A stretch of DNA of 46,578 nucleotides from Gammaproteobacteria bacterium (GTDB lineage: Bacteria; Pseudomonadota; Gammaproteobacteria; Arenicellales; Poriferihabitantaceae), in assembly GCA_011523765.1 (NCBI GenBank), contig WTGA01000092.1:1-46578 (forward strand). Direction: 5' to 3'. Within the stretch, counting starts at the first letter, position 1, and each line of letters starts with the position of its first letter. The notes beneath the pieces were generated by a model. That model was not told the origin of the DNA, ran no database searches, and was given only the letters and a program-made list of their open reading frames with translations. Made by a program: the position numbers and the translations under genes. Positions 1 to 46,578 of this stretch are shown here, one piece after another.

Positions 1-565
1 CGCCGACCCGTACATTCACCGCGCCCGGGTCAAGCCGGGTTTCGGTCGCCATCAGACCCGACATGGGTGGCAAAAAGGCGACATGAATATTGCCTGCTTC
101 CGGCGGTACGGGAAAACGTTTCGGGGGCTTGCTGTCATCTTGCCGCAGGGGTCGACAATAGAACGATTCGGTGTTGGCAAAATCGAATTCGAGACCACAT
201 TTCCAAAGCTTGTCGTTAGTGATGCCCTCCACAAAGAGATCAATGCGAACATTGCTGGTCTTGGTGGACCCTCCAGAATTGCGGACGTCGCGCATACGCA
301 ATCGATGCCAGAGGTGATTGGCGGTGGGATGGGGGATCGGAAAAAGATCGCGGCGATTTACAGTGACGCCAGGCCGTTTGTCCGGTGCACTCTTGCCGGA
401 GTATTTCTCGTTCCAGCGCTTCAGACCAATATCCCATAGCGCCAACGCCTGCATGGCCGAAGTTTTGCCCGAGTTGTTCGGTCCGATGAAGACGACCGGG
501 TTTCCCAATTCGACCTCAATCTCGTTGAAGCGCTTGAAGTTGCGTATGGTTAGCCTGGTGAGCAT
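1..565 (-). CDS. AAA family ATPase, RecF/OLD-like, truncated by window edge
   Basis: The reading frame stays open from an ATG at 565 down to base 1, so the C-terminal part lies outside the window. The first 188 residues show the N-terminal half of a RecF/SMC/OLD-type ATPase: a beta-strand start (MLTRLTIRNFKRF), then a Walker A motif GPNNSGKT at about residues 29-36, then sequence typical of the arm region of such ATPases. Walker B, signature and any TOPRIM nuclease domain are not visible. Proteins of this kind act in DNA repair or as parts of anti-phage systems, but the function cannot be decided from this fragment. A decayed transposase lies just upstream, suggesting an accessory locus. Confidence 0.8.
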   Translation of the reverse strand, partial: MLTRLTIRNFKRFNEIEVELGNPVVFIGPNNSGKTSAMQALALWDIGLKRWNEKYSGKSAPDKRPGVTVNRRDLFPIPHPTANHLWHRLRMRDVRNSGGSTKTSNVRIDLFVEGITNDKLWKCGLEFDFANTESFYCRPLRQDDSKPPKRFPVPPEAGNIHVAFLPPMSGLMATETRLDPGAVNVRVG

Positions 566-623
566 AGATAATGGCCTGTTCCACGAGAATTTAGAGTTTA
601 CTCCATAAGACCTCATTTTCGCC

Positions 624-649
624 ACATTACGGCAAACATTACGGCAAAC
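624..649. repeat. 12-bp direct tandem repeat, two copies
   Basis: The unit ACATTACGGCAA occurs twice in tandem, followed by two bases of a third copy. It lies about 60 bp upstream of the truncated ATPase start and may be an operator or a slippage product; nothing else supports a function. Confidence 0.6.
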
Positions 650-832
650 GGCAGCAATTCCCGCCAAAAAAATTTTCACCTAAATTGCAGGCCAATGGCA
701 AGATTTTCGGCAGGAAGGATTCTCAGGACGATGCCGACCCGTTCTGCAGGATGGCTGCAGAAAAGAAAACCGGGCTGGGTGTACGCTGAAGAACCGCCTG
801 GAGTACCCCGAGTCACGGCCACCCGTCAGGAG

Positions 833-1130
833 GGGGGCTTCGGGCACCAGCTGATAGTGCCCATGTGCAATGCTCCCGTACAGGTCGTCCCAACTGCCGA
901 TCAAGTATTCATCGAACATCGTTCGTATTTTCCGCCACAGCGCACTGTGGCTGTGCTGGCTCTCAAGCGCCCGGTTGAAGACCGCACAGCAACATGGCTG
1001 GATCTGATCGACCAGAAAGGCCAGCACCATCAGGTGTATGAGCACCGTCGTTTCATTGCAGCCCCGGTCGGACTGCAACAGCGAGGGATATTTTCCGGGC
1101 CTGGCGCGGTTCGGTCATCTGCCCGAAAGC
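833..1130 (-). pseudogene. Transposase C-terminal remnant
   Basis: On the minus strand an open frame reads KYPSLLQSDRGCNE, then TVLIHLMVLAFLVDQIQ, then FNRALE, ALWRKIRTMFDEYLI and SWDDLYGSIAHGH. This pattern (hydrophobic helix, conserved L-W, then S-W-x2-LY near the C-terminus) matches the end of DDE transposases that I associate with the ISNCY-type group; this is from memory. No start codon, no catalytic DDE core and no full-length frame remain. Adjacent frames upstream (to about 1212) look like shifted remains. It is best read as the decayed end of an insertion sequence. Confidence 0.5.
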
Positions 1131-1261
1131 GGTGCGAACGGTCCGGTACAAGCCCGGGGCGGACAACTCCTTGCGACCAAAGGATTTTTTCATCCAACTT
1201 CACCTGGTTCATGAAATTGGATGGGTATAATACTATTATTCACGAAAAAGTTTGCGAACAG

Positions 1262-1289
1262 CTTTTTTCAAAAACCTTTTTTCAAAAAC
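1262..1289. repeat. 14-bp tandem repeat, two copies
   Basis: The unit CTTTTTTCAAAAAC occurs twice, end to end, in the gene-free stretch 1213-1580. The rest of that stretch holds the motif at 1391-1411 and nothing I can recognise as a gene. Confidence 0.6.
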
Positions 1290-1390
1290 CCTGAAATCCC
1301 TTGTGTTCACCCATTCCTCGAACCTGGCGGGAATTGCCGATTAAGCCGGAGATTCTTGGAAAAACCCCCTGAATTAGTTCAAAATCAGGT

Positions 1391-1411
1391 TGAGTTGCGG
1401 AAGTCGGGCTG
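1391..1411 (+). repeat. Dispersed motif copy 1 (GAGTTGCGGAAGTCGGGCT)
   Basis: The 19-bp core GAGTTGCGGAAGTCGGGCT is found here and again, with longer flanking identity, at 46523-46550 (reverse orientation) and, with one change, at 26880-26906. This copy lies between the transposase remnant and the DUF1127 terminator. It could be an insertion-sequence end or a small interspersed repeat. Confidence 0.6.
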
Positions 1412-1581
1412 GACCTGGGGGAGATTCCGGATTTCGAACCCTGTTTTGAACGGGTCGCAATCTTTTACCGTCAGCTGCCCTGGCCAGACACCGAGCCATA
1501 GCGCAGTTCCCGACAAAAGTACTGCCGCCTCATCCGGCAGAACCCTGGTTTCCAGCCCGGTGCCTGCCAAAGTGCAAGGCG

Positions 1582-1608
1582 AAAAAAAGGGCGTTCAACA
1601 GAACGCCC
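1582..1608 (-). terminator. Rho-independent terminator of the DUF1127 operon
   Basis: Read on the minus strand, an 8-bp stem GGGCGTTC/GAACGCCC with a 4-base loop is followed by seven T residues. It begins about 33 bp after the DUF1127 stop codon, the expected place for its transcription terminator. Confidence 0.85.
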
Positions 1609-1640
1609 GGAATAGACAAACACCTATGGAGAAAAACTGG

Positions 1641-1922
1641 TCATGCGGCCTTGCGGAGGTCTTCTTGTCTTCCCGCACCGCAAGGATGCCGATCAATGAC
1701 GACACCGGTGTGCCGATGCAGCTGCCGGACGGTTTCGGCGATGTTTTGACGCTCGATCCCGATATCCTGCAACAACCTGTCTGAGAGGGAGTTCAGTTGA
1801 CGAATGGCCACCCTGTTTTCGTTCCAGGTCCTGACCTGGTCAACGAGCCGAGCCACCAGACCGCGCTGAAACCGGCCCTGTACAACATTGCTGTGGGGGC
1901 TGTGAATGATCGTTGTGTTCAT
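1641..1922 (-). CDS. DUF1127 domain protein
   Basis: A 93-residue protein carrying a DUF1127 domain at about residues 40-66, with the signature LNSLSDRLLQDIGIER followed by an N-I pair. DUF1127 proteins are small, basic, often Arg-rich and implicated in RNA binding and in phosphate, nitrogen or stress adaptation in proteobacteria. The role of this one is unknown. The start has a good ribosome site (TAGGAGACTATC before ATG) that overlaps the stop of an upstream 28-residue membrane peptide, so the two are translated together. A strong terminator follows. The tail after residue 75 is Arg/His-rich and not conserved as far as I can tell. Confidence 0.85.
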   Translation of the reverse strand: MNTTIIHSPHSNVVQGRFQRGLVARLVDQVRTWNENRVAIRQLNSLSDRLLQDIGIERQNIAETVRQLHRHTGVVIDRHPCGAGRQEDLRKAA

Positions 1923-1931
1923 GATAGTCTC

Positions 1932-2018
1932 CTAATGGACGATGGTCATTATTACAGTCAGTAATATCAGGGCACCGATATATGCGATACCCACTTTGAC
2001 TAGTGCTTGGTGTGCCAT
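1932..2018 (-). CDS. 28-residue single-pass membrane peptide
   Basis: An ATG at 2018 opens a 28-codon frame ending in TAG at 1932, nine bases before the DUF1127 ATG. The peptide starts MAHQALVKVGIAY, continues with a hydrophobic run (GALILLTVIM) and ends TIVH, so it looks like one transmembrane helix with a short basic N-terminus. A ribosome site (GAGAGGATTCC) lies 4-10 bases upstream of the ATG. It has no name that I know. It shares a transcript with the DUF1127 gene. Too short to be picked up by standard gene callers, but frame, ribosome site and tight spacing support it. Confidence 0.7.
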   Translation of the reverse strand: MAHQALVKVGIAYIGALILLTVIMTIVH

Positions 2019-2127
2019 AATTGGAATCCTCTCGTTTAGTTGTTGATTCATAACAGGGCTATTCGGTAGCCTGTAGGGTGAATATAGGGGCAATCCCCCT
2101 TGTGGGCAAACGAAACTTTTTCATACA

Positions 2128-2151
2128 ATACATGAGTGTTTGCTCATGTAT
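2128..2151. promoter_or_regulatory. 24-bp perfect inverted repeat, likely LysR-type operator
   Basis: Arms ATACATGAG and CTCATGTAT (9 bp, perfect) flank a 6-base centre TGTTTG. The palindrome lies in the divergent space between the LysR regulator (starts 2157) and the small peptide/DUF1127 operon (starts 2018). Position and symmetry suit binding by a LysR-family dimer and autoregulation. It sits only 5 bp before the regulator's ATG, so it could also form an mRNA hairpin. Confidence 0.55.
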
Positions 2152-2156
2152 GAAGA

Positions 2157-3086
2157 ATGACCGTCCGATACCCTTCAATGTCTGCCCTGCGGGCGCTGGA
2201 AGCCGCCGCGCGACATCTCAGTTATACCCGGGCTGCGGAAGAGCTTTTTGTGACGCAAAGCGCCATCAGCCATCAAATCAGGCACATGGAAGAGCTCTGG
2301 GACGTCAGGCTTTTTGAGCGGCGGGGCCGTCGGCTGGTGCTGACTGAAGCCGGACATGTGCTGGTCCCCGTTGTACGCGATTTTGTCCGGCGCATCACCT
2401 TGACCCTGGAGGAAATCGTTCACAAGGAGGACGGCCCGGCCGCACTTCGTGTCACCCTGTTGCAATCCTTTGCATTCAAGTGGCTGGTTCCTCGCCTGGG
2501 CCATTTCAATCACCAGCATCCTGATATTGAGGTGTGGATTTCCACTTCCGATGAACTGGTCGATTTTGATGCGGAAACCGCCGATGTCGGCATTCGACTG
2601 GGGTATGGCCACTGGAGCAACCTGTATGAAGAGCGGCTGTTGAGCGAATATGTTTTTCCGGTCTGCAGTCCCCATTTCCTCAATGCGCACGGGACTCCTG
2701 AAAAACCGGCGGATTTGCTGGACCTGCCCTTGCTCCGGCGAAATGCGGTGGACATCCTGCAACGCTGGCGTGACTGGTTCAAGGATGCCGGGGTCACGGT
2801 CGGAAAAATGCCAAAGGGCACACAGTTCCCCCAGACCAGTCTGGCGATCCAGGCGGCGATTGATAACCAGGGCATCGCGCTTGCCCGCAGCGCTCATGTC
2901 CTCGACGACATCAAGGCCGGGCGGCTGGTGCGCTTGTTCCCCCGGGTCAAAAGCAGGTCCTATATCTCGTATTTCCTGGTCTGCATTCCCGGCCGGGAAA
3001 ACGAACCCCAGATCGCCGCTTTTCGCAGGTGGCTGAAACAGGAGGCTGAAAAATCGGAACAGGAATTCGAGGAAATGCTGAACTGA
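2157..3086 (+). CDS. LysR-family transcriptional regulator, GcvA-like
   Basis: 309 residues, the usual length for the family. The N-terminal winged helix-turn-helix covers about residues 8-65 (ALRALEAAARHLSYTRAAEE, then VTQSAISHQI) and is closest to GcvA-type regulators; the rest is the periplasmic-binding-protein-like effector domain. ATG 2157 is chosen because about ten residues normally precede the ALRA helix in this group; no clear Shine-Dalgarno is present. GcvA activates glycine cleavage genes in E. coli, but many relatives control other genes and no gcv genes are here. It is transcribed away from the peptide/DUF1127 operon, its likeliest target, with a palindrome between them. Confidence 0.9.
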   Translation: MTVRYPSMSALRALEAAARHLSYTRAAEELFVTQSAISHQIRHMEELWDVRLFERRGRRLVLTEAGHVLVPVVRDFVRRITLTLEEIVHKEDGPAALRVTLLQSFAFKWLVPRLGHFNHQHPDIEVWISTSDELVDFDAETADVGIRLGYGHWSNLYEERLLSEYVFPVCSPHFLNAHGTPEKPADLLDLPLLRRNAVDILQRWRDWFKDAGVTVGKMPKGTQFPQTSLAIQAAIDNQGIALARSAHVLDDIKAGRLVRLFPRVKSRSYISYFLVCIPGRENEPQIAAFRRWLKQEAEKSEQEFEEMLN

Positions 3087-3096
3087 ACCACCACGA

Positions 3097-4089
3097 TTAC
3101 CGGTGATTTCGAACGGCCTGAATCACCCGATCAGTATCCAGACGGGCCAGGCAATACCGCGGGCAATTCCGTTTGTCGCAGACCGTGCAGCCATCCACAC
3201 GAATGATGCAGTCCCGCTCCCCCAGCGGTCCGACTCTTCTTTCGTCCGTAGGGCCGAACAAGGCAATCACGGGAGTTTTTTTTGCTCCGGCCACATGCAT
3301 GGGAAAACTGTCGCCGGTCAGCATCAGGGCAGCCCGGCCAACCAGTTCAGCGAATTGCAGCAACGTGAGCTTTCCCGCCAAATTCAAACAGGTTCGAACT
3401 CCGGCACGGTCCAGGGCCCGGTTGATTTCATGCTGTCGTTCCGGGGTTCCCGTGAAAATGACCTGATGGGTGTCGTGGACACGGGCACCGACTTCAATGA
3501 ACTTCTCCAACGGCCAATCCTTGGAACTCCATCTGGAAAAGGGGCTGATGATCAGCACGGGTTTTTCACCTGCCCGGATTCCAAGCAGCAATTCATCCAC
3601 AAATTCCACCTCGCCCGGGCCCGTGGGCAATTCCATGCAGGCATCCCGGACAGGGATATCGGCCATTTGAAGTACCTCGCCGATTTCCCCGATGGCATGC
3701 AGCTTCTTGTTCTTGAATCCGGCGATGCACGGCCAGCGGCCCTTGACAAATTTTTCCGTTGCCCGGGCCACATACAGGAACCACACCGATTTGGCCAGGC
3801 CCTGCAAATCGAATGCCAGATCAAAATGGTGCCGGCGGACCTGTGTCATCACGCGCCGGATTTCCCCGGCCACCCAAAGCGGCCGGGTGGACCAGTTTTT
3901 CTTGCATCCGTCCCGGTCGATGAGAATCATTTCATCGACCCATGGACTGTGCCGGTATATTTCTGCCGGAGCCGGGGCAGTCAGCAGGTACAGTTCACAG
4001 TGTGGAAAATGCTGCTTGATGCTGCGGATATGGCCACTGGCATGCAGCACATCCCCCAGGGAAGATTGCTTGATCACCAGTATTTTCAT
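3097..4089 (-). CDS. Glycosyltransferase family 9 (heptosyltransferase-like)
   Basis: 330 residues from ATG 4089, chosen because GGGGGATGG precedes it and because the protein then begins with the family hallmark MKILVIKQSSLGDVLHA. GT9 enzymes move ADP-heptose or related sugars onto the lipopolysaccharide inner core at the cytoplasmic face of the inner membrane. The C-terminal nucleotide-sugar site is seen as LTGDSFPMHVAGA followed by PVIALFGPTDE. Near the end is a cluster of cysteines (CTVCDKRNCPRYC), common in these enzymes. A longer frame to 4170 would overlap the upstream acyltransferase and is not favoured. It is the last gene of an envelope cluster. Confidence 0.88.
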   Translation of the reverse strand: MKILVIKQSSLGDVLHASGHIRSIKQHFPHCELYLLTAPAPAEIYRHSPWVDEMILIDRDGCKKNWSTRPLWVAGEIRRVMTQVRRHHFDLAFDLQGLAKSVWFLYVARATEKFVKGRWPCIAGFKNKKLHAIGEIGEVLQMADIPVRDACMELPTGPGEVEFVDELLLGIRAGEKPVLIISPFSRWSSKDWPLEKFIEVGARVHDTHQVIFTGTPERQHEINRALDRAGVRTCLNLAGKLTLLQFAELVGRAALMLTGDSFPMHVAGAKKTPVIALFGPTDERRVGPLGERDCIIRVDGCTVCDKRNCPRYCLARLDTDRVIQAVRNHR

Positions 4090-4112
4090 GGCACCATCCC
4101 CCATTTGCCGGA

Positions 4113-5063
4113 TCAATCGTACGGGCTTTCCATTCCTGCCGGCCGGGTTTGAAACCACCGGAATGTCCACAAATACTGTTCCGGGGCCTGGTGAATCAGC
4201 TTTTCCATGGCTTCGCTCATGATGGAGGCATCCCGTACCTGGTCGCCCGTTGGAAAATCATCCAGGGGCGGCAAAAGCGTGGTCACATAGCATCCGGTTT
4301 CCGGGATGAGACGGCAGATTCCCGGAATGACCACGGCATCCGTGATCCTGGCCAGCCGTCCAACCGTGTTCAGGGTAGACCGGTCCTGGCCGAAAAACGG
4401 CGCAAAAACCGTATGCTTGCCCGCCCCCAAATCTTCATCCGGCACCAGAAAACAGGCCCGGCCTTCGTTCATTCCGTCAAGGATGCGGCGCAGCCCCTGG
4501 TCCCGCATGTACACCTTCACCTTCCGGTGGCGCATCCTAGAACGATACAGGAACCAGTTCAGGACAGGGTTGTGGTCCCGTTTCATCATCGAGACCAGGT
4601 CGATTCCCGTCATGAAGGACATGGGAAACATGTCCAGGGTGGTGGTGTGGTAGGTGATCAGAATAGTTTTTTGTGTCCCGGGCAAACCGGATAAATTTTC
4701 CATTCCCTGTACACTGGTAAATTTTCCGATCCGGTTTTTCGTGCCCATCATCGCCAGTCCCATGTCCATGAGTCCCTGCCCATAACATCGAAAATGATCC
4801 TTGAGCATGGCCTGCCTCTGGTCATCGTCCAGTTCAGGAAAACACAGCCGAAGGTTGGTTTCCGCGATCTTCCTGCGTTTTGAGTTGCGCTTTCTCATTT
4901 GGTCGCCATAGCATCCTCCCATCGCCATCACCCATTTTCGTGGCAGCCACATCACCAGCCACAATACGACGAGCAAGGACCATGTGCCCCAGTACCCGGG
5001 CTTCAGAAAGCCCGCATGGAAAGACTCCGAAGAGGCATCATTCCGGTTGTGGGCAGCAGGCAT
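4113..5063 (-). CDS. Lipid A late acyltransferase family protein (LpxL/LpxM-like)
   Basis: 316 residues with one membrane anchor at about 27-41 and the HX4D catalytic motif as HTTTLD (His139, Asp144), typical of lauroyl/myristoyl transferases. A second conserved block reads FLVPDEDLG, then FAPFFGQ. Such enzymes transfer a secondary acyl chain to Kdo2-lipid IV-A, or act on other lipids in related families. It lies 23 bp upstream of the GT9 gene and 63 bp downstream of a nucleotidyl/glycosyltransferase, so a shared envelope-glycolipid role is likely. Which acyl position or substrate it uses cannot be told from sequence. Confidence 0.88.
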   Translation of the reverse strand: MPAAHNRNDASSESFHAGFLKPGYWGTWSLLVVLWLVMWLPRKWVMAMGGCYGDQMRKRNSKRRKIAETNLRLCFPELDDDQRQAMLKDHFRCYGQGLMDMGLAMMGTKNRIGKFTSVQGMENLSGLPGTQKTILITYHTTTLDMFPMSFMTGIDLVSMMKRDHNPVLNWFLYRSRMRHRKVKVYMRDQGLRRILDGMNEGRACFLVPDEDLGAGKHTVFAPFFGQDRSTLNTVGRLARITDAVVIPGICRLIPETGCYVTTLLPPLDDFPTGDQVRDASIMSEAMEKLIHQAPEQYLWTFRWFQTRPAGMESPYD

Positions 5064-5126
5064 CCGATTTCTTCACCGTGGTTGCAATGACTGTTTCAAA
5101 CGTGCACGCTGGATCCGGGAACCAGG

Positions 5127-5768
5127 CTACGGGCCGGTAAATTCCCGGTATCTCGCATCGGTTTCCGCCAACCAGCACAGGTCATCCCAGGTATCGATAT
5201 CCCGTGATTCCGCACAGCTGGCCAGTGCCAGCCCGCACTCGGAAAAATTCGCGCGAACCCTGGACAGCACAGTGGACTCCCCCCACCGGACATCCCGGAA
5301 AATACGCTCATTCTCCTGGTTAACCCCCAGAAAATAAAATCCGCCGTCCGTTGCCGGACCAATGACATTTCCACGGGTCGTCAACAGTTCATAGGCATTT
5401 TCCAGCGTCTCACCGGGAAGATGGGGAATGTCGCAGCCCATGACCGCTGAATAGCCGGACTCTTTCACGCCTCTTTTCAGCACATGCATCATCCGCGACC
5501 CCAAATCCCCTTCTATCTGAACTTCAAGATCCATGTCCACGGAAGACCGCAGCGACCGGAATACCTCGAATTGCGCATGCGGGGAAACCGTTAACACCAG
5601 CTTTCCCGGCCAGTGCCGGTGAAGGTTCTCGACGGAATGGGTCAGCATCGTCGCGGCCAGCCGTGCACAGCCCGCTGCGTCCATCCGGGGATACATGCGA
5701 GTCTTGACCTCACCCGGAACGGGCGCTTTGGCAAACAAATACAGTGGAATCGGGCGGTTACCGCTCAT
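5127..5768 (-). CDS. TIGR04282-type glycosyltransferase (DUF2064)
   Basis: 213 residues of the DUF2064/TIGR04282 family, GT-A fold. Diagnostic blocks are LYLFAKAPVPGEVKTRM near the N-terminus, GCDIPHLPGE in the middle and GPATDGGFYFLG after it. The family is labelled arsenosugar biosynthesis glycosyltransferase because members occur with arsenic genes, but no ArsM or ArsS is seen here. Its ATG overlaps the end of the TIGR04283 glycosyltransferase gene by 11 bp, so they are co-translated. Position beside lipid A and core-sugar genes suggests an envelope glycan or glycolipid role. Confidence 0.85.
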   Translation of the reverse strand: MSGNRPIPLYLFAKAPVPGEVKTRMYPRMDAAGCARLAATMLTHSVENLHRHWPGKLVLTVSPHAQFEVFRSLRSSVDMDLEVQIEGDLGSRMMHVLKRGVKESGYSAVMGCDIPHLPGETLENAYELLTTRGNVIGPATDGGFYFLGVNQENERIFRDVRWGESTVLSRVRANFSECGLALASCAESRDIDTWDDLCWLAETDARYREFTGP

Positions 5769-6474
5769 CCCCGTACATGACTGCCAACCGTTCCGGAGCC
5801 ACCCCGACCCAGAACAGAAAACGAAGTTTCCACATGAGCATCACCGTTTTCAGCGGGCCACGATTTTGCCAGCGGCGGGCCGATGTGATGACGGCCTGCT
5901 TGATCAGACCCGGCCTGGAATAGCGATTCAGCATCTTGGACAATGCAATATCTTCCATCAGCGGCACAGACGGATATCCGCCGCATTCATGAAACACCTG
6001 GCTCAAGACATAGATGGCCTGGTCCCCGGTTCCGATCCGCCTCAGCCTGGAACGCAGGTTGATCATCCTTTCGATCATCCGGTAAACCCACCCCTGCGCA
6101 CCCAGCCGGACATCAAACCGGCCCCACTTCACCCCTGTACTGATATTCTCTCCGATCATTCTCATTGCATTCGTCGGCAGCCGTGTATCACAGTGCAGGA
6201 ACAGCAGCACATCTCCCGATGTCAGGCTGGCACCGGCATTCATTTGCGATGCCCGCCCCTTGGATGCGCTTCGGATATACCGGATCCTGGATTGGTCCCC
6301 GATAGCCGAACGGACATCACTGGCAATGGCCCGGGAATCCTCCGCATCGCTGGAATCCACGATGAAGGCCTCACGGTAGCCATCCAATGCCTGAATATGG
6401 TGAACCAGGCCGCGCAAGTTCTCTCTTTCATTGTAAATGGGAACCACCATGGAGATAGAGGGCGCAGCACTCAC
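5758..6474 (-). CDS. TIGR04283-type family 2 glycosyltransferase
   Basis: A GT2 enzyme of about 238 residues. It shows the N-terminal nucleotide-binding strand MVVPIYNERENLRGLV, a DXD-type site in LFLHCDTRLP and the acceptor region GTGDQAIYV ... PLMEDIALSKML. TIGR04283 members usually accompany TIGR04282 proteins, as here. The start is uncertain: GTG 6474 leaves a 13-bp gap to argG, while an in-frame ATG at 6534 would overlap the argG end by 47 bp, and ATG 6450 would remove part of the first strand. It may share a transcript with argG upstream. Confidence 0.83.
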   Translation of the reverse strand: MSAAPSISMVVPIYNERENLRGLVHHIQALDGYREAFIVDSSDAEDSRAIASDVRSAIGDQSRIRYIRSASKGRASQMNAGASLTSGDVLLFLHCDTRLPTNAMRMIGENISTGVKWGRFDVRLGAQGWVYRMIERMINLRSRLRRIGTGDQAIYVLSQVFHECGGYPSVPLMEDIALSKMLNRYSRPGLIKQAVITSARRWQNRGPLKTVMLMWKLRFLFWVGVAPERLAVMYGDER

Positions 6475-6487
6475 TGTTCGCAAAAAT

Positions 6488-7705
6488 TCAGGTGCGGGGG
6501 CTTCGGTTCCCGGCAATGCGCAGGCGCAAGGCATTCAGGCGAATAAAGCCCGTGGCATCCGACTGGTCGTAGGCACCGGCATCCTCTTCAAAGGTGACGA
6601 TCCTTTCATCGAACAGGGAATCCGAATCCGACCTTCGTCCGAGAACCGTGACATTGCCCTTGTACAGCTGGACCTTGACTTCACCATTTACCGTCTTCTG
6701 GGAAGCGTTGATCATCTCCTGCATCATCAACCTTTCGGGACTGAACCAGTATCCATTGTAGATCAACCTGGCATATCGCGGCATCAGTTCATCCTTCAGG
6801 TGGGCCACTTCGCGGTCCAGTGTGATGGATTCCATGGCACGGTGGGCCTTCAGCATGATGGTTCCGCCGGGGGTTTCATAGCATCCCCGGTTCTTCATGC
6901 CGACGTAGCGGTTTTCAACGATATCTGCCCGCCCGATGCCATGCCTGGACCCCAGGGCATTCAGTCTGAGTATCACCGCCGCCGGAGACAGAGACTGCCC
7001 GTTGACGGCAATGATATCACCGCCGGAGAATTCCAGCGTGATGTCTTCCGGCTCATCCGGCGCATCCAGGGGAGAGACCGTCCACTCCCAGGCGCCGTCC
7101 CCGGGCGTGGTCCAGGGGTTTTCCAGCTCATTCCCCTCATGGGATATATGCAGCAGGTTGGCGTCAATGGAATAGGGTGAACCGCCGCCCGCTTTCTTTT
7201 CCACCTCAATACCGTGGCGCTGTGCATAGGCCATGAGCTTTTCCCTGGAAGTCAGGGTCCATTCCCTCCAGGGAGCGATGATCCGGATATCGGGGCTCAG
7301 CGCATAGGCAGACAACTCGAAACGCACCTGGTCGTTTCCCTTGCCGGTCGCACCATGGGAGATGGCGTCAGCACCGGTTTTCTCCGCGGTTTTCACCAGG
7401 TATTTCGCAATCAGGGGACGGGCGATGGAAGTGCCCAACAGGTATTCGCCTTCATACACTGCATTGGCACGAAACATCGGAAAGACATATTCCCGGGCAA
7501 ATTCCTCTTTGAGATCTTCAACAAAAATCTCCTTGATTCCATATTTTTCCGCCTTTTTGCGGGCAGGTTCCAGATCCTCGCCCTGACCGATATCCGCCGT
7601 AAACGTGACGACTTCGCAACCATATTCATCGGCCAGCCATTTCATGATAATGGAGGTGTCGAGACCCCCCGAGTAGGCGAGCACTGCCTTTTTGATACTG
7701 GACAT
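6488..7705 (-). CDS. argG: Argininosuccinate synthase
   Basis: 405 residues, standard for the short class of the enzyme. It joins citrulline and aspartate with ATP to give argininosuccinate, the penultimate step of arginine synthesis in the cytoplasm. The N-type ATP pyrophosphatase loop AYSGGLDTS is at residues 10-18. Substrate-binding blocks [18 protein letters not shown] and [13 protein letters not shown] are intact. It diverges from argF, the preceding step in the pathway, across a 133-bp space with an extended -10 promoter. Two glycosyltransferase genes follow closely. Confidence 0.97.
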
Positions 7706-7741
7706 AATCTTCAGCTTGTATACCGGAAGGGAAAGCGATGG

Positions 7742-7750
7742 ATTATATCA
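7742..7750 (-). promoter_or_regulatory. Extended -10 promoter for argG
   Basis: On the minus strand TGATATAAT is a perfect extended -10 (TGn-TATAAT) about 37 bp before the argG ATG. No convincing -35 box or ARG box is visible. Confidence 0.5.
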
Positions 7751-7838
7751 TTGGAAATTACCGCCCGCTTTAGTAAACTTGCCTTTCGACGAGTGCCGGA
7801 GCCCAGGGCACTCTTCAACCGGGATCACGTTGCCTGCC

Positions 7839-8732
7839 ATGCGCCACTTTTTGAGTTTGATGGATTTGTCCGCCAAGGAAATTCGGCGCATTATCGCCCG
7901 CGCCATGGAACTGAAGGCACGGGCAGGCGCCGCTTCCTCCTTGATGGACGGGCAAACCGCGGTGCTGGTGTTCGAGAAATCCTCAACCCGGACCCGGATA
8001 TCCTTTGAAGTCGGGATTCGCCAGCTTGGGGGAAGTTCCCTCTTTCTGTCTCCTGCCGATTCCCATCTCGGTCGTGGCGAACCCATTGAAGATACCGCCC
8101 GGGTGCTCTCCAGAATGACGGATTTAATCGTCATGCGCACCGGGCCGCACCAGCGGGTCGAGACCATGGCAGAACATGCCAGCATCCCGGTGATCAATGG
8201 CCTGTCGGACTTTAACCACCCGTGCCAGCTGCTCGCCGACATCCAGACCTTCACCGAACACCGGGGCGATATCAGGGGAAAAAAAATCGCCTGGATCGGC
8301 GATGGCAACAACGTGTGCCACTCGTGGATGAACGCCGCCAGGCAGCTTGATTTCCTGCTGTCGATCGCGACCCCTGTGGACCACCGCCCGAACCACGCTG
8401 TCACCGAATCCTGCCGGTCGAACATCGAATTGACCACCGACCCCGGGAACGCCGCAAGCGGCGCGGCCCTGGTTGTCACAGACACCTGGTCCGGGATGGG
8501 CTATGAAAAAGAAAAAGAAACCCGGTCCATCATTTTCAGCGGCTATTGTGTTGATGACGCATTAATGTCGGCCGCCGCTGACGATGCCCTGTTCATGCAC
8601 TGCCTGCCGGCTTACCGGGGCTGTGAGGTGGCGGCCAGCGTCATTGATGGGCCCCAAAGCGTGGTCTGGGATGAGGCGGAAAACCGGTTGCACGCGCAAA
8701 AGGCATTGATGGAGTTCCTGGTATCCACTTGA
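7839..8732 (+). CDS. argF: Ornithine carbamoyltransferase
   Basis: 297 residues from ATG 7839, chosen because the product then begins MRHFLSLMDLSAKEI like other members; the upstream in-frame extension is not conserved. It makes citrulline from ornithine and carbamoyl phosphate. Visible motifs are the carbamoyl-phosphate loop EKSSTRTRISFEVG, the DFNHPCQLLAD block, and HCLPAYRG with its ornithine-binding Cys near the C-terminus. The MRTGPHQRVE block stands where many members have MRTFxHxxVE. It is divergent from argG, so two successive arginine steps share one control region. Confidence 0.96.
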   Translation: MRHFLSLMDLSAKEIRRIIARAMELKARAGAASSLMDGQTAVLVFEKSSTRTRISFEVGIRQLGGSSLFLSPADSHLGRGEPIEDTARVLSRMTDLIVMRTGPHQRVETMAEHASIPVINGLSDFNHPCQLLADIQTFTEHRGDIRGKKIAWIGDGNNVCHSWMNAARQLDFLLSIATPVDHRPNHAVTESCRSNIELTTDPGNAASGAALVVTDTWSGMGYEKEKETRSIIFSGYCVDDALMSAAADDALFMHCLPAYRGCEVAASVIDGPQSVVWDEAENRLHAQKALMEFLVST

Positions 8733-8911
8733 CTGCAGCCTGCCAATGCAATCATCCGCAAGCCGCCAGGACCGGACTCCGGCCGCTGACGGCATCCGGG
8801 TGAAACACGAATCCACAGATTGACACGTTGAAAGATGGGTCGAAACACCCTCAAACATGGCAAGACTCCACGGAGCATCCCGTTCTTCCGTGACGGCACA
8901 TTCTCTTTGTG

Positions 8912-9514
8912 ATGGCCCGCATTCTCGTCCTGTACTACAGCCGCCATGGTTCGGTTGCAACGCTTGCCACGCATATCGCCACCGGGGTGGAAAGCGTCCA
9001 CCACTGTGAAGCCGTATTGCGAACGGTGCCGCCGGTTTCAACCGTATGCGAAGCGGTCGAAACGGAAATTCCGGACCGTGGAGACCTGTATGCCACCCCA
9101 CGTGACCTGGAAACCTGCGACGGCATTGCCCTGGGAAGTCCGACCCGTTTTGGCACGGTCGCCTCGCCCCTGAAATACTTTTTTGACCAAACGACGCCCC
9201 AATGGCTGAACGGGGCGCTGAATGGCAAGCCTGCGGCGGTATTCACTTCGACCGGCAGCATGCATGGCGGGCAGGAAAGCACCCTGTTGTCCATGATGCT
9301 GCCGCTCATTCATCACGGGTCTGTCATCGTTGGTGTCCCGTTCGCCCGGTCCCCTCTTGGCAGGACCCGAAGCGGCGGTACACCGTACGGCGCCAGCCAT
9401 GTTGCCGGCAGTGACGGAGCCAACCCCATTACGGGGGACGAAAAAAACATTGCCGAGTTACTGGGGAGGAGAGTGGCCAAGTGCGCGGCGGCGCTGTCCG
9501 GGTCCGCGCTCTGA
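8912..9514 (+). CDS. wrbA: WrbA-like NAD(P)H:quinone oxidoreductase (flavodoxin fold)
   Basis: 200 residues from ATG 8912 (a GTG one codon earlier is possible). The flavodoxin-like FMN site is LVLYYSRHGSVATLA at the N-terminus. The second FMN loop GSPTRFGTVAS and the block STGSMHGGQESTLLSMMLPL are hallmarks of the WrbA family, which reduces quinones by two electrons and protects against oxidative stress. It ends just before the convergent hda gene and has no obvious operon partner. The 178 bp before it hold no recognisable gene. Confidence 0.9.
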   Translation: MARILVLYYSRHGSVATLATHIATGVESVHHCEAVLRTVPPVSTVCEAVETEIPDRGDLYATPRDLETCDGIALGSPTRFGTVASPLKYFFDQTTPQWLNGALNGKPAAVFTSTGSMHGGQESTLLSMMLPLIHHGSVIVGVPFARSPLGRTRSGGTPYGASHVAGSDGANPITGDEKNIAELLGRRVAKCAAALSGSAL

Positions 9515-9534
9515 GCCGCGGTGAATGCGCCGGT

Positions 9535-10221
9535 TCACAACAGGGACCGGATGAATGGGATGGTGATCTTCCGCTGGGCCTGCAACGATGCCGCATCGAG
9601 CTTGTCCAGCAGCGCAAACAGCGACCCGGTATCCCGCCGATAGTGAGACATGATAAACGCAATCACATTGTCGTTCAGCGCAAACCCGCGATTTTCGGCC
9701 CGGATTTTCAGGGCGGCCACCTTCTCTCGATCATTGAGTGCATGCAGGTGATAGCTCCCGCCGGAAGACAACCTGGAGGTGAGGTCCTCCAGTTCCAGGC
9801 CGATTTGGTCCAAAGGGGTGTTCCCGCTGGCAATCAGACTCCCCGACAGACCGGTCGCCTTTTCATACAACCCGAGAACCTGGTCCTGAATACCCGCCAA
9901 CCCCCTGAGATTCTGGATGTCGTCGAGACAAACCAGTGTTCCGGAATCCATCTGGTCCCGGATATCCGGAATTGAATTGACCTGTCCCAGGGACAGAAAC
10001 TGAAAGGATTCGCCGATGCGTTGTCTGGCATGGCAGCAGGCATGCAGCAGATGGGATTTGCCGCTGCCGTGTTCCCCCCACAAGTAAAGCACCCGCTTGG
10101 CACGCTGGTTCTTCAGCAGTTTCTCCAGTTCCCCGACCAGCATCCCGTTCCGGGCCGGGCTGAAATTGTCCCAACTGGCTTCGTCGGCCAGTTGGGTGGG
10201 GATTACCGTCTGCCCGTACAT
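9535..10221 (-). CDS. hda: DnaA regulatory inactivator Hda
   Basis: 228 residues from ATG 10221, which overlaps the upstream stop as TAATG and so suggests translational coupling. It is a AAA+ DnaA paralogue that, with the sliding clamp, promotes hydrolysis of DnaA-ATP after initiation. Walker A is GEHGSGKSHLLHA, Walker B is LVCLDDIQ, and sensor/arginine regions follow (TSRLSSGG). It lacks the DnaA DNA-binding domain, as expected. The N-terminal peptide starts MYGQTVIPTQL, in line with clamp-binding peptides at Hda N-termini. Pairing with a CDP-alcohol phosphatidyltransferase and purMN is common in gammaproteobacteria. Confidence 0.95.
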   Translation of the reverse strand: MYGQTVIPTQLADEASWDNFSPARNGMLVGELEKLLKNQRAKRVLYLWGEHGSGKSHLLHACCHARQRIGESFQFLSLGQVNSIPDIRDQMDSGTLVCLDDIQNLRGLAGIQDQVLGLYEKATGLSGSLIASGNTPLDQIGLELEDLTSRLSSGGSYHLHALNDREKVAALKIRAENRGFALNDNVIAFIMSHYRRDTGSLFALLDKLDAASLQAQRKITIPFIRSLL

Positions 10222-10838
10222 TATCCGGACGGCCCGTCCACTTCCTGCCGGATTCCCCATTGCCACAGATATTGCACGCCACTGATGACCGTCGTAAACA
10301 ACACGGCAAGAATGAGCAAATCCGTGATCAAGGGGATGGAAACGATGCTCGCTTTTTCAATCAGAATGCATACCATCAGGGAAATCTGGGCAAATGTGTT
10401 GACTTTGCTGGTATAGGTGGGATTCATGAAATCCTTGGTCCCCATTGCGACCAGTATGAGATAGCCGGCAACGATGACCAGGTCCCGGAACATGACGACG
10501 ATAAGCAGCCAAAACGGAAGGTCCCCCAGAATCGCCAGCATGATATAGGTGCTGGCGATCAGCAATTTGTCTGCCAGGGGGTCCAGCACTTCGCCCAGGC
10601 TGGAAACACAGTTGTAGCGTTTTGCAATGTAACCGTCCAGTCCGTCGGTAATCCCCGCAAAAATGAACAAAGCCAGGGCGAGCGAATAGTTTCCTTCGTT
10701 GAGCAGCAAGATCAGGACCGGGCAGGCCACAATTCTTACCAGCGTCAACAGATTGGGAACTTGTGACAACACATTGACCACCGTGTAATGTTGAACCGTT
10801 GGCAAACCGACCGCTTTACCGGATTGAAACCAGGCCAT
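10221..10838 (-). CDS. pgsA: CDP-alcohol phosphatidyltransferase, PgsA-like
   Basis: An inner-membrane enzyme of the CDP-alcohol phosphatidyltransferase family, probably making phosphatidylglycerol phosphate. The family signature is complete: DGLDGYIAKR, then G-x3-D-x3-D in GEVLDPLADK. It has four to five hydrophobic helices. Start choice is weak: ATG 10838 gives 205 residues, GTG 10781 gives 186, closer to PgsA. A longer frame to 11192 adds unrelated low-quality sequence and is rejected. The 340 bp between it and purM (10839-11178) contain no other gene and must hold both promoters. Confidence 0.85.
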   Translation of the reverse strand: MAWFQSGKAVGLPTVQHYTVVNVLSQVPNLLTLVRIVACPVLILLLNEGNYSLALALFIFAGITDGLDGYIAKRYNCVSSLGEVLDPLADKLLIASTYIMLAILGDLPFWLLIVVMFRDLVIVAGYLILVAMGTKDFMNPTYTSKVNTFAQISLMVCILIEKASIVSIPLITDLLILAVLFTTVISGVQYLWQWGIRQEVDGPSG

Positions 10839-11178
10839 GCAATCCGGACCATTGTTTGGAATACCGATTGTACGACCCTTTTTTCCATCGGTCATCCTCA
10901 ATATCGCCTCGCTGTCGCCCCGCCAATCCGAGGTGCCTGTACCAGACACATTTCGGAAACACACGGCTCCCCCCGGCTCCTGGCCGACTCGGGGCGGCAA
11001 GCCGCGAGGCCCCGGGAGCCGTACCAGCGATGTCCGGGGAGGCGGGCAGTTCCCAGGTTTCCACTGCCGGGCGGCCCCTGATCGCTGAATCCTGGTCGCG
11101 CGGCTCAAGAATCTTCGGCTGCAATCAGGCATAATCGTCCTTGGAGAACCGCCACCAATTCCAAACGCAAAATACGAC

Positions 11179-12219
11179 ATGGGGCAACACAAACCCGTCC
11201 TGACCTATCAGGACAGCGGCGTCAGCATTGACAGGGGGGCCGCGCTCGTGGACAGGATCAGGCCACTGGCAAGGCGAACGGCGCGGCCGGGTGTGCTCCA
11301 GGGGCTTGGCGGATTCGGGGCATTGTTTGAATTGCCGGCTGGTCAATACCGTCATCCTGTCCTGGTGTCGGGCACGGATGGCGTTGGCACCAAGCTGAAA
11401 CTCGCGGCCCGCCTGGACCGGCACCGAACCATCGGTATCGATCTCGTCGCAATGTGCGTGAACGACATTGTGGTCTGTGGGGCAGAACCCCTGTATTTTC
11501 TCGACTATTTTGCCTCCGGAAAACTGGACGTTGACCAGGTGGCATCGGTGGTCGAGGGCATTGCAACAGGTTGTTTATCCGCCCGGTGCGCACTCATCGG
11601 CGGAGAAACCGCGGAAATGCCCGGCCTGTACCGGGCCGGGGACTACGACCTTGCGGGCTTCGCGGTGGGTATTGCCGAAAAGGAAAGATTGATATTGCCG
11701 GACCGGGTTCGACCCGGTGATGTCCTGATCGGGCTGGCGTCCTCTGGCCCGCATTCAAACGGTTATTCCCTGATTCGAAAAATCATTGAGCACACTGGCG
11801 CGGACCTTGGCGGCTTGTTGGATGATTCCACACTGGGCGACAAGCTGATGGCCCCCACCCTCATCTATGTGAAATCAATCCTGAAGCTTCTCGAATCCGT
11901 TCCGGTACATGCCATTTCACATATCACGGGAGGCGGTCTGCCGGAGAACCTGCCAAGAGTCCTGCCCAAAGGGGTCTGTGCCCGCATTTCCAGGTCCTCG
12001 GTCCCGTTCCTTCCCATCTTCAGGTGGCTGCAGGAACAGGGCAATGTCGCAGAATCGGAAATGTACCGCACGTTCAACTGCGGAATCGGAATGGTGGTCT
12101 GTGTGGACCCTGCAGACGCGGAAATCACCCGGGAAATACTGGGTTCGTGCGGGGAACAGACCCATGTACTGGGCGAGATTCTGGACAGTAATGACCCGGC
12201 CGTCGTTTTCGAACCCTGA
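11179..12219 (+). CDS. purM: Phosphoribosylformylglycinamidine cyclo-ligase
   Basis: 346 residues, normal for PurM, which forms aminoimidazole ribotide in purine synthesis using ATP. The conserved ATP/FGAM block [13 protein letters not shown] is at about residues 64-76; [11 protein letters not shown] and [15 protein letters not shown] are also intact. The start at ATG 11179 begins with the expected [10 protein letters not shown] segment. It is followed 21 bp later by purN in the usual purMN order. Confidence 0.97.
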
Positions 12220-12240
12220 CCGGCCCCGTCCTGGTGCATC

Positions 12241-12855
12241 ATGGTTAGTCTTGTGGTCTTGATCTCAGGTGGCGGGACCAACCTCCAGTCCATCATCGAC
12301 CAGGTACAACGCGGAACACTGGATGCCAGCATTGCCGCTGTCATCAGCAGCCGGGCGGATGCGTACGGACTTCGAAGAGCGGAAAAAGCCGGGATTCCAT
12401 GTGAAACCATTGTTCCAGGCGCGTACACAACCAGAGAGGCGTATGACCGCGCCCTGGCCAATGTGATCCATCGGTACGAAGCAGACCTCATCGTACTGGC
12501 CGGATTCATGCGCATACTCGGAGCCGAATTTGTGGAACGTTTTGCCGGCAGGATGATCAACATTCACCCCTCGTTGCTGCCCGACTACAAGGGAATGAAT
12601 ACCCATCAGCGCGTCATTGATGCAGGAGAAACCTACCATGGCGCCACCGTCCATTTTGTCACGTCCGAACTGGACGAGGGTCCGGTCATCATCCAGGCCA
12701 GGGTGAAAGTTGGCCCGGATGACGACGCAGGGTCGCTGCAACAAAAGGTATTGGAGCAGGAGCACATCATTTACCCCAAGGCCATTCAGGGGATCGCTTC
12801 GGGAAGGGTCAGCTTCGACAATGCCAAGCTCCAGGATGAAATGATTCCAGGATGA
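12241..12855 (+). CDS. purN: Phosphoribosylglycinamide formyltransferase
   Basis: 204 residues. PurN transfers a formyl group from 10-formyltetrahydrofolate to GAR. The phosphate-binding loop ISGGGTNLQSIID and the catalytic block NIHPSLLPDYKGMNTHQR (Asn, His) are present, with the catalytic Asp in ELDEGPVI. Its stop overlaps the next start by 4 bp (ATGA), linking it to the DUF3108 gene. Confidence 0.96.
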   Translation: MVSLVVLISGGGTNLQSIIDQVQRGTLDASIAAVISSRADAYGLRRAEKAGIPCETIVPGAYTTREAYDRALANVIHRYEADLIVLAGFMRILGAEFVERFAGRMINIHPSLLPDYKGMNTHQRVIDAGETYHGATVHFVTSELDEGPVIIQARVKVGPDDDAGSLQQKVLEQEHIIYPKAIQGIASGRVSFDNAKLQDEMIPG

Positions 12856-13571
12856 AATCACGAAATCCCGGCACAGTACAATGCATTGCTTCGGCGACCC
12901 TGGTGTGCCTGATGACGTTGGGGCCTGCGCAACCGCTCCGGGCATTTGAGATCCCAGACCAGTCCCTGGTGTATGAATTCACCTACAACAAGCATACGCT
13001 GGGTCAATTGGAGGTTCTCATTGAAAGGGACGATGATTCCATCAGGACAACGGCCACCAGCCACCTCAGTCCCATTGCAAAGCTGTTCCAGCCGGAGTTG
13101 GCCGAAGAAACGCTGTTTAGCATTGACGGCGACACGATCAGGGTGGAAAACGGGGCTATCCTGTCCCCGGACAGCAAGACCGTCAGCCGCCGCTACGTCA
13201 TCGACCGCGATGCAGGCGTGATCCAATTCAGTTCCGGCGAGGACCTCCCCGTAGAACCGGGGGACCGGTTCGAGTCCACCTCGTTTCCCCTGGTGTTGCT
13301 GGCAAGCGATATCACCGCCCTGGGTGGAGAGCACATACGGGAAATCAATGCCAAACGGGTGCGTGACTATGTTTACTTGCCGCCTGAAAGGGAAACAATC
13401 CATGTCGGTGGAGTCGAGTACAACACCTGGAAAGTGACTCGTCACCGACGCGGGGATGCCCGCAGGACAGTGACTGCCTGGCTGGACCGGGACAACCACA
13501 ACATTCCTGTCCGGATCACCAGCCGGAAGCGGAAATCAGTCTCCGTATTCACGCTCCAGCCCGTTTCCTGA
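12852..13571 (+). CDS. DUF3108 periplasmic protein
   Basis: 239 residues with a signal peptide at about 1-31 (hydrophobic stretch ending QPLRAFE) and a DUF3108 domain covering the rest, recognised from Y-E-F-x-Y-N near the N-terminus and a C-terminal W-L-D-R-D-x4-P-V segment. The family has no settled function and commonly follows purN in gammaproteobacteria; a beta-rich periplasmic or outer-membrane associated protein is expected. It is translated from an ATG overlapping the purN stop. Confidence 0.85.
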   Translation: MKSRNPGTVQCIASATLVCLMTLGPAQPLRAFEIPDQSLVYEFTYNKHTLGQLEVLIERDDDSIRTTATSHLSPIAKLFQPELAEETLFSIDGDTIRVENGAILSPDSKTVSRRYVIDRDAGVIQFSSGEDLPVEPGDRFESTSFPLVLLASDITALGGEHIREINAKRVRDYVYLPPERETIHVGGVEYNTWKVTRHRRGDARRTVTAWLDRDNHNIPVRITSRKRKSVSVFTLQPVS

Positions 13572-13924
13572 GAATATCTTGGGTTCACGCCTGTCTCATC
13601 TTGTAATTTTCCGCAAGAGCACCATCTGTCAGGGACATCACCGTGATCAGCGGCTTCCCGGCACACCGAGGGCGGCACGGTCGACCGGAAGAGAATCCAG
13701 GGAGACGGCCAGCATGCAGCCGGTCTGCAACCTGCGGACAGAAGGGGTGGTACATGTGGAAAATGCCGTGCCGGACAACCGGTGGCGGCCACCCGGCACC
13801 TGATTTGCGGGATGAAGAACCAGACAGAACGAGGGTGCCCATCGGGGCTCCCTTTTCCGGCAGAATGATTGAAACACCCTTTGAGACCAGTCACCATCAC
13901 CTGTAGAGACCCCGTCCTGGCATC
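13572..13924. other. Gene-free interval between DUF3108 gene and ABC exporter
   Basis: About 350 bp. Open frames here on both strands are short, mutually overlapping and resemble nothing I know. No terminator hairpin with a T-run and no clear promoter could be placed. Confidence 0.5.
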
Positions 13925-14866
13925 ATGACCGCCGCCCTCACCATATCGAATCTCAGGAAGTTCTATGACAATGGCCATGAAGCCCTGAAGGGGATCGACC
14001 TGAAGGTGGAAACCGGTGATTTTTTCGCTTTGCTTGGCAGAAACGGCGCCGGAAAATCCACTGCGATCGGAATCATCTCATCGCTGATCAACAAGACTGC
14101 CGGAATCGTCAGGGTGTTTGATGCGGACATTGACAAAGACTTTGCCAGGGCGAAATCCTATATCGGCATCGTCCCCCAGGAAATGAATTTCAGTGTCTTT
14201 GAAACCCCCCTCCAGATTGTGATGAACCAGGCGGGTTATTACGGCATCCCCAGAAAGCAGGCCATGCAACGGGCAAACCGGTGTCTCGACCAGCTCGGGC
14301 TGGCTGACAAGAAACAGGTGTCTTCCCGATCGTTATCGGGAGGCATGAAACGCAGGCTGATGGTTGCCCGGGCACTGGTCAACGAACCCAGATTGCTGAT
14401 CCTGGATGAACCCACGGCGGGGGTGGATATCGATGTCAGGAGGACAATGTGGGAATTTTTGAGCGACATCAACCAACGCGGCACCACCATCATACTGACC
14501 ACCCACTATCTTGAAGAAGCCGAAAACCTGTGTCGCAACATTGCCATCATTGAAGACGGAGAACTGGTAGAGAATACCAGCACCAAAAAACTGCTTTCAC
14601 AACTGCAGCAGGAAACCTACGTGCTGGACCTTGCGGAACCCCTGGAAAGGCTGCCCGAAAGCCTGTCTTCGGCCCCGGACCAGTACTGGAACTTGATTCA
14701 TAACATGACGGTTGAAGTCAGCGTGCCCAAAACCCTCGGGATCAACCTGGTTTTTGGTGTGCTCACGCAGCACAATATCCAGGTCCAGAGCATGCGCAAC
14801 AAAACCAACCGGCTTGAACAGCTGTTTCTTGAAATCACCAACGAAAGAAGGGCCCGGCAGTTATGA
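13925..14866 (+). CDS. ABC transporter ATP-binding protein (YadG-like)
   Basis: 313 residues. All ABC motifs are intact: Walker A GRNGAGKSTA at about 38-47, signature LSGGMKRRL, Walker B LLILDEPTAGVD and the switch His in TTHYLEEAE. A C-terminal extension after residue 220 resembles the DUF4162-like domain of ABC-2 exporters. With the permease gene, which it overlaps by 4 bp (ATGA), it forms an ABC-2 exporter of the YadG/YadH type; the substrate is unknown. Confidence 0.93.
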   Translation: MTAALTISNLRKFYDNGHEALKGIDLKVETGDFFALLGRNGAGKSTAIGIISSLINKTAGIVRVFDADIDKDFARAKSYIGIVPQEMNFSVFETPLQIVMNQAGYYGIPRKQAMQRANRCLDQLGLADKKQVSSRSLSGGMKRRLMVARALVNEPRLLILDEPTAGVDIDVRRTMWEFLSDINQRGTTIILTTHYLEEAENLCRNIAIIEDGELVENTSTKKLLSQLQQETYVLDLAEPLERLPESLSSAPDQYWNLIHNMTVEVSVPKTLGINLVFGVLTQHNIQVQSMRNKTNRLEQLFLEITNERRARQL

Positions 14867-15636
14867 CCTTGCAACAGCAATGGGTTGCGCTGGCCACCAT
14901 CCTGCGCAAGGAGGTCACGCGTTTCATGCGAATCTGGCAACAGACCCTTTTTCCCCCGGTCATCACCACGTCATTGTATTTCATCATTTTTGGCAATCTT
15001 ATCGGACCCCGAATCGGGGAGATGGACGGACACTCCTACATGGAATTCATCGTCCCCGGGTTAATCCTGATGTCGGTCATTACCAGTTCCTATGCCAACG
15101 TGTCGTCCTCCCTGTTCAGCGCCAAATTCCAGCGTTCTATCGAGGAATTGCAGGTCTCCCCGGTGCCAGACAGCATCATCCTGCTGGGATATGTCGGGGG
15201 AGGGGCCATCCGCGGTGTCCTGATCGGGATAATGGTGACCTTGACATCGCTGTTTTTCAGCCAGCTTACGATCCACAATTTTTTTGTCATGACCAGCGTC
15301 ATCGTGTTGACGGCCACCCTGTTTTCATTCGGTGGTTTTCTCAATGGAATGTTTGCCAAGAAATTTGACGACGTCACCATTGTCCCGAATTTTGTACTGA
15401 CTCCCCTGACCTATCTGGGCGGCATTTTCTATTCCATCAAGCTGCTCCCGGATTTTTGGCAGGCGGTGTCGCACATCAATCCGATTTTGTACATGATCAA
15501 TGCCTTTCGGTACGGTTTTCTCGGGATCACGGATATTGAACTTGGCATTTCCTATGCATTGATCTGCCTTTTCATCGTGGCGCTCTTTGTACTGAATTTA
15601 AGGCTTCTGAATACCGGTTTCGGCATTCGTCAATAA
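14863..15636 (+). CDS. ABC-2 type transporter permease (YadH-like)
   Basis: 257 residues with about six hydrophobic segments and the ABC-2 permease pattern: an N-terminal amphipathic part (LRKEVTRFMRIWQQTLFPPV), a central E-L-Q-V-S-P loop, and LTPLTYLGGIFYSI near the C-terminus. It partners the preceding ATPase as an inner-membrane exporter homodimer. Substrate unknown. The 290 bp that follow (15637-15927) contain no other gene. Confidence 0.92.
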   Translation: MTLQQQWVALATILRKEVTRFMRIWQQTLFPPVITTSLYFIIFGNLIGPRIGEMDGHSYMEFIVPGLILMSVITSSYANVSSSLFSAKFQRSIEELQVSPVPDSIILLGYVGGGAIRGVLIGIMVTLTSLFFSQLTIHNFFVMTSVIVLTATLFSFGGFLNGMFAKKFDDVTIVPNFVLTPLTYLGGIFYSIKLLPDFWQAVSHINPILYMINAFRYGFLGITDIELGISYALICLFIVALFVLNLRLLNTGFGIRQ

Positions 15637-15927
15637 CCCGGTCCGGGTATCCGGTCAAGTTTGGACACCTGGCCAAGGATGTTCAGAACCCAAAATGATG
15701 GTCCCGCGCGCTTTGTTCACCCTGCGCATCGTTGCGTCCATGGTCAAATTTCCATTTCCGGGGAATGCAGGCCACGGTCAGCGTACTCCACCTGTTCCAG
15801 GGGATTTGATAAAATAATACGAAATAATCAAGCATAGCGGGGAATTGTTGTACCATTGGCAAGCAATTCAAGCCGTAAAATGGCTTGTTGTGATTCCTTC
15901 AACCTTGGCGAATTTTTTACGGCAACT

Positions 15928-17565
15928 ATGAAACGGGGCAACCAGAGCTTTGATTTTATCATTATCGGAGCAGGCTCCGCGGGTTGTGTGCTCGCCAATC
16001 GGCTAAGCGAAAATCCCGGCTATCGGGTATTGTTGCTGGAAGCCGGGGGGGCGGATACCAATCCCTGGATCCACATTCCTGTGGGTTATTTCAAGACCAT
16101 GCACAATCCGAAAATGGACTGGTGTTATGTGATTGATCCGGACTCCGGGCTGAACAACCGGCAAATCAAGTGGCCCCGGGGAAAGGTGCTGGGCGGTTCA
16201 AGCTCCCTGAACGGCCTGCTCTATGTCCGGGGTCAGCCGGAAGACTACGACGAGTGGTCCGCCGCGGGAAATACGGGATGGTCGTTCGGTGATGTCCTGC
16301 CGTACTTTATCAAGTCCGAAGACCAGGAACGCGGTGCAGACGCCTATCACGGCACGGGAGGACCGCAGAAAGTTTCGGATATCCGGCTGAGAAGAAAAAT
16401 CACGGACGCGTTTGTGGAGGCCACCCTGCAGGCCGGCATTCCGGCCAATGATGATTTTAACGGGATCCATCAGGAAGGCGTCGGGTACTTTCAGTTGACT
16501 GCACACAAGGGCATGCGGTGGAGCACAGCCAAAGGGTATCTGAACCCGGTTCGCCGCCGCAAAAACCTGGTCATCGAAACCGGAGCACACGTGACCCGAA
16601 TTGATTTCGAAGACCAGCGCGCCTGTGCAGTGCAGTATCGCAAGAAGGGAGAAATGTTCACAGCCCGCAACACAAAGGAAATCATCGTGTCGGCCGGCGC
16701 GATCGGTTCACCGCAGATACTGCAATTGTCCGGTATCGGCCCGGGCCCGCTGCTCAACCGCCTGCAGATTCCCGTGATCACCGAGTTGCCGGGTGTCGGA
16801 CAAAATCTCCAGGACCATCTGCAAATCCGCGCGGTATACAAAACAACCGAACCCACGTTGAATGACGAAATCAGCAATCCATTCAGACAGATGATGATCG
16901 GTCTCGAATACATTGTCCGGCGCACAGGGCCCATGACCATGGCAGCCAGCCAGATTGCCATTTTCACTCGTTCAACCCCTTCCGTGAGCAGACCGGATAT
17001 ACAGTTTCACTACCAGCCCCTGAGCTCGGACAACCCGGGAGAAGGAACCCACCGGTTTTCCGCGTTTACCTCTTCGGTCTGTCAACTGCGGCCTTCCAGC
17101 CGGGGTAGCATTCACATCAAGTCCCCCGATGCCCTGGAGCATCCCTCCATACAGCCCAATTACCTGTCAACCGAAGAAGACTGCAGGGTGGTCGTGGATG
17201 CCATGAAGGTGTCCCGTCAAATTGCCTCCATGCCTGCATTGAAAAACTATATCCTGTCCGAGTTCGACCCGGGGCCGGAAGTGCGCTCGGATGAAGAACT
17301 GCTGGAACATGCCCGCAATACTGCAACCACCATCTATCACCCCAGTGGTACCTGCAAAATGGGAAGGAAATCGGATAAACAGGCGGTGGTCAATCCGGAA
17401 CTCCAGGTCCACAATGTTGCGGGACTGCGTGTTGCCGACTCCTCCATCATGCCCAGTATTACTTCGGGCAACACCAATGCACCCACGATCATGATTGGTG
17501 AAAAGTGTGCGGACATGGTGCTTGCAACCTGGAAATCCAGGGACCGGCCCGACCAGATTAACTAA
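15928..17565 (+). CDS. GMC-family FAD-dependent oxidoreductase (choline dehydrogenase-like)
   Basis: 545 residues from ATG 15928. The FAD dinucleotide fold is [19 protein letters not shown] at the N-terminus, and the GMC signatures [17 protein letters not shown] and [15 protein letters not shown] are present. The C-terminal catalytic pair is seen as [10 protein letters not shown] (His) and SGNTNAPT (Asn). These enzymes oxidise alcohols such as choline, glycols or polyols, passing electrons to oxygen or quinone. It lacks a signal peptide. It precedes the TRAP/HpsN genes on the same strand, about 315 bp upstream, so it may add an alcohol oxidation step, but the link is only positional. Confidence 0.93.
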
Positions 17566-17880
17566 ATTTAATCAAATCCCGGGGGGGATAACCCGATAAA
17601 AATTGCGAAACCCAGGCGATTGTGCCAACATTGGGGCCTGAAATGTCATTTTAACTGTTTTTGCTGTTTCCCGGTGAACAGATGGTAGTGTCCGTTCTGG
17701 AGCAGCGATGGAGAACAATTGACAGCTCAGTGCATGATTGGCATGCGGCTGTTTCCCCAGCCGGCCTATGTGCCGGACAATCAAAATTAAACTCAGGTTT
17801 ATGTATCCAGGAACAACTCAATCAACCCACAACCTCCCGGATTGCATAAAATAAAACCACTCTTAATGAGGAGAACCCAG
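17566..17880. other. Intergenic region upstream of the TRAP operon
   Basis: About 315 bp with no gene. It must contain the promoter for the TRAP binding-protein gene, but I could not place a convincing -35/-10 pair. Confidence 0.4.
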
Positions 17881-18984
17881 ATGAAAAAACTATTCACCCT
17901 GTTCAACTGCGTTGCGCTGGCAGTTGGATTGCTAATAACCAGTTCTGCGATGGCCGAGGTCAAAATCAGGGTACAGTCGGTTTTGCCAACCAAGGCGGAT
18001 GAAATTGTCATGCTGAAAGACTTCGCCGAAAGTGTTGCAACACTGACCGGTGGCGAAGTGCAGATTGAAGTCCTGCCGGATGGCGCGGTTGTGAGCGGAC
18101 GGGATATCCTCGATGCCGTGGACAAGGGCCTGGTCGAAGCGGGTTTTGCCTGGACACATTACTGGTCCGGCAAGCATCCCGCCGCCATGTTGTTCGGGTC
18201 ACCCGTTGCAGGAGCCGGTGTAGGCATCGACAACATCGCTTTTGTTTCCTGGCTGATGAATGGCGGCGGCCGGGAGCTGTACAACCGGCTGTGGGATGAA
18301 ATGGGCATGAACATACACGGACTGATGCTCCAGCCGGTAGGCCCTGAAGCGCTGGGGTGGTTCAAAGAACCCATCAACAGCATGGAAGATTTTCGAAAAT
18401 ACCGGTTCCGTACCCCTCCTGGAATACCCGGACAGACCTACAAGGACATCGGCATTGCTTCCGTGGCAATGGGGGGAGGCGACATTCTCCCGGCCCTGGA
18501 AAAAGGAACGATTGATGCAGCGGAATGGTGTTGCCCGAAACCTGACAGTGTTTTTGGCTTCCAAAAGGTGCTGAAACACTATTATCTGCAAGGGCTGCAC
18601 CAAGTGGTCGTAAACGCGGACCTGTATATCAACGGCGATGTCTGGGACAGCCTGACAGAATTCCAGCAACAGGCGATGAACATTGCTGCAGACGCCTCTT
18701 TGATGCGTGCCATGAGCTACCGTATTTATGAAAACGGCAAGGCGCTCAAGGACTTGACCGAAAATCATGGCGTCCAGCTGCACGATACCCCTTCAGACTA
18801 TTTCCCTGCGTACATGAATGCAGCCAGAGCCAGCCTTGAGAAAAATGCGGCGGAGAACGAATTCTTCGCGGAAGTCTGGAACTCCCAGATCGAGTTTGCA
18901 AAAATTGCCGTTCCGTTCTGGGCGGGTGCACAGACCTCCAATGCAAAGCTGGGCGCGGCGTTCGCGGACTCCCTGAAACAGTAA
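17881..18984 (+). CDS. TRAP transporter substrate-binding protein (DctP/TakP family; putative HpsK)
   Basis: 367 residues from ATG 17881, preceded by GAGGAG. A signal peptide (residues 1 to about 24, ending AMA) exports it to the periplasm. The conserved arginine for carboxylate or sulfonate binding lies in KYRFRTPPGIPGQ, and the EWCCPKPDSVFGF segment resembles TakP-type proteins that bind 2-oxo or 2-hydroxy acids. A terminator follows, so the binding protein can be made in excess over the membrane subunits. Together with the HpsN-type dehydrogenase downstream, DHPS is the likeliest ligand. Confidence 0.92.
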   Translation: MKKLFTLFNCVALAVGLLITSSAMAEVKIRVQSVLPTKADEIVMLKDFAESVATLTGGEVQIEVLPDGAVVSGRDILDAVDKGLVEAGFAWTHYWSGKHPAAMLFGSPVAGAGVGIDNIAFVSWLMNGGGRELYNRLWDEMGMNIHGLMLQPVGPEALGWFKEPINSMEDFRKYRFRTPPGIPGQTYKDIGIASVAMGGGDILPALEKGTIDAAEWCCPKPDSVFGFQKVLKHYYLQGLHQVVVNADLYINGDVWDSLTEFQQQAMNIAADASLMRAMSYRIYENGKALKDLTENHGVQLHDTPSDYFPAYMNAARASLEKNAAENEFFAEVWNSQIEFAKIAVPFWAGAQTSNAKLGAAFADSLKQ

Positions 18985-19040
18985 TCCTTGAGCTTGCACC
19001 GGACCGGAACACCGGTTATCCACGTTCCACGTATTTTGCG

Positions 19041-19075
19041 AAAAAAAGCGGACCCTCCGGGGTCCGCTTTTTTTT
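19041..19075 (+). terminator. Rho-independent terminator after dctP
   Basis: The stem AGCGGACCCC-like pair reads AGCGGACC/GGTCCGCT around CTCCGG-type loop bases and is flanked by seven A on the left and eight or more T on the right, so it could work in both directions. It lies between the binding protein and membrane subunit genes of one transporter. Confidence 0.9.
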
Positions 19076-19227
19076 GTTCGAACCGGAATCACCGGATGGG
19101 CCCGGTCCATTGCACCCGCAATAAGTCAGACAACCCCTCGTAAAGTATGGTATGGTCAAGGCCATGTTGACAAAGTTGTATCGGAACCGATCGCTGAAAT
19201 GTACGCTCATCACCATTGATTATAGAA

Positions 19228-19842
19228 ATGGCTGAAGAAATCAACCCGGATGACCTTGAAATCGCCGACGAGCTGATCGCTGAAAGACGCTCTGCGGATC
19301 CGGACAACCTGCCGGATGACATGCCGCCCTGGATGGCCTGTACGATCTATGTGATCGACAAGATGAGCCTGTGGGTAGGTCGACTGGTTTGCTGGTTGCT
19401 GGTACCGATGTGCCTGGCCATGGTGTACGAAGTCGTCGCGAGAAAATTCTTTGTTGCACCGACCATGTGGGCCTATGATATCAGCCGCATGCTGTACGGT
19501 GCCCTGTTTGTGCTGGGTGCGGGATATGCATTGATGAGAGGGGTCCATATCCGGGCGGACTTCCTGTATCGCAACTGGTCGCCCCGGACCCAGGGCATGG
19601 TTGACGCGGCCCTGTACCTCCTGTTTTATTTTCCGGGCCTGCTGGTATTCCTGTGGATGTCCATTGACTATGCCTGGACCGCCATCGAACGGGGTGAACG
19701 GGGCATGGACACCGCCTGGATGCCTTATATGGGCCCGATAAAAAGCGCTTTACCCATTGGCATCATATTGCTGCTCATTCAGGGTGTTTCGGAATTTCTG
19801 AAAAGCATCTATGCATTGACCCGTGGAAGGTGGCCCATCTGA
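19228..19842 (+). CDS. TRAP transporter small membrane subunit (DctQ; putative HpsL)
   Basis: 204 residues. An acidic cytoplasmic N-terminus of about 45 residues precedes four hydrophobic helices. The DctQ pattern is visible in MVYEVVARKFF and the conserved W-A-Y-D-I-S-R segment. ATG 19228 is used; a TTG at 19216 in frame is less likely. It is the small integral subunit that works with DctM to import the ligand delivered by DctP. Its stop overlaps the DctM start (TGATG). Confidence 0.9.
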   Translation: MAEEINPDDLEIADELIAERRSADPDNLPDDMPPWMACTIYVIDKMSLWVGRLVCWLLVPMCLAMVYEVVARKFFVAPTMWAYDISRMLYGALFVLGAGYALMRGVHIRADFLYRNWSPRTQGMVDAALYLLFYFPGLLVFLWMSIDYAWTAIERGERGMDTAWMPYMGPIKSALPIGIILLLIQGVSEFLKSIYALTRGRWPI

Positions 19843-21188
19843 TGATTGAGGCCGTCCTCAACTTGCAGCCCGAAATCATCGGCATCCTCATGATAGGGTG
19901 CATGCTGTTTGCCATATTTATCGGCTTCCCCATTTCATTCACCCTGATTTTCCTGGGCATGGTATTCGGACTGTGGGGTTTCGGGAACCTGGTGTTTTAC
20001 CTGATGACCTTCCAGTTTTCCGGCGTCATGCTCGAACAGACGCTCGCGGCGGTGCCGCTGTTTGTGTTCATGGGTATCCTGATGGAACAGGCGGGGCTGA
20101 TGGAGCGGTTGTTCAATGCTGTCCAGCTGACGCTGTCCCGAACCAAAGGTGCCCTGTACATTGCCGTCCTGTTCGTATCCACCATCTTTGCGGCGGCAAC
20201 CGGGATCGTCGGGGCTTCGGTGACCATTCTCGGTATCATGGCGGCCAAGACCATGAACCGCTCCAGATATGACGTGAAACTGTCCGCAGGTTGCATCACC
20301 GCCGGCGGCACACTCGGGATCCTCATCCCGCCCAGCATCATGCTGGTGGTCATGGGGCCCATTCTGGAAGTGCCGGTTACCGACCTTTTTGCGGCCGCTA
20401 TCATCCCCGGTTTCATGCTGGCGTTTTTATATACCGGCTATGCCCTGATCCGTTGCCAGCTCAACCCCAGCCTGGGCCCGGTATTGCCCGAAGACATGCA
20501 GCCGGAGTCCATGAGGGACGTCTGGAAAGAGTTTTTCCTGGGTCTGGTACCCCCCGCTGCACTGGTCGGCTTTGCCCTGGGGAGCATCCTGCTTGGATTT
20601 GCAACCCCCACGGAAGCTGCCGGAATGGGTGCATTCGGATCCTTCCTCCTCGCCGCCGCATACAAGAAACTGTCTTTGCCGGGGTTCAAGGATGCACTCA
20701 TCAAAACACTGGAAATTTCTGCCCTCATCCTGGTTCTGGTTGCCGCGTCCAACTTTTTCGGTGCCGTATTTTCAAGGTTGGGCACCCCCACCATGCTGAC
20801 AGAATACCTGCTGACCCTCGATTTGCCTCCCTACGCCATACTGGCGATGATCATGGCTCTGATTTTTCTCCTTGGCTGGCCGTTGGAATGGGTGCCGATC
20901 GTATTGATTATCGTCCCGATACTGTTACCGCTGGTTGACCAGCTCGGCTTCAACCTCGTGTGGTTCGGCATACTCGTTGCCGTCAATTTACAAACAGCCT
21001 GGCTATCGCCGCCAGTGGCGTTGTCGGCCTATTTCCTGAAAGGAGTGGTCCCGGAATGGGACCTCAAGGACATTTATGCGGGAATGCTGCAGTTCATGGT
21101 AATCCAGCTGCTCGGCCTGCTGCTGATCATCTTCTTCCCGCAAATCGCTTTGTGGTTGCCCGAATACCTCAACGCTTCCGGACCCTGA
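19842..21188 (+). CDS. TRAP transporter large permease subunit (DctM; putative HpsM)
   Basis: 448 residues from ATG 19842 (TGATG with the dctQ stop); a GTG at 19830 is possible. About 12 hydrophobic helices, with the DctM blocks GIVGASVTILGIMAAKTM, AGGTLGILIPPSIMLVVMG and FATPTEAAGMGAFGSF. This subunit couples sodium entry to substrate import. It is followed 31 bp later by the HpsN-like gene, so catabolic genes are in one transcript with the transporter. Confidence 0.94.
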   Translation: MIEAVLNLQPEIIGILMIGCMLFAIFIGFPISFTLIFLGMVFGLWGFGNLVFYLMTFQFSGVMLEQTLAAVPLFVFMGILMEQAGLMERLFNAVQLTLSRTKGALYIAVLFVSTIFAAATGIVGASVTILGIMAAKTMNRSRYDVKLSAGCITAGGTLGILIPPSIMLVVMGPILEVPVTDLFAAAIIPGFMLAFLYTGYALIRCQLNPSLGPVLPEDMQPESMRDVWKEFFLGLVPPAALVGFALGSILLGFATPTEAAGMGAFGSFLLAAAYKKLSLPGFKDALIKTLEISALILVLVAASNFFGAVFSRLGTPTMLTEYLLTLDLPPYAILAMIMALIFLLGWPLEWVPIVLIIVPILLPLVDQLGFNLVWFGILVAVNLQTAWLSPPVALSAYFLKGVVPEWDLKDIYAGMLQFMVIQLLGLLLIIFFPQIALWLPEYLNASGP

Positions 21189-21219
21189 CCGTCGCAAATT
21201 TTGTTCCGGAGTCATTGGT

Positions 21220-22527
21220 ATGACTGTCCGTATTATCAAAAAGGCAATCAAAACGCCGGCCTCCAGCCAGGACGACACCCACCGGATTGTCCGGAGCATG
21301 CTGGAGGAAATCGAGGCGGGCGGTGAAGCAAAAGCCCTGGATTATGCAAAAAATCTCGACGGATGGGAGAAGGATATACCGGTGACCCCGGAGGAAATTG
21401 ACCAGGCCGCGGCTTCATTGCCTGATCAGACCAAACAGGACATCCGGTTTTCCCATGCACGCGTCAAGGCATTTGCCGAATGCCAGCTGGCCAGCATGCG
21501 TGAGTTTGATACCGAAATTTCTCCAGGCCTGGTCTGCGGCCAGCGGCTGATTCCGGTGAATACCGCGGGATGTTATGTGCCCGGTGGCAGGTACGCACAC
21601 ATCGCATCCGCCATCATGAGTGTGACAACCGCCAAGGTGGCCGGGGTGAAAAACATCATTGTGTGCTCACCGACCCATGGCGAACGCGGGGTCCACCCGG
21701 CGATTCTTTATGCCGCCGATATGGCGGGTGCCGATACCATACTGCATCTTGGCGGCGTGCAGGGCATCGCAGCACTGGCCTATGGATTGTTCACGGGAAA
21801 TTCCGCGGATATCCTGGTGGGCCCGGGAAACCGGTTCGTCGCAGAAGCCAAGCGTATCCTGTTTGGCCGGGTGGGTATCGACATGTTTGCGGGCCCTACC
21901 GAAGTCCTGGTCATTGCGGATGAACAGGCGGACCCGGACTTGATTGCCTGCGATCTCGCAAGCCAGGCGGAACACGGACCGGACTCCCCCGCATGGCTGA
22001 TCAGCACATCACAACCGCTGGCCGAACGGGTGATCTCTCTGGTTCCGGACTATATTGACCGGCTGCCTGAGCCCAACCGGTCCGCCGCACAGTCCGCCTG
22101 GAGAAACTATGGTGAAGTCGTGGTGGTCGATACCCGGGAAGAAGCAGTCACCGTCAGTGACGAATACGCCTGCGAACATCTCGAGGTCCAGTGCCGGGAC
22201 CTGGACTGGTGGTTGGCCCATCTCGGCAATTACGGCTCGCTTTTCCTGGGGGAGGAAACGACTGTCTCGTACGGCGACAAATGTTCCGGCACCAATCATA
22301 TCCTGCCAACCAAGAAGGCGGCCCGGTACACGGGAGGGCTCAGTGTCAGCAAGTTCATCAAGGTACTGACATGGCAGCGCATGACCCGGGAGGCCAATCG
22401 CGATGTCGGGGCGGTCACGGCACGCATTTCACGCGCTGAAGGCATGGAAGGCCATGCACGCAGCGGTGATGACCGTCTCCAGAAATATTTTCCCGACGAA
22501 AGTTTTGACCTTGGGATCCAGACATAA
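21220..22527 (+). CDS. hpsN: HpsN-like sulfopropanediol 3-dehydrogenase (histidinol dehydrogenase family)
   Basis: 435 residues of the HisD fold. Zinc ligands and catalytic residues all align: Gln249 and His252 (SQAEHGPDSPA), Glu319-His320 (ACEHLEV), Asp353 (YGDKCSGTNH) and His412 (EGMEGHA). Several blocks, such as IPVNTAGCYVPGGRYAHIAS, YGDKCSGTNHILPTKKAARY and TGGLSVSKF, fit HpsN better than biosynthetic HisD. HpsN oxidises (R)-DHPS to (R)-sulfolactate with two NAD+. Context agrees: TRAP genes before, two alcohol dehydrogenases after, no his genes. The identification rests on remembered family patterns. Confidence 0.82.
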   Translation: MTVRIIKKAIKTPASSQDDTHRIVRSMLEEIEAGGEAKALDYAKNLDGWEKDIPVTPEEIDQAAASLPDQTKQDIRFSHARVKAFAECQLASMREFDTEISPGLVCGQRLIPVNTAGCYVPGGRYAHIASAIMSVTTAKVAGVKNIIVCSPTHGERGVHPAILYAADMAGADTILHLGGVQGIAALAYGLFTGNSADILVGPGNRFVAEAKRILFGRVGIDMFAGPTEVLVIADEQADPDLIACDLASQAEHGPDSPAWLISTSQPLAERVISLVPDYIDRLPEPNRSAAQSAWRNYGEVVVVDTREEAVTVSDEYACEHLEVQCRDLDWWLAHLGNYGSLFLGEETTVSYGDKCSGTNHILPTKKAARYTGGLSVSKFIKVLTWQRMTREANRDVGAVTARISRAEGMEGHARSGDDRLQKYFPDESFDLGIQT

Positions 22528-22539
22528 AGCCCCGGTCTG

Positions 22540-23331
22540 ATGGTTTGCCATGAGCCTTCCCATCACCACCTGAATCGCCAATTTGCCCTCGATGGCCGGG
22601 CATTCGTCGTTTCGGGCGCGAGTTCCGGAATCGGCCGGGCCATGACCGGGTTTTTGATCAGCGCCGGTGCCAAGGTGATCGGGATCGCCCGGAGACAACC
22701 TGAGCTGGAGTCTCTTGCGGCGGAATGTAACCGCTCAAACCGCCCGTTTTTTCCGCTTCGTGCCGACCTCCGTGATCGTTCCGCCCTGGCGGCTGTCGCA
22801 GCCCACTGCATGGAGGCCGTTGGGCAGGTGGACGGCATCATCAATGCTGCAGGCATCAACCTGCGTGAACCTGTGGAAGCCATCTCATTCGACAGTTGGG
22901 ACAGCACACTCAATCTCAATCTGTCCGTTCCCTTTTTCCTGAGCAGGGAATTCGTTCCGGGCATGAAAAAAAACGGCTACGGACGAATCATCAATATTGC
23001 TTCGCTGCAGTCATCCCGGGCATTCCCGAATGGGCTGGCCTACGGGGCTTCCAAGGGAGGCGTGTGCCAGTTGACGCGTGCCATGGCGGAAGCCTGGTCC
23101 CGGTATGGCATTACCTGCAACGCCATCGCCCCGGGATTTTTCCCCACCGAGCTGACCGCACCCGTATTCTCAGACCCGGAACAGGCGCAGTGGGTGAAAA
23201 ACCGGACATTGCTCCGCCGTCATGGTGAACTGGAGGACCTGTGCGGTGCCACCATATTCTTTGCGTCGGGAGCCTCTTCGTTCATTACCGGGCAAACACT
23301 ACATGTCGACGGCGGATTTACCGCCCACTGA
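22540..23331 (+). CDS. Short-chain dehydrogenase/reductase (putative HpsO)
   Basis: 263 residues, classical SDR. The NAD(P) motif is SGASSGIGRAM at about 25-35, the NAAG motif is at 102-105, and the catalytic Tyr168-x3-Lys172 (YGASK) follows a Ser in NIASLQSS. The C-terminal ITGQTLHVDGGF is typical. It resembles gluconate 5-dehydrogenase-type SDRs. In known DHPS pathways, HpsO and HpsP oxidise C2 to interconvert the enantiomers before HpsN acts; this gene's place 12 bp after the hpsN-like gene suits that role. A role in idonate/gluconate metabolism is the alternative. Confidence 0.88.
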   Translation: MVCHEPSHHHLNRQFALDGRAFVVSGASSGIGRAMTGFLISAGAKVIGIARRQPELESLAAECNRSNRPFFPLRADLRDRSALAAVAAHCMEAVGQVDGIINAAGINLREPVEAISFDSWDSTLNLNLSVPFFLSREFVPGMKKNGYGRIINIASLQSSRAFPNGLAYGASKGGVCQLTRAMAEAWSRYGITCNAIAPGFFPTELTAPVFSDPEQAQWVKNRTLLRRHGELEDLCGATIFFASGASSFITGQTLHVDGGFTAH

Positions 23332-23337
23332 TTCCGG

Positions 23338-24345
23338 ATGAAAGCGCTCGTTTACACCGCCAGCCAGGAAATGATCTTTCGGGAGGAGCCGGCACCCGAA
23401 CCCGTCACAGGGGATGCACTGGTGAGCATTGAATCCGTCGGCATCTGCGGGTCGGACATGCATGCTTATCTCGGCCATGACCCGCGCAGGGTCCCGCCCC
23501 TCATCCTTGGACACGAAGCGGTCGGTACCGTACTGCAGGGCAATTCCCCCGGAGAACGGGTTGTGCTGAACCCCCTGATCACCTGTGGAACCTGTCATGC
23601 CTGCCTGGGCGGCCGGCAGAATCTCTGTGACAAGCGGGACCTGATCGGCATGTACCGGCCCGGGGCATTCGCCCAACAGATTACCATCCCGGAACGCAAC
23701 CTCATCAGGGTGCCCGATGACATGGACCCGAACAAGGCGGCACTGACCGAACCCGGAGCGACCGCCCTGCATGGCATATTGCTTGCAGAAAATGCGGCGG
23801 CAAGGCCGGTCAGCGAATCCCGTGCGCTGGTGATCGGAGCAGGTTCGGTGGGACTGCTGACCGCCCTCATTCTCATGGACAAGGGTGTGCGCCAGGTGGA
23901 CCTGGCAGAAACCAATCCACTGCGCCGAAAGACCGTCAATACCCATACAGACTGCCACACTTTCGACCCGGTCGAGGCCGCACCCGGTGAAAACAAATAT
24001 GACCTCGTCTTTGATGCGGTCGGTGGTGCCGTTACCCGCCAGGTCAGCGTGAAATGTGCAAAACCCGGGGCGGTCATTGTACATACCGGGCTCATGGACA
24101 ACCATGGAACCCTGGATGTCCGCAGAATGACCCTGCAGGAAATCACCTTTATCGGGTGTTACACCTATACACCGGTTGATCTTCGCATCACCCTGGAAAC
24201 GCTGCACAGCGGGGCACTCGGCTCCCTCGACTGGATTGAACTCCGGCCGCTCGAAGAGGGTGCCGGGGCATTCCATGCCATTCATCATGGACATTGCGCA
24301 GCTCCGAAAGTGGTGCTTCAGGTTCAAGACTCTGGAATTCAATGA
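23338..24345 (+). CDS. Zinc-dependent medium-chain alcohol dehydrogenase (putative HpsP)
   Basis: 335 residues, sorbitol/threonine dehydrogenase type. Catalytic zinc ligands are Cys37, His59 and Glu60 (GICGSD, LGHEAVG); the structural zinc site has four Cys at 83, 86, 89 and 97. The cofactor motif is GAGSVGLLTA. ATG 23338 lies 6 bp after the SDR stop, so the three dehydrogenases form one translational unit. The order HpsN, SDR, zinc dehydrogenase matches my recollection of DHPS gene clusters, where the latter two carry out C2 oxidation/reduction. A polyol dehydrogenase role cannot be excluded. Confidence 0.88.
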   Translation: MKALVYTASQEMIFREEPAPEPVTGDALVSIESVGICGSDMHAYLGHDPRRVPPLILGHEAVGTVLQGNSPGERVVLNPLITCGTCHACLGGRQNLCDKRDLIGMYRPGAFAQQITIPERNLIRVPDDMDPNKAALTEPGATALHGILLAENAAARPVSESRALVIGAGSVGLLTALILMDKGVRQVDLAETNPLRRKTVNTHTDCHTFDPVEAAPGENKYDLVFDAVGGAVTRQVSVKCAKPGAVIVHTGLMDNHGTLDVRRMTLQEITFIGCYTYTPVDLRITLETLHSGALGSLDWIELRPLEEGAGAFHAIHHGHCAAPKVVLQVQDSGIQ

Positions 24346-24780
24346 TCCGACCGCCCGTCGGCGATTCCTGTCCGGTGTGGAGGACGAATCGTTGTTTCCG
24401 GGTCCCGGCGTTTTCACCTGAAAATTTTTCCTGGTGCCGCTGTGGAGCGACCGGGGCCGGCAATGCATGATTTTTGCGGACGGCCTGCCACCGGTTCAAC
24501 GCGGGAAACAACACTGTTCGTCGAAACTGGACAGTTTGTGGGCAACTTAACCGGACAATTCATGAACTCCTAACACTGGAACCTTGTTTAGGGCAGGACA
24601 TTGCAGTAGTATTTTCCCGCAAGTGTCACCAGTTTTGCTTCGGGCGATCCCGGGTCTGGCCCGACCGGCAAATCATGGTGTATTGTGCCATCCTGTGTTT
24701 CCCGTCTGGTGGCCCCTTTTGGTGGGACGGGCAATGCACGGAAATCCCGGTGGCTCCTTGCCGGACCGAGGACTTGAGAC
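24346..24780. other. Gene-free interval before the NCS2 permease
   Basis: 435 bp between the DHPS-type cluster and the permease. No gene, strong hairpin or T-run is visible. It probably holds the 3' end of the dehydrogenase transcript and the permease promoter. Confidence 0.5.
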
Positions 24781-26538
24781 ATGACAACTGACGATTCCGA
24801 GCGGCCCACGGGCGTTCGCTACCAGGCCGATGAAAAGCCTCCCGCCATGCTTGCCTGCGGCCTCGGCCTGCAGCTCGCGATCCTGTGCTCGGCCGGAATT
24901 GTTCTGACCCCGGCAATCGTGGTCCAGGCCGCTGGCGGGCCCGAAACATTTCTGGTATGGGCGGTCTTTGCTGCGGTCCTGGTCAGCGGCATCACCACCA
25001 TACTGCAAGCGGCCCGGTTCGGGCGGATTGGTGCCGGTTATGTCCTCGCCATGGGCACTTCCGGGGCGTTCATCGCGATCTGTGTCGCAGCGATCGCCGA
25101 AGGCGGTCCGGCGATGCTCGCCACGCTGGTGGTCATTTCATCTTTCTTCCAGTTCGCGCTTTCCTGGCGGCTTTCGCTGCTCCGGCGAATCCTGACCCCC
25201 ACCGTCGCGGGAACAGTGATCACACTGATCCCGGTCACGGTGATGCCGATTGTCTTCAGCTTGCTGACGGATGTTCCGGACGGAACCCCGGAACTGGCGG
25301 CACCGCTGTGCGCCCTCGCTACCATACTGGTCATATGCGGCATCTCGCTGACCGCCACGGGCACGCTACGCCTGTGGGCGCCGGTCATCGGCGTCATCAC
25401 CGGCTCGGTCGTTGCCGGCTTCTACGGTCTCTACGATGTCGGCCGCATTGCCGACGCCTCGTGGATCGGGTTTCCCGAAGGTGGCTGGCCGGGTTTCGAT
25501 CTCAGCTTCGGACCCGTCTTCTGGGCACTGCTTCCGGCCTTTGTCTTTGTGACCCTGGTGGGTGCCATTGAGACGATCGGGGACGGAGTCGCTATCCAGC
25601 GTGTGTCCTGGCGCCGGCCTCGGGCAGTGGATTTTCGCGCGGTGCAGGGTGCGGTAGCCGCGGACGGCATGGGCAACCTGCTGTCCGGCCTCGGGGGAAC
25701 GGTGCCGAACACAACCTATTCGACGAGCATCGCGGTCACCGCGCTGACGGGTGTCGGAGCACGCAGCGTCGGGATTGCGCTGGGAATGGCCTTTGTCCTG
25801 ATGGCGTTCCTTCCCAAGGTGCTCGCTGTGGTACTGGCGATACCGGGCCCGGTCGCTTCGGCCTATATCACCGTACTGCTGGCGCTGCTGTTCGTGGTCG
25901 GCATGAAAATCATCGTCCAGGATGGCATGGACTATCGAAAGGGCTTGATTGCCGGGGTTGCGTTCTGGACGGGGGTCGGCTTCCAAAATGAATTGATCTT
26001 TCCCGAGCTTGTCTCGGAATTCGCGGGCGGTCTCCTGCAAAACGGCATGACAGCCGGGGGCCTGGTGGCCATTCTCCTGACCTTGTTCCTGGAGTTGACG
26101 GCCCCCCGCCGCCGCCGTATTCAAGTGGATTTCAACACCAATGCGCTCCCGAAGATCCGGGAGTTCCTGCTGACATTCGCGTCCCGCAGCGGCTGGAATG
26201 GTGAAATGGCACACCGCCTCGACGCGGCCGCCGAGGAGACGTTGCTGACGTTGCTGCAGCAAGACGAGGATGAGTTCACGGAAGGACGGCGCCTGCTCCT
26301 GACTGCCCACAAAGAGAACGGTGGAGCCATCCTGGAATTTATCGCTGCCGCCGGTGAAGAGAACCTTCAGGACCGGATCGCACTCCTTGGCGAACGGACA
26401 GCCGATGAAGTTCCGATCGAACGGGAGGTCTCGTTGCGGCTGTTGCGTCACCTCGCATCTTCCGTTCACCACCAGCAATACCACGATGCCGCGATCGTCA
26501 CCATCCGTGTGGATGCCCCGCTCGCATCGGGGCGATAA
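24781..26538 (+). CDS. NCS2-type uracil/xanthine permease with C-terminal ATPase-like domain
   Basis: 585 residues, about 140 longer than ordinary members. Residues 1 to about 440 are an NCS2 (SLC23) permease with 12-14 hydrophobic segments; signature regions include GAIETIGDGVAIQRVSWRRP and LSGLGGTVPNTTYSTSIAVT, where the NCS2 substrate-binding residues lie. From residue 447 a soluble tail follows, with RLDAAAEETLLTLL resembling the N-box helix of GHKL/SpoIIAB-type ATPases and a final VSLRLLRHLASSVHHQQY segment resembling their last helix. The DxGxG loop of an active ATPase is not seen, so the tail may be a sensor. The purine/pyrimidine substrate is unknown. Confidence 0.85.
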   Translation: MTTDDSERPTGVRYQADEKPPAMLACGLGLQLAILCSAGIVLTPAIVVQAAGGPETFLVWAVFAAVLVSGITTILQAARFGRIGAGYVLAMGTSGAFIAICVAAIAEGGPAMLATLVVISSFFQFALSWRLSLLRRILTPTVAGTVITLIPVTVMPIVFSLLTDVPDGTPELAAPLCALATILVICGISLTATGTLRLWAPVIGVITGSVVAGFYGLYDVGRIADASWIGFPEGGWPGFDLSFGPVFWALLPAFVFVTLVGAIETIGDGVAIQRVSWRRPRAVDFRAVQGAVAADGMGNLLSGLGGTVPNTTYSTSIAVTALTGVGARSVGIALGMAFVLMAFLPKVLAVVLAIPGPVASAYITVLLALLFVVGMKIIVQDGMDYRKGLIAGVAFWTGVGFQNELIFPELVSEFAGGLLQNGMTAGGLVAILLTLFLELTAPRRRRIQVDFNTNALPKIREFLLTFASRSGWNGEMAHRLDAAAEETLLTLLQQDEDEFTEGRRLLLTAHKENGGAILEFIAAAGEENLQDRIALLGERTADEVPIEREVSLRLLRHLASSVHHQQYHDAAIVTIRVDAPLASGR

Positions 26539-26902
26539 CACCCCGTACCCGTATTGCCCGGCAAAACAAGCAAGGGCCCCACCGGAACCATGCATGCCGG
26601 GCGGGACTGGCTTCAGGGAGGAATTCGCCGCCCGGGCGGTTTCGGCAACGCCTGCCGTACCCGGTCGTGGCGGGTGCACAGCGCTTATCCAATCACTGCA
26701 GGCATTCCGCGCTGACCGGACCCGGTTTCGGCGATTCAACCCGGTTTTCAATTGATCCAGGGGTTTTGAAGAGGATACCGGATCGAACACATTGATTTTG
26801 CGGGGCCGGAAAACCCGAACCCGGGTGTAGTGCCGGACTCTGGGGAGCCGGTTCAATCCAGTCAATGAGCGATGTTTTTAGTGCCGAGTTGCGGAAGCCG
26901 GG
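26539..26902. other. Convergent gene-free interval
   Basis: About 360 bp between the convergent NCS2 permease and dienelactone hydrolase genes. It contains the second copy of the dispersed motif and a long stem-loop at its right edge, but no gene. Confidence 0.55.
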
Positions 26903-26915
26903 CTAAAAGCATCGC
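26869..26915 (-). repeat. Stem-loop containing dispersed motif copy 2
   Basis: Arms GCGATGTTTTTAG (26869-26881) and CTAAAAGCATCGC (26903-26915) pair over 12 of 13 positions. The 21-base loop holds most of the repeat motif (GAGTTGCGGAAGCCGGG). One arm encodes the final codons and stop of the dienelactone hydrolase. It may act as a terminator, though without a T-run, or be the scar of a mobile element. Confidence 0.6.
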
Positions 26916-27631
26916 TGGAACAGTGCAATCATCGCATCCCACGATTCGCTGTCTGCCCGGGCGCTGTATCCAACCGGCAATCCATATTTTTCATTCTTCT
27001 CATCGGCGCCGGGATTGCTGAATCCATGCTGTGCATCTGAATGGACAATCACCTTGTAGTCGGCGCCTGCTGCATCCATTTCCTCCCTGAACCCGGCAAC
27101 ATCACTCATGGTCACCATCGCATCGTCTTCACCGTGGCAAACCAGCAAACTGGCTTTTACAGATCCAGGGGCCGGGGAATGGAACGACCCGAGCGCACCA
27201 TGAAAACTCACCACCGCGTTCAGTTCCAGGCCAATCCTTGCCATGTGAAGCACCATGGCGCCACCGAAACAATAGCCGATTGCCGCGGTCTTGCCTGCAG
27301 CGACCTGATCCTGCTCCAGCATGGCCGCATAACCCGCCTTTAACCGGGTGGTGCCGCTTTCCATGTCTCCAAGCACGGCATTCATCAGCTCTCCTGCCTT
27401 TTCAGGGTTGTCCGCAGTCTCGCCATTGGAATACATGTCCACGGCGAATCCACAATACCCCAGTCGGGCAAGGCGGTCAGCCCGGCCGCGAACATAGTCG
27501 TTCAGCCCCCACCACTCATGGATCACCATGACCCCGGGTCTGGGTCCGTCCACATCCTGGTCCCAGGCCATATAGGCGTGGTGCAAAGCACCATCCACTT
27601 CAAATTCAATGGTTTTATTGGATAGGTTCAT
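26903..27631 (-). CDS. Dienelactone hydrolase family protein
   Basis: 242 residues from ATG 27631, chosen for its CCGGAGAC ribosome site; ATG 27655 is possible. Alpha/beta hydrolase of the dienelactone hydrolase family: the nucleophile elbow is GYCFGGA with Cys as nucleophile, the acid lies in HGEDDAMV and the His in HSDAQHGFSNPG. An EWWGLN block after the first strand is typical. Family members open lactone rings or act as general esterases. No aromatic degradation genes are nearby, so a specific substrate cannot be given. The gene stands alone. Confidence 0.93.
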   Translation of the reverse strand: MNLSNKTIEFEVDGALHHAYMAWDQDVDGPRPGVMVIHEWWGLNDYVRGRADRLARLGYCGFAVDMYSNGETADNPEKAGELMNAVLGDMESGTTRLKAGYAAMLEQDQVAAGKTAAIGYCFGGAMVLHMARIGLELNAVVSFHGALGSFHSPAPGSVKASLLVCHGEDDAMVTMSDVAGFREEMDAAGADYKVIVHSDAQHGFSNPGADEKNEKYGLPVGYSARADSESWDAMIALFQRCF

Positions 27632-27876
27632 TTTTGTGTCTCCGGAATTTTTCATTATAGTATGGTAATGGATTCTGCGCGGGATTGAAGGCCGGTTTGA
27701 CCGAAAACCATTCCAGGCCAGGGTCACGCCCGACCGCTTGCAACACCCGATGCGTCAAGCCACAACCGCCGGAAATACAACCCCGCCCTGCTGGCCGGGC
27801 AACCGGACGGCAAGCACAGATTCTGGGCATGGCACCCGCTCATTCGAAAGCCGCGGACAGAGTGGTCCTGACGCGG

Positions 27877-29607
27877 TCAGTGGTTGATCCGTTGCAGGAT
27901 TGACTGAACCTGTTCCGGGTCAGTGGTTTTCAAAAGCATGTCGACCAGTGGCCTTACCCTGGAGATATCGGTCAGGCGTATTTGCTGCTTCACCGGAAGC
28001 ACGGCGGCGGGGTCCATGCTGAAATCCCTGAGACCCAGCCCCAGCAAAACACGGGTGAAGCCCACGTCGCCCGCCATTTCTCCACACATCGAAACCGGAA
28101 TATTCGCTGCATTCCCGGCATCGATGGTCATTTTGATCAGCCTCAGAACAGAAGGGTGCAACGGGTCATACAGATAGTTGACCTCATCGTCCACCCGGTC
28201 AATCGCCAATGTATACTGGATCAGGTCGTTGGTTCCGATAGACAAAAAATCCAGGCGAGGCGCAAAAAGATCGGCAGCAATGGCCACCGCAGGCACCTCT
28301 ACCACCCCGCCCACCTGCAGGTCAGGATCGAAATCAAAGCTCTGGTACTGCAGTTCCTGCTTGACCTCTTCCAGCAGGAAAAACAGCCGGTCCAGTTCAT
28401 CGACTCTTGAAATCATCGGGATCATCATTTTGACGTTTCCGTGCACAGCGGCCCGGTAAATGGCGCGCAACTGTGGTTTGAACAACCCCAGATCGTGCAG
28501 GCAAAGACGAATGGCACGTCGTCCCATTGCCGGATTGGTGACAATGGCACCGCTTGCCCGACCCCCGTCCACCTGCTTGTCCGAACCGAGATCCAGGGTT
28601 CGGATGATCACCGGTGAGGAGGTCTGTTTTAACACCCGCGCATAGATTCCATATTGCTCTTCTTCATCCGGAAAGTGCTCCCGGTTCATATACATGAACT
28701 CGGTCCGGTAGCAACCTACCCCCGCTGCATTCTGGGATTCGCTCTCCTGGATATCTTCGGGCAGCTCAATATTGGTATTGAGCAACACTTCAACACCGTC
28801 CAGGGTCAACGCACCGGCATTCACCAGCAAATTCAATTCCTGGGTCCTGCGCAGAATTTTCAGCTGGCGCCGGCGATAGGCCTCGAGGGCCACTTCATCC
28901 GGATTGACCAGCACCACCCCGCGCATCCCGTCTATGACAAGAAGATCCCCCGTACGCAAATAACGCACTCCTCCGTGCAATCCGACAATGGCCGGGATTT
29001 TCATGCTGTTTGCAACGATCGCCGTATGGGATACCGGCCCCCCTAGGTTGGTAATAAACGCACTGATCCGGTGCCTTTTGAGTTCAATGGCATCCGCCGG
29101 AGACAAATCGTTGGCAACGATGACCTCTCCTTCATAATTTCCTTCATGCCGGGCAACGAGGCCAACCTGGTCATTCACGAGTTCACCCTGGATACGATCG
29201 ATGACCTGGGCCAGGTCTGCCGATTTGCTGCTCAGGTAAGGGTCGTCTATTTTGTTGAAAGTCCGATGCAGTTTCTCCGCATGCTGCTGTAAAGCTGCTT
29301 CGGCGTTGATTTGTTGCCCATCAATGAGTTCCCGGGACCCCTGGCTCAAGACCGGGTCCTGCAAAATCAGCAAGTGGGCATCCAGAATCGCATGGGCCTC
29401 ACCGATCCCTTCCGCAGGCAATTGCCCTTTGATCGCATTCAGCGCCGCCCCGGCACTGGCGAACGCCTGATCCAGACGGGAAATTTCGTGACTGACCTGC
29501 TTTTGGCTGATTTTGTATTGGGGTATTTCCTGCCCTGGCCGATGGATGATTCTGGCAATGCCGATGGCAATCCCCGCGCCTACGCCGTTACCATGTAATG
29601 TAAACAC
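27877..29607 (-). CDS. ptsI: Phosphoenolpyruvate-protein phosphotransferase (PTS Enzyme I)
   Basis: 576 residues, standard for EI without a GAF domain. It autophosphorylates from PEP and passes phosphate to HPr. The phospho-histidine is His194 in GGPVSHTAIVANSMKIPAIV. The PEP-binding TIM barrel carries GCYRTEFMYMNRE and FLSIGTNDLIQYTLAIDR, with the catalytic Cys in PVSMCGEMAGD. It is 14 bp downstream of HPr in the rapZ-HPr-ptsI order. No sugar-specific EIIBC gene is in view, so with PtsN and RapZ nearby a mainly regulatory PTS is likely. The 245 bp between it and the hydrolase gene contain no gene. Confidence 0.96.
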   Translation of the reverse strand: MFTLHGNGVGAGIAIGIARIIHRPGQEIPQYKISQKQVSHEISRLDQAFASAGAALNAIKGQLPAEGIGEAHAILDAHLLILQDPVLSQGSRELIDGQQINAEAALQQHAEKLHRTFNKIDDPYLSSKSADLAQVIDRIQGELVNDQVGLVARHEGNYEGEVIVANDLSPADAIELKRHRISAFITNLGGPVSHTAIVANSMKIPAIVGLHGGVRYLRTGDLLVIDGMRGVVLVNPDEVALEAYRRRQLKILRRTQELNLLVNAGALTLDGVEVLLNTNIELPEDIQESESQNAAGVGCYRTEFMYMNREHFPDEEEQYGIYARVLKQTSSPVIIRTLDLGSDKQVDGGRASGAIVTNPAMGRRAIRLCLHDLGLFKPQLRAIYRAAVHGNVKMMIPMISRVDELDRLFFLLEEVKQELQYQSFDFDPDLQVGGVVEVPAVAIAADLFAPRLDFLSIGTNDLIQYTLAIDRVDDEVNYLYDPLHPSVLRLIKMTIDAGNAANIPVSMCGEMAGDVGFTRVLLGLGLRDFSMDPAAVLPVKQQIRLTDISRVRPLVDMLLKTTDPEQVQSILQRINH

Positions 29608-29621
29608 GATGATCTCTTTTT

Positions 29622-29894
29622 CTATTCTCCTTCACCAAAACAGTCTTCAAACAGTTTTTCAACCTGCTCTGCCGCAGATTGGGCGTCTTCACCTTCCGCA
29701 ATCAGTGTCAATTCTGTTCCTTGTGTAGCGGCAAGCATCAAGACCCCCATAATGCTCTTGGAGTCCGCGCATTTTTCGTCTTTGTGCAGCCTGATGCTGC
29801 TTTTGAACCCGGTACACATTTTAACCAGACTGGCGGCTGCCCTGGCGTGCAGGCCCAGCTTGTTCGTGATTTTGATTTGTTTTTCCACCCTCAT
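29622..29894 (-). CDS. ptsH: Phosphocarrier protein HPr
   Basis: 90 residues. The phosphorylated His16 is in GLHARAAASLV, and the regulatory Ser region reads SKSIMGVLMLAA (Ser47), so both HPr hallmarks are kept. It carries phosphate from EI to EIIA proteins such as PtsN. Its ATG overlaps the rapZ stop (ATGA). In E. coli the equivalent position is held by the nitrogen-PTS paralogue NPr; here a single HPr next to EI may serve both roles. Confidence 0.95.
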   Translation of the reverse strand: MRVEKQIKITNKLGLHARAAASLVKMCTGFKSSIRLHKDEKCADSKSIMGVLMLAATQGTELTLIAEGEDAQSAAEQVEKLFEDCFGEGE

Positions 29895-30775
29895 TTGAAC
29901 AGCTCCCGGTGCCTGACCTGAACTTTTCTTCCCTGCTTTGAAAACAGTGTGCGCAGTTGCTCACTGATAAACACCGACCGGTGCTGGCCGCCGGTACATC
30001 CAATGGCCACGGTAATGTAGCTTCGGTTCTCATCGGCAAATCCGGGCAACCATCTGCTCAGGAAATTGAAAATTCCGGTGGTCATGGCGCGCACTTCCGG
30101 CTTATCCCTGAAAAACTCCTGGACGGACCGGTCCAGTCCCGTCAGGGGTGCCAGGTCCTCCTGCCAGTATGGATTGGGCAGGCATCGAACGTCGAAAACA
30201 AAATCCGCCTCCCTGGGGGTTCCGTTCTTGAATCCAAACGATTCGATCAGGAACAATGGACCGGCAGCGAGTCCTCCTCCGGCAAAATCACGGATCAGTC
30301 CACGCAGTTCGTGTGGCGTTGTATCCGTGGTATCGATAACTTTTTCTGCCTGATGATACAATGGCCGCAATAGTGCCCACTCTTGCCGTATCCCTTCGAT
30401 GAGTGATGTCTGGGTGTCCGTCAGGGGATGTTTTCGGCGTGTCTCGCTATACCGGTGAACCAGCTTTTGTTCTTCCGCCTGTAAAAACAGAATCCGGTAC
30501 CGGGTTCCCTGGTTTTCCAGCGCAGAAAGGTTGGCTTCCAGTTCCGACAAAAAATGACGGTTCCGCGAATCGATGCTCACCGCCGCATTCCGCAAGAAAT
30601 CGGCAGTGAAAAAATCCAGGTTCTGCTGCAGCTTTGCCGCAAACTCCAACACCAGCACCGCGGGCAGATTATCGATACAATAGTAGCCGATATCCTCAAG
30701 GGACCGCAGTGCGACACTCTTACCAGAGCCGGACAGGCCACTGATAATAATCATGTCTGTGTCTTTAGTTTCCAT
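29891..30775 (-). CDS. rapZ: RNase adapter protein RapZ (YvcJ family)
   Basis: 294 residues. The N-terminal P-loop is SGLSGSGKSVALRSLED; the C-terminal RNA-binding domain ends with GCTGGQHRSVFISEQL. In E. coli RapZ directs RNase E to the small RNA GlmZ and so controls glucosamine-6-phosphate synthase; in other bacteria its role is less clear. ATG 30775 with an upstream GGATGGGAT is used; an ATG at 30754 would start at the family consensus MIIISGLSGS. It heads a rapZ-HPr-ptsI unit. Confidence 0.95.
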   Translation of the reverse strand: METKDTDMIIISGLSGSGKSVALRSLEDIGYYCIDNLPAVLVLEFAAKLQQNLDFFTADFLRNAAVSIDSRNRHFLSELEANLSALENQGTRYRILFLQAEEQKLVHRYSETRRKHPLTDTQTSLIEGIRQEWALLRPLYHQAEKVIDTTDTTPHELRGLIRDFAGGGLAAGPLFLIESFGFKNGTPREADFVFDVRCLPNPYWQEDLAPLTGLDRSVQEFFRDKPEVRAMTTGIFNFLSRWLPGFADENRSYITVAIGCTGGQHRSVFISEQLRTLFSKQGRKVQVRHRELFK

Positions 30776-31137
30776 TTATCCCATCCATTTTACTCATTTT
30801 TCCCTGGTGGCGTTTGTATAAATCCTCTTTTCATCGCGTTGCGGCACAGGGGGGCCCCGGAGAACCGGCCCATCCGAATCGGGGATACCGTGCCATGGTC
30901 CGGGATTGAATCCAACGGAGGGAGGCACTTGCGCGGTTCGCAGGTTCGTTTCCTTCCAGCCGGTGCGTGTCACCGGGCAACTCCGGAGGGGGAGGGGCCC
31001 GGTGAATCGGCGAATCCGAGCAGCACGACCCGCTGCTGCTATGGCCTGCAGGCCTCTTTCATCCTGGAATCAGCCGATGCAAAACCCTGTCCCGGGCACC
31101 GTTTCGCTCCGGCGTCCGCACATTCACCGCCTCCGCA
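30776..31137. other. Gene-free interval between ptsN and rapZ
   Basis: About 360 bp on the path from ptsN to rapZ, genes that are adjacent in E. coli. It is GC-rich and holds overlapping open frames that resemble nothing known. It probably has the rapZ promoter. Confidence 0.5.
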
Positions 31138-31608
31138 TCAGGGCGTGGAGGGAGCGGAAAAAAGATCGTACAACTCCTTGTTGGTACGGGTGGCCTTGAC
31201 GGCAACGACAAAACGGTCATCCTCAAATCGGGTCACCAGACTTGCCAGCAGGTTGAGGTGCAATTCACTGGCTTCGATCGGCACCAGCAAACAAACAACG
31301 AGCCAGACGGGCACTCCATCTGCTGCATCATAGTCGATGGGATCTTTCAGAGAAACGATTGCCATAATCGGGTCGACCAACCCGTCAAGCCTCCCATGGG
31401 GCACTGCAATGCCTTGGCCAAGAGCAGTGCAACCGAGTCGCTCGCGGTCGTGAAGCGTGGTAAATATCTCTTCCTGGTCAATGGTCCTGTCCTGGCCCAG
31501 TTTGACCCCTGAAATGAGTGCCGACAGGTATTCGAACAGGCGCTTGCGACTGGTGATCTCCCGTTCAGCGACGACCAGTTCTGGCCGCAAAAAATCGATG
31601 CCTGCCAT
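31138..31608 (-). CDS. ptsN: PTS IIA-like nitrogen regulatory protein PtsN
   Basis: 156 residues from ATG 31608. The phospho-His is at 71 in GIAVPHGRLDGL, matching His73 of E. coli EIIA-Ntr, which favours this start. An upstream GTG at 31677 forms a 4-bp overlap (GTGA) with the hpf stop and would add 23 residues. PtsN receives phosphate from HPr/NPr and regulates potassium uptake and other processes. It is directly downstream of hpf, as in many gammaproteobacteria. Confidence 0.94.
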   Translation of the reverse strand: MAGIDFLRPELVVAEREITSRKRLFEYLSALISGVKLGQDRTIDQEEIFTTLHDRERLGCTALGQGIAVPHGRLDGLVDPIMAIVSLKDPIDYDAADGVPVWLVVCLLVPIEASELHLNLLASLVTRFEDDRFVVAVKATRTNKELYDLFSAPSTP

Positions 31609-31673
31609 CGGGGGTTGTATTTTCGGGGGGATGCGGATAGGGGATTGCAACGACGCTTGATACACGCCGCCCG

Positions 31674-31997
31674 TCACCCGGGGAAGTGTTTTATCGACTC
31701 TTCATTGCGGTGATGAGAGGTCATTTTTTCCTTGTGCTTGATGACTTGCCTGTCAAGTTTGTGGGCCATTGAATCAATGGCAGTGTACATATCTTCCGCC
31801 GTACTGGAAGCATGGATCATCGCACCTTTGGTATTCACCGTTGCTTCCGCAATATGGCGGGTTTTTTCTACGTGCAGCACGACGTTGGTATTGGTGACAT
31901 GATCGAAATACCGGGTAATTTTTTCTACTTTTTCTGAAACATGGTTGTGCAGGGATCGGGTGATCTCCATGTGTTGCCCAGTGATTGAAATTTGCAT
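31674..31997 (-). CDS. hpf: Ribosome hibernation promoting factor
   Basis: 107 residues from ATG 31997, preceded by CTTGGAG. Short HPF type (no C-terminal dimerisation domain). The family pattern is clear: MQISITGQHMEITRSLHNHV, then KGAMIHASSTAEDMYTAIDSMAHKL. It binds idle 30S subunits and promotes formation of 100S dimers in stationary phase. The short C-terminal extension is longer than that of E. coli HPF. An open frame upstream to 32156 is not conserved. Confidence 0.95.
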   Translation of the reverse strand: MQISITGQHMEITRSLHNHVSEKVEKITRYFDHVTNTNVVLHVEKTRHIAEATVNTKGAMIHASSTAEDMYTAIDSMAHKLDRQVIKHKEKMTSHHRNEESIKHFPG

Positions 31998-32526
31998 AAA
32001 ACGTACTCCAAGGAAAGTGTTATAAAAAAGAATCAGAAAACTCGAAAAGCCGGCCTCAATGGCGGGTTGTGAAAGATCGTCTCCTTTCCGGATGTTGATT
32101 GGATTGAGCATGAAACCGTTGTGCTTGTCAGTATTTTGCCACAGACTTTCCATCACCTTGAGCTTTGGCCGACCATTGATATCCTGTCCTGCATTGGGTC
32201 CTGCCCAAACTCACAACAGGAGACCGCGACAAGGCCTTCTTCGCCCACTGCTTTCCCCGGAAAACCGGAAAACCCGGGTGCGGCGCCGGTTTCGTGAACA
32301 GGTTGGATGGGGATGCCTGGGCCAGTGCAAGGTAGCGATAACAGCCTGTCCTGCTGCAGAAATTGCGGCATCATTGCTCCTGGCTTTGTGCTGGGACTAA
32401 CAATGGATTCATCGAGCTCTCAATTCACCAAACCCGCATGCGGTTTCTGGGGAATAGTTTACCCGAAAAAGTCCTGGCATTTTTGTGTGTTATACTTTCA
32501 GGCTTTAGAATCACGGGTTGCAAAAT
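31998..32526. other. Gap between hpf and lptB; rpoN absent
   Basis: About 530 bp where gammaproteobacteria normally have the 1.4-kb rpoN gene. No frame here shows sigma-54 motifs (glutamine-rich N-terminus or the RpoN box ARRTVTKYRE). It contains the hpf promoter presumably; nothing else can be assigned. Confidence 0.7.
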
Positions 32527-33252
32527 TCACATGTTGAAATCATGCCCCAGATAGACTTCCCGCGCCCTTTCATCCTGCATAATCGTTCCGGGTTCTCCTG
32601 AAACCAGGACTTCCCCCTTGTGCAGAATATAGGCACGATTACAGATCCTCAGCGTTTCCCGGACATTGTGGTCGGTAATGAGCACACCAATTCCCCGGCT
32701 TCTCAGTATCTCAATGATATGCCGGATATCGCGGACCGCGATGGGATCAATGCCGGCGAACGGCTCATCCAGTAATATGAATGAGGGTTCAAGGGCCAAG
32801 GCCCGGGCAATTTCCACACGACGTTTTTCCCCCCCTGACAACTGAATTGTCTGCTTGTCCTTGAGGTTGCGAATACCCAGTTCCCCGAGCAACCGGTCAC
32901 AGATTTGATTTTGAACCGACCTCCCGTGTTTTCCGGTGGCTTCCAGCACAGCAAGAATATTCTGCTCAGCGGTCAGTTTTCGAAAAACCGAGTGCTCCTG
33001 GGGCAGATAGCCGATTCCTTTCCTCGCCCGCTCATGCATCGGCAAACCGGTAATGTCTTCCTGGTCAAGAAATATCACGCCCTGGTCGCTGCGAACCAGT
33101 CCGATCATCATGTCAAAACAGGTGGTTTTCCCCGCACCGTTGGCACCCAGCAATCCGACTATTTCCTTGCTGGCAACAACCACATCCACATTGTTGACGA
33201 TGGTGGTTTTCCGGTAGCGCTTGAACAGCCCCTTGGCAGACAGTACTCTCAT
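32527..33252 (-). CDS. lptB: LPS export ABC transporter ATP-binding protein LptB
   Basis: 241 residues. Walker A GANGAGKTTCFDMM, signature LSGGEKRRVEIARAL, Walker B FILLDEPFAGID and the LptB-specific GIGYLPQEHSVFRKLT are all present. It powers LptB2FG, which extracts lipopolysaccharide from the inner membrane and drives it along LptC and LptA. It follows lptA by 26 bp in the kdsD-lptC-lptA-lptB operon. Confidence 0.97.
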   Translation of the reverse strand: MRVLSAKGLFKRYRKTTIVNNVDVVVASKEIVGLLGANGAGKTTCFDMMIGLVRSDQGVIFLDQEDITGLPMHERARKGIGYLPQEHSVFRKLTAEQNILAVLEATGKHGRSVQNQICDRLLGELGIRNLKDKQTIQLSGGEKRRVEIARALALEPSFILLDEPFAGIDPIAVRDIRHIIEILRSRGIGVLITDHNVRETLRICNRAYILHKGEVLVSGEPGTIMQDERAREVYLGHDFNM

Positions 33253-33278
33253 GATGATCGGGTTTTCCGGCAGAGAAG

Positions 33279-33863
33279 TTATTCAGTGGACCCGACCGGC
33301 ATTTCCCCTTCTCCTGGTTCGGTTTTCTTCTTTCGCGGTTGTATTACGATCCCCGGCCTGCTGCTTTGATCGGGGATTCCACCAGCGGGATTTGCGGTTC
33401 CCCGCCGACCGGGTGACCCCCCGCCTCCTACACTGGCTTTTTCGGTGACCATATCATAGGTGATCGTCTTGCCCGTCATGGTCATTTCACCCTGAACGAT
33501 TTTTGCCTGTGAATCCAGCGTGACCACTTGTTCCACCTGGTCCATCGTGATTTTGGCTGCCGTGCCCACCACTTCGTCCGCATGTCCTTCGGGCAACTGT
33601 TCGTATCTGCCGGGACTCCCCAGACAGATTGCCTTGTCAATCTCGTCATTTTCGCCCATGTGAGTCGTCAATTCATCGCAGTTCAGGCGCAGGCTGCCCT
33701 GGACAAACTCCACATTCCCGCGGTAGACCCGTATCCCGGCAGAAAAATCCATTTCAAATTCATCTGCATACAGGGTGGCGGGTTGTTCTGTATCGTTTTG
33801 CAGCGAGTGGGCAGACGGAATCAAACCTCCCAACAAAAGCACGGCCAGCGTCTTTTTCAACAT
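33279..33863 (-). CDS. lptA: Periplasmic LPS transport protein LptA
   Basis: 194 residues. A signal peptide (about 1-20, ending AHS) is followed by the OstA/LptA beta-jellyroll domain, seen in LYADEFEMDF, YRGNVEFVQGSLRL and KITMDQVEQVVTL. LptA monomers bridge the periplasm and carry LPS from LptC to LptD. After residue 150 the tail is Gly/Pro/Lys-rich and not part of the domain. The ATG is 2 bp from the lptC stop. Confidence 0.93.
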   Translation of the reverse strand: MLKKTLAVLLLGGLIPSAHSLQNDTEQPATLYADEFEMDFSAGIRVYRGNVEFVQGSLRLNCDELTTHMGENDEIDKAICLGSPGRYEQLPEGHADEVVGTAAKITMDQVEQVVTLDSQAKIVQGEMTMTGKTITYDMVTEKASVGGGGSPGRRGTANPAGGIPDQSSRPGIVIQPRKKKTEPGEGEMPVGSTE

Positions 33864-33865
33864 TT

Positions 33866-34303
33866 TCAGCCTCTGTTTTCTTTGAGGTGAATGGTCATCG
33901 TTTTGCCAATGGCCAATAGTTCAGGGTTGCCGGACCCGCCCTGCAAGACCCGCACATTCCCGTCCAGCAGTACCGTTGAACGGTTATTGTACAACCACCC
34001 TGAATCGGCATAAACATGCCGCAAGCCGGTCGCAAGGTTGTACTGGATGATATGGGGGTTGTCCAGCAAAGCCCGGTCACCTTCCGGATAATGGACCAGC
34101 CGGTCTGCCATGACCTGGTATTTCTTCCCGGTCTTGTCCAGTCCCGTCGAAACAAAATTGTTGATGTAGTAGTCGGGGTCATCCTTCTCCATCACGGCAC
34201 TCTTCCCGTCGCCGTACCGCAACACCTCAAACTGCAACCAGGCCGTAAGGGCCGCGAGGACCAGGAAGAAGAGCCCGATTGCGATATTGTCCTTGTTGAC
34301 CAT
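33866..34303 (-). CDS. lptC: LPS export protein LptC, short form
   Basis: 145 residues, about 45 shorter than E. coli LptC. One N-terminal membrane anchor (about 6-24) is followed by the LptC domain: YYINNFVSTGLDKTGK, then HYPEGDRALLDNP and NNRSTVLLDGNVRVLQ. The sequence stops at KTMTIHLKENRG, where other members continue with further beta-strands, and lptA begins at once. This may be a natural short form or a truncation. It lies 17 bp downstream of kdsD; kdsC is not between them. Confidence 0.9.
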   Translation of the reverse strand: MVNKDNIAIGLFFLVLAALTAWLQFEVLRYGDGKSAVMEKDDPDYYINNFVSTGLDKTGKKYQVMADRLVHYPEGDRALLDNPHIIQYNLATGLRHVYADSGWLYNNRSTVLLDGNVRVLQGGSGNPELLAIGKTMTIHLKENRG

Positions 34304-34320
34304 CGGCCGGCTTGCGATGA

Positions 34321-35334
34321 CTAAATCACCCCTGCCCGCAGCAGATCATGGGTATTCAGGGCTCCCACAACCTTTTGGTTTTCATCCACAACAAAAATGC
34401 TGTTAATGGCATGGGGGCCATGCTGTGCATGGTCCCGCATTGTCCGCACAATTTCCTCTGCCAGGGTATCGGGATGAATGGTATAGGGATGGGTATTCAT
34501 GAGGTCGCTCGCCCTGCTTTGGTAGATGTCGACCTTGTCGCCAAGAGCCCTGCGCAGGTCTCCATCGGTAAACATTCCCAGCAGGTTCCGGTTCTGATTC
34601 ACCACTCCGACCATCCCCAGCGATTTGGATGTCATTTCCAGCAGCAGGGCAGACATGGTTGCATCTTCACTGACCAGCGGCAAACCCGCTCCGGTATGCA
34701 TCAAATCACTCGCGTACAGCAACAGTCGTTTACCCAGCATGCCACCTGGATGCGTTCTGGCAAAATCCTGTGCAGTGAACCCCCGCATACGCTGGACCAC
34801 TACCGCCAGTGCATCGCCCATCACCAGGGTCGCTGTGGTACTGGCCGTGGGCGCAAGATTGTTCGGACACGCTTCCTGGTCCACACTCACGTCAATGCAG
34901 GCATCCGATTGCCCGGCGAGACTGGACCCGGTATTGCCGGTCATGGTAATGAGGCCGATGCCAATCCGCTTGACGATGGGTAAAATCGTGATGACCTCCG
35001 CGGTTTCACCGGAGTTTGAAATCGCGATGACCAGGTCTTCAGTCGTGATCATTCCAAGGTCCCCGTGGCTGGCTTCTCCGGGATGCACAAAAAATGCGGG
35101 TGTTCCGGTGCTGGCCAGGGTAGAGGCGATTTTTCCGCCGATGTGCCCGGATTTGCCCATGCCCGTTACCACCACTCTGCCCTTGCACTCAAGAATCATT
35201 TTACAGGCTCTGTCGAAATTGTCGTCCAGTTGACCAGACAATGCCGACACAGCGGATGCCTCAATCTGGATGACAGATTGTGCATGCTGTCTCGCGTCAG
35301 TGATGGAGTGGATATCTGTCATGATTTGGGTCAT
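34321..35334 (-). CDS. kdsD: D-arabinose 5-phosphate isomerase
   Basis: 337 residues from ATG 35334, or 333 from ATG 35322. The N-terminal SIS domain holds TGMGKSGHIGGKIASTLAST and AISNSGETAEV; two CBS domains follow (SDLMHTG... and SDLMNTH...), as in E. coli KdsD. It converts ribulose 5-phosphate to arabinose 5-phosphate, the first step to Kdo for lipopolysaccharide. A long upstream frame to 35751 has unrelated sequence and is not part of the protein. It heads the lptC-lptA-lptB operon. Confidence 0.95.
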   Translation of the reverse strand: MTQIMTDIHSITDARQHAQSVIQIEASAVSALSGQLDDNFDRACKMILECKGRVVVTGMGKSGHIGGKIASTLASTGTPAFFVHPGEASHGDLGMITTEDLVIAISNSGETAEVITILPIVKRIGIGLITMTGNTGSSLAGQSDACIDVSVDQEACPNNLAPTASTTATLVMGDALAVVVQRMRGFTAQDFARTHPGGMLGKRLLLYASDLMHTGAGLPLVSEDATMSALLLEMTSKSLGMVGVVNQNRNLLGMFTDGDLRRALGDKVDIYQSRASDLMNTHPYTIHPDTLAEEIVRTMRDHAQHGPHAINSIFVVDENQKVVGALNTHDLLRAGVI

Positions 35335-35343
35335 CGGCCGTAC

Positions 35344-35352
35344 AGTATAACA
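35344..35352 (-). promoter_or_regulatory. Possible extended -10 promoter for kdsD operon
   Basis: On the minus strand TGTTATACT fits an extended -10 box. A transcript from it would start near 35337, making ATG 35334 almost leaderless and favouring ATG 35322 as the true start. No clear -35 box is seen. Confidence 0.35.
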
Positions 35353-35640
35353 AATCGGATGGCGATGGAACTTCCCGGTCTTGCCCCACGGGCAAGGCCG
35401 CGCAGAACCCGCGGGTGGGAACCGGACGGGGGGAATGTCCTGCTGTCGCCGGAATGGCAATCGGTCCATTTTGGGGCCAATGGCCATGCTGTGCCGACAA
35501 TCGCCTGTACCCCGATAATACGCAATAATATCGCGACAGTGCTGTACAGGATTTTTATTCCATTTATCATACGGCACTGGCGCTTTACCGGGCAGCGGGT
35601 ATTCCGGCTCGACAACAGCACAAGACATTTGAGGTGACGA

Positions 35641-36048
35641 ATGAATTATGACGCACGCAGGGCGGCAAACCGTGACAGGCTCCTGGCCAATGCGGTCGAC
35701 GACCTGAGGATCAACCGGATACAACGACATATTTTCCTGTGCTGTGACCAAACCAAACCGAAATGCTCCCTTCAGGACAAAAGCCTCGAATCGTGGAATT
35801 ACCTGAAATCCCGGCTCAATGAACTTGGGCTGGTGGAAAAGGGCGTGGTCTTCCGAACCAAGGCAAATTGCCTGCGGATTTGTACACAGGGGCCCATTGC
35901 GGTGGTGTATCCTGAAGGGGTCTGGTATCGATCATGTACACCAGCGGTCCTCGAAAGGATCATTCAGGACCACCTGGTTGGCGGCCGGGTGGTCGATGAG
36001 TTTGCGTTCACGGTCCATCCCCTGCCACCGCCGGCCGGTCGTGGATAG
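35641..36048 (+). CDS. Thioredoxin-like [2Fe-2S] ferredoxin
   Basis: 135 residues. The Shethna-type pattern is present: [13 protein letters not shown] near the N-terminus (Cys34/35 and Cys42), and [18 protein letters not shown] further on (Cys77, Cys81), giving four ligands for a [2Fe-2S] cluster in a thioredoxin fold. Such ferredoxins protect nitrogenase or serve in unknown electron transfer. About 300 bp separate it from kdsD on the other strand. Its function here is unknown. Confidence 0.9.
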
Positions 36049-36114
36049 GCTGGAATCAGATGGATGGGGCAAAGCGGCCAAGTGCCGTTATGTTTCCGTA
36101 CACAGACCCCTTCA

Positions 36115-36858
36115 TCATTGGGAGTCCTGTCCCCGTTCAGCCTCCCGGGACTGGTTCTCCTCCTCCTTGATCTCTTCATTACGAACCTGGGTAAGCGCTG
36201 AAGAAATGATCCCGGCGGGTGCCGCGACAATCCCCAGTCCGAAAATCAGCACAATGAACGTGAACAGTTTTCCACCGGCCGTCACGGGATAGATATCGCC
36301 GTAGCCCACTGTCGTCAGTGAAGCGACTGCCCACCACAACCCATCGAATATAGACTGAAAATTCTCCGGCTGTGCCCGGCTTTCAAAAATGTATACGCCG
36401 ACGGCGGCCAGATAAAGCAACACAAGCGTTGCCAGCAGAAAGACAACCACCTCCCCCTTTGCGATGGAAAAGGCCTTGCCAAGACGGATCATTGCGACAC
36501 TGTATCTCGTCAGTTTCACGATTCTCAAGACACGAAGCGCACGAATAACGTAAAGGTCAACCCCGAGAAAAACGAGATAGAACGGGAGAATGGCCATCAG
36601 GTCGATAAACCCGTAAAAACTGAAAATATATTCAGTTTTCTTTTCGGCGGTTACAATGCGCAGAATGTACTCAATGGTAAACAGAATGGAAATGACGACT
36701 TCGGAATAATGCAGGTATCGCTGGTACTCCTCCGTCAAACCAGGCAAGGTCTCCACCGAAAATGTGAACAGGGAAAGGATGATCAGAAAGAAGATGAAAC
36801 CGTCAAATACACGACCGGCAACGGTATCATTGTTGTTCACAATTTCTGCAATGCTCAT
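36115..36858 (-). CDS. Voltage-gated potassium channel family protein
   Basis: 247 residues with six transmembrane segments. The S4-like helix has a positive residue at every third place (IRALRVLRIVKLTRY, Arg106 to Arg118). The selectivity filter is TTVGYGD at 182-188, after the pore helix GLWWAVASL. It is the KvAP/Kch type without an RCK domain, ending in a charged cytoplasmic tail. It would carry potassium across the inner membrane. It is convergent with the ferredoxin gene. Confidence 0.93.
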   Translation of the reverse strand: MSIAEIVNNNDTVAGRVFDGFIFFLIILSLFTFSVETLPGLTEEYQRYLHYSEVVISILFTIEYILRIVTAEKKTEYIFSFYGFIDLMAILPFYLVFLGVDLYVIRALRVLRIVKLTRYSVAMIRLGKAFSIAKGEVVVFLLATLVLLYLAAVGVYIFESRAQPENFQSIFDGLWWAVASLTTVGYGDIYPVTAGGKLFTFIVLIFGLGIVAAPAGIISSALTQVRNEEIKEEENQSREAERGQDSQ

Positions 36859-37234
36859 CGGACTGTCGCAGCAAACTTCAGGATGGGTGATGGCATGACC
36901 TGATCCAGGGAGGGGAAATCGGTGAGCACGGGAAAGAGGTCCATTTTCCGCGGGGAATCAAGCGGGGCATTGCGCGAAACCCAACAGTCATCTGGTTTTG
37001 ACTGCGCTTTGTTTCGTCGCATTCCGACAATAATTTATCATCAAGCATCCTGTAGAATTATTGCCCCCAACCGGGTAAAGCACCGGGCGCGCGTTTCGGG
37101 ACTGGGTTGGGGTTTCACCCCGATTGACGGTGTTTCAGTCCTCACTTCCCGGCCGTATGACCACACATGGTACCACAGCGGTCGCGGCTTTAACACCGTA
37201 CGTCCAGGCACTGGATTTCACGCGTTTACAAGCG
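36859..37234. other. Gene-free interval before the NYN leader
   Basis: About 375 bp with no recognisable gene. Its right end runs into the leader promoter of the NYN gene. Confidence 0.45.
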
Positions 37235-37240
37235 TATAAT
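37235..37240 (+). promoter_or_regulatory. -10 box of the NYN gene promoter
   Basis: A consensus TATAAT lies about 27 bp upstream of the first leader stem. No good -35 hexamer is at the usual distance. Transcription would begin near 37247 and give a leader of about 110 nt. Confidence 0.5.
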
Positions 37241-37266
37241 GCTGTAATGTAATACGTTGAAATAGC

Positions 37267-37340
37267 GCTCTTGGCAGTACGCCTACCTGGATTTGATCTA
37301 GAAGGAAGGCAGAACCCAAGAGCTTTTTTGTTTCTAGATC
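37267..37340 (+). ncRNA. Structured leader with interleaved stems (candidate attenuator or pseudoknot)
   Basis: Two pairs of complementary arms are interleaved. GCTCTTGG (37267-37274) pairs with CCAAGAGC (37316-37323), which is followed by six T, so it resembles an intrinsic terminator. GATCTAGAA (37295-37303) pairs with TTCTAGATC (37332-37340). An inner pair GCCTACC/GGAAGGC (37281-37287, 37304-37310) matches at 6 of 7 positions. Arms 1-2-1'-2' can make a pseudoknot or two alternative folds. The last arm ends five bases before the AGGAGG ribosome site of the NYN gene. Confidence 0.55.
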
Positions 37341-37344
37341 TGTC

Positions 37345-37350
37345 AGGAGG
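37345..37350 (+). promoter_or_regulatory. Strong ribosome binding site of the NYN gene
   Basis: AGGAGG lies 8 bases before ATG 37359, which fixes the start of the frameshifted NYN gene. Confidence 0.8.
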
Positions 37351-37358
37351 ATTAGGTA

Positions 37359-38020
37359 ATGTCTACTGCGATTCTGGTCGACGGTGGTTTCTTTTTTAAA
37401 ACGCTTTCGCCAAGTATACCCCGATATTGATGGCCGCAACGCACAGGACATGGCCAAGACGTTCTATAGAATGGCGATGGCACATTTGGAAAAAGATGAA
37501 GTGTTGTATCGGACTATTGTTCTATGACTGTCCGCCGTTAAAAAAGAAGGCTCATAACCCAGTTAATCAATCACTGATAGATTTCGAAAAACTCCCGGGT
37601 TCCCAGCTAAGGGTCCAGTTTCATACTGAATTGAAGAAATTGCGCAAGGTTGCTCTTCGGTTGGGATATCTGTCGAACAAGAATGACTGGGTGATCAAAC
37701 CCGATAAGACTAAAAAACTCCTCAAGAGAGCAACCTCGGTCGACGATCTCAAACCAAATGATGTCATCTATGACATCAACCAAAAAGGTGTCGATATGAG
37801 GATCGGTCTCGATATTGCGGCACTTTCGCTAAAGCGGTTTGTAAAAAAGATCATACTGATCTCCGGTGATGCGGATTTTGTTCCGGCGGCCAAGTTTACC
37901 CACCGCGAAGGAATTGATTTTGTACTTGATCCGATGTGGAATAATATCAACCCTGCGCTGTTCGAACATATTGATGGACTACGCTCTACCAGTCCGCGAC
38001 CAACCGGGTACCGCCCATAG
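37359..38020 (+). pseudogene. NYN-domain (PIN-like) nuclease with two frameshifts
   Basis: The gene starts at ATG 37359 with MSTAILVDGGFFFK in frame 1. After a run of T and A (near 37387-37400) the coding frame moves to RFRQVYPDIDGRNAQD. Near 37520 it moves again to FYDCPPLKKKAHNPVNQ and runs to TAG at 38020. Each shift is repaired by removing one base. The assembled protein has NYN features: N-terminal VDGG aspartate, KGVDMRIGLDIAALS, and ILISGDADFVPA with its acidic residues. NYN proteins are predicted RNases. Lysine-rich, lower-GC codon use differs from neighbours, suggesting transfer. Sequencing errors in homopolymers are an alternative at the first site. Confidence 0.8.
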
Positions 38021-38696
38021 TGTTACGAGTATCCATGTTGTCAATACGACAATAATGGAGAGTATTCATGGGAGAGGGTTGAATCATCGCTCCTTACGGC
38101 AATGGTGTCTTTGACCCGATATTGCGAACCCGGTCCCACTGGACACGTTCCGGTGTTCAGGCAGGCTGAAGGGGCCCTTTCGCAGCCACCAGGCCGGCTT
38201 GAGCAGCCATCGCGGCTGCCGCGATGGCCTGGCGGCGTTTCCGTTCGACGGTCCCGAACTACAGCGGCCTGCTGGCCCTTTCCCCGCATGCCAACCACCT
38301 GGCCCGGCACACCCTCCGGGGATTGCATGTTCCTGAAAACGGGCAGGAATCGCCGGTCCAGGGAGTTGCCCGGCGACCCCCGACGGGTGCCTCCACCCGA
38401 ACGGCGGGACGCTCTCAATGGAGGCAGCGGTTCGCGGAGCAAAGCCAACCCCGCAGGATGCAGGTGTGCACAGCGCAATCATTTCGCCCCGAATTCAGGA
38501 CCGGTTGATTGTCGGCATCATGTTATGATCTGAAAGGGGCGCCCGGCATGTCCTGGCTTCTCCGGTCATGGGAGAGCCCGTGGGCCGGGCAACCTTCTGT
38601 TTTACAATCGTTGCCGTGCTTGTCGACCTCGTGCAAAGCCGATACGCGCCGAAGGGGATGAGCCGCAATCTCTTGCTGATGAATTGAATATTGATT
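38021..38696. other. Gene-free interval after the NYN gene
   Basis: About 675 bp. Open frames overlap on both strands and resemble nothing known. The only structure noted is the hairpin at 38206-38228. Confidence 0.5.
38206..38228. repeat. Perfect 10-bp inverted repeat
   Basis: GCCATCGCGG and CCGCGATGGC flank the 3-base loop CTG. There is no T-run, so it is not a standard terminator. An overlapping longer pairing (CCAGGCC with GGCCTGG) is also possible. Confidence 0.6.
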
Positions 38697-39017
38697 ATGT
38701 CCGACTTGCCTGAAATGAACGATGAACAGCGAACGGCAATCGAAGCGGCCGTATTTCGCAAAATGATTGACCACTTTCGAAAATACCCTGAAGTACAGAA
38801 TATCGATCTCATGAACCTGGCTTATTTTTGCCGAAACTGTTTTTCCAAGTGGTACATGGGAGCGGCCAGGGAAAATGGAATTGAGCTGGATTACGGCCAG
38901 GCCAGGGAAATCGTCTACGGCATGCCCTATGCCGAATACAAGGCCAGCCACCAGGCAAAAGCCACAGACGAACAACTCCGGGACTTTGAAGAAAGCCAGA
39001 AGAAGGCAACGGAATAA
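38697..39017 (+). CDS. DUF1244 family protein
   Basis: 106 residues from ATG 38697 (a TTG two codons earlier is possible). The DUF1244 (SMc04008-like) domain fills the protein: IEAAVFRKMIDHFRKYPEVQ, then NLAYFCRNCFSKWY with its two cysteines, then YGQAREIVYGMPYAEYK. The family is widespread in proteobacteria, helical and of unknown function. It stands alone between the NYN region and hemE on the other strand. Confidence 0.9.
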   Translation: MSDLPEMNDEQRTAIEAAVFRKMIDHFRKYPEVQNIDLMNLAYFCRNCFSKWYMGAARENGIELDYGQAREIVYGMPYAEYKASHQAKATDEQLRDFEESQKKATE

Positions 39018-39116
39018 TTTTCCCGGCCACGGTGTATTCACCGCTGCGGCGCACGAGCATTCCTTTTGACCTCCGGGACCGGGATTTTTCCCATCCCCGA
39101 GGCCCCGGCATCCCGC

Positions 39117-40163
39117 TCAGGTTCTCTTGCTCGCACGGTGGACGGTATCCACCAGGGTCTTTACCCGGTCAGGCTCGATGCCTGGATGGATCCCGTGGCC
39201 AAGATTGAACACATGGCCGTCAGCCTGCCCGAAATCATCCAGAATCCGTTCCACCTCCCGGGCCACTTTCCCGCTGGAGGCATACAGCACCGTCGGATCC
39301 ATATTTCCCTGCAAGGCCACTTTGTGACCCACCCTTTTTCTGGCCGCTGACAACGAAATGGTCCAGTCGAGGCCAATGGCATCACAGCCGGTTTCCGCAA
39401 TGGGTTCGAGCCAGTTGCCGCCCCCCTTGGTAAACAAAATCACGGGAACATGCTGCCCATCCGCGGTTGCCTTTAACGCCGAAACAATGCGATGCAGGTA
39501 TCGAAGGGAAAACTGGAGATAATCCGGAGTGGTCAGCACCCCGCCCCAGGTATCAAACACCATCAACGCCTGGGCACCGGCATTCACCTGGGCAGACAGG
39601 TAATCAATCACGGCATGACAGACCTTGTCCAGCAATTCATGCATCAACCCGGGCCGGTCATGCATCAATCCCTTCACCCGGCTGAACTCCTTGCTTCCCC
39701 CCCCTTCGACCATATACGTTGCCAACGTCCAAGGGCTGCCGGAGAATCCGATCAGCGGGACTTTGCCGTCGAGTTCCGCCCGAATCAACCGAACGGCTTC
39801 CATCACGTATCCGAGTTCATCCTCAATATTCACTGCCGGGAGATTTTCGATATCTTTCCGGCTTCTGAGCGGGGATTCAAAGCGAGGGCCGATGCCCTCC
39901 TGCACACTCAATCCCAGACCCATGGCATCGGGGACCGTCAAAATGTCGGAGAATAAAATGGCGGCATCAACATCGAAACGGCGCAATGGCTGCAAGGTCA
40001 CTTCACAGGCCAGTTCAGGGGATTGGCAAAGTGCAAGAAAATCCCCCGCCTGCGCCCGGACCTTGCGGTACTCAGGCAAGTAACGCCCGGCCTGGCGCAT
40101 GATCCAGACCGGCGTGCAGTCCACGGGTTGTCGGCGTAAAGCTCTCAGGAAACGGTCATTCAT
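39117..40163 (-). CDS. hemE: Uroporphyrinogen decarboxylase
   Basis: 348 residues from ATG 40163; a GTG about 5 codons upstream is possible. It removes four carboxyl groups from uroporphyrinogen III to give coproporphyrinogen III in haem synthesis. The substrate-binding block [16 protein letters not shown] is at the N-terminus, with [14 protein letters not shown] (catalytic Asp) and [13 protein letters not shown] following. It lies 145 bp downstream of gltD on the same strand and may be in that operon. Confidence 0.96.
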
Positions 40164-40308
40164 CCTGTCTGTGACCACCCCAAAGCCGGAAAGAACAACG
40201 GTTGTTCAACCGGGATTGCTGCCGCTGGACCGAGGGCCGTGTTCCGGCTTTCGCCCGGGTACGAACCCATCCTTTGCCAAAGACCGGAACCATGCATTGC
40301 CGGAACAC

Positions 40309-41760
40309 CTACTCCGGGAGCTCGCTGTGCCCTTCCAGAAACCGGTCTACCGCCCTGGCACATTGCCTGCCCTCCCGGATCGCCCAGACCACCAGGGATT
40401 GGCCGCGTCGCATGTCTCCCGCAGAAAAGACCTTTTCAATATTGGTCTGGTAGGCGTTCCGGCCGCTCACCGGAGCGGCCACATTGCCCCGGTTATCCCG
40501 CAACACACCCATCTTCTCGAGCAGGCCCTCATGCACCGGATGGACGAATCCCATGGCCAGAAGCGCCAGGCCCGCTTCCAGTTCAAATTCAGAACCCGCA
40601 ATTTCACGCATCTTCCACTGGCCGTCCACGTGATCCCATGCGACCTTGACACAGTTCAATGCGGTCAGTCCGCCCGGGTTATCGCCCAGAAATGCCCGGG
40701 TCTTGACATCCCAAATCCGCACACACCCTTCTTCCTGTGAAGAAGACGTACGCATTTTATGCGGCCAGTTCGGCCAGGTTAACGCCTTGTCTTCCTTTTC
40801 CGGGGGTTGGGACAGGATTTCAATCTGTGTCACGGTCTTCGCCCCCTGACGTATCGATGTTCCGATACAGTCGGAACCGGTGTCCCCGCCACCGATGACG
40901 ACAACATGCTTGTCTTTCGCGGAAACAAACTCTTCCACGGGCACGAGGTTGCCCTGAACCCGCCGGTTGTTGGGCTTCAGAAAATCCATGGCAAAATGAA
41001 CACCCTCCAGACTTCTTCCTTCCACGTCCAGGTCCCGGGGCTGTTCCGACCCGCCTGTCAGGACGATGGCATCGAAGCTCTCGAACAAGTACGAAACCGG
41101 GATATCGACGCCGATATGGGTACCGGTATGGAATTTGACGCCTTCCGCCTTCATCTGTGCCATGCGCCGGTCTATCACCTGCTTGTCCAGTTTGAAGTCG
41201 GGAATCCCGAAACGCAGCAATCCGCCGCTTCGTTCCTGCTTCTCATACAGGTGCACGGAATGGCCGGCCCGGGCAAGCTGTTGCGCACAGGCCAATCCGG
41301 CCGGTCCTGAACCGACAACGGCCACATATTTCCCGGTACGGTGAATGGGGATTTGCGGTTGAATCCAGCCTTCTTTCCATGCCCGGTCCGCAATGCTTTG
41401 TTCAATGGTCTTGATCGTCACCGGCTGGTCATTGATATTCAGGGTACAGGCCGCTTCACAGGGGGCGGGACAGATTCGTCCTGTGACATCGGGAAAATTG
41501 TTGGTCGAGTGCAACACTTCGCTGGCCCGCTTCCAGTCTCTCCGGTAAACCAGGTCGTTCCAGTCGGGAATGATATTGTTCACCGGACATCCGGTCTGGC
41601 AATAGGGAATACCGCAGTCCATACATCTGGCCCCCTGGTCCTGGAGTTCCTCTTCACTCAGGTCCAGCACAAATTCCCTGAAATGCCTGATCCGGTCACC
41701 CGCAGGCAGATATGCCCTGTCCCGGCGCTCAAACTCAATGAATCCGGTGGGTTTACCCAT
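40309..41760 (-). CDS. gltD: Glutamate synthase small subunit
   Basis: 483 residues. The N-terminal iron-sulfur region has [21 protein letters not shown] and [10 protein letters not shown]; the FAD site is [18 protein letters not shown] and the NADPH site [11 protein letters not shown]. It takes electrons from NADPH and passes them to GltB to make glutamate from glutamine and 2-oxoglutarate. Its ATG overlaps the gltB end by 8 bp. Confidence 0.97.
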
Positions 41761-44700
41761 GTTTTACCTGCCTGTATTCTTCCTCGCGGATATCCGCGTT
41801 CCAAAGACGTTCCAAAGCACTTTGGTATTCAAAAGGCATCACCCGTACAAAACGGGGCCGATACCTGTTCCAGCTGTGAAGGATGGTTTCGGCGATGCGG
41901 CTGCCGGTCAATTCAAAATGTCTGCGGATATACAGTTTGAGTCTCGCTTCATCCGCTTCCAGCATGTTTTCAATGTCTTCGTCCCCCCTGTCTTCGTCTA
42001 CCGTTTCAAGGTAGACCATTTCCGGGTTGCACTTTCTTCTGAACTGGCCGTCTTCATCCAGCACATAGGCCACGCCGCCGGACATACCGGCCGCAAAGTT
42101 CCGGCCTGTGGGCCCCAGGCAAACCACGGCCCCGCCCGTCATGTACTCGCATCCATGGTCCCCGACCCCCTCCACGACGGCCACCGCACCGGAATTGCGG
42201 ACGCAAAACCGTTCACCCGCGACTCCATTGAAAAAGACCTCGCCGCTGATTGCACCGTAAAGCACGGTGTTGCCGACAATGATGTTGTCCCGCTGGTCCA
42301 GGATCCCGCAGTTTGCCGGCGGATAAATGATCAGCCTCCCTCCGGAAAGTCCCTTGCCCACATAATCATTGCCTTCCCCCTCAAGCTCCACCGTGATCCC
42401 CCTTGACAGCCACGCCCCCAGAGACTGGCCGGCGGTTCCCTTCGCCCGGATATGGATGGTGTCATCAGGAAGCCCCTGATGACCATACGCTTTTACCACG
42501 GCACCGGACAGCATGGTACCGAACGCCCGGTTGGTGTTGCGCAGTGTCGTGGTGATCCCTACCGCCTGTTTGTGCTCAAGAGCCGGTTGTGCGGCCTTGA
42601 TCATGTCCTGGTCCAGGACATCCTCAATCCCGTGATCCTGTGCTTCACGATTGAAAACGGCCACCTTCCCGTCGACCTGCGGTTTGCACAGAATTCTTGA
42701 ATAATCCAGGCCCCGGATTTTCCAGTGATCAATTGCCCGGTTCATCTCCAGCCGGTCCATCTGCCCGATCATTTGATTCACGGTGGAAAATCCAAGACGG
42801 GCCATGATGGTTCTCAGCTCCTCGGCGACAAAGAAAAAGTAGTTGACCACATGCTCCGCCTGGCCCGTAAACTTTTTCCTCAGCCGGGGGTCCTGGGTGG
42901 CAATCCCGACAGGGCAGGTATTGAGATGGCATTTCCTCATCATGATGCAACCCTGGACGATCAGTGGTGCGGTCGCAAATCCAAACTCATCCGCGCCCAG
43001 CAAGGCCGCGATGGCGATGTCCCGCCCGGTACGCAACCCGCCGTCCACCTGTACGGCGATACGGCCGCGCAACCTGTTCATGACCAGCGTCTGGTGGGTT
43101 TCAGCCAATCCGATTTCCCAGGGTGATCCGGCATGCTTGATGGATGTCAGGGGGCTGGCCCCCGTTCCGCCTTCATAACCGGAGATCGTCACATGATCCG
43201 CGTGTGCCTTCGATACCCCGGCTGCGACCGTGCCCACACCAACCTCTGATACCAGTTTCACGGAAATCCTTGCCGTCGGATTGACATTCTTGAGATCAAA
43301 AATCAACTGTGCCAGATCTTCGATGGAATAAATGTCATGATGGGGAGGGGGAGAAATCAGGCCGACGCCGGGCGTGGAATGCCGGACGCTGGCAATTTGT
43401 TCACTGACCTTGTGGCCGGGCAGTTGTCCTCCTTCTCCGGGTTTGGCTCCCTGGGCCATTTTGATCTGGATATCGTCCGCATTCACCAGGTAGTCCGTCG
43501 TGGCACCAAACCGGCCTGACGCGATCTGCTTGATGGCGGACCGCTTCGGGTTTTTCGAGCCGTCGTCCAGCGGCCGATACCGGGATGCCTCTTCTCCGCC
43601 TTCACCGGTATTCGACCGTCCGCCGATCCGGTTCATCGCCACCGCGAGCATGGAATGCGCTTCGTGGGAGATGGAGCCGAACGACATCGCTCCGGTGGAG
43701 AATCGCCTGACAATTTCAGCGGCCGGCTCAACTTCTTCAACGGGTATGGGGGTATCGGACCACCGGAAGCCAAACAGGCCTCTAAGGTTGTACAATGCCT
43801 TGTCCTGCTTGTTTACCAAGGCCGAAAATTCTTCGAATGTCTTCGGGTTGTTGGCCCGCGCGGCATGCTGCAGCCGGGACACCGTGTCCGGATTCCAGAC
43901 ATGTCGCTCCCCCCGCGTGCGATAGGCATAGTCACCCCCTGAATCCAGCTGTTTGCGGTAAAGCGGGTGGTCTGCGTAGGCCTGGTGATGCCAGGTAAAA
44001 ATATCCCGTGCAATTTCATCCAGCCCAATGCCCTCGATGGTAGAACTCGTCCCCTTGAAATAAGCCTCGATAAAGACTTTCGACAAACCCACCGCATCGA
44101 ATATCTGGGCGCCGCAATAAGACTGGTAAGTCGATATGCCCATTTTCGACATAACCTTTTTGAGCCCCTTGTTGACCGCCCGCGTGTAGCGTTGCTGCAC
44201 TTCTTCAAAATCGGGTTTGTCTTGCAGATGAAGCCGCATCTCATTGATGGTGTCAAATGCCAAATAGGGATTGATCGCTTCGGCCCCGTATCCAGCCAGT
44301 GTGGCAAAGTGGTGCACTTCCAGGCATGCACCCGTTTCGATAACCAGGCCGGATTCCGTGCGCAGGCCCTTCTTGATCAAATGATGATGCACCGCCGAGG
44401 TTGCCAGCAGCGCGGGGATCGCAATGTTGTCCGTATCCATCCGGCGGTCGGACAGAATAAGGATATTGAACCCCTTCTGAAGAACCGCCTGTTCGGCTTT
44501 TTTACATAACAACTGGATGGCGGCACCCAGTCCGCTTTCCCCGACAGACTTGGAAAAACAGATGTTCAGCGTTTTCGTGCGGAATGCGCCATTGGTATGG
44601 TCCTCGATCTGTCGAATACGCTCAAGCTGGTTATTGGTGAGCACTGGTTGGGGGACCGTGAGCCGCATCTCCTTCCCCCCATCCGCCTGGCCAAACAGAT

Positions 44701-46345
44701 TCGGCCTGGGCCCGATTAGGGAAAGCAGTGACATGACCAGTTCTTCCCGGATCGGGTCGATCGGCGGATTGGTGACCTGTGCAAAGTTCTGCTTGAAATA
44801 CAGCGAAAGGTTCCTGGCCTTGTCGGAAAGCACGGCAGGGGGTACATCGTTGCCCATGGAACCGAGCGCCTCCTCTCCCTTCTGTATCATCGGAATCATC
44901 AGCACTTTCAGGTCTTCCTGGGTATAACCAAACGCCTGTTGTGTTTTCAACAGCGTCTCCGAATCGGGAGACATGGCCCCTACAGCAATACGCAGTGATC
45001 CCAGTTCAATCTGGGTATTGTCCAGCCACGCCTGATAATTGTTTTGGGACGCAAGCTGGTCCTTGATCTCCTCATCATTGATGATTCTTCCCTGTTCCAG
45101 ATCAATCAAAAACATTTTCCCGGGCTGCAGGCGCCATTTTTTCCGGATATTGCTTTCAGGGATATCCAGGACACCCATCTCCGAGGCCATCACCACGGTA
45201 TTGTCATGGGTGATCAGGTAACGTGCCGGCCTCAGGCCATTGCGGTCCAGCGTTGCACCGATCTGCCTGCCGTCGGTGAAGGCAACGGCCGCCGGCCCGT
45301 CCCATGGCTCCATCAACGCGGCGTGGTATTCATAGAACGCTCGACGCTTTGCATCCATCAAATGATTGCCTGACCAGGCTTCGGGAATCAGCATCATCAT
45401 TGCATGGGCCAGGGAATATCCGCCTGCCACCAGCAACTCCAGTGCATTGTCGAATGCCGCGGAATCGGACTGCCCTTCGGCGATCACCGGCCAAATCTTG
45501 TCGATGTCATCACCCAATACATCGGAATAAAGGGTGCTTCTTCTTGCCGACATCCAGTTTACATTGCCGCGCAGTGTATTGATCTCCCCATTGTGGGCAA
45601 TCATGCGAAATGGATGTGCAAGCTGCCAGGTCGGGAAGGTGTTCGTTGAAAACCGCTGATGGACCAGGGCGAACGCGGACTCCATGTCATGATCGGGCAA
45701 ATCCAGATAAAACTCTCCAACCTGGTTGGCGAGCAGCATCCCCTTGTAATTGATCAATCTCGAAGAAAAACTGCTGATGTAGAAATAGGACTTGCCTCCC
45801 ATGTCCGACTGTTCGATTGCCCGCTCAATCTGTTTGCGAATGACAAACAGTTTCCGCTCAAATTCATCGCTGTTTCCAATCGCTTCACCTCGTCCGACAA
45901 CCACCTGCCAGACATCAGGGACGGTCGGCTTGATACTGGTGCCCAGGTTCGAATGGTCCACGGGGACTTTTCGCCAGTGCAACAGGGTCTGCCCCTCGGC
46001 AAGGATATAGTGCCCGATCACCTCTTTCGCTTTGGCCTGCTGGCCGGGGGACCGGGGCAGAAAGACCATTCCAATGGCATATTCACCCGGCGCGGGAAGG
46101 TCCACCGGCAACGCCTTTCGAAAAAACCGATCGGGGATCTGCAGCAGTATTCCTGCTCCATCGCCTGCACCCGGGTCGGCACCAACCGCCCCGCGGTGCG
46201 TAAGATTTTTCAGGATCTGCAGCCCGTTGACAATAATTTCATGGCTTCTTCTGCCATCAATATTGGCAATGAAACCGACCCCGCAGGCATCGTGCTCGTT
46301 CGCGGGGTCATACAAGCCGGATGGTATGTGGCCGGTTCGGTTCAA
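41753..46345 (-). CDS. gltB: Glutamate synthase large subunit
   Basis: About 1530 residues from TTG 46345. This start is chosen because AGGAG lies six bases upstream and because it leaves a 20-residue propeptide before Cys21, the amidotransferase nucleophile in [11 protein letters not shown]. The upstream frame to 46462 is hydrophobic and unlike family propeptides. Domains in order: class II glutamine amidotransferase, central domain, FMN-binding synthase domain ([20 protein letters not shown]), 3Fe-4S cluster ([14 protein letters not shown]) and the GXGXG beta-helix domain. With GltD it assimilates ammonium. Confidence 0.96.
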
Positions 46346-46474
46346 ATCGCGCTCCTGATCCCTTGACAAAATTTGCAGAAAGAAAAACCCGCTAACCAGG
46401 ACCGGTGTAGCGAGCATTAGCAACCTTGCGGGCTGAACAGTATTGGAACAAGGGTATACCACCAGCCGTCCCCT

Positions 46475-46503
46475 AGAATATATGAACCGATGACAAACGA
46501 CAA
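46475..46503 (-). promoter_or_regulatory. Candidate sigma-70 promoter for gltB
   Basis: On the minus strand a -35 box TTGTCG (46503-46498) and a -10 box TATTCT (46480-46475) are 17 bp apart, about 130 bp before the gltB TTG. Confidence 0.5.
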
Positions 46504-46522
46504 TATGTATTTGACAAGGCTG

Positions 46523-46550
46523 TTAGCCCGACTTCCGCAACTCGGCACCA
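46523..46550 (-). repeat. Dispersed motif copy 3
   Basis: Read on the minus strand, TGGTGCC is followed by the 19-bp core GAGTTGCGGAAGTCGGGCT and AA. It lies just upstream of the gltB promoter and is preceded by a T-run on that strand. Confidence 0.65.
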
Positions 46551-46578
46551 AAAAAAATATAACGGATTGATTTAATTG

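Follow-up and report, generated by a model that had tools for sequence, protein, structure and literature searches.

In type III toxin-antitoxin systems (ToxIN, CptIN and TenpIN), an RNA and a terminator stand before the gene of an endoribonuclease (PMC5086642, PMC8860590). The AbiF/RCd22 system of Clostridioides difficile has a small RNA antitoxin with its own promoter and a Rho-independent terminator, with read-through into the downstream gene (PMC12373285).

We analyzed a window of 46,578 nucleotides, the whole stretch of DNA taken from contig WTGA01000092.1, in which a structured RNA precedes an NYN nuclease gene. This locus and its relatives resemble type III systems in that an RNA with a predicted promoter and terminator of its own lies directly upstream of an endoribonuclease-family gene, and in that the module is mobile, being carried by phages and plasmids. 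They differ in the protein fold, which is NYN/PIN-like rather than that of ToxN, CptN or TenpN, in the RNA, which is a single copy and not a set of tandem repeats, and in the lack of a conserved pseudoknot. Like AbiF/RCd22, the module has a small RNA immediately before a nuclease gene that originates from phages, whereas the protein there is Abi_2/HEPN and the proteins here have NYN matches only, and the conserved hairpin here is itself the terminator. When all Rfam families were run with cmscan, neither the window nor any of 45 loci matched the abiF motif (RF03085). As defining features of both type III and AbiF are lacking, we assigned the module to neither; it may work like these systems.

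The protein belongs to the PIN-like endoribonuclease fold class, as in VapBC, but no conserved neighboring antitoxin protein was found here, the neighbors differing across the eight annotated records. The LabA/TIGR00288/DUF88 proteins share the NYN fold and a weak profile similarity, whereas the score obtained is far below the TIGR00288 cut-off (28 vs 178 bits). Structured RNA motifs upstream of DUF3800 genes were reportedly described by Weinberg and colleagues in 2017. Two of our loci (L143 and L144) have the present RNA before DUF3800; the main partner here, in contrast, is NYN, and no Rfam model, including any DUF3800 model there, matches.

A nested hairpin in front of NYN genes

The initial annotation had described the window leader as two interleaved arm pairs between a TATAAT box and an AGGAGG site, the first pair ending in six T, and a check of the sequence placed all of these elements where they had been reported (Table 1). 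It had overlooked an inner stem (37281-37284/37307-37310 and 37286-37288/37303-37305; GCCT.CCT / AGG.AGGC) and the internal loop CAGTAC / AGAAC between this stem, P2, and the outer stem, P1. As both sit inside the first arm pair, the element is one nested hairpin, whose P1 is a perfect 8-bp stem directly before T6 in the window. The folding energy of 37260-37330 was -23 kcal/mol (z = -2.8), while the fold of the whole 112-nt leader was not unusual (z = -0.8).

Table 1. Features of the leader and gene in the window (contig WTGA01000092.1)
Feature	Position	Strand	Evidence
Probable RNA promoter: TTTACA (37225-37230), 17 nt, TGTAAT (37248-37253), 13 nt before outer stem	37225-37253	+	sequence only
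TATAAT box of the initial annotation, alternative promoter element	37235-37240	+	sequence
Small RNA, nested hairpin with terminal U-run	37263-37331	+	R1 match, 51.6 bits, E 3e-12; family covariation
Outer stem P1, 5' arm GCTCTTGG	37267-37274	+	perfect pairing with 37316-37323
Internal loop, 5' strand CAGTAC	37275-37280	+	GUA invariant in 40/40 family copies
Inner stem P2, 5' arm GCCTACCT, one A.A mismatch inside	37281-37288	+	sequence and family pairing
Second (pseudoknot) arm pair, 5' arm GATCTAGAA	37295-37303	+	perfect complement of 37332-37340
Inner stem P2, 3' arm AGGAAGGC	37303-37310	+	sequence and family pairing
Internal loop, 3' strand AGAAC (family: CGANC)	37311-37315	+	family alignment
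Outer stem P1, 3' arm CCAAGAGC	37316-37323	+	sequence and family pairing
T6 run TTTTTT, terminator tail of the RNA	37324-37329	+	sequence and family columns
Second (pseudoknot) arm pair, 3' arm TTCTAGATC; this window only	37332-37340	+	not shared by the 76 relatives
Shine-Dalgarno site AGGAGG of the NYN gene	37345-37350	+	sequence
NYN nuclease gene, ATG at 37359; two frame shifts between about 37400 and 37525	37359-38020	+	Pfam, phrog_5783

A scan of genome contigs yielded 80 homologous NYN loci from Proteobacteria, Bacteroidota, Acidobacteria, Planctomycetes, Verrucomicrobia, Lentisphaerae, Spirochaetes and Rhodothermales. The regions upstream of these orthologues carried the same hairpin, with changed arms and nearly unchanged loops. 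A covariance model of the RNA, R1, used with a threshold of E <= 0.05, gave 88 sites in 100 loci, with one match per site and no tandem repeats of the RNA unit. R1 placed the RNA before 70 of the 80 NYN homologues, and a matching stem and T-run placed it before eight more; of the remaining two, the contig of L060 was too short and L070 had no recognizable copy. Since 37 of the 80 loci served to build R1, only the other loci, the copies on phages and plasmids and the whole-genome scans count as independent support.

Covariation was scored in 40 copies, using an unfitted MAFFT alignment. Compensatory changes on both sides occurred in 13 of 15 pairs (8.7 in shuffles) and amounted to 106 cells (32 in shuffles), and most of this signal was gone when the register was slid by one column. 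P1 was paired in 92.8% of cells, with compensatory changes in 7 of its 8 pairs, and P2 in 83.6%, with such changes in 6 of 7, so that the nested stems account for the covariation. Conservation and covariation upstream of orthologous NYN genes, the test set beforehand for the two arm pairs, thus held for the first pair and failed for the second. The hairpin is almost certainly truly conserved, and the view of a structured, terminator-bearing RNA ahead of an NYN nuclease gene is borne out by conservation and covariation alike.

Judged from its sequence, the RNA is a hairpin of about 65 nt that carries its own stop signal. The family architecture comprises an 8-bp outer stem, an internal loop (5' CAGUA[A/C], 3' C-GA-N-C), an inner stem, a loop with an invariant AU and a terminal U-run. 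The GUA of the 5' internal strand and one A of the 3' strand were invariant in 40/40 copies, and T was present in at least 35 of the 40 at the four columns after the first tail position. Bacteroidota copies are without the AGUA of the internal loop. One copy (L012:3679-3794) has an AT-rich insert of about 50 nt in the terminal loop, and the hairpin tip thus tolerates large inserts.

Among 75 family members, -10-like boxes clustered at 10-12 nt upstream of the outer stem (31 vs about 6 expected). In the window, TTTACA-17-TGTAAT fits this family spacing better than the TATAAT favored previously; the automatic promoter scan had left it out because that scan demands A at position 2. Downstream, the U-run directly follows the stem and the start codon lies a median of 26 nt from the outer-stem end, which places a predicted terminator between the RNA and the NYN gene. 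On a Campylobacter plasmid (L091:4880-5000), an RNA core without its own U-run was seen by eye, followed by a separate terminator-like hairpin and then the NYN gene.

The second arm pair had been proposed to compete or knot with the first. It is 9 bp long and perfect in the window; only 0.15% of shuffles had such a pair. In the 76 relatives, however, no pair exceeded 7 bp, the same as in mismatched controls. A pseudoknot or competing stem as a family feature was accordingly rejected as private to the window sequence. Nor can the pair serve for antitermination, since the terminator precedes its 3' half. No conserved alternative pairing of the kind used by a riboswitch or attenuator with two exclusive stems was found in the 76 relatives. 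This bears on the reading of the RNA as a cis-acting attenuator, in which a regulated terminator in the NYN mRNA leader would be bound or cut by the NYN protein, tuning its own read-through. The position of the hairpin directly upstream of the start codon, its terminator form and a gene product that is a nuclease all agree with such a scheme, whereas the lack of alternative pairing argues against it.

Cmscan of the window and 45 loci with Rfam 15 gave no family above its gathering threshold at the RNA. At E up to 1 there was still no match at the RNA, and a further scan gave chance-level matches; the sub-threshold matches in the window were to miRNA, lncRNA and CRISPR models at chance level and were set aside. 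No description of the RNA was found in a search of open-access PMC papers. The earlier statement that no described RNA class applies is therefore upheld as far as Rfam goes: the RNA is conserved across many phyla, phages, plasmids and chromosomes and is tied to one NYN clade, yet is not in Rfam.

The RNA with and without its nuclease

The open part of the window ORF matched Pfam NYN (PF01936) at 4e-7, which confirms the family given to the downstream gene, and the window fragment matched phrog_5783 at 1.5e-64; homologues matched phrog_5783 over most of their length (E 2e-72 to 1e-119). The gene had been taken to encode a probable RNase that might cut or bind the leader. Its NYN family stands, but as sequenced it is broken by two frame shifts that had been missed, and its RNA is intact. 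The frame shifts reflect either true decay or an assembly error, and two further genomes from this taxonomic family (L003 and L004) have intact NYN homologues. Acidic positions in VDG, KGVD, RIGxD and GDxDF were invariant in 22 homologues and are the predicted catalytic acids. An alignment-based structural model of a homologue (pLDDT 89.6) had an NYN fold and matched PDB structures of VPA0982, a protein of unknown function, and of the Marf1 NYN domain. ToxN was not found among the PDB matches of this model, and no solved structures related by sequence to the NYN protein were found.

Among 100 relatives, R1 recovered the copies of the window, L003 and L004, each beside an NYN gene. One further genome held two copies, one (L100) before an NYN gene of another subfamily and one solitary (L101:1501-1569, minus strand), with no adjoining NYN gene. 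In 369 gammaproteobacterial genomes there were 11 R1 copies: seven before intact NYN genes, three before broken ones (window, L106 and L111) and one alone (L108). These genomes held 10 intact main-clade NYN genes, seven with R1 matches in that scan; of the other three, L117 had an R1 match in a laxer scan, and L113 and L120 had a divergent copy recognized by eye. No intact main-clade NYN gene without an RNA-like hairpin was seen in the gammaproteobacterial samples. Genomes with only a weak phrog_5783 match, that is, a distant LabA-type NYN, had no R1 match, L100 being the one exception. In whole genomes, R1 matches fell at NYN genes or their remains, with L101, L108 and L152 as solitary copies.

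A scan of 217 Lysobacteraceae genomes gave 13 full copies of the RNA. Four lay before an intact NYN gene, one before a broken one, two before prmA with NYN gone, two before DUF3800 (PF12686; L143 and L144) and two before type I restriction HsdR, and two were alone. Two short R1 matches of 33-34 nt without the inner stem (L153 and L154) were discarded as apparently ordinary terminators.

Blast of the flanks revealed two changes at fixed sites: RNA-NYN-prmA against RNA-prmA (L146 and L151), and, with shared flanks, RNA-NYN (L103), RNA alone (L142) and RNA-DUF3800 (L143 and L144). The two prmA genomes that have lost NYN share 95.5% identity in the RNA (64/67) but 64% in the third positions of conserved prmA codons (172/268), and the 100 bases upstream were unalignable. 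The RNA was also kept beside broken NYN genes in the window, L106, L111 and L149. In E. coli, 274 of 5426 genomes carry a lambdoid-phage copy or part of it, 73 of them covering at least 80% of the query. Many remaining copies retain the RNA end next to a truncated NYN gene; in the one case viewed (L167), IS1203 follows the truncated gene and the RNA is uncut.

The RNA without a nuclease is thus common, and a main-clade nuclease without the RNA was not seen in our samples. This asymmetry is expected of a toxin and its antitoxin and is hard to reconcile with a purely cis-acting leader. The idea of a leader regulating only its own mRNA is accordingly weakened, as the RNA is conserved where NYN is broken, deleted or replaced by DUF3800. 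Together with the solitary copies, its conservation after such loss or replacement makes the cis-acting attenuator unlikely.

Could the element be nothing but an intrinsic terminator of upstream transcription, or the structural end of a mobile cassette? It has the form of a terminator, after gene loss it stands between housekeeping genes (L146 and L151), and cassettes are exchanged just behind it. However, a mere terminator has no need of an internal loop with an unvarying GUA and A, of a covarying inner stem or of a -10 box at constant spacing. Terminators do not keep their sequence from phylum to phylum, and the Campylobacter plasmid core, by eye, has no U-run. We consider this explanation highly improbable.

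Carriage on phages and plasmids

In the lambdoid phage ev099, the module lies between the repressor and N; in the Proteus phage Brookers, it adjoins the repressor; in a streptococcal phage, it lies between a repressor-like gene and integrase; and in a Moraxella phage, it is beside isrK and C4 RNAs. The phage copies thus lie in immunity regions. Conjugative plasmids of Campylobacter and Xanthomonas carry the module as well, and a Thermus plasmid has it flanked by genes for a helicase-related protein and an N-6 DNA methylase. Such phage and plasmid sites are typical places for exclusion or defense cargo. At four unrelated loci (L028, L065, L090 and L092), C4 antisense and isrK prophage-immunity RNAs were present no more than about 2 kb from the NYN module.

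Possible roles of the RNA

The promoter spacing and terminator of the RNA, and its conservation after NYN loss or replacement, fit an independent, antitoxin-like RNA better than a leader. We therefore lean towards regarding the RNA and the NYN gene as a nuclease module, in which a self-terminating RNA antitoxin or inhibitor is followed by read-through into the nuclease. The promoter would give rise to a small RNA of about 65 nt, a single nested hairpin that stops at its own terminator. Most transcripts would end there, leaving the RNA in excess, and occasional read-through would supply the mRNA of the NYN endoribonuclease. The RNA may bind the nuclease directly through the conserved internal loop (CAGUA/GAA) and the inner hairpin and hold it inactive. 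If the RNA were lost or transcription blocked, for instance during phage attack, a presumably toxic nuclease would be set free, as in type III and AbiF/RCd22, giving the module a possible anti-phage role. Certain observations temper the antitoxin reading: linkage and a terminator alone also fit cis attenuation; the RNA before prmA in L146 and L151 could have been kept as a prmA leader or terminator; L113, L117 and L120 are divergent, recognized by weak score or by eye, with no recognizable copy at L070; and the ToxN fold, repeats and pseudoknot of canonical type III systems are lacking.

Deep co-conservation of the RNA with one NYN clade, the invariant internal loop and the variable terminal loop would also suit a cofactor or guide that forms an active ribonucleoprotein with the nuclease and is needed for its activity or aim, not for inhibition. 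Yet the RNA persists without the nuclease in several lineages, which counts against this role because a cofactor lacking its enzyme should decay; none of the samples showed an intact nuclease lacking the RNA, and the variable loop bears no sign of array or spacer content. A cofactor or guide role is, in our view, quite improbable.

A variant of the antitoxin reading concerns the replacement of NYN by DUF3800. The bulged-G consensus of the sarcin-ricin loop is AGUA/GAA, and the internal loop of the RNA fits it. Some VapC/PIN toxins cut the sarcin-ricin loop (PMC13273310), so mimicry of that target is possible. One RNA family might then serve unrelated nucleases (NYN and DUF3800) as an exchangeable antitoxin through a sarcin-ricin-like bulged-G loop, perhaps as a decoy for the ribosomal or other RNA that the nuclease targets; we regard this as quite unlikely.

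If the RNA is an antitoxin, the NYN (PIN-like) nuclease family and this RNA family would join the short list of RNA-neutralized toxins, phage immunity regions would be one home of the module, and many genes now labeled "NYN domain-containing protein" would be annotated differently. With natural deletions at hand, and with NYN in some genomes and DUF3800 in others behind an RNA that hardly differs, the choice between an independent RNA and a leader is directly testable.

A second NYN clade (ILLDAGF..KRKL; L005, L006, L125 and L161) has a different structured element upstream. It consists of two stems, a GGG-CUUG-CCC-like tip and a U-run (for example, GGCGGG..TGTGCGC..GCGCAC..CCCGCC), and may represent another RNA, unrelated to the first, that belongs to this clade.
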